From: Desulfobulbaceae bacterium
Lineage (GTDB): Bacteria; Desulfobacterota; Desulfobulbia; Desulfobulbales; SURF-16
Direction: 5' to 3'
DNA length: 64,000 nucleotides
NCBI GenBank assembly: GCA_020444175.1
Contig: JAHLLM010000014.1
Span: forward strand, 1 to 64,000
The notes under the pieces are model-generated. The model did not search any database. It had not been told where the DNA came from and saw only the letters and a list, made by a program, of their open reading frames with translations. Below are positions 1 to 64,000 of this stretch, piece by piece. How positions within the stretch are numbered: the stretch's first letter is position 1; the number at the start of each line of letters is the position of its first letter. The translations under genes were made by a program, and so were the position numbers.

Positions 1-119
1 TTTTATTAGATTTTATTCAGCAACTTCCTCTATGCATATTCCACAGTATCTTCTACATGGAACTCATTATCTTTACTCCCAAACAGTGATCAGTGAACCC
101 CGAGCCCAGACCGCAAAAC

Positions 120-887
120 TCATCCCTGTCTTTCCGCCACCCTGACTATCTGACTGGCCATACAACCTGCGCCAAATCCATTATCAATATTCACAACGGC
201 CATTCCCGGAGCGCAACTATTGAGCATGCCGAGCAGGGCCGCTATTCCTCCAAACCCGGTTCCATACCCGACGCTTGTAGGCACAGCAATGACCGGCGCC
301 TCAACCAACCCGGCCACAACGCTTGGCAATGCGCCTTCCATGCCGGCTACAACAACAAGCACTGCTGCTTCAGACAGCAATTCGTGGCGGGAATAGAGCC
401 TGTGTATTCCCGCCACTCCGACATCATAGGCTGCTTCAACCCTGCAGCCCAGATTTACAGCAGTTACCCTTGCCTCTTCCGCAACCTGCACATCGGATGT
501 TCCGGCAGACAATATGCCAACCAGGGGCTTGTTTTTCGAAATTTCACCGCCGAGCTGACGCGCCACAATCATGCGGGCCTCTTCGTGGTACATGGCTTCC
601 GGGAATTTATGGCAAATGCTTTCGCCTTTCTCTTTAGTTACCCGCGTCGCCATGACCACGCCAGGCCGCTCAAGCATACTGGCAAAAATTGAACATATCT
701 GTTCTGCGCTCTTATTCTCCGCAAAGACAACTTCAGGGATACCTGTCCTCAAATTCCGATGATGGTCCAAACAGGCAAAACCGAGGGGATCAGGATTCAT
801 TCTTTTAATTTCCCGGAGAGCATCGTCAACTCCACAGTCTCCTTCTCTCACCTGTCTCAGCAATTTTTCTATCCTATCGTCATTCAT
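120..887 (-). CDS. larB: LarB-type nickel-pincer cofactor biosynthesis carboxylase/hydrolase
   Basis: The 255-aa product matches the LarB (PurE-like/AIR carboxylase-related) family. In characterised members LarB carboxylates and hydrolyses nicotinic acid adenine dinucleotide, the first step towards the nickel-pincer nucleotide of lactate racemase and related enzymes. The N-terminal third is helical. The PurE-like fold follows, with the AGTSD motif at about residues 128-132 and a glycine-rich stretch (VPTSVGYGTGFGG) near residue 203. The ATG start has a GAGAG element upstream and lies only 6 bp after the stop of the diguanylate cyclase gene, so the two are probably co-transcribed. No larC or larE is visible in the window. 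The role is assigned by family only. Confidence 0.88.
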   Translation of the reverse strand: MNDDRIEKLLRQVREGDCGVDDALREIKRMNPDPLGFACLDHHRNLRTGIPEVVFAENKSAEQICSIFASMLERPGVVMATRVTKEKGESICHKFPEAMYHEEARMIVARQLGGEISKNKPLVGILSAGTSDVQVAEEARVTAVNLGCRVEAAYDVGVAGIHRLYSRHELLSEAAVLVVVAGMEGALPSVVAGLVEAPVIAVPTSVGYGTGFGGIAALLGMLNSCAPGMAVVNIDNGFGAGCMASQIVRVAERQG

Positions 888-893
888 ATTCTC

Positions 894-2627
894 TCAACTT
901 TCAACCCTGTTTCTCCCTTGATTTTTAGCCCTGTACAAGGCGGCGTCCGCCCTGCCCAGCAACTCACTCCACGTCTCTTTTTTGTCTTTCGAGCTTGCAG
1001 CGACACCGATGCTTACAGTTATTTTAATTGCAACTTCTTCACAATGAAATGTGTTGTGCTCAATCATCTTTCTCAGATCTTCCGCAAGATCACCTGCTCC
1101 TTCCACATCAGTCTCCGGCAATATGACGGCTATTTCTTCGCCTCCATAGCGTGCTACAACTGCCTGATCAGCATCAAAACGGGCAATGATGTCAGTTGAT
1201 CGCAACCTGCTTGTCAGCATTTCGGCAATACCGCACAAAACAACATCACCGCATCCATGGCCATAACTGTCATTAACATTTTTAAAAAAATCTATATCCA
1301 TCATGATAACGGAGAGTTCATGATGGTGCCGTATTGCCCTGTTGTGCTCCATGTGCAGAAACTGATTCATATAACGATGATTGTATAAACCCGTCAGACC
1401 ATCGGTGACAGCCATTTCCTCCAACTCCACATTAACCCGCTGCAGCTCTTTTTCAGCCTGTTTTCTTCTTGTTATCTCCTGGGCAAGGTCCTCATTCAAC
1501 TGACGCTGCTGCTCAAGGCTGTTTTTCAAATCATGGTTTATTTTTTTGCTCAGATTAAAAGCGTTCTCTGTTTTTCTCACCGTTATAAATGCAATGCACA
1601 GAGACAACAAAACTCCCATTGTTGCCGCAACAGCCAGAATAATCCTGTTTTGCCTGGAAATCGCATGCATATTTCCCCTGGCATCGGACAAAATCGAGTC
1701 CTCTACGAACTTTTTCAGCTCCGTCACCCTTTCCATAACTTTTTCCAGCAGGAAAAAAGCCTTCTCTTTCTGTGACTGGTAAGCAGACATTTCGTTAAAA
1801 TATCGATCATAGGCATAGCTGCTCAGCGCGGAAAGCCCGTCCTCCAACTGCTTCACATCACCGAAAACGTCATCCATGATCCTCTTGGCCTCTTCAGGGT
1901 TCTGGTCAGATACATACTGATCGGCCAGAGCGACAGCGTCGTGCAGATGTTCATGAAGCGGCCCTATATCGGCAAACATCTTCCTCAAAACAGGGTCAGG
2001 GGAATCATTTTGGCCATACCAGGTAAAATGATCCGGAGCAGTAGACTGCACATCAAAATCAACTCTTTCCTGTTTCCTGATTTTTGCCGCAATTTTATTC
2101 ACGAACTTTTGATGCTCCAGCTCTCTTTCCCTGAATGTCTCAAAAAGAGGCAACAACTGCCCTTCACGAATTTCTGAAAGGGAAACAATCCTCTCTTTAA
2201 TTGGCATAAGGGCCACCAGGCTGTCATAAAACGACTGTCCGTCTTCCAGAAGTTTGTCGATATGCTCTTTTACTGCATACGGGCGGGCAATTTTTTCAAT
2301 TTTGTCCCCAATTTCATTAAAATCATCTTCAAGATCCATCAGCTCATGTTGAATATCCTCAAATCCATGGACAGAAACTTCCAATTGCTCAGGAATTTTT
2401 CCAGCCTTGACGATATTCATCCGCATTTCATTCACCCGTCCCAGAAAATAAACCGCGTCAATCGTGACTTCCATGGCTTTTTTATTGGCATCCATGGCCG
2501 ACAGGGCATAAAAGGCCAGAAAACCCAAAAAAAGCGAAACAGATAAAAAGGCAATCATCAGCCTCTTCTGAGGTGACCTCCCGGAAGATGACAGAGAGGA
2601 TATATGTGTATTTATACTTCTATCCAA
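894..2627 (-). CDS. Membrane-anchored diguanylate cyclase (GGDEF) with displaced I-site
   Basis: 577 aa. One transmembrane segment lies at about residues 23-43 and a second at about 327-347. They enclose a helical, probably periplasmic sensor of about 280 residues. A coiled coil leads into a C-terminal GGDEF domain whose active motif is GGEEI near residue 495, consistent with c-di-GMP synthesis from two GTP. The segment before the active site reads RSTD-IIAR-FDADQAVVAR-Y-GGEEI. In typical cyclases the inhibitory RxxD site is five residues before GG(D/E)E(F/I); here ten extra residues separate them. The rest of the domain (YNHRYMN, MDIDFFKNVND, SIGVA) looks intact. The gene is upstream of larB in the same transcript and is preceded by a gap that may hold a structured RNA. 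The signal sensed is unknown. Confidence 0.9.
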   Translation of the reverse strand: MDRSINTHISSLSSSGRSPQKRLMIAFLSVSLFLGFLAFYALSAMDANKKAMEVTIDAVYFLGRVNEMRMNIVKAGKIPEQLEVSVHGFEDIQHELMDLEDDFNEIGDKIEKIARPYAVKEHIDKLLEDGQSFYDSLVALMPIKERIVSLSEIREGQLLPLFETFRERELEHQKFVNKIAAKIRKQERVDFDVQSTAPDHFTWYGQNDSPDPVLRKMFADIGPLHEHLHDAVALADQYVSDQNPEEAKRIMDDVFGDVKQLEDGLSALSSYAYDRYFNEMSAYQSQKEKAFFLLEKVMERVTELKKFVEDSILSDARGNMHAISRQNRIILAVAATMGVLLSLCIAFITVRKTENAFNLSKKINHDLKNSLEQQRQLNEDLAQEITRRKQAEKELQRVNVELEEMAVTDGLTGLYNHRYMNQFLHMEHNRAIRHHHELSVIMMDIDFFKNVNDSYGHGCGDVVLCGIAEMLTSRLRSTDIIARFDADQAVVARYGGEEIAVILPETDVEGAGDLAEDLRKMIEHNTFHCEEVAIKITVSIGVAASSKDKKETWSELLGRADAALYRAKNQGRNRVES

Positions 2628-2709
2628 AATTTTACCTTTTTTAATCTTGCCCAGCTCATGGATGAAATGCTAAATTCGGCAGAATCCGGACAGTCAACTT
2701 GATGATATC

Positions 2710-2843
2710 CACTCAGCAAAACCACAAAACGTGGCCTACAGGCTCCAGACCGTAACGGTTCAGAGCTGCCTCGCATAGGCAAGTCGACCTGCGGAATCTC
2801 AGCCTCTACCCTGCGAGCCCTCATACCTCAGGTAAACTGAGTG
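2710..2843 (-). ncRNA. Possible structured leader RNA upstream of the diguanylate cyclase
   Basis: This lies in a 358-bp gap (2628-2985) with no convincing gene. Read on the minus strand, CACTCAG (2843-2837) can pair with a distal CTGAGTG (2716-2710), closing a 134-nt domain. The same CTCAG can instead pair with an adjacent CTGAG (2831-2827). Inside are short hairpins GCCT/AGGC, ACCG/CGGT and CCAC/GTGG. Two mutually exclusive pairings recall a riboswitch or attenuator, but no known consensus fits: c-di-GMP-I, cobalamin and SAM classes do not match, and only CUGAGA and GAACC recall the TPP class. It could also be a decayed repeat. The remainder of the gap is AT-rich and ends in an ATAGTTAC word near 2876. 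Confidence 0.3.
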
Positions 2844-2985
2844 CAGCAAAGGCTCCGAAGATGTGATGCAGCTGAATAGTTACATTTTAAGAAAGCTGCG
2901 TTATTATAAATAACGCTTATTACTATATCATTATCATTAACCTATTCTCAAAAAAACTTATTCCTAATACGATACGACAAAGACC

Positions 2986-3909
2986 ATGCCGAATACTTTT
3001 GATCATCGATCACCAAGAAGCTGGACAAAAATCCAGGTTGAAACAAATCCAGGGCAGGCGGAACTTATCGCTTCGTTCATAACATCGATAACCGGACTTG
3101 GAGTTGAACAGTCAATTGACCAACCCGGCTCATCTTTACCTGTTGCAACTGTAACGGGGTACCTTGAAGACAAAGATGAAATCCAGATCAAACAGCAGGA
3201 AATCCTCTCTTTTCTGGAAAACCTTTCCCCCAAACCCTCTCAAATAAACTTTGAAGAAATTATCGAGGAGGATTGGGGAAAAAACTGGAAAAAGCATTAT
3301 CGCCCGACACAGATTACTGATCGTATAACCATTAAACCGACTTGGGAGAACCATACTCCCAAAAAAGACGAAATCGTTATTGAAATCGACCCAGGTCTTG
3401 CCTTTGGGACCGGCCTTCACGCCAGCACGCGCCTTGCCTTACAGCTGACAGAAAAGGCCTTTTCTCTGAATCCGCCTCCGACAACCGTGCTTGATGTGGG
3501 AACCGGCACCGGCATTCTCGGTATGGCCGCTGCCTTTTTAGGGGCAACGGATGTTACCTGTATTGATAACGATCCGGATGCAGTTGTCTGCGCCCTGGAA
3601 AATGTCAGCCAAAACAAACTCTCATCCACAGTTAAGGTAAGCGGTATGGACCTGGATGACCTCCGGGGTACCTATGACCTTATTATTGCAAACATCACGG
3701 CGGATGTTCTCACTCTCCTTGCACCGGGGCTGACCCGGCTGCTTGCCTCACCCGGCCAACTCATCCTGGCGGGCATTTTGAAAGGCGACCAGGCACAGGC
3801 CATTGAGAAGACCTTCACGGCCCTCGGACTGGGGGTCTGCGACTCCCCGCAGGAGGAGGCCCAGGACGGAGAGGAATGGCAGGCCTTCAGATTCGTCCGG
3901 ACCACATAA
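2986..3909 (+). CDS. prmA: Ribosomal protein L11 methyltransferase
   Basis: 307 aa, close to the usual PrmA length. The N-terminal substrate-recognition domain (about residues 10-100) is followed by a class I SAM-dependent methyltransferase fold. The glycine-rich SAM loop DVGTGTGILG lies near residue 170, the acidic strand end CIDNDPDA near 190, and the catalytic-type NITADVL motif near 233. The enzyme methylates lysines and the N-terminus of ribosomal protein L11. The ATG start is chosen at the first conserved residues; the upstream ribosome-binding site is weak. It is first in a same-strand cluster with rsmE and dtd, 38 bp before rsmE. Confidence 0.93.
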   Translation: MPNTFDHRSPRSWTKIQVETNPGQAELIASFITSITGLGVEQSIDQPGSSLPVATVTGYLEDKDEIQIKQQEILSFLENLSPKPSQINFEEIIEEDWGKNWKKHYRPTQITDRITIKPTWENHTPKKDEIVIEIDPGLAFGTGLHASTRLALQLTEKAFSLNPPPTTVLDVGTGTGILGMAAAFLGATDVTCIDNDPDAVVCALENVSQNKLSSTVKVSGMDLDDLRGTYDLIIANITADVLTLLAPGLTRLLASPGQLILAGILKGDQAQAIEKTFTALGLGVCDSPQEEAQDGEEWQAFRFVRTT

Positions 3910-3947
3910 ACTCATGAACCCTCGTCTGAGGAATCAAAAGGAAGAGA

Positions 3948-4664
3948 ATGCACCGTTTTTTCATCAAGCAAAAAGACATTGACGGCCCCCTTGCCAGACT
4001 TTCCGGCGAGGAGGCGCATCATCTACGCACCGTCAGGCTGAAACCAGGTGAGAAGGTTGAACTGTATGATGGAACCGGAAACGTATATCAAGCCCAGATC
4101 CAGAGCAAAGACAAAGCTGCACAGCTCATTATTACAGGTCACACAATGCTTTCCAGGCCTGCGCCGGAACTCTCAATTGGACAAGGACTTTTAAAAGGGA
4201 AAAAAATGGATTTTCTTCTGCAGAAATGCACGGAACTCGGAGTGAAAACCTTTATCCCCTACACATCACGTTATTGCGTGGTGACTCCTCCCAAGGAATC
4301 AAAAAGTGACCGCTGGCAAAAAATCAGCATGGAAGCCTGTAAACAATGCGGCAACCCCTTCCCTCTTGACATAAAGAACACCTGTTTATTTGAGGAACTC
4401 CTGGAAAACACCAATCAGTATGCCACAAAACTCATCTTCTGGGAAAAGGAGACAGCCGGCAGCATCGCGAATTTCAGCACTCTTTCATCAACACCTTCAA
4501 TTCTTGCACTTATCGGCCCGGAAGGCGGCTTCTCTGAAGAAGAAGTTAAAATGGCTGTTGCAGCGGGCTTTACATCGCTTTCTCTTGGCCGGCGAACCTT
4601 GCGGGCCGAGACAGCGACACTTTCCATTACGTCTATCCTGCAGCATCTGGGAGGAAATTTATGA
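3948..4664 (+). CDS. rsmE: 16S rRNA (uracil1498-N3)-methyltransferase
   Basis: 238 aa, typical for RsmE. The N-terminal PUA-like RNA-binding domain includes [14 protein letters not shown]. The C-terminal SPOUT domain carries the trefoil-knot motifs [13 protein letters not shown] (near residue 189) and [11 protein letters not shown] (near 210), which bind SAM. The family methylates N3 of U1498 in 16S rRNA within the assembled 30S subunit. A purine-rich AGGAAGAGA element precedes the ATG. The stop overlaps the dtd start by 4 bp (ATGA), so translation is probably coupled. Confidence 0.94.
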
Positions 4665-5107
4665 GAGCCGTGGTACAGCTTGTAAAAAAGGCGTCGGTTG
4701 TGGTTGGCGACGAGACAGTGGGGGCAATCGACAGAGGCCTCCTTGTTCTCCTCGGGGTCAACAAAGATGACAGGGAGCAGGACGCCTTGTATCTGGTTGA
4801 GAAAATTATCAACTTGCGCATCTTCCCGGACGAAGAAGGAAAAATGAACCTCTCGGTTCGCGATATAGAGGGAGAAGTCCTTGCCGTCAGTCAGTTTACT
4901 CTCTTTGGGGACTGCCGGAAAGGCAGAAGACCCTCTTATTCCCATGCCGCCCCCCCGGAAATGGCCAATCGTCTCTATGAATTTTTTGTAGAAAAAATGC
5001 AAGCACATCTGCCGGTCAAAACAGGGACCTTCCAGGCCATGATGGAAGTGGAACTCATCAATGACGGGCCTGTTACTTTACTTGTTGACTCGGGAAAGAA
5101 TTTCTGA
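4661..5107 (+). CDS. dtd: D-aminoacyl-tRNA deacylase
   Basis: 148 aa, matching the DTD1 family length. The two motifs that form the cross-subunit active site are present: SQFTLFGD near residue 77 and NDGPVT near residue 137, containing the cis Gly-Pro used for chiral proofreading. The enzyme hydrolyses D-amino acids (and glycine from tRNA-Ala) off mischarged tRNAs in the cytoplasm. It overlaps rsmE by 4 bp, the end of a three-gene translation-related cluster. The next gene is convergent and starts its stop codon 27 bp downstream; no clear terminator is visible between them. Confidence 0.95.
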
Positions 5108-5133
5108 TCTCTCTTTTACGACTTTGCCGATTT

Positions 5134-5616
5134 TTACGTCTTCAGCCCCTCTCGCTTTAAAAGGCCGACCTTGAGCCAACATTTCCGCATGGCATTTTTT
5201 ATTTGTTCGTCTTCTATCTCAGCAAGAAGCTTTTCGAACTCTTCCACACTCTGTTTATCGGGCTCACTTCTGACAACAGGAGTTTCCGCCCGGCTGTCGC
5301 CCTCGACAACGGGTCGGCCAAGCGTACTGTCAAGCTGGAAACGTATATCCGTGAACTTCTCCTTTTTCAGACGCTTGTTGATCTTATGCAGAAACATTTC
5401 CTTGAGCATATGGAGCTGCTGCATCCAGACGGAATCAGATACGCTTACCCAGAGAACACCCTTCCTGATTACATACGGCTGAGCCCGCCTGGCTATATCA
5501 GCACCGACCAATTCATCCCAGAAAGTAAAAACGCGATGGAGCTCGACCCTCCCTTTCCAGCCCTTTGAGGCAATGAGAGAGTTGAGCAATGAATGTATGG
5601 GTGTTGGTTTGGCCAT
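5134..5616 (-). CDS. DUF721/DciA-like protein
   Basis: 160 aa from the ATG at 5616. The longer reading frame that starts further upstream is rejected because its first 35 residues are encoded partly by a heptanucleotide repeat and read NSKLKT over and over. The core (GWKGRVELHRVFTFWDELVG, then YVIRKGVLWVSVSDSVWMQQL) matches the DUF721 domain, found in DciA, the ancestral loader of the DnaB replicative helicase. The C-terminal part is acidic and helical and poorly conserved in the family. The function is inferred from the domain only. It is divergent from ychF and convergent with dtd. Confidence 0.75.
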   Translation of the reverse strand: MAKPTPIHSLLNSLIASKGWKGRVELHRVFTFWDELVGADIARRAQPYVIRKGVLWVSVSDSVWMQQLHMLKEMFLHKINKRLKKEKFTDIRFQLDSTLGRPVVEGDSRAETPVVRSEPDKQSVEEFEKLLAEIEDEQIKNAMRKCWLKVGLLKREGLKT

Positions 5617-5623
5617 GGGAAAA

Positions 5624-5665
5624 GTTTTGAGTTTTGAGTTTTGAGTTTTGAGTTTTGAGTTTTGA
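5624..5665 (+). repeat. Heptanucleotide tandem repeat, (GTTTTGA)x6
   Basis: Six perfect copies of the 7-bp unit GTTTTGA run from 5624 to 5665, directly upstream of the ATG of the DciA-like gene. On the minus strand the unit reads TCAAAAC. Copy number in such arrays is usually variable, so it could alter the leader length of the gene. Related, more decayed heptads occur near 8114, 11198 and 24132. Confidence 0.9.
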
Positions 5666-5747
5666 TAAATAATAATCTCTTCTTGCCTGATTGCAAAGAA
5701 ATCATTATATAGTGTGACCATCCGTTAAATGAACATAATCAGTTATC

Positions 5748-5789
5748 TTAACGCAAGTGGCTTATCGCCCACCTGCGTTAATTTTTTTT
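5748..5789 (+). terminator. Hairpin with T-run in the dciA-ychF gap
   Basis: The arms TTAACGCA (5748-5755) and TGCGTTAA (5774-5781) are perfect complements. An inner GTGG/CCAC pairing continues the stem, and a run of eight T follows. The form is that of a rho-independent terminator read rightwards. It sits about 100 bp upstream of ychF, so it could be an attenuator for ychF or the end of an unannotated short transcript. Confidence 0.5.
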
Positions 5790-5888
5790 GTAACTATGTT
5801 TGTAACTATATATAGAGTCCCCTGCTTAACTCAATCCGGACATTACGTTTAATAGTTACATCTATTATATAATAAAGGAGAATCAGCC

Positions 5889-6983
5889 ATGGGTTTTCGC
5901 TGCGGCATTGTCGGATTGCCCAATGTGGGTAAATCCACCATTTTTAATGCCCTTACATCAGCAGGTATCGAATCTGCCAATTACCCTTTTTGCACCATTG
6001 AGCCCAATGTAGGCATGGTCCCGGTTCCGGATGAACGTCTTGACAAGCTGGCAAAACTGGCAAACACCAAAAACAAGGTAAATGCCCAGATGGAATTTGT
6101 TGATATTGCCGGTCTTGTAAGCGGCGCAAGCAAAGGTGAAGGACTTGGCAACCAGTTTCTTGGCCATATACGCCAGGTCGATGCCATCGCCCATGTCGTT
6201 CGTTGCTTTGAAGACAGCAATGTTGTCCATGTGGATGGCGCTATCGACCCTTTGCGTGATCGGGAAATCATCAACACGGAACTTATCCTGGCTGACATGG
6301 AAACAGTCGGCAGAAGACTGGACAAGACAAGATCTCAGGCCAAGTCTGGCGACAAACTTTTCAAGGCACAGGTTGTTATATTGGAACAGTTGCAGGAGTT
6401 GCTGGACAACGGGAAACCTGCCCGGCTCCTGGAAACAGATGTTACAGGCAAAGCCCTTTTGAGAGAGCTGTGTCTGCTCACAGCCAAACCCGTCCTGTAT
6501 GTGGCAAACGTTGCTGAGGAAGAAATTTCCACAGGCAACAAATGGGTTGATGCGTTACAAAATGCCTCAAAAGACGAAGGGGCTGCCGTGGTTGTTATCT
6601 CCGGGGCCATTGAAGAGGAACTGAGCACCTTAAGCCAGGAAGAGCAGAAAGATTTTCTTGCCGACATGGGTATGGAGCAATCAGGGCTCAACCGTTTGAT
6701 CAGAGCGGGATACGATCTGCTCGGCCTTATCAATTACTTTACCGTGGGAGAAAAAGAAACCAGAGCCTGGACCATCCACAAAGGCACAACAGCTCCCGGG
6801 GCGGCAGGGGTTATTCATACCGATTTCGAACGAGGCTTTATACGGGCGGAAATCATTTCCTACGAAGACTATATATCCTGCGGCAGCGAAGCGGCAGCGA
6901 AAGAAAAAGGCCTGTGGCGTTTAGAAGGAAAAGAGTATATTGTGCAGGATGGAGATTGTATAAACTTTCGTTTTAATGTTTAA
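5889..6983 (+). CDS. ychF: Redox-regulated ribosome-binding ATPase YchF
   Basis: 364 aa, the usual YchF/OLA1 length. The P-loop GLPNVGKST is at about residues 8-16, followed by the switch elements (DIAGLV near residue 76), a coiled-coil insertion, and a C-terminal TGS domain that includes the conserved WTIHKGTTAPGAAGVIHTDF segment. Members of this Obg-related family prefer ATP over GTP, bind the ribosome and respond to oxidative stress. The ATG follows an AAAGGAG ribosome-binding site at a good distance. The gene stands alone between a hairpin-bearing leader and a MITE-like repeat. Confidence 0.95.
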   Translation: MGFRCGIVGLPNVGKSTIFNALTSAGIESANYPFCTIEPNVGMVPVPDERLDKLAKLANTKNKVNAQMEFVDIAGLVSGASKGEGLGNQFLGHIRQVDAIAHVVRCFEDSNVVHVDGAIDPLRDREIINTELILADMETVGRRLDKTRSQAKSGDKLFKAQVVILEQLQELLDNGKPARLLETDVTGKALLRELCLLTAKPVLYVANVAEEEISTGNKWVDALQNASKDEGAAVVVISGAIEEELSTLSQEEQKDFLADMGMEQSGLNRLIRAGYDLLGLINYFTVGEKETRAWTIHKGTTAPGAAGVIHTDFERGFIRAEIISYEDYISCGSEAAAKEKGLWRLEGKEYIVQDGDCINFRFNV

Positions 6984-7014
6984 CTGCAAAAATTCAAGGA
7001 AACTTTTCTCCACC

Positions 7015-7171
7015 TTTTGACGGTTTCGTATTCATGCCCTTTAGGGTGAAAACCCTCTCAACCGCCGCCGGAACGTGTGTAACTTGTTGATATTGCGTTA
7101 GCGGATGGTCAGATTCAGGACTTTTTACCCTAACAGCCTGCTAAAGGGCATAAATGCGAGTTCATCAACTT
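7015..7171 (-). repeat. MITE-like element, family 1, copy A
   Basis: This is the best-preserved copy of the dispersed element. The ends are an imperfect 26-bp inverted repeat. One arm begins GACGGTTTCGTATTCATG (from 7019) and continues into CCCTTTAG; the other, read on the minus strand, begins GATGAACTCGCATTTATG and continues into the same CCCTTTAG. The inside is also partly palindromic (GGGT(G/A)AAAA on both sides). There is no coding capacity. Orientation is given relative to the copies at 13.8 and 43.6 kb. Its right end touches the leader of the DUF4438 gene. Confidence 0.8.
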
Positions 7172-7201
7172 TTCAACCTTGAACCCCACAACAGGTGTAT
7201 C

Positions 7202-8083
7202 ATGCTCACGACCAACAAAGATCAACTTGTCTGCCAGTCGGTGATCGGAGAGATCACCTCGCCTCTGGGCGGCATTAATCCTTATCGAATCAATCCGGAT
7301 GGCCATTCCGATGTTTACCCCGGAGTGGGCGGCATTACATATAATGTACGTATCGGCGACGCGGCCTGCGGACTTTTTGCCGACCATGTGGAACCAGGTG
7401 TCAGCATCTCCAACTTTACCCAGTTTCAAGGACAGCCAGGACCAAACAGGGCATTGAATATTTTTTCCTGCGTCGGTAATGTTGCCAAGATTGTCTCCGG
7501 TGAAGCCCAGGGAAAAACAGGAAGGGTCACCGGCAAGCATGGAGGAATAGACCACGTTCTTATTGATTTTGAACCTGAAATCCTGGAAGAGCTGGTTATT
7601 GGCGACAAAATTCAGATAAAAGGTTTTGGCTGCGGTCTTTCGCTGACCGATTTCCCGACCGTAAAAACCATGAACCTCGATCCTGACCTGCTGGCTGTAA
7701 TGGGTATGCAAGACATCGGAGACGGAAAGATCGAGGTTCCTGTTACCCATATCGTTCCCGCCAAGATAATGGGCTCCGGCATTGGCCACTCCCACAGCAA
7801 CTCAGGGGATTATGACATTCAGCTCTTTGATCGTCCTACTGTTGAGGAGTACGGCTTATCGAGTCTGCGCTTTGGAGATATCGTGGCCATAACCGATGCA
7901 GATGCCACATATGGCCGTATCTACAAAACAGGGGGCGTTGTTATTGGCGTGATTGTCCATTCCGATTGCGTGCTGGCAGGCCACGGTCCCGGTGCCATGG
8001 TGGCTATGGCCTCCAAAGAAGGACTGATTGTTCCCCGAATCGACAGCACTGCAAATCTGAAAAATTACTTTGCAAAACTGTAG
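7202..8083 (+). CDS. DUF4438 family protein
   Basis: 293 aa from the ATG at 7202. A longer frame from 7154 is possible, but its first 16 residues come from the inverted-repeat end and adjoining spacer DNA, so it is not used. The sequence is globular, with no signal peptide or membrane segment. It shows the family-like features GGINPYRINPDGHSDVYPGVGG near the N-terminus and GSGIGHSHSNSGDYDIQ near the middle, rich in His and Asp. The family has structures from thermophiles but no established biochemical role that I know of. It lies 66 bp upstream of pyrE on the same strand and may share its transcript. Confidence 0.7.
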   Translation: MLTTNKDQLVCQSVIGEITSPLGGINPYRINPDGHSDVYPGVGGITYNVRIGDAACGLFADHVEPGVSISNFTQFQGQPGPNRALNIFSCVGNVAKIVSGEAQGKTGRVTGKHGGIDHVLIDFEPEILEELVIGDKIQIKGFGCGLSLTDFPTVKTMNLDPDLLAVMGMQDIGDGKIEVPVTHIVPAKIMGSGIGHSHSNSGDYDIQLFDRPTVEEYGLSSLRFGDIVAITDADATYGRIYKTGGVVIGVIVHSDCVLAGHGPGAMVAMASKEGLIVPRIDSTANLKNYFAKL

Positions 8084-8113
8084 ATTCCTTCAGAAGGTGT
8101 GGGCTATGCCACA

Positions 8114-8149
8114 CTTGAAACTCATAACTTAAAACTCGAAACTCTCAAA
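8114..8149 (+). repeat. Decayed heptad repeat before pyrE
   Basis: Successive seven-base words CTTGAAA, CTCATAA, CTTAAAA and CTCGAAA run up to the pyrE start codon. They are diverged copies of the same kind of unit seen as a perfect array at 5624. The pyrE leader therefore has no recognisable Shine-Dalgarno sequence. Confidence 0.55.
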
Positions 8150-8707
8150 ATGACCGACAGACAACGACTAAAAGAAATTATCCTGGAAAAATCCTTTCGC
8201 AAGGGCAAATTCAAACTCACCTCCGGCCTTGAATCTGATTTTTATTTCGACGGCAAACAGACAACTCTCTCAGCCGAAGGCGCTTACCTCTGCGGCAAAC
8301 TTATTTTTGAACTGATACGAAAACACCCGGAAAAAATTGGTGCGGTGGGCGGCATGACTCTGGGAGCAGATCCCCTGGTGACAGCCGCCTCAATTGCCAG
8401 TTTCCTGGCCCAGGACCCGATTCCAGCCTTCATTGTCCGCAAAGAGTCCAAGGGCCATGGCACGAATCAATTTATTGAAGGGCAGAAAAACATGCAGCAA
8501 GGCTGCCTGGTTACCCTTTTAGAGGATGTGGTCACCACGGGAGGCACTCTTCTCAAAGTTATTGATCGCGTGGAGGAACAAGGGTATAAGGTAGCCCAGA
8601 TCATCACTGTGGTCGACCGCCAGGAGGGAGGAGCTGAAACCCTCAAAGAAAAGGGCTTCACACTTGAATCTCTTTTTACCAGAGATGAATTAATGGCGGA
8701 CGCGTAA
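8150..8707 (+). CDS. pyrE: Orotate phosphoribosyltransferase
   Basis: 185 aa from the ATG at 8150; the longer frame begins within a heptad repeat and is not used. The enzyme makes orotidine 5'-monophosphate from orotate and PRPP in pyrimidine synthesis. The type I phosphoribosyltransferase PRPP-binding loop LLEDVVTTGGTLL is at about residues 123-135. The substrate-binding TSGLESDFYFDGKQ is near residue 24 and the mobile catalytic loop contains RKESKGHGTNQ near residue 96. Length and motifs are standard. It is followed after 112 bp by a small zinc-ribbon-like gene. Confidence 0.93.
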   Translation: MTDRQRLKEIILEKSFRKGKFKLTSGLESDFYFDGKQTTLSAEGAYLCGKLIFELIRKHPEKIGAVGGMTLGADPLVTAASIASFLAQDPIPAFIVRKESKGHGTNQFIEGQKNMQQGCLVTLLEDVVTTGGTLLKVIDRVEEQGYKVAQIITVVDRQEGGAETLKEKGFTLESLFTRDELMADA

Positions 8708-8765
8708 AAAGGCTCAAAACGAGCCGGAGCAACATCCTAAATCAACAAATTAAGATACCTGAACC

Positions 8766-8797
8766 TGCTCCAATCGTTTTTTTTTACGATTGGAGCA
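8766..8797. terminator. Perfect 11-bp inverted repeat downstream of pyrE
   Basis: TGCTCCAATCG (8766-8776) and CGATTGGAGCA (8787-8797) are exact complements, separated by nine T and one A. The T-run is in the loop rather than after the stem, so it is not a textbook terminator. It lies 22 bp before the start of the dual-CXXC small gene and could equally be a leader hairpin for that gene. Confidence 0.45.
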
Positions 8798-8819
8798 ATT
8801 AATGGAGGCTTGATTCGTC

Positions 8820-8990
8820 ATGAAGTGTCGAAAATGCGACGGGGAACTTGAAGTGAAACGCTCCTGCCGGAGGGTTCGGCTCAAATGTCGAAACTGTCAC
8901 CGTGAATATCAGATCCACGAGGTCGCTTCCGATCTTGACGAGAAGACCTCCGCTATTCTGGAGCAATACACTACTATTATATATGATTGA
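8820..8990 (+). CDS. Dual-CXXC motif small protein (zinc-ribbon-like)
   Basis: A 56-aa protein with two CXXC pairs, CRKC (residues 3-6) and CRNC (23-26), and the C-terminal tail LEQYTTIIYD. It fits the dual-CXXC small (seleno)protein type that I recall from sulfate-reducing bacteria, in which a cysteine can be replaced by selenocysteine; here all four are ordinary TGT/TGC codons. The paired cysteines suggest metal binding or thiol redox chemistry, but no function is established to my knowledge. A GGAGG lies 11 bp before the ATG. It follows pyrE on the same strand. Confidence 0.75.
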   Translation: MKCRKCDGELEVKRSCRRVRLKCRNCHREYQIHEVASDLDEKTSAILEQYTTIIYD

Positions 8991-9066
8991 GTTTTATGTT
9001 CTGGGTTTTAAATTCTGAGTTAAGGCTTGGCCAATTTGAACTCAAAACGCTGAACTCTGAGTTCTT

Positions 9067-11100
9067 TCACCACTCCAGCCTGAAGCTGTTATCCAGGGGA
9101 CTCACTCTGGCCAGTTTCACCTTGATTATATCACCGGGGCTCACATTATAACCCTGATTCAAGGGCAGGTCGCCTTCCAGTAAAACGTTGGTCAGCACAA
9201 CCTGAATACGGCGCGGCTGAATTTCCAGCACCAGGACTTCCACCCTGCCCCCTACCCCAACCTCACTGGCAAGATATTTAAACAGCCAATACCTGTGCCG
9301 GAGCTGACGCACCTTGCCGGCCCTGGCCTGGGCAGTCATAATAGCGGACTGGATGTCCCGGCAGTCATTCAGGGTATAGAGAGGCCCCTTGCCCTGAAGA
9401 ACAGAAGAAAGTTGCTGCTGCATGGCAAGATCAAGCATTCGCCTGATCGGTGAGGTAATTGTGGTATACTGTTGGGCGCCGACCCCGCTGTGCTGCTTTG
9501 GTTCTGTCAAAAGATTTCCTCTTGAAAGAAAACGACGCTGTCTGAAATTGGTGAAAAGATCCCGCGCGATACCTTGAGACAGTCGCTTTCGCGGAGGCTC
9601 CTGGCAACGATAGAGGGCCGGCACCTCTCGGTCGGCAAGATACTGGGCCGACAGCATATTGGCGAGAACCATGAACTCCGCAACCAGCACCCTGGACCGG
9701 GTATCCACCTCCGCCAGACGAACCTGTACCTTGCCGTTATTGCCAACACTGATATTGACATCAGGAATGGGGATGACAAGAGCTCCGTTTTCCACCCGCC
9801 TGGCCAGCAGCCCGGCACTCAAATCAGCCAGGCACTGCAGCTCATCGTCCGATCCGGCACTTAAGAGTTCTTCCGCCTGATTATAGGTAATGCGCCGCTT
9901 CACCCTCACCACACTGCGAACCATTCTAAAATCAACAACTTCCGCTTTTGGCGTAAGCTGCACAAGACAGCTTATAGCCGGGCGCACTTTCCCCTGGATG
10001 AGGCTGCAGGCCCCTTCGGAAAGCTCCCTGGGCAACATGGGAACATGCTGATCAGGAAAATAAAGGGAAGTCCCTCTTTGGCGGGCCTCACGATAGAGAT
10101 CATCATCCGGCTTAACGAATTCGCTTACATCAGCGATATGAATGCCAACAAGATAATTGCCATCGCTCTTTTTCTCTATATGGAGGGCATCATCGAAATC
10201 GCGGGTAAACTCCCCATCAATCGTCATTAAAGGAAGATCTCTGAAATCCCGGCAACCGCCCGCAACAAGGCTTTCCCCATCAGGCTCTTCAACCTGTCCC
10301 ACTTTTTCCAGAAGTTGTCCGTCAAAATCAACGGGAATCTCCTCTTTTAGAAGAGCGATATTTTCATCCTTTTGCCAGATACCGGCTTTAATCAACAGGT
10401 GAAATGGATCATGGGGCCGACTGAGTCCTGCTTTTTTCAACAGATCCTTGGCAAGTTCATACTCCGGCGCATCACTGCCATGCAGATAAAAATCCTTGAT
10501 CATGTCCAGGCACTTTTGGCGATCCTCCCAGTCCGCATGGATATCACCAGCCATAATTGCCTTAAGCCCCAGTGCACCTCTATCCATCAACTCCTGACGG
10601 GCCTCTTCCTGTTCCGCTTTTTCCCGTAGCTGCTCTACTGTCTCTCGGGAATGCACCTGGATTTTTCCAGCCTTAAACCTGAAAAAAAGACGGTCGGAAA
10701 AAACAGCACGCATAAATGCCGCTTCCTGATCATCTGCGGCATTGTCTCCGAAACAGAGGTCGGCCAGGAAACGGGGAGTAAAGACCGTCTGGTCTTCCTC
10801 AACGACAAGCTCCCAGACCTCCTCAAGGTCAATCATATCAATCATGCCCTGTCGCTTCCCGGCAACCTCCTGCAGCATACGCATAAGCTCCTCTCTGGAA
10901 GGAGGAGCAGGGTGTGTCTGCGAAGACTGGTGTACCACCCGTGCTACCGGCATATTCATCTCTTTGCCATTCTGGTTCATAATCCGCAGCTTTTTCCCCT
11001 GGACCAGCAGAACAAGAGCGCAGTAAAACCTGCCCTGATCAACATATTCTATAATTTTTCCCTGCAACGTAATTCCCGGATGAAAGTTTGATGGATTCAA
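9067..11100 (-). CDS. RNB-domain (RNase II/R family) exoribonuclease
   Basis: About 677 aa. The RNB catalytic core starts near residue 280. The metal-binding acidic cluster DGEFTRDFDDALHIE is at about residues 293-307, followed by IHIADVSEFV and the LPRELSEGACSLI region. A C-terminal S1-like segment follows (GRVEVLVLEIQPRRIQVVLTN). The length is nearer to RNase II than to RNase R, and the N-terminal OB-fold part is short. It degrades RNA 3'-5' in the cytoplasm. The start is uncertain: the TTG at 11100 and the first few codons lie inside the end of a MITE-like element, and a TTG at 11067 is a plausible alternative. The gene is divergent from era. Confidence 0.88.
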   Translation of the reverse strand: MNPSNFHPGITLQGKIIEYVDQGRFYCALVLLVQGKKLRIMNQNGKEMNMPVARVVHQSSQTHPAPPSREELMRMLQEVAGKRQGMIDMIDLEEVWELVVEEDQTVFTPRFLADLCFGDNAADDQEAAFMRAVFSDRLFFRFKAGKIQVHSRETVEQLREKAEQEEARQELMDRGALGLKAIMAGDIHADWEDRQKCLDMIKDFYLHGSDAPEYELAKDLLKKAGLSRPHDPFHLLIKAGIWQKDENIALLKEEIPVDFDGQLLEKVGQVEEPDGESLVAGGCRDFRDLPLMTIDGEFTRDFDDALHIEKKSDGNYLVGIHIADVSEFVKPDDDLYREARQRGTSLYFPDQHVPMLPRELSEGACSLIQGKVRPAISCLVQLTPKAEVVDFRMVRSVVRVKRRITYNQAEELLSAGSDDELQCLADLSAGLLARRVENGALVIPIPDVNISVGNNGKVQVRLAEVDTRSRVLVAEFMVLANMLSAQYLADREVPALYRCQEPPRKRLSQGIARDLFTNFRQRRFLSRGNLLTEPKQHSGVGAQQYTTITSPIRRMLDLAMQQQLSSVLQGKGPLYTLNDCRDIQSAIMTAQARAGKVRQLRHRYWLFKYLASEVGVGGRVEVLVLEIQPRRIQVVLTNVLLEGDLPLNQGYNVSPGDIIKVKLARVSPLDNSFRLEW

Positions 11101-11196
11101 AAAAAGCTCACAAACCGACCATCCGCCAACATACTATCGACAGGTTACGTAGCTGTCGGCGGCGGTTGAGTGTTTTTTCACGAAACCGTCAAAGTT
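11087..11196 (+). repeat. MITE-like element, family 1, copy C
   Basis: The internal and right parts match the family well: GACCATCCGCCAAC, TGTCGGCGGCGGTTGAG, and the end CGAAACCGTCAAAG. The left end TTTGATGGATTC (from about 11088) matches copy D but is followed by a deletion of about 20 bp. The left end overlaps the first codons of the exoribonuclease gene. A short heptad run (GTTTTAA units) follows from about 11193. Confidence 0.7.
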
Positions 11197-11313
11197 TTAA
11201 GTTTTAAGTTTTAATGTTAAAGGTTAAATAAAAGAAATCGACTTGGCTCGACGAGCGTACGAATAGTTTTTTCCCTAACAGAACAAGCACCTTCAGACTC
11301 TTTACCGTTAACT

Positions 11314-11455
11314 AGTGTCTGTCCATAAATAGGGCATTTTTTCGAGATCAAGGATTGCGCAAAAAATTACCGAAGGCATATATGCGATATTCCGAGGATA
11401 ATTTTTTAAGCATGACGCAGATATCGGGCAAAAGGGCCATTTATGGACGGACACT
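11314..11455. mobile_element. 142-bp hairpin MITE with 4-bp target duplication
   Basis: The terminal inverted repeats begin AGTGTC(T/C)GTCCATAAAT at each end and continue imperfectly inwards. The interior is palindromic as well (AAAAAATTACCG against CGGATAATTTTTT with small mismatches), so one strand could fold into a single long hairpin. The element is flanked on both sides by AACT (11310-11313 and 11456-11459), a target-site duplication. There is no reading frame for a transposase. It ends 20 bp before the era start codon; the era ribosome-binding site lies just outside it. Confidence 0.82.
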
Positions 11456-11475
11456 AACTAAAAGAGGAGACCTTA

Positions 11476-12375
11476 ATGGATTACCTGGAAGAAAAGCAAG
11501 TTAAATCGGGCATTGTGGCTCTTATTGGTCCACCGAATGTGGGCAAGTCCACCTTGTTAAACGGCCTGCTCGGACAAAAAATATCCATTGTATCGGCCAA
11601 ACCTCAAACCACGAGAAACAAAATCCTCGGGATTGTCAATGGCGATGATTATCAAATCGTCATCATTGACACCCCGGGGATTCATAATGCCCGGAGTCCA
11701 CTTAACCTTGAAATGGTCAAACTTGCCACAGACAGCCTTTCCGAGGTGGATGCTATCATTTTCATGATTGACACGACCTTTCCCCTGCCGGAAAAAATTC
11801 ACTCAGCAACCCAACACTTGCAAAACACCAAATGTCCGATCATACTCCTGCTGAATAAAGTGGATCTTGTTGAACGCGAAAAGCTGCTGCCCATTCTTGA
11901 TGCTTATAAAGCCCTTTTTGACTTCAAAGCCATGATTCCCATCTCCGCTCTCCACCAGGACGGAACGGAACTTCTCATGAAAGAGCTGCTGCAGATTCTG
12001 CCTGAAGGGCCGAGACTCTATCCCCAGGACATACCCACCGATGTTACGGAGCGCTTTATTGCCTCGGAAATAATACGTGAGAAAATTTTCCACCTGACCA
12101 GCCAGGAAGTCCCCTATTCCTGCGCCGTGCTTATTGAAAGGTTCAAGGAAGATGAAAAAAAGATTGCGATAAACGCCACTATTTGCGTGGAGAGAAAATC
12201 ACAGAAGGGGATCATTATCGGCAAGCAGGGAGCCATGCTGAAGCAGATCGGTCAGGCTGCCCGCCTTGAACTCAAGGAGCTTCTCGGTATTAATGTTAAT
12301 TTAAAGCTGTTTGTCAAAGTGCAGAAAGACTGGTCCAAGGACACACGTTTTCTAAAAGAGATGGGGTTTGGTTAA
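11476..12375 (+). CDS. era: GTPase Era, 30S assembly factor
   Basis: 299 aa, standard Era length. The GTPase motifs are G1 GPPNVGKST (near residue 18), the G2 region KPQTTRNKILG, G3 DTPG (near 65) and G4 NKVD (near 127). The C-terminal KH domain contains IIGKQGAMLKQIGQAAR near residue 240, which binds the 3' end of 16S rRNA. Era couples 30S maturation to growth. An AGAGGAG ribosome-binding site precedes the ATG and abuts the upstream MITE, so the promoter must lie in or beyond that element. The 3' end overlaps the convergent lipoprotein gene by 4 bp. Confidence 0.96.
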   Translation: MDYLEEKQVKSGIVALIGPPNVGKSTLLNGLLGQKISIVSAKPQTTRNKILGIVNGDDYQIVIIDTPGIHNARSPLNLEMVKLATDSLSEVDAIIFMIDTTFPLPEKIHSATQHLQNTKCPIILLLNKVDLVEREKLLPILDAYKALFDFKAMIPISALHQDGTELLMKELLQILPEGPRLYPQDIPTDVTERFIASEIIREKIFHLTSQEVPYSCAVLIERFKEDEKKIAINATICVERKSQKGIIIGKQGAMLKQIGQAARLELKELLGINVNLKLFVKVQKDWSKDTRFLKEMGFG

Positions 12376-13496
12376 ATTTCACCCAGTGACTGAAAGCGAC
12401 CTTCTTTGACAATCACCTCATAGACCGGCCTGACAACATCTCCGAATTCATCAAACTCCACATTGCCCATAAGAGTGTCATATTTTTTGCTCAAAAGAGC
12501 CTTTTTTAATTCCATGGCTGTTATATTTTCACAGCGGCTTAAGGCATCCCTCAAAATCATCATAATTTCATAGGCTCTGGAGGAGCGGGCGGTGGGGGCA
12601 GAGTCAAACTGCTCTTTCATCTTCTTTGCAAAGTCAAGATAGGCAGGTTTCGGGTTCTGCGGATTAATAAAAGTAACAATTGAAAGCCCTTCAACCGCCT
12701 TGCCAGCATACTGCAGGAGCGTTGGTGTCTGAACCCAGATACTTGCCAGAAAATGGCCGGCATAATTCAAGTTTCGTAGTTTCTGAAGAGCGACTCCCGT
12801 CATGGTCGCTTCGGTGAGAAAAAGAACCGCATCGGGGCGTGACTCAAGGAGCAGGTCGGTGATCTGCTCCCAGTCGGCATCCTCTTTGGACGAGAACCTC
12901 ACCTCATGCAGTGATCCGGAAAAATTTTTTCTTACATGCTCCACATAATCGACAACAAAACCAGAGTTACTCATATCCATGAGCACAGCCAGGGACTTGA
13001 CTCCTTTTTTTCTCAAAAGTTTGGCCGTTTTCACCCCGTAAAGCGTGCAATCGACAGAGGTGCGCAGAAACAAATCATCCATATCGCTCAGCTTGTTACT
13101 GGCCGAATAGCCGGTAATGAGGAGAGTGTCCTGGGAGGTAACTAAAGGAAGGGCTATGATGGTGTTCGCAGAGTAACTGTGACCGATTATGGCGACAACA
13201 CCCTCATCGACGAGTTCCTGGTCAACTTTTTTTATTGTCTCTTCACTGTTTTCATCGTCACGAACAAGAAGCTCGATGGGTCTGCCATGGATTCCTCCGC
13301 TGTCATTGATTTCTCTGGTCGCAAGCATTGCACCATCACGAATCTGCTCTCCGGCGGAACCACCCCGGCCGCTCAGATTAATCGACAAACCGAGCTTTAT
13401 CGGTTCAGGAGGAGACTGACTGCATGAGGCTAAAAAAAGGGCAATGAGGAGTAAGAGAATTTTATTTAATGTAAATCGACATGCATTGCATTCCAT
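12372..13496 (-). CDS. Branched-chain amino-acid-type ABC substrate-binding lipoprotein
   Basis: 374 aa. The N-terminus is a lipoprotein signal peptide ending in the lipobox LASC (Cys about residue 25), so the mature protein is probably membrane-anchored in the periplasm. The rest is a type I periplasmic binding protein of the LivJ class (IKLGLSINLSGRGGSAGEQ, the DDENS strand, YSANTIIALP), built of two alternating lobes. The ligand is not predictable; such proteins bind branched-chain amino acids, amides, urea or aromatic compounds. No permease or ATPase genes are adjacent, so it is an orphan binding protein or a sensor component. A GAGAGGA element precedes the ATG. Confidence 0.87.
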   Translation of the reverse strand: MECNACRFTLNKILLLLIALFLASCSQSPPEPIKLGLSINLSGRGGSAGEQIRDGAMLATREINDSGGIHGRPIELLVRDDENSEETIKKVDQELVDEGVVAIIGHSYSANTIIALPLVTSQDTLLITGYSASNKLSDMDDLFLRTSVDCTLYGVKTAKLLRKKGVKSLAVLMDMSNSGFVVDYVEHVRKNFSGSLHEVRFSSKEDADWEQITDLLLESRPDAVLFLTEATMTGVALQKLRNLNYAGHFLASIWVQTPTLLQYAGKAVEGLSIVTFINPQNPKPAYLDFAKKMKEQFDSAPTARSSRAYEIMMILRDALSRCENITAMELKKALLSKKYDTLMGNVEFDEFGDVVRPVYEVIVKEGRFQSLGEI

Positions 13497-13770
13497 GGCG
13501 TCCTCTCAGAATTATAAATTTGAGAACTCTTGATCACATTGCAGAAAAAAGCAGCAAAAAAACATCTGTTGGCAACATGAACAAATTGCTCGTCTGTCTG
13601 CGTCAGTAAGCATTTTTCGCGAGACAGTTACATGTTTATGTATCCAGATGCTATCACAATATTTTTTACTACTCCAAACATTTTTTGACAGCCAATGATG
13701 ATAACTGTATGATACAATGTTTACCGCTTCGAGTCGGTTCAAGGTGAACGGTTGCATGTTCAATTCAAAA
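13497..13770. other. AT-rich gap, no gene seen
   Basis: This is the first part of the 490-bp gap before gltX. It contains only a low-quality reading frame rich in Cys, Phe and Trp with no ribosome-binding site, which I do not regard as a gene. The promoter of the divergent lipoprotein gene presumably lies here. The second part of the gap is a MITE-like element. Confidence 0.6.
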
Positions 13771-13910
13771 TTGGATGAAATCGCATTTATGCCCTTTAGC
13801 AGGCTGTTAGGGTGAAAATCCTGAAGCTGACATCAGCCAACGCAGTATCATAAAGCACCTGCGTTGCGGCGGCCATTGAGCGGTTTTTTTTATGAGACCG
13901 TCAAAATTTT
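13771..13910 (+). repeat. MITE-like element, family 1, copy B
   Basis: The left end GATGAAATCGCATTTATG and the adjoining CCCTTTAGCAGGCTGTTAG match the reverse of copy A nearly base for base. The middle reads CTGAAGCTGACATCAGCCAA, followed by CCTGCGTTGCGGCGGCCATTG. The right end is GAGACCGTCAAAATTTT. The right-hand inner arm (CACCCTAAAGGGCATG) is replaced by a T-run. Confidence 0.78.
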
Positions 13911-13986
13911 CTAGACGGTAAAAAAATGAACAGAGCCCATTTAACCTTGAATATCGACCTTTGAACACAGATAAGGAGTTCTTACC

Positions 13987-15468
13987 ATGACAGAAGTACG
14001 AGTCCGTTTTCCTCCGAGCCCAACAGGCTACCTTCATATCGGGGGAGCCCGCACCGCTATCCTGAACTGGCTTTATGCCAGAAAACATAACGGCAAACTC
14101 ATCCTGCGCATCGAGGATACTGACGCCGAACGTTCGACCAAGGAATCCATTGAAGGAATCATCGACGGCCTCACCTGGCTGGGTATTGACTGGGATGAAG
14201 GCCCCTATTTCCAGACGGATTTTTCCGAGGACCACGCCAGAGCCGCCCAGAAGCTTTTGGAAAGCGACCAGGCCTATAAGTGTTTCTGCACAAAGGAAGA
14301 GCTTGAGGCCAAGAGAGAAGCAGCCATGGCTGCCAAACAGGACGTCAAGTATGACGGCACCTGCCGCAATCTGAGCCCAGAAGAAATCAACGCCAAAGAA
14401 AGCGCCGGCATTCCCTCCGTCATCCGTTTCAAGGTTCCTCATAAAGAAGGAGTGGTGGGCTATGACGATAAAGTACTTGGCCGCATTGAAAGGAAATACA
14501 CGGATATTGAAGATTTCGTTATTGTCCGTTCCAATGGAAAACCGCTGTACCTGCTTTGCAATGTTGTAGATGATATCCGAGATCGCATCAGCCACGTCAT
14601 CCGGGGACAGGACCATCTTACCAATACCACACGACAGCTTCTGCTCTATGAAGCCCTGGATGCGCCTATTCCCACATTTGCCCATATGCCTCTCACCCTG
14701 GACCTGAAAAAAGCCAAGATTTCCAAACGAAGCCATGGCGAGATTGTCGCCGTGCAGTTTTATCGGAGAAAAGGTTTTATTCCCTGGGCACTGGTCAACT
14801 TTCTGGTACTCCTCGGCTGGAATCCCGGCACGGAACAGGAAATTTTCACCAAAGAAGAGCTTATAGAGGCCTTTACCCTGGAACGCATCAATAAGTCGCA
14901 CTCTATTTTCAACTACAGGAAGGATGACCCGAAATTTTTCACCGATCCCAAGGCCATTAATATCAATGCCCATTATCTGCGTACCATGCCCATTGAAGAA
15001 ATTGGCATCCTGGTAAAAAAAGAACTGCAGGAAGCAGAAATATGGGATGATGCCTATGACGCTGAAAAAAAGGAGTGGTATCTGCAAACCCTGGATATGA
15101 TCCGGGACCGCTTTCATACCTTAAATGATTTCACCACATCGGGACGGGCCTATTTTGCCGATGATTTTGAGATAGAGGAAAAAGCCCTTAACAAAAACCT
15201 TCTCAAACACCCGGACCTGAAAGAGTGGCTGCCAATGCTTGCAGACCGCTTCGATGCTCTTCCCGAATTCAACAAAGAAAGTGCGGAACAGGCGGCAAGG
15301 GACTTTGCAGAAGAGATTGGAGTGAAACCGGGTATTCCGATTAATGCCTCCCGAGCCGCTATCACAGGCCTTGTCAAGGGACCAAGCATGTTTGAACTTT
15401 TTGCCCACATGGGAAAAGAGAAAGTGGTGAAACGCCTGAGAGACTCAGGCAAGTATTTTAAAAACTAA
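13987..15468 (+). CDS. gltX: Glutamate--tRNA ligase
   Basis: 493 aa, class I synthetase. The HIGH-type motif is PSPTGYLHIGGARTA (residues about 10-24) and the KMSKS-type motif is KISKRSHG near residue 243. The C-terminal anticodon-binding domain is helical. The enzyme charges tRNA-Glu in the cytoplasm. Whether it is discriminating or also charges tRNA-Gln cannot be told, but a separate GlnRS follows 91 bp downstream, which argues for discrimination. An AAGGAG lies before the ATG. The large reading frame on the opposite strand is a shadow. Confidence 0.96.
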   Translation: MTEVRVRFPPSPTGYLHIGGARTAILNWLYARKHNGKLILRIEDTDAERSTKESIEGIIDGLTWLGIDWDEGPYFQTDFSEDHARAAQKLLESDQAYKCFCTKEELEAKREAAMAAKQDVKYDGTCRNLSPEEINAKESAGIPSVIRFKVPHKEGVVGYDDKVLGRIERKYTDIEDFVIVRSNGKPLYLLCNVVDDIRDRISHVIRGQDHLTNTTRQLLLYEALDAPIPTFAHMPLTLDLKKAKISKRSHGEIVAVQFYRRKGFIPWALVNFLVLLGWNPGTEQEIFTKEELIEAFTLERINKSHSIFNYRKDDPKFFTDPKAININAHYLRTMPIEEIGILVKKELQEAEIWDDAYDAEKKEWYLQTLDMIRDRFHTLNDFTTSGRAYFADDFEIEEKALNKNLLKHPDLKEWLPMLADRFDALPEFNKESAEQAARDFAEEIGVKPGIPINASRAAITGLVKGPSMFELFAHMGKEKVVKRLRDSGKYFKN

Positions 15469-15474
15469 TTTTTA

Positions 15475-15544
15475 GCCACGGAACCCACTGAATCAACGGA
15501 AAGCAAAAAAAGTGTTTTTCCGTGTTTTCCGTGTTTTCCGTGGC
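15475..15544. repeat. Inverted and direct repeat built on TTCCGTG
   Basis: The outer arms GCCACGGAA (15475-15483) and TTCCGTGGC (15536-15544) are perfect complements. The right half is three direct copies of the 9-bp unit TTCCGTGTT/TTCCGTGGC. It fills the gltX-glnS gap. A longer glnS reading frame would translate this repeat as [12 protein letters not shown], which is why the later start is used. Confidence 0.8.
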
Positions 15545-15559
15545 AATCTTCTTACTGAT

Positions 15560-17251
15560 ATGACTACCAACGAACCCATTAAATCAAAAGACTTTATCCG
15601 GGCAATCATTGCCGAAGACATCAAAAACAACAAACACGGTGGCAGGGTTACCACTCGTTTTCCTCCTGAGCCAAACGGTTTTCTCCATATCGGCCATGCA
15701 AAATCGATATGCCTCAACTTTGGAGTTGCAGCGGAAAACAATGGTGTCTGCCACATGCGTTTTGATGACACCAATCCCAGCAAAGAAGAAGAGGCCTACG
15801 TCGAATCCATCAAAAAAGACGTGCAGTGGCTCGGTTTTGACTGGGGAGACAAACTCTTTTTTGCCTCGGATTATTTTGACAAACTCTATAAGTATGCCGT
15901 TGCACTGATCAAAATGGGCAAGGCCTATGTTTGTGATTTGCCCCCTGAAGAAATGCGACAATACCGCGGCACCCTGACAGAAGCAGGAAAAGACAGCCCA
16001 TTCCGCAACCGCAGCGTGGAGGAAAATTTGGATCTCTTCACCCGCATGCGGGACGGCGAGTTTGAGGACGGCAGCCGGGTGCTGAGGGCCAAAATCGACA
16101 TGACCTCCGGCAACATCAACATGCGGGATCCGGTCATCTACAGAATCCTTCGCGCCCACCATCACCGCACGGGAGATAAATGGTGTATTTATCCCATGTA
16201 CGACTATACCCACTGCCTGTCCGATGCCATTGAAGGGATTACCCACTCCCTCTGTACCTTGGAGTTTGAGGATCACAGACCTCTCTACGACTGGGTGCTC
16301 GACACCCTGCAGACCCCATGCCATCCCCAGCAGATCGAGTTTGCCCGCTTAAATCTCACCTATACGGTCATGAGCAAAAGAAAGCTCCTGCAACTGGTAA
16401 ACGAAGGCCATGTCAGCGGCTGGGACGACCCGCGCATGCTGACCATATCAGGAATCAGGCGCCGGGGTTACACGCCGGCTTCTTTGCGAAGCTTCTGTGA
16501 CATCATCGGTCTTGCCAAGAGAGAAAGCCGGGTTGACATGGGCGTTCTGGAAAACGCCATCAGGAACGATTTAAATGATACAGCGCCACGGCGCATGGCA
16601 GTTCTCCGCCCCATCAAGTTGATACTCACCAATTACCCTGAAGAGCAGGAAGAGATGCTTGCCATAGCCAATCATCCCAAAAACTCGGACATGGGCACGC
16701 GCCAAATCCCCTTCTGCCGGGAAATTTACATTGAGGCGGACGACTTTCTCGAGGAAGCGCCCAAGAAATTCTTCAGACTCTCTCCAGGGCGCGAGGTAAG
16801 ATTGCGGGCCGCTTATCTTATCACCTGCGACAGGGTGATAAAGGACGAACAGACCGGAAAAATAATCGAACTGCACTGTACCTATGATCCGGAAAGCCGC
16901 GGAGGGTCCGCACCTGACGGACGCAAGGTCAAGGGCACCCTGCACTGGGTTTCCGCCCGTCATGCCATTCAGGCAGAAGTGCGCCTTTACGACCGCCTGT
17001 TCAACGTGGAAAATCCTGACGGTGACAAAAATACGGACTTCAAGAGTCATCTGAATCCAAACTCCCTGGAAATACTGACCGATTGCTTCCTTGAGCCGCA
17101 ACTGGCCAAGGCAACTGCCAACGACCATCTGCAGTTTGAGCGCCTCGGGTACTTTTGCCGGGACGACAAGGAGAGTACGGAGAATACACCTGTGTTTAAC
17201 CGCACGGTAACATTGCGGGACAGCTGGGAAAAAGTGACGAAAAAAAAATAA
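15560..17251 (+). CDS. glnS: Glutamine--tRNA ligase
   Basis: 563 aa from the ATG at 15560 ([12 protein letters not shown]), the start that matches the family. The longer frame begins in repeat DNA. The class I motifs are [15 protein letters not shown] near residue 35 and VMSKRKL near residue 270. The two beta-barrel anticodon-binding domains complete the C-terminus ([20 protein letters not shown]). It charges tRNA-Gln directly. Bacterial GlnRS is thought to have been acquired from eukaryotes and is patchy among Desulfobacterota. It probably forms a unit with gltX, although the repeat between them may also end transcription. Confidence 0.95.
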
Positions 17252-17382
17252 ATACTGCTTGATCCTAACACGCTAACATTTTAACATTCCTCCCCAACTA
17301 ACACATTGTGAACATCCAATGAACACATAAAGACTATCGCATAAAATTCGCCAACGGCGTTTATCACTTTCCGGGAGAAGAA

Positions 17383-19401
17383 ATGAGCTGGAAAAACCTG
17401 ACCATTGGTAAAAAAATTGTCCTCGGCTACTCAGTTATTATTCTGCTCCTGGTTGCTTTCAGCGCCCTCAACTACTTTGGCATCGGCCACTTGGTGGAAG
17501 ATGCCGAAGAGGTTATTGCCGGCAACAAGCTCAACGGCATTCTGACCCAGAGAGAGGTGGACCATCTTAACTGGGTGGCTGAACTCAGTTCCTTTCTCAA
17601 TGATTCGTCTGTCACCACCCTGAAAGTGGAAACAGATGATCACAAATGCGGTCTGGGCAAATGGCTTTACGGGAATGGACGAAAAGAAGCCGAAAAGTTG
17701 ATCCCCAGCCTGGCCCCGCTCCTGAGAGAACTGGAAAAGCCCCACCTGCATCTGCATGAATCAGCAATAAAAATCGATGATGTTTTTGAAGATGGGGATG
17801 CCTCTCTTCCTGTCCGTATAATAGAAATTGAGGCTGCCCATTACAACTGGGGCGCTCATGTCCGGGACGGCCTTATTAACGAAAATTCGGACATGGACAA
17901 CGTCGAAACCGACCCGACCAGATGCATACTGGGCCAGTGGCTTCTTTCCGATCAGGCCAAGGACGCCTATGAAAAAGGCGATCCCGACTACAAAAAGATA
18001 TGGGACAACATCGCCTCCCCCCATGGAGCCCTGCACGAATCAGCCACTCGTATCAAGAAAGCCCTGGCCGCCGGGGACACACAAGAAGCCATCCGCATCT
18101 TTCAGAATGAAACCAGCCCCAGACTTGAAGAAACGACTCGCATGTTGCAAGATCTGCGTACAGAGGCAGAGCATGAACTGCATGGCATGGCAGAGGCCAA
18201 CAAGATTTTTATCCAGCAGACCAATCCAGCTCTGAAACAGGTCCAGACCATCATCCATCAGCTGCAGAAAGAGACCAGAAAAAATATCATGAGTGACGAA
18301 GGTCTTCTCTCTTCAGCCAAAACAAACCAGTCCCAAGGAATAATTCTGGCGGCAATAACACTTGTGGCCGGTTTACTTATTGCTTTTTTCACGACCCGGG
18401 GACTCATAAAAATCCTTAGCTCGGTTGTAGGCCAGCTTGACCAGGGCGCCATTGAGGTGGATTCAGTCTCAAATCAGATTGCCGCAGCCAGCCACAATCT
18501 GGCTGAAGGAACCTCTGAGCAGGCCGCTACCCTGGAAGAAACCTCATCTTCACTTGAGCAGATGGCATCCCTCACCCGTCAAAATGCGGAAAACACCAAG
18601 CAGGCGGACATAATCATGCGGGAAACACGTGATGCAATCACTGCGGCCGACGACTCCATGAAGAAACTCACCGTTTCCATGGAAGAAATTTCAACCGCCA
18701 GTGCTGAAACCCAGAAAATCGTCAAAACCATTGATGAAATTTCCTTCCAGACAAATCTGCTGGCCTTAAACGCCGCAGTGGAAGCGGCAAGGGCCGGAGA
18801 AGCCGGAGCGGGTTTTGCCGTGGTGGCGGACGAGGTGAGAAGTTTGGCCATGCGGGCCGCCGAGTCGGCTAAAGACACATCAAGTTTGATTGACGCTACC
18901 ATGGAAAAGGTTCGCACTGGAGAAGATCTTCTTTCTGAAACCAGCGGCTCCTTTGATCTTGCGGCAAAGGCATCCGACAAGGTCAGCAACCTGGTGACCG
19001 AAATCGCCACCGCGTCCAGCGAGCAGGCCCAGGGTCTTGACCAGGTTAATAAAGCTGTTTCAGAAATCGACAAGGTGACCCAGGTCAATGCCGCCGTTGC
19101 CGAAGAGTCTGCATCAGCTGCTGAAGAACTTACCGCCCAGGCCGCATCCATGATGGAAATTGTAGCTCACCTGCAGAGATTAGTTGGTGCAACTACAGAA
19201 AAGAAACCCGGCAGGCCGGAAAAAGCCCAAACAGACAGGGAAACAGAGACAAAGCGGTCCGCAGGCAGGGAAAAGCAGCAACAGGCTGCCAAGCAGCTGC
19301 CATCAACACCGAGTAGCGGCAAAGGGAAGAAGACATCAGGCGGAACAAAATCACCGGAAGACGTAATCCCCTTTGACGAGGATGATTTCCAGGATTTTTA
19401 A
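17383..19401 (+). CDS. Methyl-accepting chemotaxis protein with two extracytoplasmic CZB domains
   Basis: 672 aa. Transmembrane segment 1 is at about residues 11-33 and segment 2 at about 320-342. Between them are two tandem CZB (chemoreceptor zinc-binding) domains. The first has DHLNW, CGLGKWL and HLHLHES; the second has AHYNW, CILGQWL and HGALHES, each giving the expected His-Cys-His-His ligands. The MCP signalling hairpin has the highly conserved tip [20 protein letters not shown] near residue 450 and methylation helices on both sides. The tail ends in an acidic [15 protein letters not shown] domains are best known from cytoplasmic receptors; the topology here would place both outside. The ligand is probably zinc or a zinc-dependent oxidant signal, by inference. 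Confidence 0.9.
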
Positions 19402-19424
19402 TAAAAGATAGGAATCAGAGAGGT

Positions 19425-19463
19425 AAAGGGGCAAAGGGTATGAACGCATCCCTTTGCCCCTTT
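19425..19463. terminator. Bidirectional terminator between the chemoreceptor and fbp
   Basis: The arms AAAGGGGCAAAGGG (19425-19438) and CCCTTTGCCCCTTT (19450-19463) are perfect 14-bp complements with an 11-nt loop, and T-rich sequence follows rightwards. It lies between two convergent genes (stops at 19401 and 19469) and can serve both. Confidence 0.85.
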
Positions 19464-19468
19464 CTTTA

Positions 19469-20476
19469 TTATTTCAAGAACGTCTCGGCTTCATCCACAT
19501 CAAGCTTACTGCCGATTATGAGTGGAACCCGCTCATGGAGTTCACTTGGTTCGATATCCAGAATATTAATGCCATCATCCGTGACCGCTCGACCGCCGGC
19601 CTGCTCAATGAGCATTGCCAGAGGCGCCGCTTCATAGAGCAACCGAAGCTTCCCGTATGGCTTTTCAGGGTTTTTAGTGTCTCTCGGGTAGGCAAAAATA
19701 CCGCCGGCAATCAGGTTGCGATGAAAATCCGCCACAAGGGAGCCGATATACCTGGCACTGTAAGGTCTCCCTTTTTCCTTATCCTCTTCTTTCAACGAAT
19801 CGATATAAGCACGTACATTTTCCATCCAGAACTTACTGTTTCCTTCATTGGCGCTCAGGTATTTACCCCGCTCAGGAGTCCTGATATCGGGATGCGACAG
19901 GTAAAATTCTCCAACACTAGGATCAAGAGTAAAGCCCTGCACTCCCTCACCGGTTGTAAAAACCATCATAGTGCTGGATCCATAAAGTATGTAGCCCGCG
20001 GCAACCTGTTCACTTCCTTTTTGCAGGAGGTCACCAAGCCCCCCCTGTCCACTTGCCGACTTACGGCGATGCACTGAAAAAATTGTTCCGATATTGACGT
20101 TTACATCAATGTTTGAAGACCCGTCAAGAGGATCAAAGGCCAGGGTATATTTGCCTTCATAGCCTTCCTTGACAGCAATAACATCCTCCTCTTCTTCAGA
20201 GGCCATGATACAAAGATAGCCGCAACGAGCCATTCTTTTCTTAATCGTGTTGTTGGCAAATTCATCAAGTTTCTGAACTTCTTCCCCTTGAATATTGGTT
20301 TTGCCCGACATGCCCAGAACATCGGCAAGTCCAGCCATATTCACTTCGGCGGAAATAGTTTTTCCTGCAACTATCAACTCATTGAGGAGGCCGGAAAGAT
20401 CGCCCGTGGCTTCGGGATGCAAACGTTGACTATCAACAATATGGCGGATAACTGTTATTCCTAGTGGTCTGTGCAT
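19469..20476 (-). CDS. fbp: Fructose-1,6-bisphosphatase, class I
   Basis: 335 aa, standard for class I FBPase. The metal and phosphate site FDPLDGSSNIDVNVNIGT is at about residues 113-130. Further signatures are GYILYGSSTMMV and the substrate-binding KYLSANEGN and YGKLRLLYEAAPLA near residue 285. It hydrolyses fructose-1,6-bisphosphate in gluconeogenesis. The gene is single, with its own upstream gap of about 150 bp, and shares a terminator with the preceding chemoreceptor gene. Confidence 0.96.
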   Translation of the reverse strand: MHRPLGITVIRHIVDSQRLHPEATGDLSGLLNELIVAGKTISAEVNMAGLADVLGMSGKTNIQGEEVQKLDEFANNTIKKRMARCGYLCIMASEEEEDVIAVKEGYEGKYTLAFDPLDGSSNIDVNVNIGTIFSVHRRKSASGQGGLGDLLQKGSEQVAAGYILYGSSTMMVFTTGEGVQGFTLDPSVGEFYLSHPDIRTPERGKYLSANEGNSKFWMENVRAYIDSLKEEDKEKGRPYSARYIGSLVADFHRNLIAGGIFAYPRDTKNPEKPYGKLRLLYEAAPLAMLIEQAGGRAVTDDGINILDIEPSELHERVPLIIGSKLDVDEAETFLK

Positions 20477-20625
20477 TTTTTACTCCAATCCGAGTCACTG
20501 GTTAAAAAAGTTTACATTGTTAAGTATTGCTGGTTTTAAAAGTTAACATAATTTATTCGCAGCAATCAACCATTTAACTGAATAACCATTCAATAATTTG
20601 ATATATAGGGATCAGCGACCAAAAA

Positions 20626-21537
20626 TTAAAAAAATGGTGAAAATACGTTATTCGGGGTTCTAATTTTTTTTGCCCTATCCATATATTTTACCGCAATGTC
20701 CAGATACTTTTCCCCCTCTTCCGGGCGACCGTGTTTGAGGCAGCCATTGCCATAGATACGGCACTTACGGGCCAACTCAGCTTGGGCCATTTTTCTCTGC
20801 TCATTGGTGAGCCTCTGCTTCTCAAGCAAATTCAGCAAAGATCTTACGCGGAACTTGTCCATGCCTGTGCGGAATTGCACGGATATTTCATCTGAACGGC
20901 CGCCATCTTTCAAGGTGAGTGGCTTGCTGATCTTCAAAAAAGAGGTCACAAGGCTTGCCCTCAGCCAGAAATCATAGTCCTCGCAACAGGGCAGGCTTTC
21001 ATCAAAAACACCTACACGATCAAAAAGTTCTCGCCGCACCATGACGGTGGACATACTGACCACACAGAGCTTAAGACACTGGGGGTAGATATATCCTCCG
21101 GGTTTAAAATGCTTTTTTTTCTGGTTAAGCAGCTTTCCTCTTCTGTACCAGATCTCATCCGTATGCGATATAAGGCAGTCTGGTTCCTGCTCCATCCGGG
21201 CTGACTGCACCGCGAGTTTTTCCCGGTCAAACCAGTCATCGGAATCAAGAAATGCAATAAAATCTCCTGCGGCAGCTCTGATGCCTCTGTTTCGTGCGGC
21301 AGCCGGTCCCTGATTCTCCTGGTAGATATACCTTACGCGCCTTCCACACCCAGCTATATAATCAGCAGTCCTGTCATTTGATCCATCATCGACAACGATT
21401 AATTCATAATCGTCGCAACTCTGGCCGAAAACGGAATCAACGGCTTTCGTTAAAAATGAAATTCGATTATAGGTTGGTATAATCACAGAAATTTTTTTTG
21501 CCTGTTCAGGTGACATGATTTTTCTGATGTACCACAT
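20626..21537 (-). CDS. Family 2 glycosyltransferase
   Basis: 303 aa. The GT-A fold begins with ISVIIPTYNRISFLTKAVDS near residue 17. The nucleotide-sugar sites follow: VVDDGSNDRT near 50, NQGPAAARNRGI near 78, and the DXD-type FLDSDDWFDRE near 97. There is no membrane segment, so it is probably cytosolic, adding a sugar to a lipid or polysaccharide precursor. The acceptor is unknown and there is no polysaccharide cluster next to it. The C-terminal 70 residues are helical and basic. The start at MWYIRK or at the internal Met (residue 8, MSPEQ) cannot be decided; neither has a clear ribosome-binding site. Confidence 0.85.
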   Translation of the reverse strand: MWYIRKIMSPEQAKKISVIIPTYNRISFLTKAVDSVFGQSCDDYELIVVDDGSNDRTADYIAGCGRRVRYIYQENQGPAAARNRGIRAAAGDFIAFLDSDDWFDREKLAVQSARMEQEPDCLISHTDEIWYRRGKLLNQKKKHFKPGGYIYPQCLKLCVVSMSTVMVRRELFDRVGVFDESLPCCEDYDFWLRASLVTSFLKISKPLTLKDGGRSDEISVQFRTGMDKFRVRSLLNLLEKQRLTNEQRKMAQAELARKCRIYGNGCLKHGRPEEGEKYLDIAVKYMDRAKKIRTPNNVFSPFF

Positions 21538-21616
21538 TTTTTTTGACTTTTACTGTAAAAAAAGAGAAAATTTGTGAATATTTTTATTTTTCCTAACTTG
21601 ACAGTTCCGGACAAAT

Positions 21617-21762
21617 TTGATGAACTCCCAAAAATTAACAATATCGCAAAAAGCCCTGAAGCTGACCATTGGTCAACGCGAAATCAAGAACCTATATGCA
21701 TCCAGGCATCTGTCGAGCGATTTTACCATCCCCGGAGAGCATAAATGAGAGACCGTCGAAAT
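21617..21762 (+). repeat. MITE-like element, family 1, copy E
   Basis: The left end is TTGATGAACTCCCAAAA and the middle AAGCCCTGAAGCTGACCATT followed by GGTCAACGC. The right end is GAGCATAAATGAGAGACCGTC. The right end contains an ATG in frame with the downstream cytochrome gene, producing a spurious longer reading frame. It occupies most of the gap between the glycosyltransferase and cytochrome genes. Confidence 0.72.
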
Positions 21763-21792
21763 TGCTGGATCAATTCTATAATGGAGGAGAAA

Positions 21793-23124
21793 ATGAAAAA
21801 AAGAAGGTGGCTTAAGTCAATACTCATTGGCTGCTCGCTTCCACTGGCGTTATTTGGTTTGGCTTCCTCTTCCGGTGCTCAAGAAATCTGTATCACTTGC
21901 CATCGAAATGTTTCACCCGGACTGGTTCAGGACTGGGAGGCAAGTAAGCACAGTGAAAATGACGTCACCTGTTCAACCTGTCATGGAGACAAGCATGACA
22001 AAGGGGAAAATGCCAAACTGGCTCAGCTGCCGGATGAAAAAGTGTGCGCAGAATGCCATGAAGAACAGTTCAACCAGTTTTCCCTGGGCAAACATAATTA
22101 CGGATGGGCGGCCATGAATGCCATCCCGGCAACCCATCTTGCCCCGGACGAACTGATGGAAGGAGGCGGGGGCTGTGGTGGCTGCCACAACATGGGCATA
22201 AAAACCGATGCCCAGAAAAAAGAACAGCTTGATAAAGGTTATCGATACCAGACAAATTCCTGTGACGAGTGCCACACCCGCCACAGTTTTTCCAAGAAAG
22301 AGGCCCAGAACCCCAGGGCCTGTCAGCAATGCCATATGGGCTACGACCATCCCCAGTGGGAAATGTGGTCAAGCTCCAAACATGGAGAGCGCTATCTGGC
22401 CAAAGAGGCCGGTCATCTCCCCGAAGCTGCTGTTGCGCCCAAATGCCAGGATTGCCACATGGTAGATGGGAACCACAACAACCATACAGCCTGGGGCTTT
22501 CTTGGTGTTCGCCTTCCGCTTCCGGAAGACAAGCAGTGGGCAGCCGACCGGGTTACCATACTGAAAGCCCTCGCCGTACTCAATCCAGAGACAGGCGAAC
22601 CCGGCCCCGTCTTTGACGCGGTCAAAGCTCTGGACCTGGCCCGTCTTGACCAGGAATCATGGCAGAAAGAACGGGACAAAATGCTGAAGGTATGCTCAGG
22701 CTGCCATGCCTATTCCTATGCCAAGGAGAGGCTGGACAGGGGCGACTCCATGCTGCAAAAGCTTGACCGTATGATGGCGGATGCCATTGAGACCGTTGCG
22801 GCTCTCTACCGGGACGGGCTGATCACAAAACCAGCGGACTACCCATTCAACTATCCATTCCTGCTGACATTCATGGAAACCGGCGGGGCTGAAGGCAAAA
22901 AAAACTCAAGCAGAATTTCCTACATCGACCAGGTCCTGTTGCAGATGTATATGAAGCATCGCATGCGCGGTTACCAGGGATTTTTCCATATCAACCCGGA
23001 CTATGCATACTGGTATGGATATTCTGAAATGGTGAAAGATCTCGGAGAGATCAAGGAGCTTGCCCGAACAATCCGGGCAACGCATAAAAAAGAGCCTCCC
23101 ACGCAAGAAGGTATACGCGGTTAA
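21793..23124 (+). CDS. Octaheme c-type cytochrome, hydroxylamine oxidoreductase (HAO) family
   Basis: 443 aa from the ATG at 21793, which has GGAGGA just upstream. The signal peptide (residues 1 to about 29) directs it to the periplasm. There are eight CXXCH haem c motifs: CITCH (residue 33), CSTCH, CAECH, CGGCH, CDECH, CQQCH, CQDCH and CSGCH. Spacing and the flanking GKHNYGWAAMNAIP and HTRHSFSKKEAQNPRACQQC segments are HAO-like. HAO homologues oxidise hydroxylamine or hydrazine when the catalytic haem is cross-linked to a tyrosine; homologues lacking the cross-link reduce nitrite or hydroxylamine. Candidate tyrosines exist near the C-terminus (NPDYAYWYGY) but the state cannot be judged here. 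No quinol-oxidising partner cytochrome is adjacent. A hairpin follows the gene. Confidence 0.88.
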   Translation: MKKRRWLKSILIGCSLPLALFGLASSSGAQEICITCHRNVSPGLVQDWEASKHSENDVTCSTCHGDKHDKGENAKLAQLPDEKVCAECHEEQFNQFSLGKHNYGWAAMNAIPATHLAPDELMEGGGGCGGCHNMGIKTDAQKKEQLDKGYRYQTNSCDECHTRHSFSKKEAQNPRACQQCHMGYDHPQWEMWSSSKHGERYLAKEAGHLPEAAVAPKCQDCHMVDGNHNNHTAWGFLGVRLPLPEDKQWAADRVTILKALAVLNPETGEPGPVFDAVKALDLARLDQESWQKERDKMLKVCSGCHAYSYAKERLDRGDSMLQKLDRMMADAIETVAALYRDGLITKPADYPFNYPFLLTFMETGGAEGKKNSSRISYIDQVLLQMYMKHRMRGYQGFFHINPDYAYWYGYSEMVKDLGEIKELARTIRATHKKEPPTQEGIRG

Positions 23125-23141
23125 AGAGGACCAACGTTCAA

Positions 23142-23199
23142 AGTGACTAAAGTTGAGTGAGATGCTTTTCCATCAGATACCACCTTGACTTTAGTCACT
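23142..23199. terminator. Inverted repeat between convergent genes, AGTGACTAAAGT arms
   Basis: AGTGACTAAAGT (23142-23153) and ACTTTAGTCACT (23188-23199) are perfect 12-bp complements. They lie between the cytochrome stop and the convergent biotin ligase stop, which is inside the right arm. There is no T-run, so the termination function is an inference from position. A related word pair occurs after htrA near 56024. Confidence 0.55.
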
Positions 23200-24145
23200 C
23201 CTGGTACACAATCTCGCCACCATACTCCGTCACTTCAACATTATCTTCCAGATTCCTCATCCTGAGGCCACCGTCGGCTTCCAGGCCAAGCACCAGTGCC
23301 TCATATTGCTTGTTCTTCTGGATATCATAGCCAAAATGCACCTTGCGCCCCACAGAATCACTCATTTTCAGCCAGTTACTTAAAAAATGGCGTTCAAAGT
23401 ACTCATCAGCCCCAGGCTTTTCGCCAAGCTCCATTTCCTCCAGCAAGTGGAGCAAGCCCACATACCAGGACAATTTAGCAAGCAGCAGGGCTGCGACCTC
23501 TTTGGTGTCATACTGCTTTCCGGAAATACGGTACATTGACGAGGCCAGGGCCTGAAGCTCCGGCGGAAACTCGGAGTTATTGACATTCAGCCCCATGCCG
23601 ATGAGGAGGTATTCCTCTCCTGTTTCAGGGCTGACCATGCTTTCCGTCAGGATGCCGGCCACTTTTTTCCCGTGCACATGCACGTCATTGACCCACTTGA
23701 TACGGCCGGATACGCCAAAATGATTGACCGTTTCACAGCAGGCCATACCCGCTACCAGAGGCAGCAGGCGACTCTTCTCCGGAAGCAGTGTGTTGACCAG
23801 TACCAGGGTCATCCAGATGCCGCCCTGTGGGGCATGCCAGTAGCGCTGAAAACGTCCTTTTCCTGCAGAAAGAGACCCGGCCAGGATAACCGTACCACTT
23901 GGAAACGATTGACCGGCTTTTTCGTGCTCCCGGATCTGCATGCGCGCCGTATCCATTCCCCTTTCAAGAGTATCAAAGGAATGGATGATGGACCCAACTA
24001 TTGCCCCATAACGAAAAACGGCCCGTACCTCTTCTTCAGGCAACAGACCGTTCCGGCGAAAAATCTCCTCTCTGGCAGCAGAATCCCGGACGTCAGAGGG
24101 AGATGGAAATTGCGATTTTGAAAGAATCAAATTATCAATTATCAA
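23195..24145 (-). CDS. Biotin--[carboxyl-carrier] ligase (BirA-like, no DNA-binding domain)
   Basis: 316 aa. The catalytic core includes the ATP/biotin loop GSLSAGKGRFQRYWHAP near residue 91 (the family norm is GRGR; here GKGR), the biotin site KWVNDVHVHGKKVAGILTE near residue 145, and GMGLNVNN near 183. The N-terminus has about 85 extra residues but no recognisable winged-helix, so it should not act as the biotin-operon repressor. The C-terminal SH3-like part is present. It is the last of four codirectional genes for a biotin-dependent carboxylase and presumably biotinylates the carrier encoded just upstream. Confidence 0.87.
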   Translation of the reverse strand: MIIDNLILSKSQFPSPSDVRDSAAREEIFRRNGLLPEEEVRAVFRYGAIVGSIIHSFDTLERGMDTARMQIREHEKAGQSFPSGTVILAGSLSAGKGRFQRYWHAPQGGIWMTLVLVNTLLPEKSRLLPLVAGMACCETVNHFGVSGRIKWVNDVHVHGKKVAGILTESMVSPETGEEYLLIGMGLNVNNSEFPPELQALASSMYRISGKQYDTKEVAALLLAKLSWYVGLLHLLEEMELGEKPGADEYFERHFLSNWLKMSDSVGRKVHFGYDIQKNKQYEALVLGLEADGGLRMRNLEDNVEVTEYGGEIVYQE

Positions 24146-24163
24146 TTATCAATTATTAATTAT
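24132..24163. repeat. Heptad tandem repeat (TTATCAA)
   Basis: Three perfect TTATCAA units (24132-24152), one TTATTAA and a partial unit fill the 20-bp space between the biotin ligase start and the carrier gene stop. Period seven is shared with the arrays at 5624 and 8114 although the unit differs. Confidence 0.8.
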
Positions 24164-24165
24164 AC

Positions 24166-24816
24166 TTACTCCCATTCAGCCTTGACACGAGTGATGATTT
24201 TCTCTATGAGCGGCGCCTTGTCAGGAGGGCAGATACCGACCAACGGCTCACCCTGGTCAACGGAAACACCGGGCTGGAAATAGACTGAATGTATTATTCC
24301 CGGATCTCCCTGATAATAAACCGGGGTATCCCTTTTCATCAGAGACATGGTAAAAAGCTCATCACCCGGCTTAATGGAAATGGAACGTTGACCGAATTTC
24401 TCGATCCTGGATTGAATTTCCATGGAAAAGAAATATTTTGCCCGTTCCGGAGCTGGAAACGGCAGGAGAACCTTACGGAGAATCTGTTCAATAATTTCCC
24501 TTTTTTTCAAGGGATGCTTGATGGTAAGAATTTTTTCGCCGGCCTCGACAAACTGACCCTCCAAATCATCGCGAATATATGAAATAACCCCTCGTGATGT
24601 GGCAAAAACGGGTTTTGCATTCCCTTCCCTGGTCAGCACTGAGAGCTTCGTGCCCGGAATATGCCGCCATTTCCCGGTTATTCCCTCTACCTTGTCATCA
24701 AGCCTGACATTAAAACGAATCTGTCCTGTATGAGGTGTACAGATATCAACATATCCGTAAGGATCTTTGCGGTAATCTCCGAGAACTTGATCGTAATCTA
24801 TTTCTTCAGTGTGCAT
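24166..24816 (-). CDS. Atypical biotin carboxyl carrier protein
   Basis: 216 aa. The C-terminal 70 residues align with a biotinyl domain. GDELFTMSLMKRDTPVYYQG (151-170) takes the place of the usual EAMKM segment, with Lys161 in an M-K dipeptide. It is followed by GIIHSVYFQPGVSVDQGEPL, matching the second half of the domain. A second, partial hammerhead-like repeat (AKPVFATSRGVISYI, then VEAGEKILTIKHP) lies at residues 67-103. The long N-terminal half is unlike Escherichia AccB. Its place between the carboxyltransferase and biotin ligase genes supports the assignment. The flanking residues SLMKR are non-canonical, so biotinylation of Lys161 is a prediction. Confidence 0.68.
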   Translation of the reverse strand: MHTEEIDYDQVLGDYRKDPYGYVDICTPHTGQIRFNVRLDDKVEGITGKWRHIPGTKLSVLTREGNAKPVFATSRGVISYIRDDLEGQFVEAGEKILTIKHPLKKREIIEQILRKVLLPFPAPERAKYFFSMEIQSRIEKFGQRSISIKPGDELFTMSLMKRDTPVYYQGDPGIIHSVYFQPGVSVDQGEPLVGICPPDKAPLIEKIITRVKAEWE

Positions 24817-24854
24817 TGATTGGTTTTGTTGGTTTGATTAGTTTTGTTGGATTG

Positions 24855-24902
24855 ATTGGTTTGGTTGGTTTGTTTGCCTGATTTTCAACCAACCGAACCA
24901 AT
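24855..24902. repeat. GGTTGGTT-type hairpin in the carboxylase operon
   Basis: ATTGGTTTGGTTGGTT (24855-24870) pairs with AACCAACCGAACCAAT (24887-24902), 15 of 16 positions. It belongs to a low-complexity tract of TTGGTTT words from about 24818. Located between two codirectional genes, it may be a processing or stability hairpin rather than a terminator. A similar tract and hairpin occurs at 40816. Confidence 0.65.
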
Positions 24903-24912
24903 TCACCCGATT

Positions 24913-27165
24913 TTATCTATAGTACAAATTTCGGCCGCCCATGGTCAGCAGGGCCTTATGGAGATTACGGCGAAATTCCCGCCTGTCCCAGAGACCATGC
25001 ACGTGTCCTCGTTTTAAGGCATTCTTTGCACTGTGATACCCTGGAGGAATATCCTCCCCTGTTGTATCACGAATAACGCGCGGTCCGGCAAAACCTATAC
25101 GACTGGAGCGAATGGCAAACTGATAAAAGGAGCAGCCGAGAAAACTGGCAACAGGACCGGCATAGGAGTTATTATCGTAAACAACGATATACAATCCGCC
25201 GGAATCCACATATTCCCGCACCGCCATGGTGCATTTGGGCATCTGCACCACCCCGAGTGTTCCTTCCTGAATACGGATTCCACCCGTGCTGTGCACATAG
25301 GCCAATAGAGGACGCCGTTTCAGTTTTGCCAGCTTACAGGCCTGGACAAATTTTTCACCTTCGGCAGACCCCACAGTACCGTTTCTGAAATTGCTGTAAA
25401 GCATGGCCACCACAAGATCAACACCCATGACACGTGCTTCAAAGGTGATGATAGCGCTTTTACGGTTTGTTTTCATCTTGGCCTGTTGCAGCCTTTTTTC
25501 AAAACCGGTATGCCCCAATGGATTTCCCGAGGTAATGTCGCGGTTAAACTCTTTAAAAGAATCCCTGTCAATGAGATGCTTGAGATACCACTGATACTCA
25601 AGGGGGAAATGGTGTCCGCAGTTTTCGCAAACACCGCAGAACTCGCCATACAGATCCGGGACCCACAAATCCTTACAGCCATACTTTTCGGCGTTGGGGC
25701 AGCTGACGGTCCGGTCTTCATTGGCAAGAGGACTTGTATAGGTGTCGCCAAATTCAATGGCCAGACTGCTCGGTTGTCCGGTCACTGTGGGTCGGACGGA
25801 CTTGCCCTCCTGCTTCAGAGAGACAAAATCATAGGCTGCAGCAATGGGAGCACTCACCTGTTTGAGCAGAACAGATCCCTCACTGGAAAAGTCATCTATC
25901 ATCTGCTTGACTTGCTTATGCTGGCTGCGAAGGATATCATATCGGAACTTGTAATAAACCTTGCTTGTCCCCTCCTTAACCCGCTGCAAGAAAGAGGATA
26001 ATGGCGTCGGCTTACCGGTAAATCCCTGGGTAGCCATTTCCCGATATTTCCTGGAACGAAGCTGCAGAAGTCGTTTCACCTCATCCTTACTGAGATCCCA
26101 TGATATTTTAATAAGATGATCTTCAGGGTTGATATCTTCGTTCTTCTTCAGTTTCAACTCATAGGCCCGGAAGGCACGCAAGCTTTTTGTCTTTAAAATA
26201 ACCTCATCCGTGGCCCGAATCATTTCAAACTTCAGCCGTTTGAAAAAGGCAAAATCATCCCGTTTTGCCCCAAGCAGGGGTTCATCGATAATGCGGTCAA
26301 TGGTGCCAAGCTTCAAATTGTCTTCAGCCGTAATGCACAAGCGTTCGGCGCACACTTCAACAAGCTCTTTGGGAACCTTTTCCCCCTCTCCGATTTTCCC
26401 TTCAATGGCAGCAGCCCCTTCCGGAGAGATAACAGAGTAATACCCATGGGAAAACATCATCCGGTAATCAGAGAGGCCGATGGCTTCCGCCCCGCCGGAT
26501 CCCCCTTCGGAGATCACAGAGATCATCGGTACCCTGAGCTTGGTCATGGCATAGAGATTTCTGGCAATCTGCTGGGCGGCACCGGGATAATCTTCCACAG
26601 GAAAGGAGCCGGGCGTGAAGATGTAGGAGTGAATGGGAATGCCTTCCGTTTCGGCAACCTGCATGAAGCGGAGGGCTTTTTCATTGCCCCAGGGCTTACT
26701 GCAACCGCCATTGCGATATTCTTCCCCATGGCCTTTTTCATGACCAATGACCATGACCTGCTGGGTAAAATTTTTATTTTTAACGCGGCGAACAATGGTC
26801 GCTTTGGCGGCAACCATGGACGGATCGATACTGGCTTCGTCTTCTCCACCCAGCTCGGTGTAGTCTTCATAGACATTTTCCAGTATATCCTGCAGAGAAA
26901 ACCGTAAAGGCACACGGACAATCCGTACTTTTTCCATGGAGGTGAGATTTTCCTCACAGCGGTGTTCCAGAAAGGAGATACTCTCCTCCAGCGCACGGGT
27001 CTCCTTGCCAAGATCCTCCAGCGAAAAATCATAGAATGATTCTCTTATGGTGTCCAATCTCTCCTGTAAACCGGAAAGATTTCCCCAATCCATCCCTTCC
27101 TTGAGCTGACTCAGATAAGAGATGCGTTCGGCGTTCTTTAAAAGCCGTTTTCGTATATCTTCCAT
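24913..27165 (-). CDS. Acetyl-/acyl-CoA carboxylase carboxyltransferase, alpha-beta fusion
   Basis: 750 aa. The N-terminal half is AccA-like: a helical start, then GHEKGHGEEYRNGG, FTPGSFPVEDYPGAAQQ and SVISEGGSGGAEAIGLSD, ending in the oxyanion-type SPEGAAAI near residue 250. The C-terminal half is AccD-like. It begins with a four-Cys zinc ribbon (CPNAEKYGC and CGVCENC, near residues 490-520), then the crotonase-type core (VHSTGGIRIQEGTLGVVQMP, FAGPRVIRDTTGE). Order alpha-then-beta is the reverse of the beta-alpha arrangement found in actinobacterial and propionyl-CoA enzymes. The substrate is probably acetyl-CoA for fatty acid synthesis, but another acyl-CoA cannot be excluded. It is the second gene of the carboxylase operon. 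Confidence 0.85.
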   Translation of the reverse strand: MEDIRKRLLKNAERISYLSQLKEGMDWGNLSGLQERLDTIRESFYDFSLEDLGKETRALEESISFLEHRCEENLTSMEKVRIVRVPLRFSLQDILENVYEDYTELGGEDEASIDPSMVAAKATIVRRVKNKNFTQQVMVIGHEKGHGEEYRNGGCSKPWGNEKALRFMQVAETEGIPIHSYIFTPGSFPVEDYPGAAQQIARNLYAMTKLRVPMISVISEGGSGGAEAIGLSDYRMMFSHGYYSVISPEGAAAIEGKIGEGEKVPKELVEVCAERLCITAEDNLKLGTIDRIIDEPLLGAKRDDFAFFKRLKFEMIRATDEVILKTKSLRAFRAYELKLKKNEDINPEDHLIKISWDLSKDEVKRLLQLRSRKYREMATQGFTGKPTPLSSFLQRVKEGTSKVYYKFRYDILRSQHKQVKQMIDDFSSEGSVLLKQVSAPIAAAYDFVSLKQEGKSVRPTVTGQPSSLAIEFGDTYTSPLANEDRTVSCPNAEKYGCKDLWVPDLYGEFCGVCENCGHHFPLEYQWYLKHLIDRDSFKEFNRDITSGNPLGHTGFEKRLQQAKMKTNRKSAIITFEARVMGVDLVVAMLYSNFRNGTVGSAEGEKFVQACKLAKLKRRPLLAYVHSTGGIRIQEGTLGVVQMPKCTMAVREYVDSGGLYIVVYDNNSYAGPVASFLGCSFYQFAIRSSRIGFAGPRVIRDTTGEDIPPGYHSAKNALKRGHVHGLWDRREFRRNLHKALLTMGGRNLYYR

Positions 27166-27263
27166 AGAATGTAAAAATATGCAGATTTAAATTTCTAAGT
27201 ATCAGATCGTTTCAACCCGGAATCCAGACTGCGCCCGTAACACCTAAAGACTTAAAACTTCTT

Positions 27264-28670
27264 TTAAAAGGTCAATAATCTATTAATATTATCTTTAAGA
27301 TATGTAAGATTCGTTAAAATCGGATCACCCGCGCCATTTGTTCCTTCAATGGTTACCTCATTCAAAAACTGAAGGCCTCTTTCTTTTGCCTCTTTCATGG
27401 AATCGCCCCATACGAGGGCCAGCGCCATGTTTGGATCATAGTCACTTGGAATAACATAAGGCCGGTCAAAAGGAACATGGGTATAAACGGCTGCCCAATC
27501 ATACTGTGGGAAATTAAATGTAGAAATGGTACCTATCCAGGGAGCAAAACCTCGCCGGGGATCTTCCGCAACAATCCTGAATTCAATGCTGGCACCTTTG
27601 AATTTGACTTGTTTCTGGCTGTAGCCGATTTTTTCTCCCAGGGCAAGCCGGATCTGTTCCCTGATCAGATTCGGCTGTTTGTTGTCAAGATAACTGATGC
27701 GCGCCGACACATCGTTTTCCACCTGGATGCGAGTGTTTACCTCAAGAAGATAAGGCTGACCGGAGCGGCTGACAATCCATTCCCAAGTCCCCACATTATC
27801 ATACCGAACGTGGGCCGCAAGCTTTAACGAATATTCCACCACTTTGTCAAGGACATCCTGGGAGTTAAAATCATAGACAAAACAGCCGTCATCAAAGCCA
27901 GGGGCAGCTTCCAGCCTCTTCTGCCTCCCCGTACTCTGTATTGTACAGTTTCTTGTGCCGAAATGAACCCGTTCACCGTGACGACTGCAGACAAGCTGCA
28001 CTTCCAGATGATTATAGTCGCGCAGGCATTGTTCAATCAGCACTCCTCCGTCACCGAACTGCCTTTTGGCATAATTCTGCACCTGGCGATAGGTCCTGCG
28101 AAACTCATCAATACGACGAACCTCTTCAATCCCCATTCCACCGCCGCCGGCTGCCGCTTTAACAAGGATGGAAGGATTTTCGATTTTCTGATCCCGTTGA
28201 TCGGCAAGGAGCTGATCTGCTATGGATTCAGCCTCCATCTCATTATATATAGGTCCATCTGTACCGGGGATAGTAGGAATACCCAGATTATTGGCAACCC
28301 GTTTGGTGTTAATCTTGTCGCCAAGATCACGTATTACATCCCATTTGGGTCCAATAAAAGTCAGAGGCCGCCGCCGAATAGTCACCCGACGGGCAAAACG
28401 AAAATCTTCCGAGAAAAACCCATATCCGGGATGGATGGCTGTACAATTTGTATGATCGGCAACTGCAAGGATATCATTGGGGTCAGTATAGCTTGATATC
28501 TTCCAGGCCCGTTTATCCGAACCGCTTTTTTCCAGATAAGGATAGACGTGATCCGATCCTTTATCGGCATCCGTATAGACCATGATAAAATCATGCCCCA
28601 GCTCCTCGCAGGCCCTGGCGATCCTGATAGCAATTTCACCCCTGTTGGCAATAAGAACTTTTTCTTTCAA
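27264..28670 (-). CDS. Biotin carboxylase subunit
   Basis: 468 aa. It has the biotin carboxylase N-domain (VLIANRGEIAIRIARACEELG), an ATP-grasp domain with the glycine loop KAAAGGGGMGIEEVRR near residue 168, and the catalytic-site segment EVNTRIQVENDVSARIS near residue 313. The usual family text is NTRLQVEH; here RIQVEN is a small divergence. The C-domain is somewhat longer than AccC of Escherichia (449 aa). It carboxylates the biotin of the carrier protein using ATP and bicarbonate. Only a TTG start fits (28670), with no strong ribosome-binding site. It is first in the operon, 98 bp before the carboxyltransferase gene. Confidence 0.88.
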   Translation of the reverse strand: MKEKVLIANRGEIAIRIARACEELGHDFIMVYTDADKGSDHVYPYLEKSGSDKRAWKISSYTDPNDILAVADHTNCTAIHPGYGFFSEDFRFARRVTIRRRPLTFIGPKWDVIRDLGDKINTKRVANNLGIPTIPGTDGPIYNEMEAESIADQLLADQRDQKIENPSILVKAAAGGGGMGIEEVRRIDEFRRTYRQVQNYAKRQFGDGGVLIEQCLRDYNHLEVQLVCSRHGERVHFGTRNCTIQSTGRQKRLEAAPGFDDGCFVYDFNSQDVLDKVVEYSLKLAAHVRYDNVGTWEWIVSRSGQPYLLEVNTRIQVENDVSARISYLDNKQPNLIREQIRLALGEKIGYSQKQVKFKGASIEFRIVAEDPRRGFAPWIGTISTFNFPQYDWAAVYTHVPFDRPYVIPSDYDPNMALALVWGDSMKEAKERGLQFLNEVTIEGTNGAGDPILTNLTYLKDNINRLLTF

Positions 28671-29205
28671 ACTAAAAACCTGATCCGGGCGAGCCGGTGT
28701 TGAACACTGAGATTTCTTCAGTTGATTTGGACGATTTCACAAAAAATACCCTGTCAAGTCCTCCGGGACGTGCGCAGCTTGCTGCCCTTCCCTGGACGGA
28801 GATCAGCTATTGTGATTTCCTTTCAATCGCATCAGTGGTTTTGATGATCTGATAATTCCCTTTTTATCCTGCAACTGTTCAGTGACAAACGCAGCCACAC
28901 GAAGACTCCAGGCAGACCGAGAAAGAGAATAGACCAAAGAGAGTCAGCCTGATCGGGTACAGATCGGCTGTAGCTGAACAGTTATCATATTTTTATACCT
29001 TATGTTGCAGTAAAGCAACTTGCTTATAACGATTTCAAACCGTGCCGTCAATTTTTTTTCTTGACATCAATACCAGTAACCCTTAGCTAAGTAAGAGGAA
29101 ATCTTCATTTTTCCACGTCGCAGGCTTTGACATTTTTTACGTACCTATTCAGCAGACAGACCATCTGCCCAGGTACATTTTCACAAAGAACTCCAGCATA
29201 CTGAA
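28671..29205. other. 535-bp divergent gap between the carboxylase operon and corC
   Basis: No gene is seen. The gap must carry the promoters of both flanking units. AACTGTTCAG (near 28872) and CTGAACAGTT (near 28974) form an inverted repeat about 110 bp apart, echoing the GTAACTAT/ATAGTTAC pairs elsewhere. A perfect TTGACA lies at 29061-29066 in the corC direction but without a good -10 box at the right distance. The stretch at 28755-28800 is GC-rich with short complementary words, and its purpose is not apparent. Confidence 0.6.
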
Positions 29206-30096
29206 ATGGATAAAAATCAACAAACGTCTGAAGAAAACCAATCGTCTTTCAAGCGGTTTCTGCAATTATTGCGGCTCATCCCCCAACCCGACGCCACAGA
29301 AATACTGGAACAGGAAATCCAGGACCTCATTGAAGAAGGTGAAGAGCAAGGTCTGATCAGCAGCCAGGAAGGACAAATGATCAGCAGCATCTTTGAATTC
29401 CGGGATACGCTGACCAGGGAAATCATGACCCCGACCGCAGAGATCATCAGTGCACCGATTACGGCAAGCCAATGCGAAATCATTAAAATTATCAAGGATA
29501 AGGGATTCAGCCGCATTCCTATTTATGAAGACAACCCGGATAATATTATCGGCATACTGCATGCCAAGCAACTCCTCACCTGTTCAGTTGATGCGCCTTT
29601 GCCGCCATTGATCGACCTGCTCAACCCCCCTTTTTTTGTCAGGGAAAACGACAAAATTGTTACACTCCTGCATGTCTTCCAGAGCCAGAAAAACCATATG
29701 GCCATTGTCACGGATGAATTCGGCAGTATTCGCGGCCTGATCACCCTTGAGGATATTCTTGAAGAAATAGTTGGCGAGATTGACGATGAAACTGACAAGC
29801 AGATTGAGGAATGGCAGGTTGTGGACGCCGGTACCGTTATCACCTCTGCCAGGGAGGACATCGAGAGATTAGAGGAATTCTTCGGCATTGATTTTCCGGA
29901 AGGGCCATATGAGTCCATCGGCGGCTTCATCATCAACCAGCTTGACCGGATTCCCGAGAACAGGGAAATAATACACTACGACTCTCTCACCTTTACTGTT
30001 CTCTCCGCCACAAAACGCCATATTCGCACAGTGCGCGTTCACCGAAATACGGATATGGAGAATTCCCCTTCAACTTCGAAGAGTGGAACTCTGTGA
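29206..30096 (+). CDS. CorC/HlyC-family CBS-domain protein
   Basis: 296 aa, soluble. An N-terminal helical segment is followed by a tandem CBS pair (about residues 70-195; REIMTPTAEIIS opens the first, and TDEFGSIRGLITLEDILEEIVGEI closes the second). The C-terminal CorC_HlyC domain contains EFFGIDFPEGPYESIGGFI. The family is linked to magnesium and cobalt efflux and to adenosine nucleotide sensing. It is followed 69 bp later by lnt, the same order as ybeX-lnt in Escherichia; the ybeY-ybeZ part of that cluster is here at 38.5 kb instead. The ATG start has only a weak upstream purine tract. Confidence 0.88.
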   Translation: MDKNQQTSEENQSSFKRFLQLLRLIPQPDATEILEQEIQDLIEEGEEQGLISSQEGQMISSIFEFRDTLTREIMTPTAEIISAPITASQCEIIKIIKDKGFSRIPIYEDNPDNIIGILHAKQLLTCSVDAPLPPLIDLLNPPFFVRENDKIVTLLHVFQSQKNHMAIVTDEFGSIRGLITLEDILEEIVGEIDDETDKQIEEWQVVDAGTVITSAREDIERLEEFFGIDFPEGPYESIGGFIINQLDRIPENREIIHYDSLTFTVLSATKRHIRTVRVHRNTDMENSPSTSKSGTL

Positions 30097-30165
30097 AATC
30101 ATGCCAAGAATTGCCTTGCTGCCCTGGGTCCGACACCATTAACGACGAAGAGCCTTTTTTTCAAT

Positions 30166-31695
30166 ATGATTAATTCCTTCCTCTTTTTATGCAGCGCGCT
30201 TCTGATGTGGCTCTCTTCACCCGGCCCGGGATTTTCCTATTGCGCCTGGTTCGCACTGGTACCGCTCCTGTTGGGATGCCTGCGAACCACCCCCGGAAAT
30301 GCTGCAAAATTAGGTTTTGCATGCGGGCTGTTCTACTACACGCTTCTTATTTACTGGGTCGTTATTTCCCTGGGAACCTATGGCAACCTGCCCTGGTGGG
30401 CATGCGGAATCGCCCTTCTTGCACTGAGCTCCTATATGAGCCTCTATCTTGCCTTTTTCTGCGCTGCTGCCAGCTGGAGCATGAAAAAAATCATCCCTGT
30501 CTGGTATGCCCCTTTTCTCTGGATTGGCCTTGACTCTGTGCGGGGCTTTCTTTTTTCCGGTTTTCCCTGGCAGGATTTGGGCTATTCCCAATTCAAGACT
30601 CCGCTTCTCATTCAGACAGCCGATCTGGCAGGGCATCATGGCGTTACCTTTCTCATCGTTTTAACAAACTGCCTTTTCTTCATCATTATCGCGGCCATGG
30701 ACAAGCGATCCCCATGGAGTGCGAAAAGGGTTCTTATCCCTTCCGTATCGGCATTTTTACTCATCTGCCTTGCTGCCACTTATTCCTGGAAAAGATATGA
30801 TGCAATTTCTTCCATGACAGCAGAATCTCCAAGGCACCGTATCAGCGTTATTCAGGGAAACATTGATCAGAACCAAAAATGGAAACCGGATAAAAAACGT
30901 GAGGCCGTAGAAAAATATATTCGTTTGAGCAACAAGGCCGCCAGGCTAAATCAGTCGAATCTTGTTATCTGGCCGGAAACAGCGATGCCTTTTAACCCGA
31001 CATCTGATCCTCTTTTTGCAGAGCTGCTTTCCCAAACAGTCTTTTCGGACAACTATGCTCTGCTTTCAGGCGCTCCCTACTTCCTGAAAAACGACAAAAA
31101 AACCGAACTCTACAACAGTGCCATCCTTGTGGAGCCGGACGGCACAATGTCCCGCTATTTCAAGCAACACCTTGTTCCCTTTGGCGAGTATATCCCCTTT
31201 GCCGACTACCTGCCTCTTCCCGGCCCGGTGGTGGAATCCGTGGCCAATTTCAGCTCGGGCACCAAAGCAACTCCTCTGGCAAACGGCAGGTCAAGCCTGG
31301 GGGTACTTATCTGCTTTGAATCGATTTTCCCCAATCTGGCCCGCAAAGAGGTGGCAAGTGGTGCAAATATTCTGGTTAACATAACCAACGATGCCTGGTT
31401 TGGCAGGTCAAGCGCCTCAACTCAGCATATGGCCATGGCTGTATTTCGAGCCGTGGAAAACCGCCGCAGCCTGGCAAGAGCGGCCAACACGGGCATAAGT
31501 TGCTTTATTGATCCGACCGGCATCATACATCAGGCAACGCCGATTTTTGAACCTGCTTCCATTAACCGCGACCTTGCCATGTTGCAGCAAACCTCTTTTT
31601 TTACACAAACCGGTTATCTTTTTCCATTCTGTTGCCTCATTTACTTGATTCCCTTGACAATATGGATAAGATTAAGACCAGTTCGAGGCCATTGA
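30166..31695 (+). CDS. lnt: Apolipoprotein N-acyltransferase
   Basis: 509 aa, the usual Lnt length. The N-terminal part has six or seven transmembrane segments (residues about 1-205). The nitrilase-like periplasmic domain has the Glu-Lys-Cys triad: Glu in VIWPETAMPF (near residue 270), Lys in the YFKQHLVPFGEYIPF segment (near 335), and Cys in LGVLICFESIFP (near 387). A final transmembrane segment lies at about 480-500. It adds the third acyl chain to lipoproteins in the inner membrane. It follows corC closely. Confidence 0.94.
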   Translation: MINSFLFLCSALLMWLSSPGPGFSYCAWFALVPLLLGCLRTTPGNAAKLGFACGLFYYTLLIYWVVISLGTYGNLPWWACGIALLALSSYMSLYLAFFCAAASWSMKKIIPVWYAPFLWIGLDSVRGFLFSGFPWQDLGYSQFKTPLLIQTADLAGHHGVTFLIVLTNCLFFIIIAAMDKRSPWSAKRVLIPSVSAFLLICLAATYSWKRYDAISSMTAESPRHRISVIQGNIDQNQKWKPDKKREAVEKYIRLSNKAARLNQSNLVIWPETAMPFNPTSDPLFAELLSQTVFSDNYALLSGAPYFLKNDKKTELYNSAILVEPDGTMSRYFKQHLVPFGEYIPFADYLPLPGPVVESVANFSSGTKATPLANGRSSLGVLICFESIFPNLARKEVASGANILVNITNDAWFGRSSASTQHMAMAVFRAVENRRSLARAANTGISCFIDPTGIIHQATPIFEPASINRDLAMLQQTSFFTQTGYLFPFCCLIYLIPLTIWIRLRPVRGH

Positions 31696-31712
31696 TATAA
31701 TCAGAAGACCAC

Positions 31713-31770
31713 GTTCTCAGAGCACAAGCCGGCAGCCTTTACAGGGCAGCCCCAATCGCCGGGTGAGAAC
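31713..31770 (+). ncRNA. Possible small structured RNA element before the hybrid kinase
   Basis: A 58-nt segment folds into three nested helices: GTTCTC/GAGAAC (31713-31718 with 31765-31770), CCGGC/GCCGG (31729-31733 with 31758-31762) and GCC/GGC around a TTTACAG loop. No T-run follows, so it is not an obvious terminator for lnt. It could be a leader element for the kinase gene 91 bp downstream. I recognise no known riboswitch class. Confidence 0.3.
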
Positions 31771-31861
31771 TACTATATAAAGTGAAGAGTATATGCATTT
31801 CCAATCCTCCCCCTTATCCCTGAATTCCAACCGATTCATTCCAGACATTCACTGAGACATT

Positions 31862-34800
31862 ATGCACTTTGGCATCCGAGGCAAACTGATCACCATTTTC
31901 ATCTTTATCAAGGTCATCCCCCTTGTGGCGCTTGCCTGGTTTGCCATGGACGAAACAGGAAAACTCGGCTCCAAGGTTGCCGGCCAGTCAGCTGTCATGG
32001 AAAAGGATACCCGGGAAATCGTGAGCCAGATAGGCGACATTGCCACCAGAAACTCCATTACCGCCCTGGACACAAAATCCCGTGAGAACATTGAACTTCT
32101 CACAATAGATACAGCCCGGAATGTTGCTTCTTTTCTGTATGAACGTGATGAAGATATCCTCATTGCCGGCCTGCTCGATTTGACACCGGACGATTACCGG
32201 GCCTTCCTCTCTTCAAGGCGACACCCCGTAATTTATCACCCACCATGGGAATTAAGCGAAGACGGTTCTCACTGGCAGCCCTCCCGGATGGATGGTGAAA
32301 AGCCCTCTCCAACTGTCATGGCCGGGAACAAAGATAATGAAAAAGATTTCCACTATCGACCACCGAAAAATCTCACCAGGGAAAGAGATAAGCCGCTTTA
32401 CCTGGAAATCACCTTTGTTGACCTGAACGGCAAGGAAAAGCTGAAACAAACCACAACAGATCTGCTGCCTAAAGAACTGCGAGATATTTCAAAAAAAGAA
32501 AACACATGGTGCAAGGCTGAAACGTATTTCAAGGAACTCAAAAAACTGGCTCCAGGTGAAATTTATGTATCTGAAATGATAGGACCATATCTCCCGTCTC
32601 CAGTCATCGGACCCTATACAAAAACGAGAAGCCTGGAAAAAGGCATACCTTTTGCGCCGGAAAAGGCCGCATACGCGGGCAAAGAAAATCCGGTGGGCAA
32701 ACGATTTCAGGGGCTCATCCGCTGGGCAACTCCCGTTGTCAGAAAGGGCAAAATTATCGGCTATGTGACCCTTGCCCTGGATCACACCCACATAATGGAA
32801 TTTACGGATCACATTGTTCCCACGGCTGAACATTTCTCTGATATTTCGGATGCAGCATCCGGCAATTACGCCTTTATGTGGGACTACCAAGGCAGAAACA
32901 TCTCTCATCCCAGAGATTACTTTATTGTCGGTTACGACAAGGAAACCGGCAACCAGGCAGTGCCATGGCTAAGCAGCGAGCTGTATGATCAATGGCAGAA
33001 AAGCGGTTTGAGTTTTGCGGAGTTTCAAAAGTCAGCCCCACAGTTTCATGAGCAATCCCTTGACAAAAAACCTGCACCCGCCCTCACCAAGGCAGGAATG
33101 CTCGGGCTTGACGGCCGTTATCTCAACTTTGCACCACAATGCAGCGGCTGGCACAATCTCACCCAGTATGGGGGAGCAGGTTCCTTTGTTATTTTCTGGA
33201 GCAAGTTATGGAAACTGACAACTGCCGCCACCATCCCCTATTACACAGGCATATACAAAAACAGCCCCAGGGGATTCGGCTACGTAACCATCGGCGCCAA
33301 TGTCCACGAATTTCATAGACCGGCAACCGAAACAGCGACACAGATCAGTGCCATGCTGGACAAATATGAGGACCGACTTGACGAAAAAAGCGTGGAAACC
33401 AAACAGGCCATGGATAAAGTGCTGACAGGCACCACCAGAAAACTGATTCTTTCGACCCTGGTTATGGCAGTTCTGGTCATACTCATTGCTATCTGGATGG
33501 CATCAACACTGACTCGAAAAATAACGGTAATGATTCAGGGAATTACACGATTCCAGGAGGGTGACCTGAAGCATCGCCTGCAGGAAAAAAGTTCCGATGA
33601 AATGGGACAATTGGCCCAGGCTTTTAACAGGATGTCCGACAAGATCCAGGAGTCAATAGAAGAAATTCGACAGGCCAAAGATAAGGCTGAAGAATCGGAC
33701 CGCGCTAAAAGCCTTTTCCTGGCAAATATGTCCCACGAAATCAGGACCCCGTTAAACGGAATAATGGGACTGACAGATCTCCTTCTCAACTCGAAACTCG
33801 ACGACACACAGTGCAAACATCTCCGCGCCGTGAAAGTATCGTCTGACAGACTGTTTACGGTCATTAACGACATCCTTGATTTTTCTAAGATTGAAGCAGG
33901 AAAACTTGATCTTCATCCCGTTGCCTTTAATCTTCATGAAGCCCTGGACAGTGTCCTGCAGATATTATCAATAAAGGCCCAGGAAAAAAATCTCACTCTC
34001 GATTGTTTTATTGGCTCCAAAGTGCCGGATGTACTTATTGGCGATCCGAACCGTCTGCTGCAGATAATCATCAATCTTGTCAATAACGGCATCAAGTTCA
34101 CCAAAAAGGGCTCCATAACCATCCAGGTCAGTACAGAAAAAAATGATCATAATAAAGGAAAACTTCTCCGGTTCACGGTTACAGATACAGGAATCGGCAT
34201 CCCTTCCGACAAGCAAACCCTTGTTTTCCAGGCCTTTTCACAGGCAGACTCTTCCCATATCCGCCAGTTCGGCGGGACCGGCCTTGGACTGTCAATTTCT
34301 TCTGAGCTTGCGGCGCTCATGGGGGGTTCAATGGGCCTTTCCAGTGAACAGGGGAACGGTTCAACTTTCTGGTTTACTGCCCGTTTTGATCTCCCGGAGA
34401 ACAAAATCCCTGATGACCGGCAGCATAAGCCGCCCCTGCCCACTCCTTTTGTTGAACAGAAAAATTTCAGGGGTGTCCGTGTTCTGATGGCTGAAGACGA
34501 ATTGATTAACAGTATGATGGTTACTGCTCTTCTTGAAGAAAAGAAAATGAAAGTGACCTGCGTAGCAAATGGACGGGACGCTGTTGCTGCCTTTACCAGC
34601 AAAAATTTTGATCTTATTCTCATGGATGTCCAGATGCCTGGCATGGACGGCTTTGAAGCGACAAGGAAAATCCGGGAACATGAAGCAGCCACCGGCGCCC
34701 ATGTTCCCATCATTGCCCTTACTGCCCATGCAATAAAAGGCTATCGGGAAAAATGCATTACCGCCGGAATGGATGCATATATTTCCAAACCTATCCGTCA

Positions 34801-34864
34801 GCAGATTCTTTACAGCACCATTGAGGAACAGTTAAAACAATGGACAGCAAAAAATGAAGAGTAA
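31862..34864 (+). CDS. Hybrid sensor histidine kinase with extracytoplasmic Cache-like sensor
   Basis: 1000 aa. Transmembrane segment 1 is at about residues 10-28. A periplasmic sensor of about 500 residues follows, with Cache-like elements (GYVTLALDHTHIMEF and GFGYVTIGANVHEF). Transmembrane segment 2 is at about 528-550, then HAMP, a short coiled coil, and HisKA with phosphoryl-accepting His625 in NMSHEIRTPLNG. The HATPase_c domain shows DTGIGIPSD and [11 protein letters not shown]. The C-terminal receiver has Asp922 in LILMDVQMPGMDG and a conserved Lys in ISKPI. The kinase phosphorelay should be internal; no response regulator gene adjoins. The ligand is unknown. Confidence 0.92.
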   Translation: MHFGIRGKLITIFIFIKVIPLVALAWFAMDETGKLGSKVAGQSAVMEKDTREIVSQIGDIATRNSITALDTKSRENIELLTIDTARNVASFLYERDEDILIAGLLDLTPDDYRAFLSSRRHPVIYHPPWELSEDGSHWQPSRMDGEKPSPTVMAGNKDNEKDFHYRPPKNLTRERDKPLYLEITFVDLNGKEKLKQTTTDLLPKELRDISKKENTWCKAETYFKELKKLAPGEIYVSEMIGPYLPSPVIGPYTKTRSLEKGIPFAPEKAAYAGKENPVGKRFQGLIRWATPVVRKGKIIGYVTLALDHTHIMEFTDHIVPTAEHFSDISDAASGNYAFMWDYQGRNISHPRDYFIVGYDKETGNQAVPWLSSELYDQWQKSGLSFAEFQKSAPQFHEQSLDKKPAPALTKAGMLGLDGRYLNFAPQCSGWHNLTQYGGAGSFVIFWSKLWKLTTAATIPYYTGIYKNSPRGFGYVTIGANVHEFHRPATETATQISAMLDKYEDRLDEKSVETKQAMDKVLTGTTRKLILSTLVMAVLVILIAIWMASTLTRKITVMIQGITRFQEGDLKHRLQEKSSDEMGQLAQAFNRMSDKIQESIEEIRQAKDKAEESDRAKSLFLANMSHEIRTPLNGIMGLTDLLLNSKLDDTQCKHLRAVKVSSDRLFTVINDILDFSKIEAGKLDLHPVAFNLHEALDSVLQILSIKAQEKNLTLDCFIGSKVPDVLIGDPNRLLQIIINLVNNGIKFTKKGSITIQVSTEKNDHNKGKLLRFTVTDTGIGIPSDKQTLVFQAFSQADSSHIRQFGGTGLGLSISSELAALMGGSMGLSSEQGNGSTFWFTARFDLPENKIPDDRQHKPPLPTPFVEQKNFRGVRVLMAEDELINSMMVTALLEEKKMKVTCVANGRDAVAAFTSKNFDLILMDVQMPGMDGFEATRKIREHEAATGAHVPIIALTAHAIKGYREKCITAGMDAYISKPIRQQILYSTIEEQLKQWTAKNEE

Positions 34865-34926
34865 AAATCAGGCATCAGTTTTTATTGGCGCATTTCAAAA
34901 TATAGAGTAATATGGCGAATTACTTG

Positions 34927-35064
34927 TTACTTTGAGTGCTGGGTTATGCGCATAATGCGCGGTGGTAAGAAAAGCTTCATTTTCATAAATTCGGGGCAGC
35001 GCTCCTCCAAACTCATCAGTTCAAACCCAGCATTTTTCATCTTCTCCATCTTAGGAAAAATACG
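34927..35064 (-). pseudogene. Possible C-terminal gene fragment
   Basis: A minus-strand frame reads KMKNAGFELMSLEERCPEF and then MKMKLFLPPRIMRITQHSK before its stop. The text is protein-like and resembles the C-terminal end of a larger, perhaps methyltransferase-type protein, but there is no upstream body because prfB begins here on the other strand. It could be chance. The rest of the 212-bp gap shows nothing recognisable. Confidence 0.2.
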
Positions 35065-35076
35065 AAACTTACAATT

Positions 35077-36172
35077 ATGTCTGCAGAACTGAAACAAAAA
35101 CTCCAGGAAACTCAATCAAGGCTGCTGGCCTTAAAGGAGCATCTTTGAATTAGATGCCCAGAGAGAGAAAATAGAAGAACTTGAGCAGCTGACAACGCAT
35201 CCTGAATTCTGGAATGACGCTGAGCGGGCCAAAAAGATCCAACAGGAAATAAGCAGGCTTCAGTATCCCATTGAGGGATGGGAATCGCTCAACACCATGC
35301 AGGAGGACGCCGATGTCCTTCTGGAACTGGCCATTGACGAAAAAGATCCGGAGACAGAACAGGAAGCTACCCTTATCCTCACTCAACTTCTCGACAAAAT
35401 TGCCGATTTTGAACTCGAATGCATGTTCTCCGGTGAGCATGACACAAATAATGCCATGCTTACTATTCACGCAGGAGCCGGAGGCACAGAGGCCCAGGAC
35501 TGGGTAGACATCCTGATGCGAATGTACCTGAGATGGGCCGAGGCAAAAGGATTTGGCACAGACATACTTGACCTGCAACCTGGGGATGAGGCCGGCATAA
35601 AAAGTACCACAATCATGGTCAAGGGCCGTTACGCTTATGGCTATCTCCGCTCCGAAATGGGAATTCACAGGCTGGTCCGCATCTCCCCATTTGATGCCAG
35701 CGGCAGGCGTCATACCTCCTTTGCCTCTGTGTTCATTTTTCCCGAACTTGACGATACGGTGGAAGTGGATATCAACGAGAAGGATCTGCGCATTGACACC
35801 TACCGCGCCAGTGGAGCCGGCGGTCAGCATGTCAACAAGACAAGTTCAGCGATCCGGATTACCCATCTGCCGACAAATATCGTTGTACAGTGCCAGAATG
35901 AACGTTCCCAGCACCGCAACAAAGATATTGCCATGAAAATGCTGAAAGCTCGTCTTTATGAACGGGAACAGGATCTCCAGGCTGAACAGCGTCAGGAATT
36001 GCAGGGAGAAAAAAAGGAAATTGCCTGGGGAAGTCAAATTCGGTCTTATGTCATGCAGCCCTACAGGCTTATCAAGGACCATCGGACCAACCAGGAAACA
36101 GGCAATGTCGAGGCAGTGCTTGACGGAGCCCTTGATCCTTTTATCAAAGCGTATCTCCTCTGGCAGAGATAG
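35077..36172 (+). CDS. prfB: Peptide chain release factor 2, programmed +1 frameshift
   Basis: The first 23 codons (from the ATG at 35077) end at CTT followed by an in-frame TGA (35146-35148). Skipping one T continues in the +1 frame at GAA (35147) to the stop at 36172, giving 364 aa, the usual RF2 length. A Shine-Dalgarno-like AAGGAG lies just before CTTTGA, exactly as in the classical RF2 autoregulatory site. The SPF codon-recognition tripeptide occurs in VRISPFDASG, and the GGQ peptidyl-hydrolysis motif in SGAGGQHVNKT. RF2 recognises UGA and UAA, so low RF2 lets ribosomes shift frame and make more. Automatic callers will start it at an internal Met near 35297. Confidence 0.95.
35132..35148 (+). 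promoter_or_regulatory. prfB recoding site
   Basis: The site is AAGGAG, a 3-nt spacer, then CTT TGA A. The internal ribosome-binding-like element and the slippery CTT before UGA are the two hallmarks of RF2 +1 frameshifting. In-frame UGA here should be read inefficiently when RF2 is scarce. Confidence 0.93.
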
Positions 36173-36234
36173 CGAAGATGGAGAAAACCAGGAGAAAAGT
36201 CTTCAGACTAACTGCCTAAACAACCACAAAAAAA

Positions 36235-37482
36235 TTGATAATTGACAGTGAAAAACTCAGCTCTTTAATAAAACGCTGCGCAAAATGCGGTGCCTGCACA
36301 GCCGTATGTCCGGTTTATCGCATTACAGGCAGGGAATCCGATACACCGAGAGGACGAATTCATCTGCTCAGCAAACTCACGCACCCTCGCGCCTCGGCAC
36401 TTGGGGCCATTTTTTCACAATGCCTGCTCTGCGGTGCCTGCCTTGATGCCTGTCCAAGAAAAATAGACACCCTTTCTCTGGTCGTCAAAACCCGTGAAAT
36501 TATCCCTGCACAGGCGCACCCGCACTTTATAGAAAAATTCCTGGCCCGTAAAACCCTTTCCTCTCCCGCCCTCCTTTCCCGTCTAGGAAAAATGCGGCAC
36601 ATTCTCCTGGAAAGTCTTCCCGAGACAAGCGGGCTCCGGCACAAACTTGCGCTTCTGCCCCAGGATTTCACACCATCCCGACCGATTTCCGGCTACACCT
36701 CTGCTGACGACAAGACTGGTCCTGTTGCAATAAACTACTTCAGCGGCTGCCTCGCGCGCTATCTCAGTCACGACATCGCTTCCGCCACCCGCTTTCTGGC
36801 TGAAAAAACAACCGGAAAAAAAACGGACATGCCGGAAAGCCAAGCATGCTGCGGGCTGGCAGCTCATGCAGCAGGAAGCCTCAAGCAGGCAAAAGATCTT
36901 GCCCGGCAAAACATAGCCGCCTTTACCGACACTGACTCACCTATTCTCACCTCCTGCGCCTCCTGTTACAGCCATCTCAAATCATACCCCGACCTTCTGG
37001 CAGATGACCCAGAATGGAAGGGCAGAGCACAGGATTTCTCTGCACGGCTTGTGGAATTCTCCACTTTTTTTGTGCACCATCTGTCCCTGCAACATGACAT
37101 TTGCAGAATGTCACAGGAGAAAACAGACCAAAAACGTATTTTTTATCATGATCCCTGCCATTTACGATTTGGCCCCATAAAGATTAAGGATGCTCCGAGA
37201 CAACTTATTGCCATGATGACGGGTTCCCCGCCAATGGAGCTCAAACAAGGTGCATCCTGCTGCGGGCAGGGCGGGCTTTTCAGTGTGGCCCACCCACATC
37301 TTTCGGAGCAGATTTTCTCGCAGTCATTATCTGATTTTCTGGAACTATCTGCCGACATGGTGGTCACAACCTGTAGCGGTTGCCTGCTCCAATGGCAGAA
37401 AGGCTTGAAAAAAGACAAAAAAACGTCTTCCGTCCAGGCAGACCATCTTGCGGTCTTTCTTGCTGAATTGATAAAGAGCTGA
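36235..37482 (+). CDS. GlcF/LutA-like iron-sulfur protein with two ferredoxin and two CCG domains
   Basis: 415 aa. Two [4Fe-4S] motifs open the protein (CAKCGACTAVCP near residue 15, CLLCGACLDACP near 63). Two cysteine-rich CCG domains follow: CCGLAAHAAGS with CASCYSHL near residue 205-245, and CHLRFG with SCCGQGGLF and CSGC near residues 306-385. The layout is that of the iron-sulfur subunit of glycolate or lactate oxidases and HdrD-like proteins, which pass electrons between a flavoprotein and another carrier. No FAD-linked oxidase gene is beside it. The only in-frame start is a TTG at 36235 with no clear ribosome-binding site. Confidence 0.82.
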   Translation: MIIDSEKLSSLIKRCAKCGACTAVCPVYRITGRESDTPRGRIHLLSKLTHPRASALGAIFSQCLLCGACLDACPRKIDTLSLVVKTREIIPAQAHPHFIEKFLARKTLSSPALLSRLGKMRHILLESLPETSGLRHKLALLPQDFTPSRPISGYTSADDKTGPVAINYFSGCLARYLSHDIASATRFLAEKTTGKKTDMPESQACCGLAAHAAGSLKQAKDLARQNIAAFTDTDSPILTSCASCYSHLKSYPDLLADDPEWKGRAQDFSARLVEFSTFFVHHLSLQHDICRMSQEKTDQKRIFYHDPCHLRFGPIKIKDAPRQLIAMMTGSPPMELKQGASCCGQGGLFSVAHPHLSEQIFSQSLSDFLELSADMVVTTCSGCLLQWQKGLKKDKKTSSVQADHLAVFLAELIKS

Positions 37483-37702
37483 TTGGTTGGTTACTCAAAA
37501 AAATTCAGGAATACTAATTTGAAGAACAGGGCTAAAGGAAGTTTCCGTCTTAAACCCACTTTATTGATCGCTATTCTCCCAAAATAACTATTGAAAATTA
37601 TTCCCGGATCATGGACAATGATCACTTTGATGAATGCTGTCTTTACACATAAAACTTGTGGTGAAAAGTCACAGATCAACTTCAGGTACTGATGGAGGTG
37701 TT

Positions 37703-38563
37703 ATGAGATTACAAACGTTTTTCCTGGCAACGCTTATTGGCTGCTCTCTCAGCGTTGCTCTTCCCGCCCAGGCCAAGGTGGAATCGCAGGTCAGCAGCAC
37801 TTTTCAGGCTGCCGGTACCGCCCTTGACCTTGCCAGCTCCTTAAACGGCAAACACGTTTTCGTGTTAAGCAAAGGGAGTGTCAGTATTTTTACACGAGAC
37901 GGCAAGCTTGAGGACACTATCTCCGTTGACCCCACCTTTAACAGGATCTCTGTTTCAGGACTCGACCTGGCAAATCTGGAAGACAAAATCTTTCTGAGCA
38001 GCGAGGCCACCGGACTTGTCCAGGAGATCAGCTACTCCTTTATCGTTGATATTGACGTTAGCGACGCTCCGTTCCTCGGTATGCCTGATGCACCTGTTAC
38101 CATTGCCGTATTCAGTGACTTTCAATGACCTTACTGTGCCCGTTTAGGGCCATTATTCGAGCAGGTGCTCGAAAAGAATCCGGAATCCGTCAAGATTGCT
38201 TTTAAAAATTTCCCGCTACGGAGCCATAAGCAGGCAAAACCTGCGGCCCTGGCCGCCATTGCCGCCCAGAAACAAGGAAAATTCTGGGAATACCATGATC
38301 AGCTTTTCCAGAACATGAAATCGCTCACCCCCCAGAAGTTTCTGGAAATTGCTACAAATCTCGGTCTTGATATGGAAAAATTCATGAAAGACATGGCTGA
38401 CCCGGAAGTGGCAAAACGAGTGGATCTTGATACCAGGCAGGGTGCAGCTGTAGGTGTGAAAGGCACACCGGCCCTCTATATAAACGGCAGAAAACTGAAA
38501 GACAGAAGCGTCAACGGTTTCCAGAAAATCATTGACGAGGAGCTGGCCAAAAAAGGGAAATAG
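37703..38563 (+). CDS. DsbA-like thioredoxin-fold selenoprotein (UPYC)
   Basis: 286 aa if the in-frame TGA at 38126-38128 is read as selenocysteine. The frame upstream ends VTIAVFSDFQ and the frame downstream continues PYCARLGPLFEQV, together forming the DsbA-family active site with Sec142-Pro-Tyr-Cys145 in place of CPYC. The rest of the fold follows, including the cis-Pro segment VGVKGTPALYINGR. The signal peptide is residues 1 to about 24 (cleavage after AQA), so the protein is periplasmic. Residues 25-125 form an extra beta-rich domain. Just after the TGA, GCCC-GTTTA-GGGC can form a small hairpin with G first in the loop, as in bacterial SECIS elements. GGAGG precedes the ATG. Automatic callers will split it into two ORFs. 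Confidence 0.88.
38126..38156 (+). promoter_or_regulatory. Selenocysteine codon and putative SECIS hairpin
   Basis: The TGA is followed 9 nt later by a stem TG(T)GCCC / GGGCCA with loop GTTTA. Position within the coding sequence, short stem and a G at the start of the apical loop agree with the loose bacterial SECIS consensus. A SelB-dependent readthrough is predicted; selA/B/C/D are not in this window. Confidence 0.65.
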
Positions 38564-38564
38564 C

Positions 38565-39554
38565 TTGAAAGAACTCTCTTTTGCCGACAATGAGGCGGCC
38601 CGTCATCTTTATGGCGATTTGAACCAGAATTTACTGGCCATTGAAAAAGCGGTGGGAGTAACGGTTAAAGCCAGGGGAACAACCCTGACAATAACCGGCG
38701 AGGAGCACGATGTCGAAACCACCGCTTCCGCCTTGAATCAGTTGTATGATCTCATTATTACCGGCTATCCGCTTTACCCGTCAGATATTGTATTTGCCCT
38801 GCACATTCTTGAGCGTTCTCCCAGGGCCAACCTGAAGGAAATCTTTCTGGATCAGGTGTACATCACATCCAAACAACGGGTTATCTCCCCTAAAAGCATT
38901 AACCAGAAAGAATATATTGAAGCGATTCGCAGCCATGACATCTCATTCGGCATCGGCCCTGCCGGGACAGGAAAAACGTATCTTGCCGTGGCCATGGCTA
39001 TTGCCGCCTTCAGTGCCAATCAGGTGGGCTCAATTATTCTTACCAGACCGGCAGTAGAAGCCGGTGAAAATCTCGGTTTCCTGCCGGGCGACATGGTGGA
39101 GAAAATAAATCCCTATCTGCGCCCCCTCCACGACGCCCTCAATGACATGCTGGGCAGAGAACGGGCAAAAGAACTTGTTGAACGGGAAATCATTGAAATT
39201 GCCCCCCTTGCCTTTATGCGTGGCCGTACCCTCAACAATGCCTTTGTTATTCTTGATGAAGCCCAGAATTCCACCCCGGAACAGATGAAAATGTTTCTGA
39301 CCAGGATCGGCTTTAATTCCAAGGCCGTCATTACCGGGGATATTACCCAGATAGATCTTCCCCATGACCGGGGGTCAGGACTGATACACGCCGCAAAGGT
39401 CTTAAAAAGGGTTAAGGGCATCTCATTTAGCTATTTTACCGATATTGACGTTGTACGCCATCCGCTGGTGCAGGCAATTATCCGGGCCTACGAGAAAAAA
39501 GAAAAAAGCAGAAAAAAACAGGAAAAAGGCCATGAGCGTTCTTCTGCAAAGTGA
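38565..39554 (+). CDS. PhoH-like ATPase (YbeZ type)
   Basis: 329 aa from the TTG at 38565, one base after the selenoprotein stop; an upstream TTG at 38532 in the same frame is possible but overlaps that gene. A KH-like N-terminal segment is followed by the P-loop GIGPAGTGKTYLAVAMA near residue 131 and the Walker B FVILDEAQNSTPEQMKMFLTR near residue 227. The C-terminus is highly charged (KEKSRKKQEKG). PhoH/YbeZ proteins act in RNA metabolism and are commonly paired with YbeY, as here: the genes overlap by 23 bp. Confidence 0.9.
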   Translation: MKELSFADNEAARHLYGDLNQNLLAIEKAVGVTVKARGTTLTITGEEHDVETTASALNQLYDLIITGYPLYPSDIVFALHILERSPRANLKEIFLDQVYITSKQRVISPKSINQKEYIEAIRSHDISFGIGPAGTGKTYLAVAMAIAAFSANQVGSIILTRPAVEAGENLGFLPGDMVEKINPYLRPLHDALNDMLGRERAKELVEREIIEIAPLAFMRGRTLNNAFVILDEAQNSTPEQMKMFLTRIGFNSKAVITGDITQIDLPHDRGSGLIHAAKVLKRVKGISFSYFTDIDVVRHPLVQAIIRAYEKKEKSRKKQEKGHERSSAK

Positions 39555-39996
39555 AGTTGCCCGTCTTCCTTTTGAACAGCAGGAACTTGAAGAAGCGGCC
39601 GCCAAACTTCTCCGCTCATTGCAACGTCAGGACTGCGAGCTCAGCATTCTCCTGGTTGATGATGCAAAAATAACCAAACTGAACGACCAGTACAGGGGAA
39701 AGAAAAAACCGACCAATGTCCTTTCTTTTCCCATGTTCGATGATGACGATACCTTTCCCGGTCCGCCCATGCTTGGCGATATTGTCATCTCCATTGACAC
39801 TGCTGCACGGGAGGCAGACAGTCAAAGCATTCCCCTTATCGACTATCTTGGCATCCTGCTTGTCCATGGCCTTGTTCATCTTCTTGGCTTTGACCATGAG
39901 CAGGGAAAAAAGGAAGCAGGGCGGATGGCTGCAAAAGAAAAAGAACTTCTGCATGAGCTGCATGGTTTCCAGAAACTCTTACCCTTGTCCAAATAA
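39532..39996 (+). CDS. ybeY: Endoribonuclease/rRNA maturation factor YbeY
   Basis: 154 aa from the ATG at 39532, which has AGGAAAAAGG upstream; the longer frame lies inside phoH. The zinc-binding signature HGLVHLLGFDHEQGKKE near residue 113 supplies three histidines. The core LDDQYRG-like segment here reads LNDQYRGKKKPTNVLSFP. YbeY takes part in 16S rRNA 3' maturation and 70S quality control. It overlaps the phoH 3' end, so translation is likely coupled. A 97-bp gap with no terminator leads to pdxJ. Confidence 0.93.
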   Translation: MSVLLQSEVARLPFEQQELEEAAAKLLRSLQRQDCELSILLVDDAKITKLNDQYRGKKKPTNVLSFPMFDDDDTFPGPPMLGDIVISIDTAAREADSQSIPLIDYLGILLVHGLVHLLGFDHEQGKKEAGRMAAKEKELLHELHGFQKLLPLSK

Positions 39997-40093
39997 AAAA
40001 CATATTGTAACTTTACGTAGATAATCTGCAGGGGAAGACACCCCCGACCAGCAGCTGATGCGACTACATCAATTTTCATGGAGGAAAAACAAA

Positions 40094-40813
40094 ATGGTTC
40101 AACTTGCGATAAATGTCGACCACGTTGCGACATTAAGACAAGCACGGGGTATTGACGAACCTGACCCGGTTCTGGCCGCAGGAATCTGCGAACTGGCCGG
40201 CGCTGTTGGGATCGTCGTGCATTTACGTGAAGACCGTCGCCATATTCAAGACAGGGACGTCAATTTGCTGCGCCAGACAGTTAAGACCAAATTAAACCTG
40301 GAGATGGGCGCAGCGGAGGAAATTATCCAAATTGCCCTTAACCTCAAGCCGGACATGGTGACTGTGGTTCCGGAAAAACGGCAGGAACTCACCACAGAGG
40401 GGGGACTGGACGTTGCAGCCCAGAAAGAACATCTTCGAGGGGTCATTGCCAGGATGAGTGATGCCGCCATACCTGTCAGTCTTTTTATTGACCCTGACTC
40501 AACCCAGATTGAGGCATCTAAAGAGGTCGGAGCCACCTTTGTTGAAGTCCATACAGGCCGATACAGCGATGCTGAAAATGAATCAGAGGCAAATAAAGAA
40601 TTTGACCTGATAGCCAAAGCCGTGGATAAGGCGCATGAAGCGGGGCTCAGGATCAATGCCGGACATGGTCTTAACTATGTGAATACGCCTCGCGTTGCCG
40701 CTCTGGAGAAAATCGAAGAACTGAGTATCGGCCACGCTGTCATGGCCCGGGCTATTTTTGTCGGTCTTGATCAGGCGGTAAGGGAAATGCTGGCCTTGTG
40801 TAAATCTGTTTGA
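40094..40813 (+). CDS. pdxJ: Pyridoxine 5'-phosphate synthase
   Basis: 239 aa from the ATG at 40094 (GGAGG upstream at good spacing). It has the TIM-barrel signatures LAINVDHVATLRQARG at the N-terminus, VHLREDRRHIQDRDV near residue 42, VPEKRQELTTEGGLDV near 92, and GLRINAGHGLNYVN near 186. PdxJ condenses 1-deoxyxylulose 5-phosphate with 3-amino-2-oxopropyl phosphate in the DXP-dependent route to vitamin B6. It is convergent with the next gene, with a long hairpin between. Confidence 0.96.
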   Translation: MVQLAINVDHVATLRQARGIDEPDPVLAAGICELAGAVGIVVHLREDRRHIQDRDVNLLRQTVKTKLNLEMGAAEEIIQIALNLKPDMVTVVPEKRQELTTEGGLDVAAQKEHLRGVIARMSDAAIPVSLFIDPDSTQIEASKEVGATFVEVHTGRYSDAENESEANKEFDLIAKAVDKAHEAGLRINAGHGLNYVNTPRVAALEKIEELSIGHAVMARAIFVGLDQAVREMLALCKSV

Positions 40814-40815
40814 CT

Positions 40816-40885
40816 GGTTTTATTGGTTGGACTGGTTTGATTGGGTGATCAGGGAACGAACAAAACAAATTCAACCAATAAAACC
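40816..40885. terminator. Inverted repeat between pdxJ and the FapA-domain gene
   Basis: GGTTTTATTGGTTG (40816-40829) and CAACCAATAAAACC (40872-40885) are perfect 14-bp complements within low-complexity TTGGTT/AACCAA sequence. It lies between two convergent stops and could end both transcripts. It is the same style as the hairpin at 24855. Confidence 0.6.
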
Positions 40886-40896
40886 GGTTCAACGTT

Positions 40897-42339
40897 TTAA
40901 AGCTCGCCTGCCTCTTTTTCTTCCGGTGTCATGGCACGGACATGGACGGTCAGGGTGCTTTTTTGCAGCTCAACGACAACCTGTTGCTCTTCTTTGTTGA
41001 TAATCCTGCTTGCTTTTCCTATGGTCACGCGAACACCGGGGTAGAGCGTGCCGTACACATAAATTACCTCATTGGCAGCCTTATTGATTTCTTCATCGAG
41101 CTTGGTCTCCATTTCAGTGAGCTGACTGTTTTTCTCCATCACTTCAGGCATCATTTTATTGAACTCAGCAAGCACCTTTGCCTTTTCTTCACTGAAATTT
41201 TTTCCCTCGGCTTTTTTCATCTCATTAAGGGCATTGATGTTCTTGAGAATTTCACTCATCCTGTTGGGCCAGTATTCCTTTGCAGCCTCAATCTTTCTTT
41301 TCTGCTGCTCCAGTTCAGGCTTCAATCCAACGGTTACTTCCGTGACCACCTCTGCATCCGACCCCAGATCGGTGACATACATACTGCCACCCAGAACATA
41401 CTTTCCGCCGATAAGCGACCCTTTCCCCTCTAAGGCGCGCAGATCCTTACCGGTCTTGACGTTTGCCTGGACAATAAAATTCGTGACCGTCAAATTTCCC
41501 TTTGCCTCAAGGGCGCCGGTATTTTCACAAAAATCAAGCTTGATATTGCCTTTTGCCCTTACCTCGGCATCCTCTCCGATTAATCCACCTAAAATGACGA
41601 TATCTCCGCCGGCAAGAATCTGTGCATTATTAACACCCTTGCCAACGAGGACATCTCCTTTGCATTTCACCTTAAAACCGGAAAGTACCTCTCCGCTTAT
41701 TTCTATGCGCTTTCCGCAAAAAGCCATGTTCCCTGTGGAAATATCCACATCACCCTGGACAAGATGTTCCTCATAAACCGAGGCCTTTCCATCGCCCATG
41801 ACGAATTTCCCATCCAGTGTGGAAGTAACCTGCATACCATCATCACTGAGAAGAGCGCCGGGACCGCATTTGATGTTTACATCTTTCCCTGGTTTAGGGG
41901 AGACAGCCTCTCCCAGGACATTTTTACCTGGGGTGCCGTCTGTGGCAGCAATTTTCTGGAGAAGAAGCTGGCCACTGGGAACATTGACGATATTTCCCAG
42001 CTCGCGGAAATCAACCATGTCCTTGCCCAGCTTTTTTACTTTTGGCGAGGTAACAATGGCAGGTTTGATAATCGGTTTCACCTTTGCATTTTCACCATGC
42101 ACCACCGGTTTTCCGCTGGCAACAATGGTCATGTCCCCCCTGGCGGGAGGCAGCTTGGGAACAAGACCAAAGCAAACACCGAGGTCCTGGGCTTCCTGCA
42201 AGATTTCATCAAAAGGCACGTCGTTGAAACTCGAATCTTGGTCAATGAGCTGCAAGACAGCCTTCATCTTGTCCTTTGTCAGCTTTAACAGGAAACGATC
42301 ATCGCATATTTTTACTGGTTTTTTGGCAAGATCAGTCAT
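40897..42339 (-). CDS. FapA (DUF342) domain protein
   Basis: 480 aa. The N-terminal region (residues 1-170) is variable. The central DUF342/FapA region is a beta-helix of short repeats (GDVDISTGNMAFCGKRIEIS, GDVLVGKGVNNAQILAGGDI, GNIKLDFCENTGALEAKGNL) at about residues 195-320. A coiled coil lies at about 345-430, and a small beta domain ends the protein. FapA proteins polymerise or act in polar localisation and flagellar or pilus regulation in some bacteria, but the role is not settled. It is soluble with no signal peptide. No flagellar genes are adjacent. Confidence 0.85.
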   Translation of the reverse strand: MTDLAKKPVKICDDRFLLKLTKDKMKAVLQLIDQDSSFNDVPFDEILQEAQDLGVCFGLVPKLPPARGDMTIVASGKPVVHGENAKVKPIIKPAIVTSPKVKKLGKDMVDFRELGNIVNVPSGQLLLQKIAATDGTPGKNVLGEAVSPKPGKDVNIKCGPGALLSDDGMQVTSTLDGKFVMGDGKASVYEEHLVQGDVDISTGNMAFCGKRIEISGEVLSGFKVKCKGDVLVGKGVNNAQILAGGDIVILGGLIGEDAEVRAKGNIKLDFCENTGALEAKGNLTVTNFIVQANVKTGKDLRALEGKGSLIGGKYVLGGSMYVTDLGSDAEVVTEVTVGLKPELEQQKRKIEAAKEYWPNRMSEILKNINALNEMKKAEGKNFSEEKAKVLAEFNKMMPEVMEKNSQLTEMETKLDEEINKAANEVIYVYGTLYPGVRVTIGKASRIINKEEQQVVVELQKSTLTVHVRAMTPEEKEAGEL

Positions 42340-42486
42340 TTGTTGTCCCTTTGAAGCTCCCTCACAACATGAGTCTGACCAAGACCCTTAACTTTGCGCC
42401 ATCCGAGTCTCGAATCAAAAATTAAGATTTTTTTGCCGTTTCATACGGAAACACTTTCACATTGTATCACAACATATCGGCATCAT

Positions 42487-43488
42487 TTAAATAATCTTTT
42501 CAAGACCCTTAATTTTTTCATATTCTCCCAGAACAACAAGGGTATCTCCAGACAAAATTCGAGTATTGGGGCTGGGATTGAAGCGCATTTCTCCTGCCTT
42601 GCGCTTTATGGCGACAACGATAAGATCGAAATCTCTGCGGATATTGGAATCCATAAGGGTCATATTGACAACTTTGCCTTCATCTGTCACGGAAAGCTCC
42701 TCAAGCCTCAATCCCAACTCACCGCCATGTACTGTCAGGTCGATGAAATCCGTCACCGTCGGTCGCAAGACATGATGGGCCATACGACAGGCCCCGATAT
42801 AATAGGGGGAGATGACCTTATTGGCCCCTGCACGCAATAATTTTCTCTCCTCCCCCGGCTCTCCGCTGGATCGAGCCATTATAAAGAGCTTTGGGTTGAT
42901 TCCTCTGGCCGACAGAGAAATATAGACATTATCGGCATCCGAGGAAACCACGGCAATAAGTCCCTTGGCATTTTTAACCCCCGCCTTGATAAGCATATCG
43001 TCATCAGAAGCCTCGCCCTCAAGAAAAAGATAATTTAAGTCACTGAGATGCTGTATGATTTTTGGATCATTCTCAACAACAACAAAAGGTTTCCCATCCT
43101 CATGAAGCAACTTACAGATAACCCGGCCAATCCTGCCGAAACCGCAGACAATGTAATGCCCACTGAGATCAGACACCTTTTTTTTCATATTCAACCTCCC
43201 GTACACAGCTCGCAACTCACCCTCAACCACTGCTTCTGTAATTTTAGAAAAAACAAACATGACAAAACCCACCCCGACCAGGATGAGTAACATTGTAAAA
43301 AGACGACCTTCCTCACTGAGATGGACCACTTCACCATAACCCACAGTGGTGATGGTGATGAGTGTCATATACAGTCCATCCACGAAGCTGCTGTGCTCCA
43401 GGACCATGTAGCCGAACGCGCCGAAAAGAAGGATAATGAGCAGCATAATTGCTGCTACGATTGATTTATGCAGAGTTGGAAACTTCAT
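42487..43488 (-). CDS. Two-TM potassium channel with RCK (TrkA-N/TrkA-C) domains
   Basis: 333 aa. Transmembrane helices lie at about residues 10-30 and 70-95, enclosing a pore loop with selectivity filter TTVGYGE (near residue 47). The TrkA-N domain starts at about residue 110 with the nucleotide-binding Rossmann motif YIVCGFGRIGRVICKLL. The TrkA-C domain fills residues 240-333. It is built like MthK/Kch channels, which conduct K+ and are gated by nucleotides or calcium. The ATG at 43488 has a weak ribosome-binding site. The upstream gap is repeat-rich. Confidence 0.92.
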   Translation of the reverse strand: MKFPTLHKSIVAAIMLLIILLFGAFGYMVLEHSSFVDGLYMTLITITTVGYGEVVHLSEEGRLFTMLLILVGVGFVMFVFSKITEAVVEGELRAVYGRLNMKKKVSDLSGHYIVCGFGRIGRVICKLLHEDGKPFVVVENDPKIIQHLSDLNYLFLEGEASDDDMLIKAGVKNAKGLIAVVSSDADNVYISLSARGINPKLFIMARSSGEPGEERKLLRAGANKVISPYYIGACRMAHHVLRPTVTDFIDLTVHGGELGLRLEELSVTDEGKVVNMTLMDSNIRRDFDLIVVAIKRKAGEMRFNPSPNTRILSGDTLVVLGEYEKIKGLEKII

Positions 43489-43502
43489 TTATTCATTCCA
43501 GG

Positions 43503-43562
43503 GTAACTATCCAGCAAGAGCAAAGAATTCCCCTTGCCTCCAGAGTTTAACTGAATAGTTAC
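43503..43562. repeat. Inverted repeat GTAACTAT...ATAGTTAC
   Basis: GTAACTATCCAG (43503-43514) and CTGAATAGTTAC (43551-43562) pair with one mismatch around a 36-nt centre. The same words recur near 2876, 5790, 5802 and 5852, and a variant pair lies in the 28.7-29.2 kb gap. All are intergenic. It lies directly upstream of the K+ channel gene. Confidence 0.55.
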
Positions 43563-43589
43563 ATTCCAGGCAAAAAATTCTACCAAATT

Positions 43590-43725
43590 CTGATGGATTC
43601 GTATTTATGACCTTTAAGGAGGGTAAAAAGCTCTAAAGCTGACCACCCTCCAACGCAAGGTGATATCAACAAGCAACATAGGTGTCGCTGTCGGTTGTGT
43701 ATTTTATACGGAACCGTCAAATTTT
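43590..43725 (+). repeat. MITE-like element, family 1, copy D
   Basis: The left end is TGATGGATTCGTATTTATG and the middle AAAGCTGACCACCCTCCAAC followed by a GATATCAACAAGCAACAT tract. The right end is CGGAACCGTCAAATTTT. The right inner arm is shortened as in copy B. Confidence 0.72.
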
Positions 43726-44004
43726 ATTTTCTTGCTGATTTTTTTATTTTTCATGGAAAACCATTCATTAATTTAATATTATTAGAATAATGAGACAAAG
43801 TTACCAGAAAATCCAATGAAAAATAAAAGAAAAAATTTGCTTTATTTTCTTATCGTGGTATGAGAACACATATTTTAAGCTTATGAATGGCTATTCATAA
43901 TATCTTTTATTAAGTTTCCTGTTATGAAAGCCGATACGATTATCATAACAGGACGCCTTAAAAAGCTGCTTCAAAATAAAGTACGAAATGACTGAGGAAG
44001 AACC
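43726..44004. promoter_or_regulatory. AT-rich region with two perfect palindromes before a small ORF
   Basis: No larger gene is seen. TTATGAAT-GGCT-ATTCATAA (43881-43900) is a perfect 8-bp-arm palindrome. CCTGTTATGA (43918-43927) and TCATAACAGG (43943-43952) form a perfect 10-bp inverted repeat with a 15-nt loop. Tandem palindromes 50-120 bp upstream of the 40-aa ORF resemble operator sites or leader hairpins; which is not known. The sequence is strikingly richer in A+T than its neighbours. Confidence 0.5.
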
Positions 44005-44127
44005 ATGAGCCGACAGGAAGCTGTAAAAATTTTGATGCTGAGTCCCTTTTATTTCCGCATGAGCCTCTCCGACCGCAAAGAGCTTATTCGTGAATTCTGC
44101 AACCTGCATGGAAAGATAAATAAATAG
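44005..44127 (+). CDS. Putative 40-aa small protein
   Basis: The ATG at 44005 has GAGGAAG at good spacing. The product reads MSRQEAVKILMLSPFYFRMS followed by LSDRKELIREFCNLHGKINK, an amphipathic two-helix pattern with no signal peptide. The residues look selected: SPFYFRMSLSDRKEL is typical of a helix-turn-helix-like connection, and codon use resembles that of neighbouring genes. I recall similar short SPFYF-containing proteins in this phylum but cannot name a family. Function unknown. Confidence 0.5.
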   Translation: MSRQEAVKILMLSPFYFRMSLSDRKELIREFCNLHGKINK

Positions 44128-44470
44128 TCTTCGCAGCTCCCTCTACTTTTTTTCTCCCTCCTTTCCAGCCTCCTGATTTTCCGTTCATCTTTTCCCATAT
44201 TCTTTCTTTTTTTATGGCATAGTTTGCCAACTTGGGCTATAGTTCTGGCCAATAATTTATAAAAATACTGCAATTACTACACCTTATGCACTATGAGGGG
44301 TTATTCATTATTAATCAGTGCCTGTTCATAACTGATCTTTTCTTCTGAACTTGGTCTCGCAGCTGAAAAAAATGCCCGCCTATCCCATGCTGTGCTTTTT
44401 TTGAGCCGATCCTCGATTTTGAGAAAAAATCCTCATGAACAGAAACAAACCAGTTGAAAGGAGATACTTG
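44128..44470. other. 343-bp gap upstream of adk, no gene seen
   Basis: The first 90 bp are pyrimidine-rich (CTTTTTTTCTCCC-type tracts). A TATAAAAATACT box near 44257 could be a -10-like region for adk but has no convincing -35. No repeat of the families described elsewhere is recognisable. Confidence 0.55.
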
Positions 44471-45148
44471 ATGAACATCTTGATTTTCGGGCCAAACGGC
44501 AGCGGTAAAGGGACTCAGGGAGCTAAAGTTCAGGAAAAATACAATATTGCCCATATTGAATCAGGGGCTATTTTCCGTAAAAACATCGGTGGCGGAACCG
44601 AGCTTGGCAAACAGGCCAAGGAATATATTGACAGGGGCGACCTGGTACCTGATGATATCACCATTCCGATGATCCTTGACCGTCTTAAAGAAGATGATTG
44701 CCGGAAAGGCTGGCTGCTTGACGGGTTTCCACGCAACAAGGTGCAGGCTGAAACCCTGGCCAAAGCCCTCAAAGATGCTGGAATTGATCTGAACTACGTA
44801 ATCGAAATCATGCTTGACCGCCAGATCGCCAAAGACCGTATCATGGGACGCCGGCTGTGTGCCAATGACAACAACCATCCGAATCATATCGCCTTTGATG
44901 CCATCAAACCTGTTGAAAAAGACGGCAAACTGGTATGCCGTGTCTGCGGCGGTGATTTAAGCGCCCGTGCCGACGACCAGGACGAAGATGCCATTGATAA
45001 ACGTCATAACATCTACTATGACGAAAATACCGGAACCATGGCAGCTGTTAATTTCTTTAAAGGCATTGACGGTCCCAAAGTCATTTCCGTGGACGGTTCA
45101 GGTTCTATTCAGGCAGTTCTTGATTCCATCATGAAAGAGCTTGATTGA
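44471..45148 (+). CDS. adk: Adenylate kinase, zinc-type lid
   Basis: 225 aa from the ATG at 44471 with AAGGAG 8 bp upstream. The P-loop is FGPNGSGKGTQGAK near residue 7 and the AMP site includes GWLLDGFPRN near residue 81. The lid domain carries a cysteine-histidine cluster (LCANDNNHPNH and CRVCGG, near residues 133-158), as in zinc-stabilised kinases of Gram-positive and anaerobic bacteria. It interconverts ATP+AMP and ADP. The sequence NIYYDENTG near residue 187 replaces the usual YHxxTxP text, so it is a diverged member. A strong terminator follows. Confidence 0.9.
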   Translation: MNILIFGPNGSGKGTQGAKVQEKYNIAHIESGAIFRKNIGGGTELGKQAKEYIDRGDLVPDDITIPMILDRLKEDDCRKGWLLDGFPRNKVQAETLAKALKDAGIDLNYVIEIMLDRQIAKDRIMGRRLCANDNNHPNHIAFDAIKPVEKDGKLVCRVCGGDLSARADDQDEDAIDKRHNIYYDENTGTMAAVNFFKGIDGPKVISVDGSGSIQAVLDSIMKELD

Positions 45149-45193
45149 TTGCCCTGCTGAAGAACAGTTGATATCCAGACTGTTTTCGCTATC

Positions 45194-45230
45194 GGGGTTG
45201 ACGGCAAAGAAGCCGGCAACCCCTTTTTTT
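45194..45230 (+). terminator. Rho-independent terminator of adk
   Basis: GGGGTTG-A-CGGC pairs with GCCG-G-CAACCCC around a short AAAGAA loop and is followed by seven T (45224-45230). It lies 46 bp after the adk stop. Confidence 0.9.
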
Positions 45231-45300
45231 ATATCCTGCCAATAAAGGATATTCTTTTTTCTTTGTTCGCATGTTCCGCCAGGACTGATGGCAGCTTTCT

Positions 45301-46017
45301 CTAATGCTCTTTTTTGCCGAACTCTCCCCAGGATTTCCTGTATATCTCCTCAAGAGCCGTCTCAAGCTTCAGACGATATTTTTCAATTTCATCGTCCTCT
45401 ATGCCTTTTGGCACATCAAAGGCCTCACCATAGTGCAGCACAACTTTAGAAAAAGGCAGAGGCAAGGCTGTCCTGTCCCAGCTGCGGAACGTCTTATAAC
45501 GGCTCGCCGCCCAGCCGAGGGGCAGTACCGGGACACCTGTTCTGCCGGCCAGAAGGACTGTGCCGGCCTGAGCCTTGCGGGCCGGCCCCTGGGAGCCATC
45601 GGCAACAAGCACTGCAACTCTTCCCTTTCTCACTTCCCGAATAAGCCCTTTTAGGGCGCCAATGGCCCCTTTGTTGCGCGATCCACGCACTGTTTTAAAC
45701 CCCTTTTTTTCCAGGATGCGGGAAACATATTCTCCGTCCTTGCTGGCACTGACCATGGCCACATAGGGCAGGGAAGATGCCTGGTAAACAATATAAATCA
45801 CGCCGTAATGCCAGAAGGTGACGATAAAAGGCATTTTTGATTCTGCTAATTTTTGAAAATTCCCATAGCCGCGATGTTCCACCCTGCAGGAGGCAAAGAG
45901 CAGGAAAGACACAAAGCGGAACAAAAATGGTATGATCCATTGGACAAAACCAGTAAAAATCCCTCCGGGCTTCCGACTCTCCCCTTCTGACGCATGCTCC
46001 CGCCCCCTTACAGCCAT
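45301..46017 (-). CDS. DUF374-type lysophospholipid acyltransferase-like protein
   Basis: 238 aa. An N-terminal hydrophobic segment ([17 protein letters not shown], residues about 28-45) anchors it. The acyltransferase-like core has [13 protein letters not shown] near residue 69, [17 protein letters not shown] near 90, [14 protein letters not shown] near 112, and [16 protein letters not shown] near 139. DUF374 proteins belong to the LPLAT/WaaM-like group that acylate lipid A precursors or phospholipids. The substrate is not predictable. It overlaps the end of uvrB by 10 bp, the third gene of a thiL-uvrB cluster. Confidence 0.82.
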
Positions 46018-48008
46018 TGCAATTCCTTCTCCTTTAAAATATGGATGCGATCACGTAAAGCCGCGGCCTCTTCAAAGGCAAGCTCTTTGGCCTTTGCCAT
46101 CATTTCCTTATCCAGAGCGCGAATTTTCTTCTGCAATTCCTTTAAACTGGAAAATTCGGGCATCTCCTCGGCAGCCTTTAAAACCTGAGCAGGGCCCGCC
46201 TTTTCATAGACTGTCTCTACAACATTTTTAATGGTTGATTGAATGGTTTCAGGTGTAATTCCATGCACATCGTTAAATTCTTTCTGAATCAATCTTCTTC
46301 TCCGGGTCTCATCAATTGTCCGCTGCATGGAACCGGTAATTTTTTCAGCATAAAGAATTACCGTGCCATGGACATTGCGGGCCGCCCGCCCGCAGGTCTG
46401 AATCAAAGAACGCTCACTGCGCAGAAATCCCTCCTTGTCAGCATCCAGCACAGCCACAAGTGAAACCTCGGGAATATCAAGGCCCTCCCGAAGAAGATTA
46501 ATCCCGACCAGCACATTAAATTCTCCCTGCCGCAGCTCCCTTACCAGCTCCATACGTTCGAGGGTTTTAATGTCGGAATGAAGATAGCGTACCTGCACTC
46601 CCAGCTTTTCATAATACTCGGTCAGATCTTCAGCCATGCGTTTTGTAAGTGTTGTTACCAGAACAGCCTCATTTTTCAGGGTGCGCTGCCGTATCTCTTC
46701 CAGCAGATCATCGACCTGACTGGTGGCAGGCCGTACTTCTATGGCAGGGTCAAGGAGCCCCGTGGGACGGATGATCTGCTCGACCACCCTGCCCTGGGCT
46801 CTTTCCATTTCAAAATCTGCAGGGGTGGCTGAAACATAAACAGCCTGATGCATCCGACGATCAAATTCCTCAAATTGAAGCGGCCTGTTATCCAGTGCCG
46901 AAGGGAGTCGAAAACCAAACTCCACCAATGTTTTCTTGCGGGAACGGTCTCCCTTATACATGCCACCGATCTGGGGAATGGTTATATGACTTTCATCAGC
47001 AAAAAGAATGAAATCATCAGGAAAATAATCAAGCAGAGTGGGCGGCGGCTCGCCCTCATGTCTGCCGGTAAGATGACGGCTGTAATTCTCAATACCCGTG
47101 CAGTAACCAAGCTCCCCTATCATCTCCAGATCAAACATGGTGCGCTGCTCAAGGCGCTGGGCCTCGACAAGACGGCGTTCTTTTTCAAAGAAAAGGAGCC
47201 TCTCTTTCAGTTCGCTTTTAATGGTTTCCATGGCCCGGGCCAGAATTTCCTTTGAGGTGACAAAATGGCTACCCGGGAAAACAGTGACCTCTTCCATGGT
47301 ACTGAGCACCTCCCCGCGCAGAGGATCGACAAGGGATATATTTTCAATGGTGTCGCCAAAAAATTCCACTCGCAGGGCGTGGTCTTCTTCGTAAGCAGGG
47401 AAGATATCCACCACATCGCCCCGCACCCGGAAGGTGCCGCGGTGGAAGGAGTAATCATTGCGCTCATAGAGCATGTAGACGAGTCTTCTCTGCATTTCCT
47501 GCAGGGGATAGTCCTCACCGGCCTTCAAGAAAAGATGCATATTCTTATATTCGTCCGGAGAACCGAGTCCGTAGATACAGGAAACACTGGCAACAATCAG
47601 CACATCCCGCCGGGTGAGAAGAGAACGGGTGGCGGAATGACGCATTTTGTCTATGGCATCATTGATTGATGAATCTTTTTCTATATAGGTATCGGATTGG
47701 GGGATATAGGCCTCGGGTTGATAATAATCATAGTAGCTGACAAAATATTCAACGGCATTTTCCGGGAAAAGCTCTTTAAACTCTGCAAAAAGCTGGGCTG
47801 CCAGGGTTTTATTGGGAGCCATGATCAGGGCGGGGCGCTGGGTTTCGGCAATAATATGGGCCATGGTAAAGGTCTTACCGGAACCTGTGACACCGAGGAG
47901 AACCTGTTCCCTTTCGCCTTCCTTGATGCCGCGGCTCAAGGCCTCAATGGCCCTGGGTTGATCCCCGGCAGGTTTAAATGGCGAATGAATTTTAAAAGGT
48001 ATGTTCAT
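46008..48008 (-). CDS. uvrB: Excinuclease ABC subunit B
   Basis: 666 aa, full length. Walker A is [15 protein letters not shown] near residue 39. The beta-hairpin that clamps DNA is in [20 protein letters not shown] near residue 93. Helicase motif VI is in the [15 protein letters not shown] segment near residue 535. The C-terminal UVR motif for UvrC/UvrA contact is at about residues 625-660. It verifies damage in nucleotide excision repair. It overlaps thiL by 17 bp upstream and the acyltransferase gene by 10 bp downstream, so the three are an operon. Confidence 0.97.
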
Positions 48009-48981
48009 AACCGCAAAAACCTATTTCACGCCGTTGACCATTCCGGCAGAGCACAACGCCATCACCGTCAATGATACGACCTAAGCAGATAATTTCAATA
48101 TTTTCCCGTGAGCAGAGCTCAACGAGCATTTGGCTGTTCTGCGGAGGAGCAGTGAAAACGAGTTGATAATCTTCTCCTCCTTCAAGGGCCAGTTTAAGAG
48201 GATCAAAATGGAGACTGCGGGCAGCTGACTGCAACTCACCGGAAAGAGGGACATCCTGGCCCGCAATTTCAGCTCCAACCCTGCTCGCCTTGCAGATATG
48301 GGCCAAATCCGTGGCCAGACCGTCGGAGAGATCCATCATGGCATGGATCAGACCGCTTTTTGCCAGTTTGCTTCCCAGGGCAACCGGCGGCTTGGGATCA
48401 AGATGGGCCTGGCAAAGACGATTGTATTTCTCTGCCGGAAACATCCCTTTTTGACAAAGCATTAGTCCTCCGGCAGCGTCACCCAATGTACCGGTAACCC
48501 AGATCCTGTCATCGGGCTGGGCCTGAGAACGAAAGCAGACGTGCCGTTCATCCATCTCTCCGCACACGGTGACAGAGATCATGATTCGTTCCCCGGAGGA
48601 GACGGTGTCGCCGCCCGTGAGAATTACGTCATATTGTTCAAGAACGGTAAGAAAGCCCTGCATAAATGCATCCAGCCACGCCTTTTCGACAGCCTGGGTC
48701 AATCCCAGCGACAATAAGATAAAACGGGGTTTGCCTCCCATGGCTCCTATATCACTAAAATTGACATTGACCGCCTTGCGCCCGAGAAGTTCAGGGGCAT
48801 GCCAGGAGAGGTCAAAGTGCACACCTTCCACCAGGGTGTCTGTTGTCCACAGCTCAACACATCCGGGAGATTTCCGTATCACAGCACAATCATCACCAAT
48901 GCCCTTGATGAGGTCTGCTGCCCCGGTTCTCTGCCTTCCGGCAATTTCAGCTATGACCTTTCTTTCAGAAAATTTTCCCAT
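47992..48981 (-). CDS. thiL: Thiamine-monophosphate kinase
   Basis: 329 aa. Family signatures are GIGDDCAVI near residue 27, [12 protein letters not shown] near 47, [21 protein letters not shown] near 74, [10 protein letters not shown] near 118, and [12 protein letters not shown] near 215. It phosphorylates thiamine monophosphate to the active diphosphate. It heads the operon with uvrB, an unusual but translationally tight partnership (17-bp overlap). The ATG at 48981 has only a weak upstream purine run. A terminator for the next small gene lies 118 bp upstream. Confidence 0.94.
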
Positions 48982-49098
48982 AAGAACTTTGACCAGATAA
49001 CCACATGATTTAAGGTATATTTTTTCACAATAGAGGAACTAACTTCAGTCTATCTACCTGAATAGTGCTCAAACTTAAAGATAAACGTTTTTTAAGCA

Positions 49099-49125
49099 AA
49101 AAAAAAGCAGGGCCAATGGCCCTGC
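49099..49125 (-). terminator. Rho-independent terminator of the 77-aa gene
   Basis: On the minus strand GCAGGGCCA-T-TGGCCCTGC forms a perfect 9-bp stem with a tight loop, followed by nine or more T. It is 34 bp past the stop of the small exported-protein gene. Confidence 0.93.
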
Positions 49126-49158
49126 TGAAGAGAAACAAATTTTTTCAAATTTTTCTGG

Positions 49159-49392
49159 TCATCCCACTGACCCATCACACGAAGCGTCTTCCAGTATACG
49201 CAGAAGGGTTTTTCTTTTCATGTTGAGTTCATCATCTGCAGTCAAAGTCTGCTCCTGGGAGCCTTTCGCGTCCGTGACGACTGCTTTTGCCTTTTGAGCC
49301 AAGTCTGGAATTGCCGCATGAGCACTGGCAGCCACAAGACCCAAAATCAACAAAGCGCTGCTTACCATTGTCAAACTTTTACTTTTTTTCAT
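49159..49392 (-). CDS. 77-aa exported protein of unknown function
   Basis: A clear signal peptide (MKKSKSLTMVSSALLILGLVAASAHA, cleaved after residue 26) leaves a 51-residue mature peptide that is charged and helical, with a single Cys near the C-terminus (DASCDGSVG). GGAGG precedes the ATG at ideal spacing and a strong terminator follows, so it is a self-contained transcription unit. I do not recognise the family. The lone Cys could allow dimerisation or disulfide linkage in the periplasm. Confidence 0.75.
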   Translation of the reverse strand: MKKSKSLTMVSSALLILGLVAASAHAAIPDLAQKAKAVVTDAKGSQEQTLTADDELNMKRKTLLRILEDASCDGSVG

Positions 49393-49744
49393 TTTACACC
49401 TCCAAATATATATTAAAAATTAAAACAATTACTTTCATGCGAAATGACAAAGTCAGAAAAATCTTGAAGCTGCCTGTCCGAAAATGTTTTTTGGGGAGAA
49501 CCAATTAAAAAAAATCACCAGATACATCGCCAAACCATTCTTTAAGAATTAAATTAAACCATTAATTTCCTTTTGGAAATATGGCAAATTGTCGCGCCAC
49601 AGGGTGGCAAGGCATTCTTTTATTCGAGATAGGGCAAAACAGGAGAGGTGAACAGCCTTTCAGGGAACAAGTCGCAAAAAAATACAACTCTCAGGCTATA
49701 CGTTGATGTTTGAGACACGGCACGAACGCCCATGCCCGTTACAG
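49393..49744. other. 352-bp gap between the exported-protein gene and the EI gene
   Basis: No gene is seen. The part near 49393-49560 is AT-rich and should contain the promoter of the 77-aa gene. GCGCCAC and GTGGC near 49594-49608 form a short hairpin, possibly downstream of the EI gene on the minus strand. Confidence 0.5.
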
Positions 49745-51538
49745 TTAAAGACGGGGAAATTCTTCCGGATAATGGGAGAAAAGATATTCCTGTAAATGGT
49801 TTCTGATTTGTGATGCAGAAGGATATACGAGCAAGTCCTCTGCCAGTTCCTCAAGCTCTTCGGCCGTGCTATTGCGAATCATGCGTTTCACATATGGTAT
49901 GGCCAGAGGATGCATACTGAAAAAATCAAGCCCAAGGCCTAAAAGGATGGGTAAATACATCGTATTGCCTGCCATCTCTCCACATATTCCGACTTCTATT
50001 CCCGCCCTGTGACCCGCTTCAGCAACATGCCGGATCATCCGCAAGACGGCAGGATGAAGAGATTCATACATGTGGGCGACATGCTCATTGGAGCGGTCAA
50101 TGGCCAAAGCATATTGAATCAAATCATTGGTGCCAATGCTGAAAAAATCGACCTCATGAGCCAGGTTATCGGCAAGCGCTACAGCACTTGGAACTTCTAT
50201 CATCACTCCAAACTGTACATTTTCAGAAAAGGGAATGCCTTCATTCCTGAGGCTTTCCTGAACTTCGGAGACCATTTTTTTCACCTTTTCCAACTCACAA
50301 TAGGCTGAAATCAAAGGAAAAAGAATACGAAGTTCCCCAAAGGTGCTGGCTCTGAGCATTGCCCGCAACTGCGTGACAAACACTGAAGGTTCGTGCAACA
50401 GATATCTGATGGCTCGAAGCCCCAGAGCCGGATTTGCCTCTGAATATCTGCTGCTCTTTTCATGAAAGCGCCCCGACAGTTCCTCCTGCTGTACTGGAAA
50501 GTGCTTATCTCCACCAATATCCAGAGCCCTTATTGTTACAGGCAAAGGCGCTGCATGGGAAAGAAGATTCCTGTATGCTTCAAAAAGCATTTCCTCATCA
50601 GGCAGCCCATTTTCCTTTAAATAGAGATACTCGCTTCTGAAAAGTCCAATACCGCAAGCTCCGTACTCCAAGGCCTGGCTGACCTCTTCAACAAGTTCGA
50701 TATTGGCCTGCACCCTTACAGACAATCCGTCTAATGTTTCGGGACGAAACAAAGCAAAACGGGCAATATCCTTACTATAGGAAAGATACTGCCTCTGTCG
50801 TTCCCTGTATTGCTCAATCAACTCAGGTTGCGGATTGATAATGACCCGCCCCGTGATTCCATCCAGTATTAGCAGATCACCGTTACCCACCTGGCGGGTC
50901 ACATCTTTTAGTCCGACAACGGCAGGAATACCGAGTGTTCGTGCCACAATTGCAGAATGAGAGGTCTCGCCTCCCCCCTCGGAGATAAAGCCCGACAAGC
51001 CCTGCATATGAAGGATATCTGCCGGAGAAAAATCACGGGAAACGAGAATCACCTTCTCATCAATTTCATGGGGAAACTTGTCAGTCCCGGCAAGCTCAGT
51101 GAAAATTTGCTCCGCAACTTGCCTGACATCAAGGAAACGCTCCCTGATATAGGAATCATTTACCTTTGAAAAAATCTCTTTTATCCGGGACAGAGATTGC
51201 TCAAGAGCCCATTCAGCATTCACTTTCTCTTTTTCTATGATTTCAAGGGTGCGGTCAAATAGCATGCCGTCCCGCAGCATGAGGATATGGCTGTCTATGA
51301 TAGTAATATGTTCGGCGATGACCGCGGCAAACTCCTGTCGCGTGTGCCGCAAATTTTCTTCAGTTCTATTGACGGCTTGCCGAAAGCGATCCTGTTCGGC
51401 TGCAACATCTGTATCCCTTAGGTTTATTTTTCTTGCAGGGCCATCAACCCGGATCATCAAAGCTCTGCCGATAACGATTCCCGGGGAGGCTCCAACGCCC
51501 AGCAGAGTTTGCTCTTTCTCTGTGTGAAACGAATTCAT
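49745..51538 (-). CDS. Phosphoenolpyruvate--protein phosphotransferase (enzyme I)
   Basis: 597 aa. The N-terminal HPr-binding and phosphohistidine domain carries the phospho-accepting His194 in GGGETSHSAIVARTLG. The C-terminal PEP-binding barrel has LFRSEYLYL, the FGVMIEVPSAV segment, FFSIGTNDLIQYALA near residue 455, and the catalytic Cys in VGICGEMAGN near residue 514. It transfers phosphate from PEP to HPr. The gene overlaps the HPr gene by 4 bp. No sugar-specific EIIBC is nearby, so a regulatory rather than a transport role is plausible. The length is standard for PtsI, with no GAF domain as in PtsP. Confidence 0.93.
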   Translation of the reverse strand: MNSFHTEKEQTLLGVGASPGIVIGRALMIRVDGPARKINLRDTDVAAEQDRFRQAVNRTEENLRHTRQEFAAVIAEHITIIDSHILMLRDGMLFDRTLEIIEKEKVNAEWALEQSLSRIKEIFSKVNDSYIRERFLDVRQVAEQIFTELAGTDKFPHEIDEKVILVSRDFSPADILHMQGLSGFISEGGGETSHSAIVARTLGIPAVVGLKDVTRQVGNGDLLILDGITGRVIINPQPELIEQYRERQRQYLSYSKDIARFALFRPETLDGLSVRVQANIELVEEVSQALEYGACGIGLFRSEYLYLKENGLPDEEMLFEAYRNLLSHAAPLPVTIRALDIGGDKHFPVQQEELSGRFHEKSSRYSEANPALGLRAIRYLLHEPSVFVTQLRAMLRASTFGELRILFPLISAYCELEKVKKMVSEVQESLRNEGIPFSENVQFGVMIEVPSAVALADNLAHEVDFFSIGTNDLIQYALAIDRSNEHVAHMYESLHPAVLRMIRHVAEAGHRAGIEVGICGEMAGNTMYLPILLGLGLDFFSMHPLAIPYVKRMIRNSTAEELEELAEDLLVYPSASQIRNHLQEYLFSHYPEEFPRL

Positions 51539-51807
51539 TCTTCACCAAATTTTTCTGCAATGAGACCTGAAAGAGTTAAAAGAGCGTCCTCCGCATCCCT
51601 GCCCGAGGCCTGAATACAGACTTCCGTTCCTTGGGCACATGCCAGCGATAACACATCCAGAATACTTTTACAGTCCGCTTCGGTGTCTTCACGGATAAGG
51701 CGGATATCGCACTCAAACTGCTTTGCCGTCTCAACAAGCAGAGCTGATGTACGCCCATGGAGACCAAAGGCATTGCCGATGACAGCGACGCGTTTCAGTT
51801 TTACCAC
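51535..51807 (-). CDS. HPr-like phosphocarrier protein
   Basis: 90 aa, HPr size. The phospho-accepting His17 lies in GLHGRTSALL, where the norm is GLHARPA, so the residues after the histidine differ from classical HPr. The second segment DCKSILDVLSLACAQGTEV contains a serine at the position used by HPr kinase in many bacteria. It lies 2 bp after the unknown 123-aa gene and overlaps EI, so the three genes form a tight operon. Confidence 0.9.
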   Translation of the reverse strand: MVKLKRVAVIGNAFGLHGRTSALLVETAKQFECDIRLIREDTEADCKSILDVLSLACAQGTEVCIQASGRDAEDALLTLSGLIAEKFGEE

Positions 51808-51809
51808 AA

Positions 51810-52181
51810 TTATTTCACAACCCGCAGAGCCGGCTGTCCTGAAACCTTTCTTTTGTTATTTTCCGCTTTCGGCTTCTTGGTTTCGGGTTCAAAGAAATCG
51901 ACTGCCTTAATATATCTTTTGTCGCCACCCATCGTGAAAACCTCCTGGCCTGTAAATTGAGGAGTTCGCAGAGTCCATACCGTTTTCTGGGGAGGAACGG
52001 TGAGAAGCTGCAAACTGACATGCCACCACTCGTCATGTTTGGCATGATCCCGTTCAAAGCCTGTGATTAAAGCATAGGTGAGAGACTGGGGGGTTTCAGT
52101 GACGATCACAACAATATCACCTTCAACTGTGGTATTTTTCAACCGGAAAATTTTATGCAGTTCTTCAACAATCTTATCCAT
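51810..52181 (-). CDS. Conserved-looking hypothetical protein before HPr
   Basis: 123 aa, soluble, no signal peptide. The sequence (MDKIVEELHKIFRLKNTTVE, FERDHAKHDEWWHVSLQLLT, TPQFTGQEVFTMGGDKRYIK) is alpha/beta with several aromatic residues and ends in a basic tail. I do not recognise it. The 2-bp gap to the HPr gene suggests it is co-expressed with the phosphotransferase pair and may modulate it. Confidence 0.65.
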   Translation of the reverse strand: MDKIVEELHKIFRLKNTTVEGDIVVIVTETPQSLTYALITGFERDHAKHDEWWHVSLQLLTVPPQKTVWTLRTPQFTGQEVFTMGGDKRYIKAVDFFEPETKKPKAENNKRKVSGQPALRVVK

Positions 52182-52454
52182 GGGGAATGGCCTGTTTTGA
52201 GTTCAAAGTTCAATGTTTTATGAATGTTACGCCAGGAGTCAATGCCATGAACTGCCATTACATGACCCTGATTTTATAATCTTGCTCACTGAGAAGGCCC
52301 AAATTACAAAAATTTAATATTTTTTACTCCTTTTCCATGGCCTCTTCGCAGATAAATAAGTAACATAGAGTTCAAATTTCGAGAAAATACCTGCTATACT
52401 GTCAGAATACCAGAGAATTGAAACGGATTCAAAAACTCAAAACATTATCTGCAA
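52182..52454. other. First part of the 572-bp gap before the sigma factor gene
   Basis: No gene is seen. Words such as GTTTTGAGTTCAAAGTTCAA (52195-52214) are a decayed heptad-type repeat directly upstream of the unknown 123-aa gene. Promoters for the HPr operon are not distinguishable. Confidence 0.5.
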
Positions 52455-52590
52455 TTGACAGTCTCGCATTGATACCCTTTTGAGGACAAAAAGCGTTCTT
52501 TTGCCACCGGCTCCTCTGCCATTTACTTGATTTGAGAGGACGAATGGTCAGCTTTGTAACTTTTTTCAACCTTATCATGCATTTCCTTCA
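52455..52590 (-). repeat. MITE-like element, family 1, copy G (diverged)
   Basis: One end reads TTGACAGTCTCGCATTGATA and runs into CCCTTTTGAGGACAAAAAGCG. The other half has GGACGAATGGTCAGCTTTGTAAC-like text, matching the GCGGATGGTCAG block of copy A. The distal inverted-repeat end is only weakly recognisable near 52577. Confidence 0.5.
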
Positions 52591-52667
52591 TTGCTATTTT
52601 ACAGGAAAATGGTAAGTGTTGTTGCATCGTTTAATGATATTTGCGAATTATTCTACAAAAAAAACAT

Positions 52668-52697
52668 GGAACTTTTTCATTTTATTTCAGGTCATCA
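52668..52697 (+). promoter_or_regulatory. Putative ECF-sigma (RpoE-like) promoter
   Basis: GGAACTT (52668-52674) is an exact match to the RpoE -35 consensus. GTCATC follows after 16 bp in the position of the -10 GTC element. It lies 57 bp before the sigma factor gene, suggesting autoregulation. Confidence 0.5.
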
Positions 52698-52753
52698 AGA
52701 CAAAGCAGCTCGCATAAAATACTCGGTTAAAAAATATTCTTTCCGGGTGTTTC

Positions 52754-53335
52754 ATGAATAAAGAAGAGCTGAAGCAGGAGACGGCTACTCTCGTTGAGGC
52801 ATTTCTTGATGGTGACAGTCAGGCCTTTAATCGTTTGGTTTTACTCTACCAGACTAAAATTTATCACCTGGCCTTGAACTATGTCAAAAGCCAGGAAGAG
52901 GCCAAAGACCTTGCCCAGGACGTGTTTATAACTGTCTACAAGGCACTCCCGAAATTAAGGGAGAAGGCGAAATTTTCGTCCTGGTTGTATCAGATAGCCA
53001 TCAATCATTGCAGAAACAGGTATAAAAAGCTCAATCGCAGGGGTTTTTTCAGCAATATATCGCTTGATGACGACGAAACGTACATGCAGCTCCAAGGAGA
53101 CGAAGGGCCGGAGCAATTGCTGCAACGAAAAAATACGGTCAATCTCGTACGGTCGACAATAAACTCCATGGGGAAAACGGAAAAGGAGATTCTTCTTTTG
53201 CGGGATTTACAAGAACTTTCCTACGATGAAATCAGTACAATTTTAGATATTCCATTGGGAACGGTGAAATCAAAACTCAACCGGGCCCGGACTTCTCTTA
53301 AGGATCGATTAAAAAAATTCTACAAAGACTTGTGA
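52754..53335 (+). CDS. ECF-type RNA polymerase sigma factor
   Basis: 193 aa. Region 2 (FNRLVLLYQTKIYHLALNYV, then KDLAQDVFITVYKALPKLR) is at about residues 22-85. Region 4 with the helix-turn-helix (LRDLQELSYDEISTILDIPL, then GTVKSKLNRARTSLKDRLKK) is at about 155-190. It belongs to the RpoE-like group. The downstream anti-sigma gene starts at the stop codon (TGTGA overlap), a typical arrangement. An RpoE-type promoter lies 57 bp upstream. Confidence 0.93.
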   Translation: MNKEELKQETATLVEAFLDGDSQAFNRLVLLYQTKIYHLALNYVKSQEEAKDLAQDVFITVYKALPKLREKAKFSSWLYQIAINHCRNRYKKLNRRGFFSNISLDDDETYMQLQGDEGPEQLLQRKNTVNLVRSTINSMGKTEKEILLLRDLQELSYDEISTILDIPLGTVKSKLNRARTSLKDRLKKFYKDL

Positions 53336-54267
53336 GCGTAGCCATGAACTGTAACGATTGCCAGAAACTGTTCTCCCTTTATTTAGACAATGAAATTGAT
53401 CAACATAACAAGTCTTTAATGGAAGCCCATTTTCATTCCTGCCCGGATTGCAAAATGGAATGGCAGGCTTTCAGGAACACCGTTGCCTTTTTAAGGGATA
53501 TGCCGATGCCCGACGTCCCTTCAGGATTCCTTACCGGCATCCATGACAAACTTTCAAAAGAAACTCCGTGGACGAGGTTTAAAGGATGGCTCGCAGGAAC
53601 AGGACAGCACAAAGTTGCCATACCAACGGCATTTGCCATGCTTGCTGTTGGATTTGCCACGGCCTATCTGGTCCAGAATTTTCCGGTTTCACAACCAGGG
53701 ACGGAAGCTCCCCTGCAGCAGGCCGGCATTGAGAAAACAGCACAAAAAATTGTTGTAGCACAAAATAAAACTCAGAAGACGGAATCAGACGACGCCTATT
53801 ATCCGGGAGTCCCCCTTTTATCGGAATATGAAGATTCCCAGGAGCTTACGCCCATACATCAATTTGCCATGGTTCCCAGAAAAACCAGAGAGCAGCTTGT
53901 TCCGCAGGTCGATTTTGTCTCAACACACACAGGAATAGCATCTTCCTCCTATTTACACGCGCCGCTCACCTCTTTTTCAGGATTTCGCAAAGCCCCTGTT
54001 GCTATCAATCCTGACTTGCTGATAACCCTACACTCTGCAGGAAACGGAGAGCATCTGGAAACGATCCGACAAATTATGCAATCACCACTGTGGCAGGCTG
54101 AGGTCTATAACGAAAACACCCTGCTGCTTTCTGTGCCGGCAAGCAACTTTAATAAACTTCACAAGATCTGTTGCCAGAAAGAAACCTCCTTTTCCCCTTC
54201 GTATGCAGGCAGCAACCATTACTTTACCCCCAAAAGGATGCTGACCGTAGCTGTAAGGCTTGATTAA
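53332..54267 (+). CDS. Anti-sigma factor with zinc-finger (zf-HC2) domain
   Basis: 311 aa from the GTG at 53332, overlapping the sigma gene stop; an ATG at 53344 is also possible. The N-terminal zf-HC2 domain has HFHSCPDC (the HxxxCxxC motif near residue 37), which binds the sigma factor. A transmembrane segment (AIPTAFAMLAVGFATAYLV) is at about residues 100-120. The remaining 190 residues are periplasmic, including a variable region. Release of the sigma factor probably depends on proteolysis under envelope stress, by analogy with RseA. HtrA downstream fits this theme. Confidence 0.85.
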   Translation: MSVAMNCNDCQKLFSLYLDNEIDQHNKSLMEAHFHSCPDCKMEWQAFRNTVAFLRDMPMPDVPSGFLTGIHDKLSKETPWTRFKGWLAGTGQHKVAIPTAFAMLAVGFATAYLVQNFPVSQPGTEAPLQQAGIEKTAQKIVVAQNKTQKTESDDAYYPGVPLLSEYEDSQELTPIHQFAMVPRKTREQLVPQVDFVSTHTGIASSSYLHAPLTSFSGFRKAPVAINPDLLITLHSAGNGEHLETIRQIMQSPLWQAEVYNENTLLLSVPASNFNKLHKICCQKETSFSPSYAGSNHYFTPKRMLTVAVRLD

Positions 54268-54385
54268 AAAATCATTTTTTGCAAGAATATGTCTCTGACA
54301 AAAAATGGAGCTTTTACTGCTTTACGATTCGCAGCACAGAACAGTGCTTCTTATCTGCATTCTTTTTGTCGGTCGCCTTGCAAAC

Positions 54386-54545
54386 TTTTTTGACGGTCCC
54401 GCATTTTACGCTCCTTGATAGAAAAAACGCTCGACCGCCTCTAACTACACAGTCGTTTGCTAATTATTTTTACCCAGTCGGGATGGCCAATGCCGCAGGT
54501 TTTTTTTTACTCTCAGAGGCCATAAATTCGAGTTCATCAATTTCT
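54386..54545 (-). repeat. MITE-like element, family 1, copy F
   Basis: The ends are TTTTTTGACGGTCCCGCATT (from about 54386) and, at the other side, GGCCATAAATTCGAGTTCATC. Middle blocks match copy A: GGATGGCCAATGCCGCAGG followed by a long T-tract. It fills half of the anti-sigma to htrA gap. Confidence 0.72.
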
Positions 54546-54580
54546 CACTTATAAAAATTTAAAATGTTAAGGATTACGCT

Positions 54581-55999
54581 ATGCTTAAACCTCTACAAAA
54601 ACCCATTATCGCTGCAACCCTGCTGAGTTTAATCGTTTTTCTTCTGTCAATGCCGGCTATGGCCGCACGGCCGGACACCTTTGCCGATCTGGTAGAAAAA
54701 TACGGCGACACTGTCGTTAATATCTATACAACACAAACGGTGAAGGAATCACCACGTCCTCAACTGCCCTTTTCCCAGCATCCCGACATGCCGGAATTTT
54801 TCCGAAAATTTTTTGAACAACCGGGTCTCGGGGAAAATCACCCTGGCAGAACTATGAAACGAACAAGCCTCGGTTCCGGCGTTATCACCTCATCAGACGG
54901 CTATATCGTTACGAATAATCATGTCATTGAAGAAGCTGACGAAATCAATGTCCGTTTTGCCAATCACGAAGAGTATGAAGCAAAAATAATCGGTCGCGAC
55001 GAAAAAACAGATGTTGCCCTTATCAAAATTGAGCCCAAAGCCCCCCTGCCCTATGTCACTTTCGGAAACTCAGACACACTGAGGGTCGGAGACTGGATCA
55101 TCGCCATCGGCAACCCTTTTGGTTTTGAGCAGACCGTTACCGCCGGCATCGTCAGTGCAAAGGGGCGCTCACTCGGCGGAGGCGCCTACGAAAACTTCAT
55201 CCAGACAGATGCTTCAATTAACCCCGGAAATTCAGGTGGTCCCCTTTTTAATCTCGATGGTGAAATGGTGGGAATCAGTACCGCTATCTACAGCCGCAGC
55301 GGCGGGAATATCGGCATAGGCTTTGCCATCCCTGTCAATATGGCCAAAAACGTTATCAAACAGCTTAAAGAAACAGGAAAAGTCACCCGCGGCTGGCTGG
55401 GTGTCATGATTCAGCACGTAAATCAGGATCTTGCCAAACAGTTTGGTCTTGAAAAACCCATTGGAGCGCTGGTCGGTGAAGTCTCACCGGGCAGTCCGGC
55501 AGAGGAAGCAGGCATTAAACCGGGTGACATTATCATCGCCTTCAACGGCAAAGAAATTTCCCAGATGACCATCCTGCCGACAGTGGTTGCCCAGACACCT
55601 GTGGGAGAAAAAGCCACTGTTACCGTGTTCCGCGACGGTAAAAAGAAGAAACTCAACATCACCGTTGGCAAACTTCAGGAAGAAGAGATGAAGGAAGACG
55701 CGGTGGAAGAGAATACAACCCTCGGACTCACCGTGCAGGAACTGACGCCGGAAATTGCTGCGTCCCTTAAACTGAGCGAAAAGGAAGGAATCATTGTCTC
55801 CAATGTTGAAATTGGTTCTGCTGCAGCAAACGCGGGCATGCGGCGAGGAGATCTTATCCTTGAAGCAAATCGACAGGAGATTAAAAACCTGGAGGATTAC
55901 AGTGATGCCATGAGCAAGATTGATAAAGAATCAAGTATTCTTTTCCTGATCAAAAGAAAGAATCACACCAGGTTCATTGTTGTGGAACCTGAAGGGTAA
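54581..55999 (+). CDS. HtrA/DegP-type periplasmic serine protease
   Basis: 472 aa. The signal peptide is residues 1 to about 28 (cleavage after AMA). The trypsin-like catalytic triad is His114 (TNNHVIEE), Asp144 (KTDVALIKI) and Ser218 (NPGNSGGPLF). Two PDZ domains follow at about residues 270-365 and 385-470, the second ending in LFLIKRKNHTRFIVVE. The family is a protease/chaperone for misfolded envelope proteins. It is codirectional with the sigma/anti-sigma pair, 313 bp upstream, but separated by a MITE-like element, so it may have its own promoter. Confidence 0.94.
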   Translation: MLKPLQKPIIAATLLSLIVFLLSMPAMAARPDTFADLVEKYGDTVVNIYTTQTVKESPRPQLPFSQHPDMPEFFRKFFEQPGLGENHPGRTMKRTSLGSGVITSSDGYIVTNNHVIEEADEINVRFANHEEYEAKIIGRDEKTDVALIKIEPKAPLPYVTFGNSDTLRVGDWIIAIGNPFGFEQTVTAGIVSAKGRSLGGGAYENFIQTDASINPGNSGGPLFNLDGEMVGISTAIYSRSGGNIGIGFAIPVNMAKNVIKQLKETGKVTRGWLGVMIQHVNQDLAKQFGLEKPIGALVGEVSPGSPAEEAGIKPGDIIIAFNGKEISQMTILPTVVAQTPVGEKATVTVFRDGKKKKLNITVGKLQEEEMKEDAVEENTTLGLTVQELTPEIAASLKLSEKEGIIVSNVEIGSAAANAGMRRGDLILEANRQEIKNLEDYSDAMSKIDKESSILFLIKRKNHTRFIVVEPEG

Positions 56000-56012
56000 A
56001 AAAAGCGACTCA

Positions 56013-56088
56013 AGTGAGCTGAGGTGACTGTAATATGCCGTTCCATTTGATGTGGGGCATGCCAATTCCTTTAGTCACTTCGCTCACT
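56013..56088. terminator. Long imperfect hairpin downstream of htrA
   Basis: AGTGAGC (56013-56019) with GCTCACT (56082-56088), GTGACT with AGTCAC, and ATGCC with GGCAT (56035-56039 with 56056-56060) make a branched or interrupted stem. A T-run follows at about 56097. It is a plausible htrA terminator, and its GTGACT/TAGTCAC words resemble the hairpin at 23142. Confidence 0.55.
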
Positions 56089-56115
56089 GTTAAAATTTTT
56101 TTCCATTTCCCAGGT

Positions 56116-56159
56116 AGGCTGTTGAAAACGAAGCAAGCGCAGTAATTTTTCAACAGCCT
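56116..56159. repeat. Perfect 13-bp palindrome beside a transposase remnant
   Basis: AGGCTGTTGAAAA (56116-56128) and TTTTCAACAGCCT (56147-56159) are exact complements around an 18-nt centre. It lies 5 bp beyond the 3' end of the degenerate Y1 transposase. REP-associated transposases usually act on such single-strand hairpins. Confidence 0.75.
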
Positions 56160-56164
56160 TGCTG

Positions 56165-56440
56165 CTAGAAACCCGCATGTAATGGATTCAATTCCACGCA
56201 CCGGATGCAGGCAAGCAGATATTCACCTGCATTGATCTGGCCTTCTTTGTAGCGGCCTCTCCAGAACGAATCACTTCGTTTCCCCCTCTAGCTAACATAG
56301 CTGGGTCGTCTTGCAACCGGCAATCCGTTTCATGAGCAAATCCAAATTTTCAATTTGCTCTACCTAATCGATAACAGGATAGACATGATAGCTCATCAGA
56401 CAGTAAGCGTAAACTTTACATTCCAACTCAATTTTCCATT
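56165..56440 (-). pseudogene. Degenerate REP-associated/IS200-like Y1 transposase
   Basis: The minus strand encodes recognisable blocks in broken frames. One is VYAYCLMSYHVYPVID, matching the Y1 transposase HUH region; the second histidine is a tyrosine here. Another, in a different frame, is GRYKEGQINAGEYLLACIRC followed by VELNPLHAGF, matching the family's C-terminal signature. Stops and a frameshift lie between. No other intact part was found. The gene is inactive. The rest of the 596-bp gap (56441-56595) shows nothing beyond a possible extension of the remnant. Confidence 0.72.
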
Positions 56441-56595
56441 TTCGGAGATTATCGCTGAAAAAACCTTCCACTTTGGTATAGAATTGCGATAAAAAGATAT
56501 GAGGGTTATACGTCAGCGCCACCTAGGGAGTAGACCAAGATGCCAGGAAACGTTTGAGGAGGTGTTGGTTCGGGCTTGAGTGAGGAGGGCACACT

Positions 56596-59500
56596 ATGAC
56601 CACGGAATCAAAAAACACAACCCGAGATGCGGAGCAGGCCGGAGCAGAGCTCGAGGCCCTCAGGCAAAGCGAAGCCAAGTTCCGCGCTTTTTTTGAAAAC
56701 GGTCCTGAATACTGCTACATGGTTTCAGCTGAGGGGATCGTTCTTGACGTCAACCGCTCCGCTCTCGACATTCTGGGATACAGGCGCCAGGAACTGGTAG
56801 GGAAGCCAATCAAAAGCATTTATGTTCCGGAAGAGCTTCCCAGAGTCAGCCGCCTCTTTGAAAGATGGAATCAGACCGGCATCCTGAAGGACGAGGAACT
56901 GGTTATCCGGACCAAATCCGGGGAGAGGCGAACCATCCTGCTCAGCGTCAGCGCCGTGAAGAATGAAGCCGGCGACATCCTGCACTCCATCTCGGTCCAA
57001 CGGGATGTGACCGACCGGAAAAAAACAGAAGAAAAGCTACAACAAACAGCAACCCGGCTTAGGGAGGCCCAGCGGATCGCCCATATCGGCAGCTGGGAGC
57101 TGGATCTGATCAATAATACTCTCACCTGGTCGGATGAGATCTACCGGATTTTCGAAATCGATCCCGAAAAATTCAGCCCCTCGTATGAAGCCTTTCTCGA
57201 TACTGTCCATCCTGAAGACCGTAAGGCAGTGGATCGGGCCTTTACTGATTCGCTCAAGTCCCGTATTCCTTATTCAGTCGACCATCGTCTCCTCTTTCCC
57301 GACGGACGGATCAAGCATGTTCACGAACAGTGCGAGACCTTTTACGATGCCGAGGGTAGACCGCTGCGTTCAGTGGGAACTGTGCAGGACATCACCGAAC
57401 GGAAACTGGCAGAGGATGCTGAGCGCCGTTTAAACCGGGAACTGCGCGCCATCAGCAACTGCAATCAGACCTTGATGCGGGCCACAGACGAGCAGAGTCT
57501 GCTCAATGAGATCTGTCGCATTATCTGTGACGAAGCCGGCTATCTCCTTGCCTGGGTCGGTTTTGCCGAGCAGAACGAGGCTAAAACCATTCGTCTTGCT
57601 GCCCATGCCGGATTCGACCGGGGATATATTTCCCAAGCGAAAATCACCTGGGCCGACACCGAACTGGGACGTGGACCGTCCGGAATCGCCATCCGGAGCG
57701 GAAAAATCTGCTGCATCCAGGACTTCTCCACCGATCCCAAGGCCGCCCCCTGGCGGGACAATGCCCTGGCGCGCGGTTATCGTTCAAGCATCGCGCTCCC
57801 CCTCAAAGACGATGAAGACAAAACCTTCGGGGTTCTCAGCATCTACTCCCAGGAAGCCTCTGCCTTCACCCCGGATGAAATCCGGATTCTGGAAGAGCTG
57901 GCCGGCGACTTGGCCTTCGGTATCAACGTGCTGCGGGCACGAATCGAACACAAGGAGGCTGAAGAGGAGCTGGCTAAAGCCCATCAGCTGCTGGAAACCA
58001 TCTTCAACCATACCCACATCATGGTGGCCTATCTCGACCCCGACTTCAACTTTATCCGGGTCAACCGTGCCTATGCGCAAGCCGACCAAAGGAATCCTGC
58101 GTTTTTCACCGGTAAAAACCACTTTGACCTCTATCCCAATGTTGAGAATGAAAAAGTTTTCAGAAAGGTGGTGGAGAGCGGGGAAGGCTATTTTACCTTT
58201 GGCAAACCGTTTAAATATACTGAGTATCCGGAGCGAGGGGTCAGCTTCTGGGACTGGAGTCTGACGCCCCTTAAGGACTCGGGAGGCAAGGTCACCGGTC
58301 TGATCTTTACCCTGCAGGACGTCACCGACCGCATGCTGGCCGAAGAGGAACGGCTGACCCATCTTCACTTCTTTGAAAGTATGGACATGGTCAACCGGGC
58401 AATTCGGGGAACCAGTAATCTTGAACAGATGATGGACGATGTCCTTGATGTCGCAGTGAAGATTTTCGACTGTGACCGCGCCTGGCTCCTCTATCCATGC
58501 GATCCCGGTGCCGCTTCCTGGCAGATCCAGGTTGAACGTTCCCTGCTGGAATATTCCGGTCTTCTCCCCTTGGGAACCGAGTTTGCCATGGAGCCCCTAA
58601 CCTCCGAGTTAATGCGCACCGTATTAAACGCGGGTCGCCCGGTGCGGTCCGATCCGCAATCAGATTATCCTTTGGCGGCAGACGATGCGGAGCGGTTCGG
58701 CTATAAGTCCCGGATTTCCATGGCGCTGCGCCCCAAAACCGGTAAACCCTGGATGTTCGTACTGCACCAATGCTCTTACCCCAGGGTCTGGAAACAGCAG
58801 GATGAGCGTCTTTTCCAGGAAATCGGACGCAGACTCTCCGATGGACTGACCAGCCTGCTGAGTTACCGGGACCTGCGGCAGAACGAGGAATTCCTCACCA
58901 ACATCATCGAAAACATCCCGGACATGATCTTTGTCAAGGATGCGGAGACATTACGGTTTGTGCGTTGCAATCAGGCGGGCGAAAGACTGCTTGGGTATTC
59001 CCGGGAGGAAATGAAAGGCAAAAATGATTATGATCTCTTCCCAGAGGAAGAAGCTCAATTTTTTACGGACAAAGACCGCGAGGCGCTGAAGCGAAAGATA
59101 CTGGTCGATATTCCAGAGGAGCCTATCCGTAACAGAGACGGGCAGAAACGAATCATTCATACCAAAAAAATCCCGATCCTCGACCAGGCAGGCAATCCCA
59201 GATACCTTCTCGGCATATCAGAGGATATAACCGAACAACGAAAGATGAAGGAACGGCTGCGGGAAAAGAAAATGTTTATTCGCAACATTCTTGAGACCGT
59301 GGATGAAGGCTTTATCGTGGTGAATCGAGAGTACCGGATTCTGTTGGCAAACAGGGCGTTCTGCCGTTTTGTCGGACTTCCCGAGGAACAGGTAGTGGGG
59401 CGGCATTGTTACGAGGTTTACAACCATCTTGACATTCCCTGTTTTTTAGCCGGCAGTGACTGCGCGGCGAAGAGGACCTTTGAAAGCGGAAAACCCCATA

Positions 59501-60786
59501 CCGCTTCGCATTCCCATATAGTGGACAGCGATAAACATTATGCCGAGATCCGCTCCTATCCATACAGCGAAGTGTCAGGAAGGGTTGAAACCGTCATCGA
59601 AACGATCACCGATCTAACGGAAACGAAAAAACTGGAGGAACAGCTGCGCCATGCCCAAAAGCTTGAGGCACTAGGGACCCTGGCTGGAGGGATCGCTCAT
59701 GATTTCAATAATATATTAAGTGTAATCGTCGGCTACAGCGACATGATGGAAATGAACCTGTCCTCGGACGACCCGGCTCGTCCTTATCTCCAGGAAATCC
59801 TGGCAGCATCCAAACGCGCTGCCAGGCTCACCCAGGCACTGCTTATCTTCAGTCGGAAGCAGATTGCGGAACTCATGCCGATTGATCTGAATGAAGTTGT
59901 AAGCGGCATGAAAAAAATGGTCTTCAGGATCATCGGCGAAGACATCCAAACCGTTGTTGAACTTGAACCGGTACCGCTGATCGTCATGGGCGATTACGGG
60001 CAGCTGGAGCAGGTACTGATGAACTTTGCAACCAACGCCAGGGATGCCATGCCCCAGGGCGGCACATTGACCATCGAGACGCAGTTCTGCAATATCGATG
60101 AAAAATTCATTCAACACCACGGCTTTGGCAGCCCTGGAGAATTCGCCCTGATTTCAGTGAAAGATACCGGCCAAGGAATGGAAGACCAGACCAGGGAAAA
60201 AATTTTCGAACCTTTTTTTACCACAAAGGAACTCGGTAAGGGAACGGGACTGGGGTTGTCGATCATTTACGGAATTATCAAACAGCACCACGGCTATATC
60301 AGTTGCTCCAGCGAACCCGGCAAGGGAACCGTTTTCCAGGTATACCTGCCAATTATCAGAAAAGAGGCACCCAGGCCCGACGTAAACGAACTCAGTCATG
60401 TACAGGGCGGCACCGAAACGATACTGATTGCCGACGACGACGAGCATATCCGCAAAGTCACCAGAACACTGCTTGAGAACCGGGGGTACAAGATCCTGGA
60501 AGCCATGGATGGCCAGGAGGCCGTAAATATCTACAGGGAGCATTGTGACGATATCCAGCTTGTTCTGCTGGATATCGTCATGCCGAGAAAAAGCGGCAGG
60601 GAGGCTTTTGAGGAGATGAGGGAAATCAGGCCCGGACTGAAAGTGCTTTTTGTCAGCGGTTATAGTGAAAACACCCTGGAAATGCAAAAAGTCATGGAAC
60701 GCGGACAGCCTTTACTGCAAAAACCGGTTAAACCGAGGGAGCTGCTGGCCAGGATGCGGGAACTGCTGGATAAAAAAGAAAGCTGA
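56596..60786 (+). CDS. Soluble multi-PAS/GAF hybrid histidine kinase with receiver
   Basis: 1396 aa with no transmembrane segment. Domains in order are: PAS at about residues 25-140, PAS at 155-270, GAF at 285-440, PAS at 455-590, GAF at 600-755, PAS at 765-885, PAS at 890-1015, then a HisKA-type dimerisation helix with His1035 in [14 protein letters not shown], HATPase_c ([19 protein letters not shown]) and a C-terminal receiver with Asp1326 in [11 protein letters not shown]. The last PAS contains two close Cys (CFLAGSDC) that could sense redox or a metal. An intramolecular phosphorelay is likely and no partner regulator adjoins. GGAGG precedes the ATG. It lies immediately after the transposase scar. 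Confidence 0.92.
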
Positions 60787-60898
60787 GAATCACCCTATGG
60801 GGGAAATATTTCGACACCCTGCTGATCTTTTCATTGCCCCCAAAATTGTTTTTTATCAAAAAATGTCAAGGCCGGCTTTTGCACTTTCAGTCACTTCC

Positions 60899-62176
60899 CT
60901 AAAACCCTTCCACCGCTCTCAATATCTTAAAGTAATTGGCGAAAACATCGCTTTTTGCCGCCACATAGTTTTCATGGGCCCGGGACAGATTTGCAGCAGC
61001 ATCCAGCATGTCTGTCTCGGTGACCAGACCTTCCTGATAGGAAAGCTTTGTCACCCGCACATTCTCTTCAGCCTGGCTGATACCGGTTTCGGCAACCTGC
61101 ACGCTTTCGCCACTGACTTCAAAATCGTAAAAAAGATTTTTCAGCTCTGTCCGCAGCTCACTTTCCAGTTCGCCGAGCTCATGCTTCAAGGCGCGCATTT
61201 CATTTTTTACCATGCCGATCTTTGCACTCTTGCCAAAACCGTCAAAAAGATTGACTGAAAGCACCAACTGGGTACGTATCTCTTCATCATTACTGCCACT
61301 GAGAAGACTACTGCCACCGTCGCTGCCGCTGCCGTTCAGGTAATGGTCATCGTATTTCTGATAACTGCTGACAAGATCAACCTTGGGGTAATACCCGGCA
61401 TACTGGGCTCGTACCTGGGCGTCGGCTGCCTTGATCAACTCTTTTACAACCTGGACTTCGCTTCTCTTGGCCAGCATTTCCGCCTCATAGTCCCCAGTCC
61501 GGTCAAGAACCGGCTGCTGATCAAACTCACGGAACTGCAACTGATCAAACTGAACAACATCATTTATTCCCCGCTGCAGAAGCTGAATCCCTTTTTTTAC
61601 CCCAGCCTCAGCTCTTTTCAGGTCAATAAGGGCATTATCCAGATCTACTTTTATCTTCAGAAGATCATTTTTTTTAATCAGCCCGACGTCATACCTGTTT
61701 TTGCCATCCTGATACATTTTTTCAAGGGCGGCATGGTAGTCTCTGGTCACCTGAAGATTGGCTTTTTGATTAAACAGAAAAACATACTGCAGGGCAACAT
61801 CAAGCTGTATATCCTGTTTTATACCTGCAAGCCTTAAATCCTCTGCCTTCTGCTCCAGCTCTGCAGACTGAATGTTGTACTTATCCTTGAATCCTGAAAA
61901 AAGATTCCAGCTCACAGCTCCGGAAACAACACTGTTTTCACTGCTCTCATACAGTGTTTCGTCCTTCAGATTGGACATGGAATAGGAAATATCCATTGAT
62001 GGATAATAGCTGCTTCTGGCCAGCCGGAGGTTCTGTTCGCTCCTTTTAAGATTGGCTTCATAGCGTGCGATGATTTCCCTGTTTGTCACAGCCTTGTGCT
62101 GCAGTTCTTTCAGGGATGCGGCACCGGCCGCATCTGCCAGTAGCAGTATAATCAAAACCAGATTAAACAGTTTCAC
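60899..62176 (-). CDS. TolC-family outer-membrane efflux protein
   Basis: 425 aa from a GTG at 62176 with AAGGAG 8 bp upstream; the longer TTG start is inside that ribosome-binding region. The signal peptide (FNLVLIILLLADAAGAA) is followed by two homologous helical halves with the typical NLRLARSSYYPS and AQVRAQYAGYYPKVDLVSSY segments. It forms the outer-membrane channel of a tripartite pump. It overlaps the stop of the RND gene by 14 bp, so they form an operon. A periplasmic adaptor is not visible but would be upstream, beyond the window. Confidence 0.88.
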   Translation of the reverse strand: MKLFNLVLIILLLADAAGAASLKELQHKAVTNREIIARYEANLKRSEQNLRLARSSYYPSMDISYSMSNLKDETLYESSENSVVSGAVSWNLFSGFKDKYNIQSAELEQKAEDLRLAGIKQDIQLDVALQYVFLFNQKANLQVTRDYHAALEKMYQDGKNRYDVGLIKKNDLLKIKVDLDNALIDLKRAEAGVKKGIQLLQRGINDVVQFDQLQFREFDQQPVLDRTGDYEAEMLAKRSEVQVVKELIKAADAQVRAQYAGYYPKVDLVSSYQKYDDHYLNGSGSDGGSSLLSGSNDEEIRTQLVLSVNLFDGFGKSAKIGMVKNEMRALKHELGELESELRTELKNLFYDFEVSGESVQVAETGISQAEENVRVTKLSYQEGLVTETDMLDAAANLSRAHENYVAAKSDVFANYFKILRAVEGF

Positions 62177-64000
62177 TTGATCGACTCCTTTCAAAACCTA
62201 TGAAGAAGGAAAGTAACGAGGGAATAACAAACAGGGTAAATATAGTGGATACGGCCAGGCCGCCAAGCAGAATACTGCCAAGCCCACGGTAGAGTTCGCT
62301 ACCGGAACCGGTTGACAGCACCAGCGGCAGCATGCCGAGCAGACTTGTGCTGGCACTCATGAATATCGGCCTGATCCTTGTTTCCACGGCAGTGATGACC
62401 GCCTCCATTCCCTGCATGTCATTATAACGGACATTATTTAAGGACTGATGCACAATCAGAATGGCATTGTTGACCACCGTACCGATGAGGATGATAAAGC
62501 CCAGCATGGCAAGGACGTCGAAACCCTGGGGAGGCATTCCCAAAGAGGATAAATACACATTGACAAGGCGCAGCCCGACAAAACCGCCCACCGCAGCCAG
62601 GGGCACACTGAAAAGGATAATAAAGGGATAGAAAAAATTTTCAAAAAGCGCCGCCATAAGCAGATAGGTGATAGCCAGGGCCAACAGCAGATTCCACTGC
62701 AGGGCCTGGCGCGTCACGGTGAGTTTGTCGGCGTTGCCGCCCACCTCAACAACCACGCCTTGGAGTTTTCCCGCCTTCTGCAGCGAGGCAATGATATCAT
62801 TTTCAATGGTCTCCATGGCGGTCTGCAGGGGAAGGTCGGCCGGGGGAGTAACCTGCAGGGTAATGGTACGGTTTCGTTCAAGATGATTAATCTGCGGCAT
62901 CCCCTGCGTGTAAACGAGGTTAGCCACGTCACCTACTCTGATCAAATTGCCGTATTTACTGACAATCAAACTGTTCAATATATCTTCCGGAGTGCCGAAA
63001 TCCTTGTCTGCCGCCTTGAGAACCAGATCAACCTGCTTGATCCCCTCCGGCCTGTATTCATCAATCTTGCGGCCATCCATCAAGATATCCACATAGGTTC
63101 CCAGGTCCTCCTCTGTCAGGCCATTGGCCACAAGTTTTTCCTTGTCAGGTATAATATTCACCTCTGGATAACTACTTTCCAGGGATGGCACGGGACGCAC
63201 CTGGGCGCCGGGAATTTTCTGACTGATAACGCCGAAAAGAGTTCGGGACGAATCAATGATTTTATCAATATCTTCGCCTACCACATTGACTTCAACGGTT
63301 CTGCCCTCGCCTATACCGCTCTCAAAGATGCCGCGCTGAATACTGACTCCGAAAACTCCGGGAATGGCATTCATAATCCTGTTAAAAAGCGGTATCATTT
63401 CCCTTGCCCTGGTGTCATGGATACTCATGGCGCCAAAAAGGGTAAAACGATCCGCCCCCACAAAAAACATCTTTTCTATCTGGGGAACCCCGTCTTTGCC
63501 GTCTTCCTTAAAATAGGGTTCGGCTTCATGGTAGATATTTCGCCCCATATCCTTTAATTTCTCGACGGAATAACCGGGAGGCGGGATAAGGATGTTTAAA
63601 ACAAGATTTCTATTGCCCTGGGGGAGATATTCCGCGCTGGGAATAAGCCAGATGGTCAACCCCACAGAAAGAGACGTCAGCAATGCAATCGTCCCAATCC
63701 TTGTAAAAATGTTTTTCAAGCATAAGCGGACGATCTTCATCAGGAAAGATGCCAGCAACGGTCCAACCACAGTCCTCTGCAGCCAGTTTTGCCCCTTAAC
63801 CTTGTCACCCCTGTAGAGCTTGTTGGCAAGGGTGGGAATAACGGAAATAGAGACAAACATGCTGAGCATAATGGAAAAGGTGATGGCAATGGCAATATCC
63901 CGGAAAAGCTGTCCCGCCTCTTCCTCAATAAATATAATAGGGAGGAAAACAGCAACCGTTGTAGCCGTTGATGCCAGGACCGCGCCCCATACCTCTTTGG
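62163..64000 (-). CDS. RND efflux transporter, C-terminal part (5' end beyond window)
   Basis: The reading frame runs off the right edge, so only about 612 C-terminal residues are present; an internal Met at 63869 is not the start. Upstream residues in frame include VFLPIIFIEEEAGQLFRDIA, a conserved RND segment. Later come the large periplasmic loop (VEVNVVGEDIDKIIDSSRTL), and C-terminal helices with GFIILIGTVVNNAILIVHQ and FGMLPL-type text (SLLGMLPLVLSTGSGSELYR). It is of the AcrB/MexB or heavy-metal class; the substrate cannot be told. The gene is followed by TolC. Confidence 0.9.
   Translation of the reverse strand, partial: KEVWGAVLASTATTVAVFLPIIFIEEEAGQLFRDIAIAITFSIMLSMFVSISVIPTLANKLYRGDKVKGQNWLQRTVVGPLLASFLMKIVRLCLKNIFTRIGTIALLTSLSVGLTIWLIPSAEYLPQGNRNLVLNILIPPPGYSVEKLKDMGRNIYHEAEPYFKEDGKDGVPQIEKMFFVGADRFTLFGAMSIHDTRAREMIPLFNRIMNAIPGVFGVSIQRGIFESGIGEGRTVEVNVVGEDIDKIIDSSRTLFGVISQKIPGAQVRPVPSLESSYPEVNIIPDKEKLVANGLTEEDLGTYVDILMDGRKIDEYRPEGIKQVDLVLKAADKDFGTPEDILNSLIVSKYGNLIRVGDVANLVYTQGMPQINHLERNRTITLQVTPPADLPLQTAMETIENDIIASLQKAGKLQGVVVEVGGNADKLTVTRQALQWNLLLALAITYLLMAALFENFFYPFIILFSVPLAAVGGFVGLRLVNVYLSSLGMPPQGFDVLAMLGFIILIGTVVNNAILIVHQSLNNVRYNDMQGMEAVITAVETRIRPIFMSASTSLLGMLPLVLSTGSGSELYRGLGSILLGGLAVSTIFTLFVIPSLLSFFIGFERSRSSETV

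Follow-up and report, generated by a model that had tools for sequence, protein, structure and literature searches.

A candidate two-hairpin selenocysteine signal in the gene of a DsbA-like selenoprotein from a Desulfobulbaceae bacterium

In a sulfur-cycle bacterium, a disulfide-handling protein that is probably exported appears to use selenocysteine (Sec) at its active site. The gene lies in the window, that is, the whole 64,000-nt stretch of DNA that was analyzed, and its product is a DsbA-like selenoprotein, a kind already known. The signal for Sec insertion seems to consist of two hairpins rather than one, and the hairpin that would do the work is unusually distant from the codon. Judging from sequence comparison, the downstream hairpin, H2, is probably the conserved SECIS signal and the hairpin bound by SelB, while the upstream one, H1, may serve as a spacing helix. 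The explanation as a whole, comprising an exported Sec-containing DsbA, H2 as the SelB site and H1 as the spacer, is assigned a probability of roughly 0.85. Its basis is the position shared by UGA and cysteine codons, the Sec machinery of the host, selection downstream of the UGA, a Sec-specific H2, and the domain make-up found in sequence and model.

Modeling bacterial SECIS elements is difficult. The 80 Sec and 58 Cys rows (aligned homologous sequences) of one family amount to an experiment of nature in which constraint on the RNA can be told apart from constraint on the protein. The contrast between the two forms suggests which helix is the working one, why the spacing is variable, and what course the decay of a SECIS takes after a change from Sec to Cys. 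The features discussed below are collected in Table 1.

Table 1. Positions in the window of the selenoprotein gene, its parts, and the gene that follows it.
Feature	Positions	Strand	Basis
Sec-containing DsbA-like protein, 286 aa with U142	37703–38563	+	TGA=U translation, Pfam, homologues
N-terminal signal peptide (putative), residues 1–24 (AQA/K)	37703–37774	+	by eye, sequence and homologues
N-terminal domain, residues 24–115, probable two-blade beta-propeller fragment	37772–38047	+	PDB profile matches, model
Thioredoxin_4/DsbA-like domain, residues 122–279	38066–38539	+	Pfam; BdbD 3eu3 structural match
UGA read as selenocysteine, residue 142	38126–38128	+	translation and homologue alignments
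Cys145, second active-site residue (U-P-Y-C)	38135–38137	+	invariant in 58/58 aligned rows
H1 hairpin GCCC-GTTTA-GGGC, proposed spacing helix	38138–38150	+	folding, pair counts, Sec/Cys contrast
H2 hairpin TTCGAGC-AGGT-GCTCGAA, proposed SelB-binding SECIS, loop 38163–38166	38156–38173	+	folding, Sec/Cys comparison
Thr255-Pro256, putative cis-Pro pair, thioredoxin fold	38465–38470	+	invariant in 58/58 rows
phoH-like gene, directly downstream, presumed TTG start	38565–39554	+	PF02562, 318.5 bits

The protein, its domains and its neighbors

When TGA is translated as Sec, the frame contains a single U, at codon 142 (VFSDFQ-U-PYCARL), and runs on to a normal stop; a Shine–Dalgarno-like GGAGG is located 5′ of its ATG. 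This agrees with the original prediction, made from the letters of the window, of one frame open except for a TGA exactly where the first cysteine of a CPYC thioredoxin-fold protein should stand. Two Pfam alignments cross the TGA, namely PF13462 (residues 122–279, 97.5 bits) and PF01323 (residues 133–265, 81.4 bits against a cut-off of 25.6). With PF01323 above its cut-off and the UxxC motif present as U142-P-Y-C145, the protein falls within DsbA-like selenoprotein form 1. The structure predicted for the whole protein from a 58-row alignment has a mean pLDDT of 94.8 and superimposes on BdbD (3eu3) with a Z of 22.8 and an rmsd of 2.0 over 171 aligned residues. Other DsbA-type structures also match the model, over residues of about 113–284. 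The pair Thr255-Pro256 is assumed here to play the cis-Pro role typical of the thioredoxin fold.

The protein is probably exported by way of an N-terminal signal peptide recognized in its sequence, and in the structure model a helix covers residues 2–16 within this putative peptide. The residues LIGC at positions 11–14 (window 37733–37744) resemble what is taken to be a lipobox motif. The nearest relative, L010, has LIGT at this place and thus no cysteine, so that signal peptidase I is the more likely route of export.

The extra N-terminal beta domain noted in the original prediction proves to be real and propeller-like. Residues 24–115 have no Pfam match at E ≤ 0.1. A profile built from 96 rows matches beta-propellers of the PDB, with 1l0q as the best (E 3.2e-21), as well as WD40 and designed propellers. 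A fold search with the whole protein gave no match covering the greater part of the N-terminal domain; consequently, the domain was predicted and searched alone. Its separate model (92 residues, pLDDT 92.3) contains seven strands, equivalent to about two blades, and matches adjacent propeller blades with Z values of 8.9–10.1 among the best 50 matches listed, which are propellers by title; the best Foldseek E is 0.021. On the strength of these profile and model matches, the domain is probably a two-blade beta-propeller fragment, with fewer blades per chain than a closed propeller of the YVTN/WD40 type. Since two blades cannot close a propeller, either several chains come together or the fragment remains open. 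Closure by chain assembly is favored, with low confidence, by analogy with fragments described as self-assembling in the titles of 6r5y and 6r5z. Each of the 138 long-form rows taken has a stop-free stretch for the domain, which is therefore not peculiar to the host genome.

Of the 78 loci given, 43 have at least 800 nt of downstream sequence, and 41 of these carry the phoH-like gene there on the same strand; its extrapolated start is at most 53 nt away in 34 of the 41. In the window, phoH is followed by ybeY and then by pdxJ. Given this arrangement, termination at the UGA could be polar on phoH. On the other side of the gene, the window carries prfB, encoding release factor 2 (35077–36172; PF03462 and PF00472 on 35297–36169). 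The frame that begins at the ATG at 35077 reaches CTT-TGA behind AGGAG, after which the +1 frame opens, the slip site being CTTTGA at 35143–35148. CTTTGA behind AGGAG in prfB is taken to be the motif of a programmed +1 frameshift, so that UGA seems to be put to programmed use twice here, the prfB site being some 3 kb 5′ of the Sec codon.

Two hairpins downstream of the UGA

The comparison is based on 148 homologous rows fetched in two sets. The first set, with the window's own row included, has TGA (32) or Cys (41) at the aligned codon in 73 of 73 rows, and the later set has U or C in 75 of 75 (55 TGA, 20 Cys); Cys-containing homologues thus share the position, in line with the original prediction. 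The 55 later TGA rows are all the new TGA rows among the matches listed and were fetched because the search flagged a TGA, the 20 later Cys rows are part of the new Cys rows among those matches, and the Sec rows of the later set are related to those of the first. The long-form set comprises 138 rows, of which 80 are Sec rows (77 distinct) and 58 are Cys rows. Cys rows, whose protein is the same but has no need of Sec, therefore provide a natural control.

In H2, the loop AGGU is located 34 nt past the UGA, with seven possible pairs and −9.1 kcal/mol for 38156–38173. Bacterial SECIS rules, as given in passages of PMC13188914, specify a loop of 3–9 nt, a stem of 4–16 bp, a G in the first two loop positions, a distance of 16–37 nt from the UGA for most bacterial SECIS elements, and an MFE of at most −7.5. 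H2 conforms to these rules, which were applied directly to its sequence. In the first set, 6–7 of the 7 pairs are formed in 24 of 25 long-form Sec rows (L047 has 5/7), and the loop is AGGU or AGUU in all 25; in the later set, H2 is found in 55/55 TGA rows versus 1/20 Cys rows. Over all 138 rows, 6–7 pairs combined with an AG[GU]U loop occur in 79/80 Sec rows and 2/58 Cys rows. The motif AG[GU]U stands at nt 38–41 in every one of the 80 long-form Sec rows, while the loop letters alone are found in 18/58 Cys rows. The hexapeptide encoded by H2 exists in 16 kinds among the 80 Sec rows and in 46 kinds among the 58 Cys rows; consequently, the protein alone does not hold H2.

Pair counts for the two-hairpin structure lead in the same direction. 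In the 80 Sec rows, 86.7% of cells are paired (H2 94.1%, H1 78.1%), versus 29.6–51.0% for slid versions of the structure, and covariation amounts to 0.234 versus 0.143 ± 0.007 after shuffling, a value reached by 0/500 shuffles. Two of the five pair-count measures are weaker: eight pairs are changed on both sides, which 11/500 shuffles reach, and the number of further pair types is unremarkable (78/500). In the 58 Cys rows, the same structure gives no signal, with 46.2% of cells paired and 37.1–49.7% for slid versions. The stretches flanking the structure are not more folded in the Sec rows of the first set (one-sided p of 0.2 upstream and 1 downstream). After control for relatedness, the 12 independent Sec/Cys pairs divide, for H2, into 10.4 in which it accompanies Sec, 0 with the opposite trend and 1.6 without a difference (median p 0.002), so that its association with Sec is firm. 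A search of the host genome for the H2 core (14-base pattern, one mismatch) returned four other sites, none of which, by eye, has a TGA at equal spacing.

The case for H1 is built on register-free counts, pair counts and the contrast with Cys rows; RNAalifold on the 80 Sec rows predicts H2 only and does not return H1. A stem of at least 5 bp is present in 70/80 Sec rows versus 12/58 Cys rows (uncorrected for relatedness), and the folding mean z in the first set is −1.90 for Sec versus −0.15 for Cys. With relatedness controlled (MFE ≤ −6), 7.0 pairs go with Sec, 0.9 against, and 4.2 show no difference; at a median p of 0.0625 (range 0.004–0.69), this association is borderline. H1 is variable in sequence and occurs in at least two registers, 11–28 and 15–28/29, the former (18 nt) being spanned in 42 of the 70 rows with a stem of at least 5 bp. 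In some rows, mostly from one clade (L208, L039, L225, L233 and L260), folding of the first 55 nt from the UGA places both hairpins inside an extra outer stem (for example, ACUGC with GCAGU), giving a predicted three-way junction.

Formate dehydrogenase (FDH)-like genes of the host order allow the spacing to be compared. The 32 rows considered, which are the best matches of one query together with two host paralogues, all have UGA, and 28 of them carry NGGU at nt 21–24, that is, GGU at nt 22–24. GGU occupies the same positions in 7/7 rows of a shorter Sec-DsbA without the propeller domain, and in 1/80 rows of the long Sec form. Comparison of GGU at nt 22–24 with AG[GU]U at nt 38–41 shows that the motif is displaced by 17 nt in the long form. 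When the length of H1 is subtracted from 34, the remainder is 16 in 42 of 70 rows, 19–20 in 21, and 12–21 in the other 7, which suggests that the length of H1 approximately makes up the added distance compared with the FDH SECIS of the host order. As folded, the FDH loops start 17 nt (2 rows), 18 nt (23), 19 nt (2) or 21 nt (5) past the UGA; due to this variation over 17–21 nt, the match in spacing with the long Sec form is only approximate.

In the proposed mechanism, SelB carrying Sec-tRNA would bind H2, with its AGGU loop, and deliver Sec at UGA 142, while H1 would fold away the surplus length and thereby place the SelB site at about the normal effective distance. The product would be an exported thioredoxin-fold oxidoreductase with U142 as the nucleophile and approximately two propeller blades in front of it. 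In the periplasm, its U-x-x-C motif may cycle between a selenenylsulfide and a reduced selenol/thiol pair, and in doing so oxidize, reduce or isomerize disulfides. A more general reading is that of a new bacterial SECIS class, in which a freely evolving H1 folds surplus mRNA and one SelB serves loops at both nt 22 and nt 38. This generalization is tentative and is given slightly less than even odds.

A less likely but still plausible view is that both hairpins are needed in another way: H1 might cause pausing or anti-termination where the mRNA enters the ribosome, or H1 and H2 might form one three-way junction. H1 starts about 7–11 nt past the UGA, which presumably lies near the mRNA entrance of the ribosome, and some rows do fold into such a junction. 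According to passages of PMC4513850, the ribosome occludes about 11 nt. Against both arrangements, the spacing left after subtraction of H1 (16 nt in 42 rows and 19–20 nt in 21, out of 70) comes close to the FDH value.

Far less probable is the view of the original prediction, which had read the G-first hairpin 9 nt downstream of the TGA as the SECIS. The hairpin itself is present: it is H1, with its first stem base 9 nt and its loop 13 nt past the TGA. In the window, its loop does begin with G, and H1 is Sec-associated, so H1 could be regarded as the SelB-binding element and H2 as a by-product of conserved coding sequence. However, a distance of 13 nt lies outside the 16–37 nt given in the passages of PMC13188914, and a G at nt 17 or 18 is found in only 41/80 Sec rows, so that the loop of H1 is not conserved. 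The loop of H2, in contrast, keeps AG[GU]U throughout the Sec rows, resembling the GGU of the FDH SECIS, and its variable hexapeptide argues against maintenance by the protein alone. H1 as the main SECIS signal was rejected for its spacing and unconserved loop.

Reading of the UGA and distribution of the Sec and Cys forms

Within the 64-kb window, 40 TGA codons have at least 60 open codons on both sides, and five of these, U142 included, are accompanied by a stem of at least 7 bp in range under one crude rule. An open frame plus a hairpin is thus weak evidence when taken alone, and it is the sequence comparison with homologues that confirms the observation at U142 as above chance. A homologue match was obtained in 57 of the 58 genomes searched (the window's own genome included), and the nearest relative, which is 77% identical, retains the TGA. 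Nonsense codons elsewhere in the homologues, which would have pointed to a pseudogene, are confined to one row: among the 80 long-form TGA rows, another internal stop (TAG) was flagged only in L260. Compared with the Sec relative L010, pN/pS is 0.159 before the TGA and 0.219 after it; the Cys relatives give 0.168 before and 0.354 after (L013), 0.18 and 0.30 (L014), and 0.242 and 0.242 (L016). These values indicate purifying selection on both halves of the gene, with looser constraint past the TGA against two of the Cys relatives, L013 and L014.

The genes for Sec synthesis and insertion, in whose absence the original prediction would have fallen, are all present in the host genome (5.42 Mb): one tRNA-Sec (selC; 67.2 bits), selA (621.9 bits), selB (367.8 bits) and selD (379.1 bits), each above its cut-off. 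An in-frame TGA also occurs in the host selD, with a hairpin loop about 20 nt past the UGA, and in three FDH-like genes, all of which score below the TIGR01553 cut-off. Across the host order, tRNA-Sec was detected at E ≤ 1e-9 in 202/242 genomes and, under strict filters, not in the other 40. Among the Sec-form genomes of the set, it was detected at this threshold in 54/68; the 14 in which it was not found under these filters include four listed as 92–95% complete (G016, G025, G146 and G205).

A pseudogene or truncated protein, with the UGA as the plain stop of the standard code and a GTG-started ORF following at 38165 as the second of two fragments, was rejected and retains hardly any probability, given the 80 long-form rows that share this TGA, the pN/pS of 0.219 past it against the Sec relative, an H2 that is intact in nearly all UGA rows and in very few Cys rows, and the complete Sec machinery.

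On an unrooted tree of the 138 rows, obtained with a quick method, the distribution of Sec and Cys needs 19 changes, 12 of them forced by starred branches, versus a shuffled mean of about 44.5. Far-apart Sec clades share one and the same H2, in an identical register, and two Cys rows have kept it intact; many of these changes therefore probably run from Sec to Cys. The two Cys rows, L056 (870–920, + strand) and L265 (594–644, − strand), retain 7/7 pairs and the AGGU loop, and their H2 is probably a fossil SECIS left after such a change; L056 is on a long branch and its placement is unsure. Both genomes (G043 and G058) retain tRNA-Sec, and consequently the change from Sec to Cys did not follow loss of the tRNA-Sec gene there. 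The proposed new class would include the decay of both helices once Sec is replaced by Cys, a part of that reading which is held just as tentatively.

A profile of the two-hairpin RNA matched 39 of 345 genomes of the phylum at E ≤ 0.001. Thirty of these loci were fetched and comprise 16 UGA DsbA rows with 6–7 H2 pairs, 14 of them outside the host order, one UGA homologue with 4/7 pairs, six Cys rows, and seven loci without a DsbA homologue. The 14 out-of-order Sec rows are spread over eight additional family codes within the phylum, and 11 of them have H1 at 15–19/24–28, sometimes longer by 1–2 pairs and with differing stem sequences. As these rows were chosen by the RNA profile, they are supportive only and constitute no independent test of H2. 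The homologue with 4/7 pairs, L322, has a single hairpin whose loop, AGGA, is about 22 nt from the UGA.

The shorter Sec-DsbA without the propeller domain is represented by L059–L065 (G006:C54, G007:C21, G042:C127, G029:C25, G025:C39, G027:C19 and G052:C421). In six of the nine genomes with this short form (G006, G007, G042, G029, G027 and G020), a TGA-bearing FDH-like match lies on the same contig, about 4–4.5 kb away.

Comparison with known systems

The feature likely to surprise specialists is the proposed two-hairpin signal; DsbA-like and DsbG-like selenoproteins of the UxxC type are known already. In the titles and abstract openings of the open-licence PMC literature, no description of a two-hairpin bacterial SECIS or of a propeller-DsbA selenoprotein was found. 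The SECIS of E. coli fdhF has a small apical loop with an early G, and H2 has these properties in common with the fdhF type. In FDH-like genes of the host order, GGU lies at nt 22–24 (28/32 rows), whereas AG[GU]U of the window gene lies at nt 38–41 with a second helix in between.

At the level of structure, the thioredoxin-like oxidoreductases BdbD, ScsC and 3gyk share the fold over residues of about 113–284, with Z of about 20–23. However, they have Cys instead of Sec, and no propeller domain is aligned in them; ScsC presumably oligomerizes through a different N-terminal part.

The expectation that Sec at the active site of DsbA-like proteins would be familiar is borne out by passages of PMC1088965, PMC1794560 and PMC13188914, which contain UxxC proteins of the DsbA-like or DsbG-like kind. 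The DsbG-like/Rcas_1661 family (NF041057, UxxC, in passages of PMC13188914) is the best NCBIfam match of the window protein and is matched by 58/58 aligned members. The window protein nevertheless reaches 75.6 of the 190 bits required by the cut-off, in a match confined to residues 122–279. DsbA-like selenoprotein form 1 (PF01323, UxxC), as represented in passages on the Sargasso Sea set of PMC1088965 and in passages of PMC13188914, shares with it the thioredoxin fold, Sec as the first residue of the CxxC motif, and the existence of Cys homologues. Beyond these shared points, the window gene has a propeller-like domain in front, a two-hairpin signal, and phoH as a conserved neighbor, which may set it apart from the published examples of form 1.
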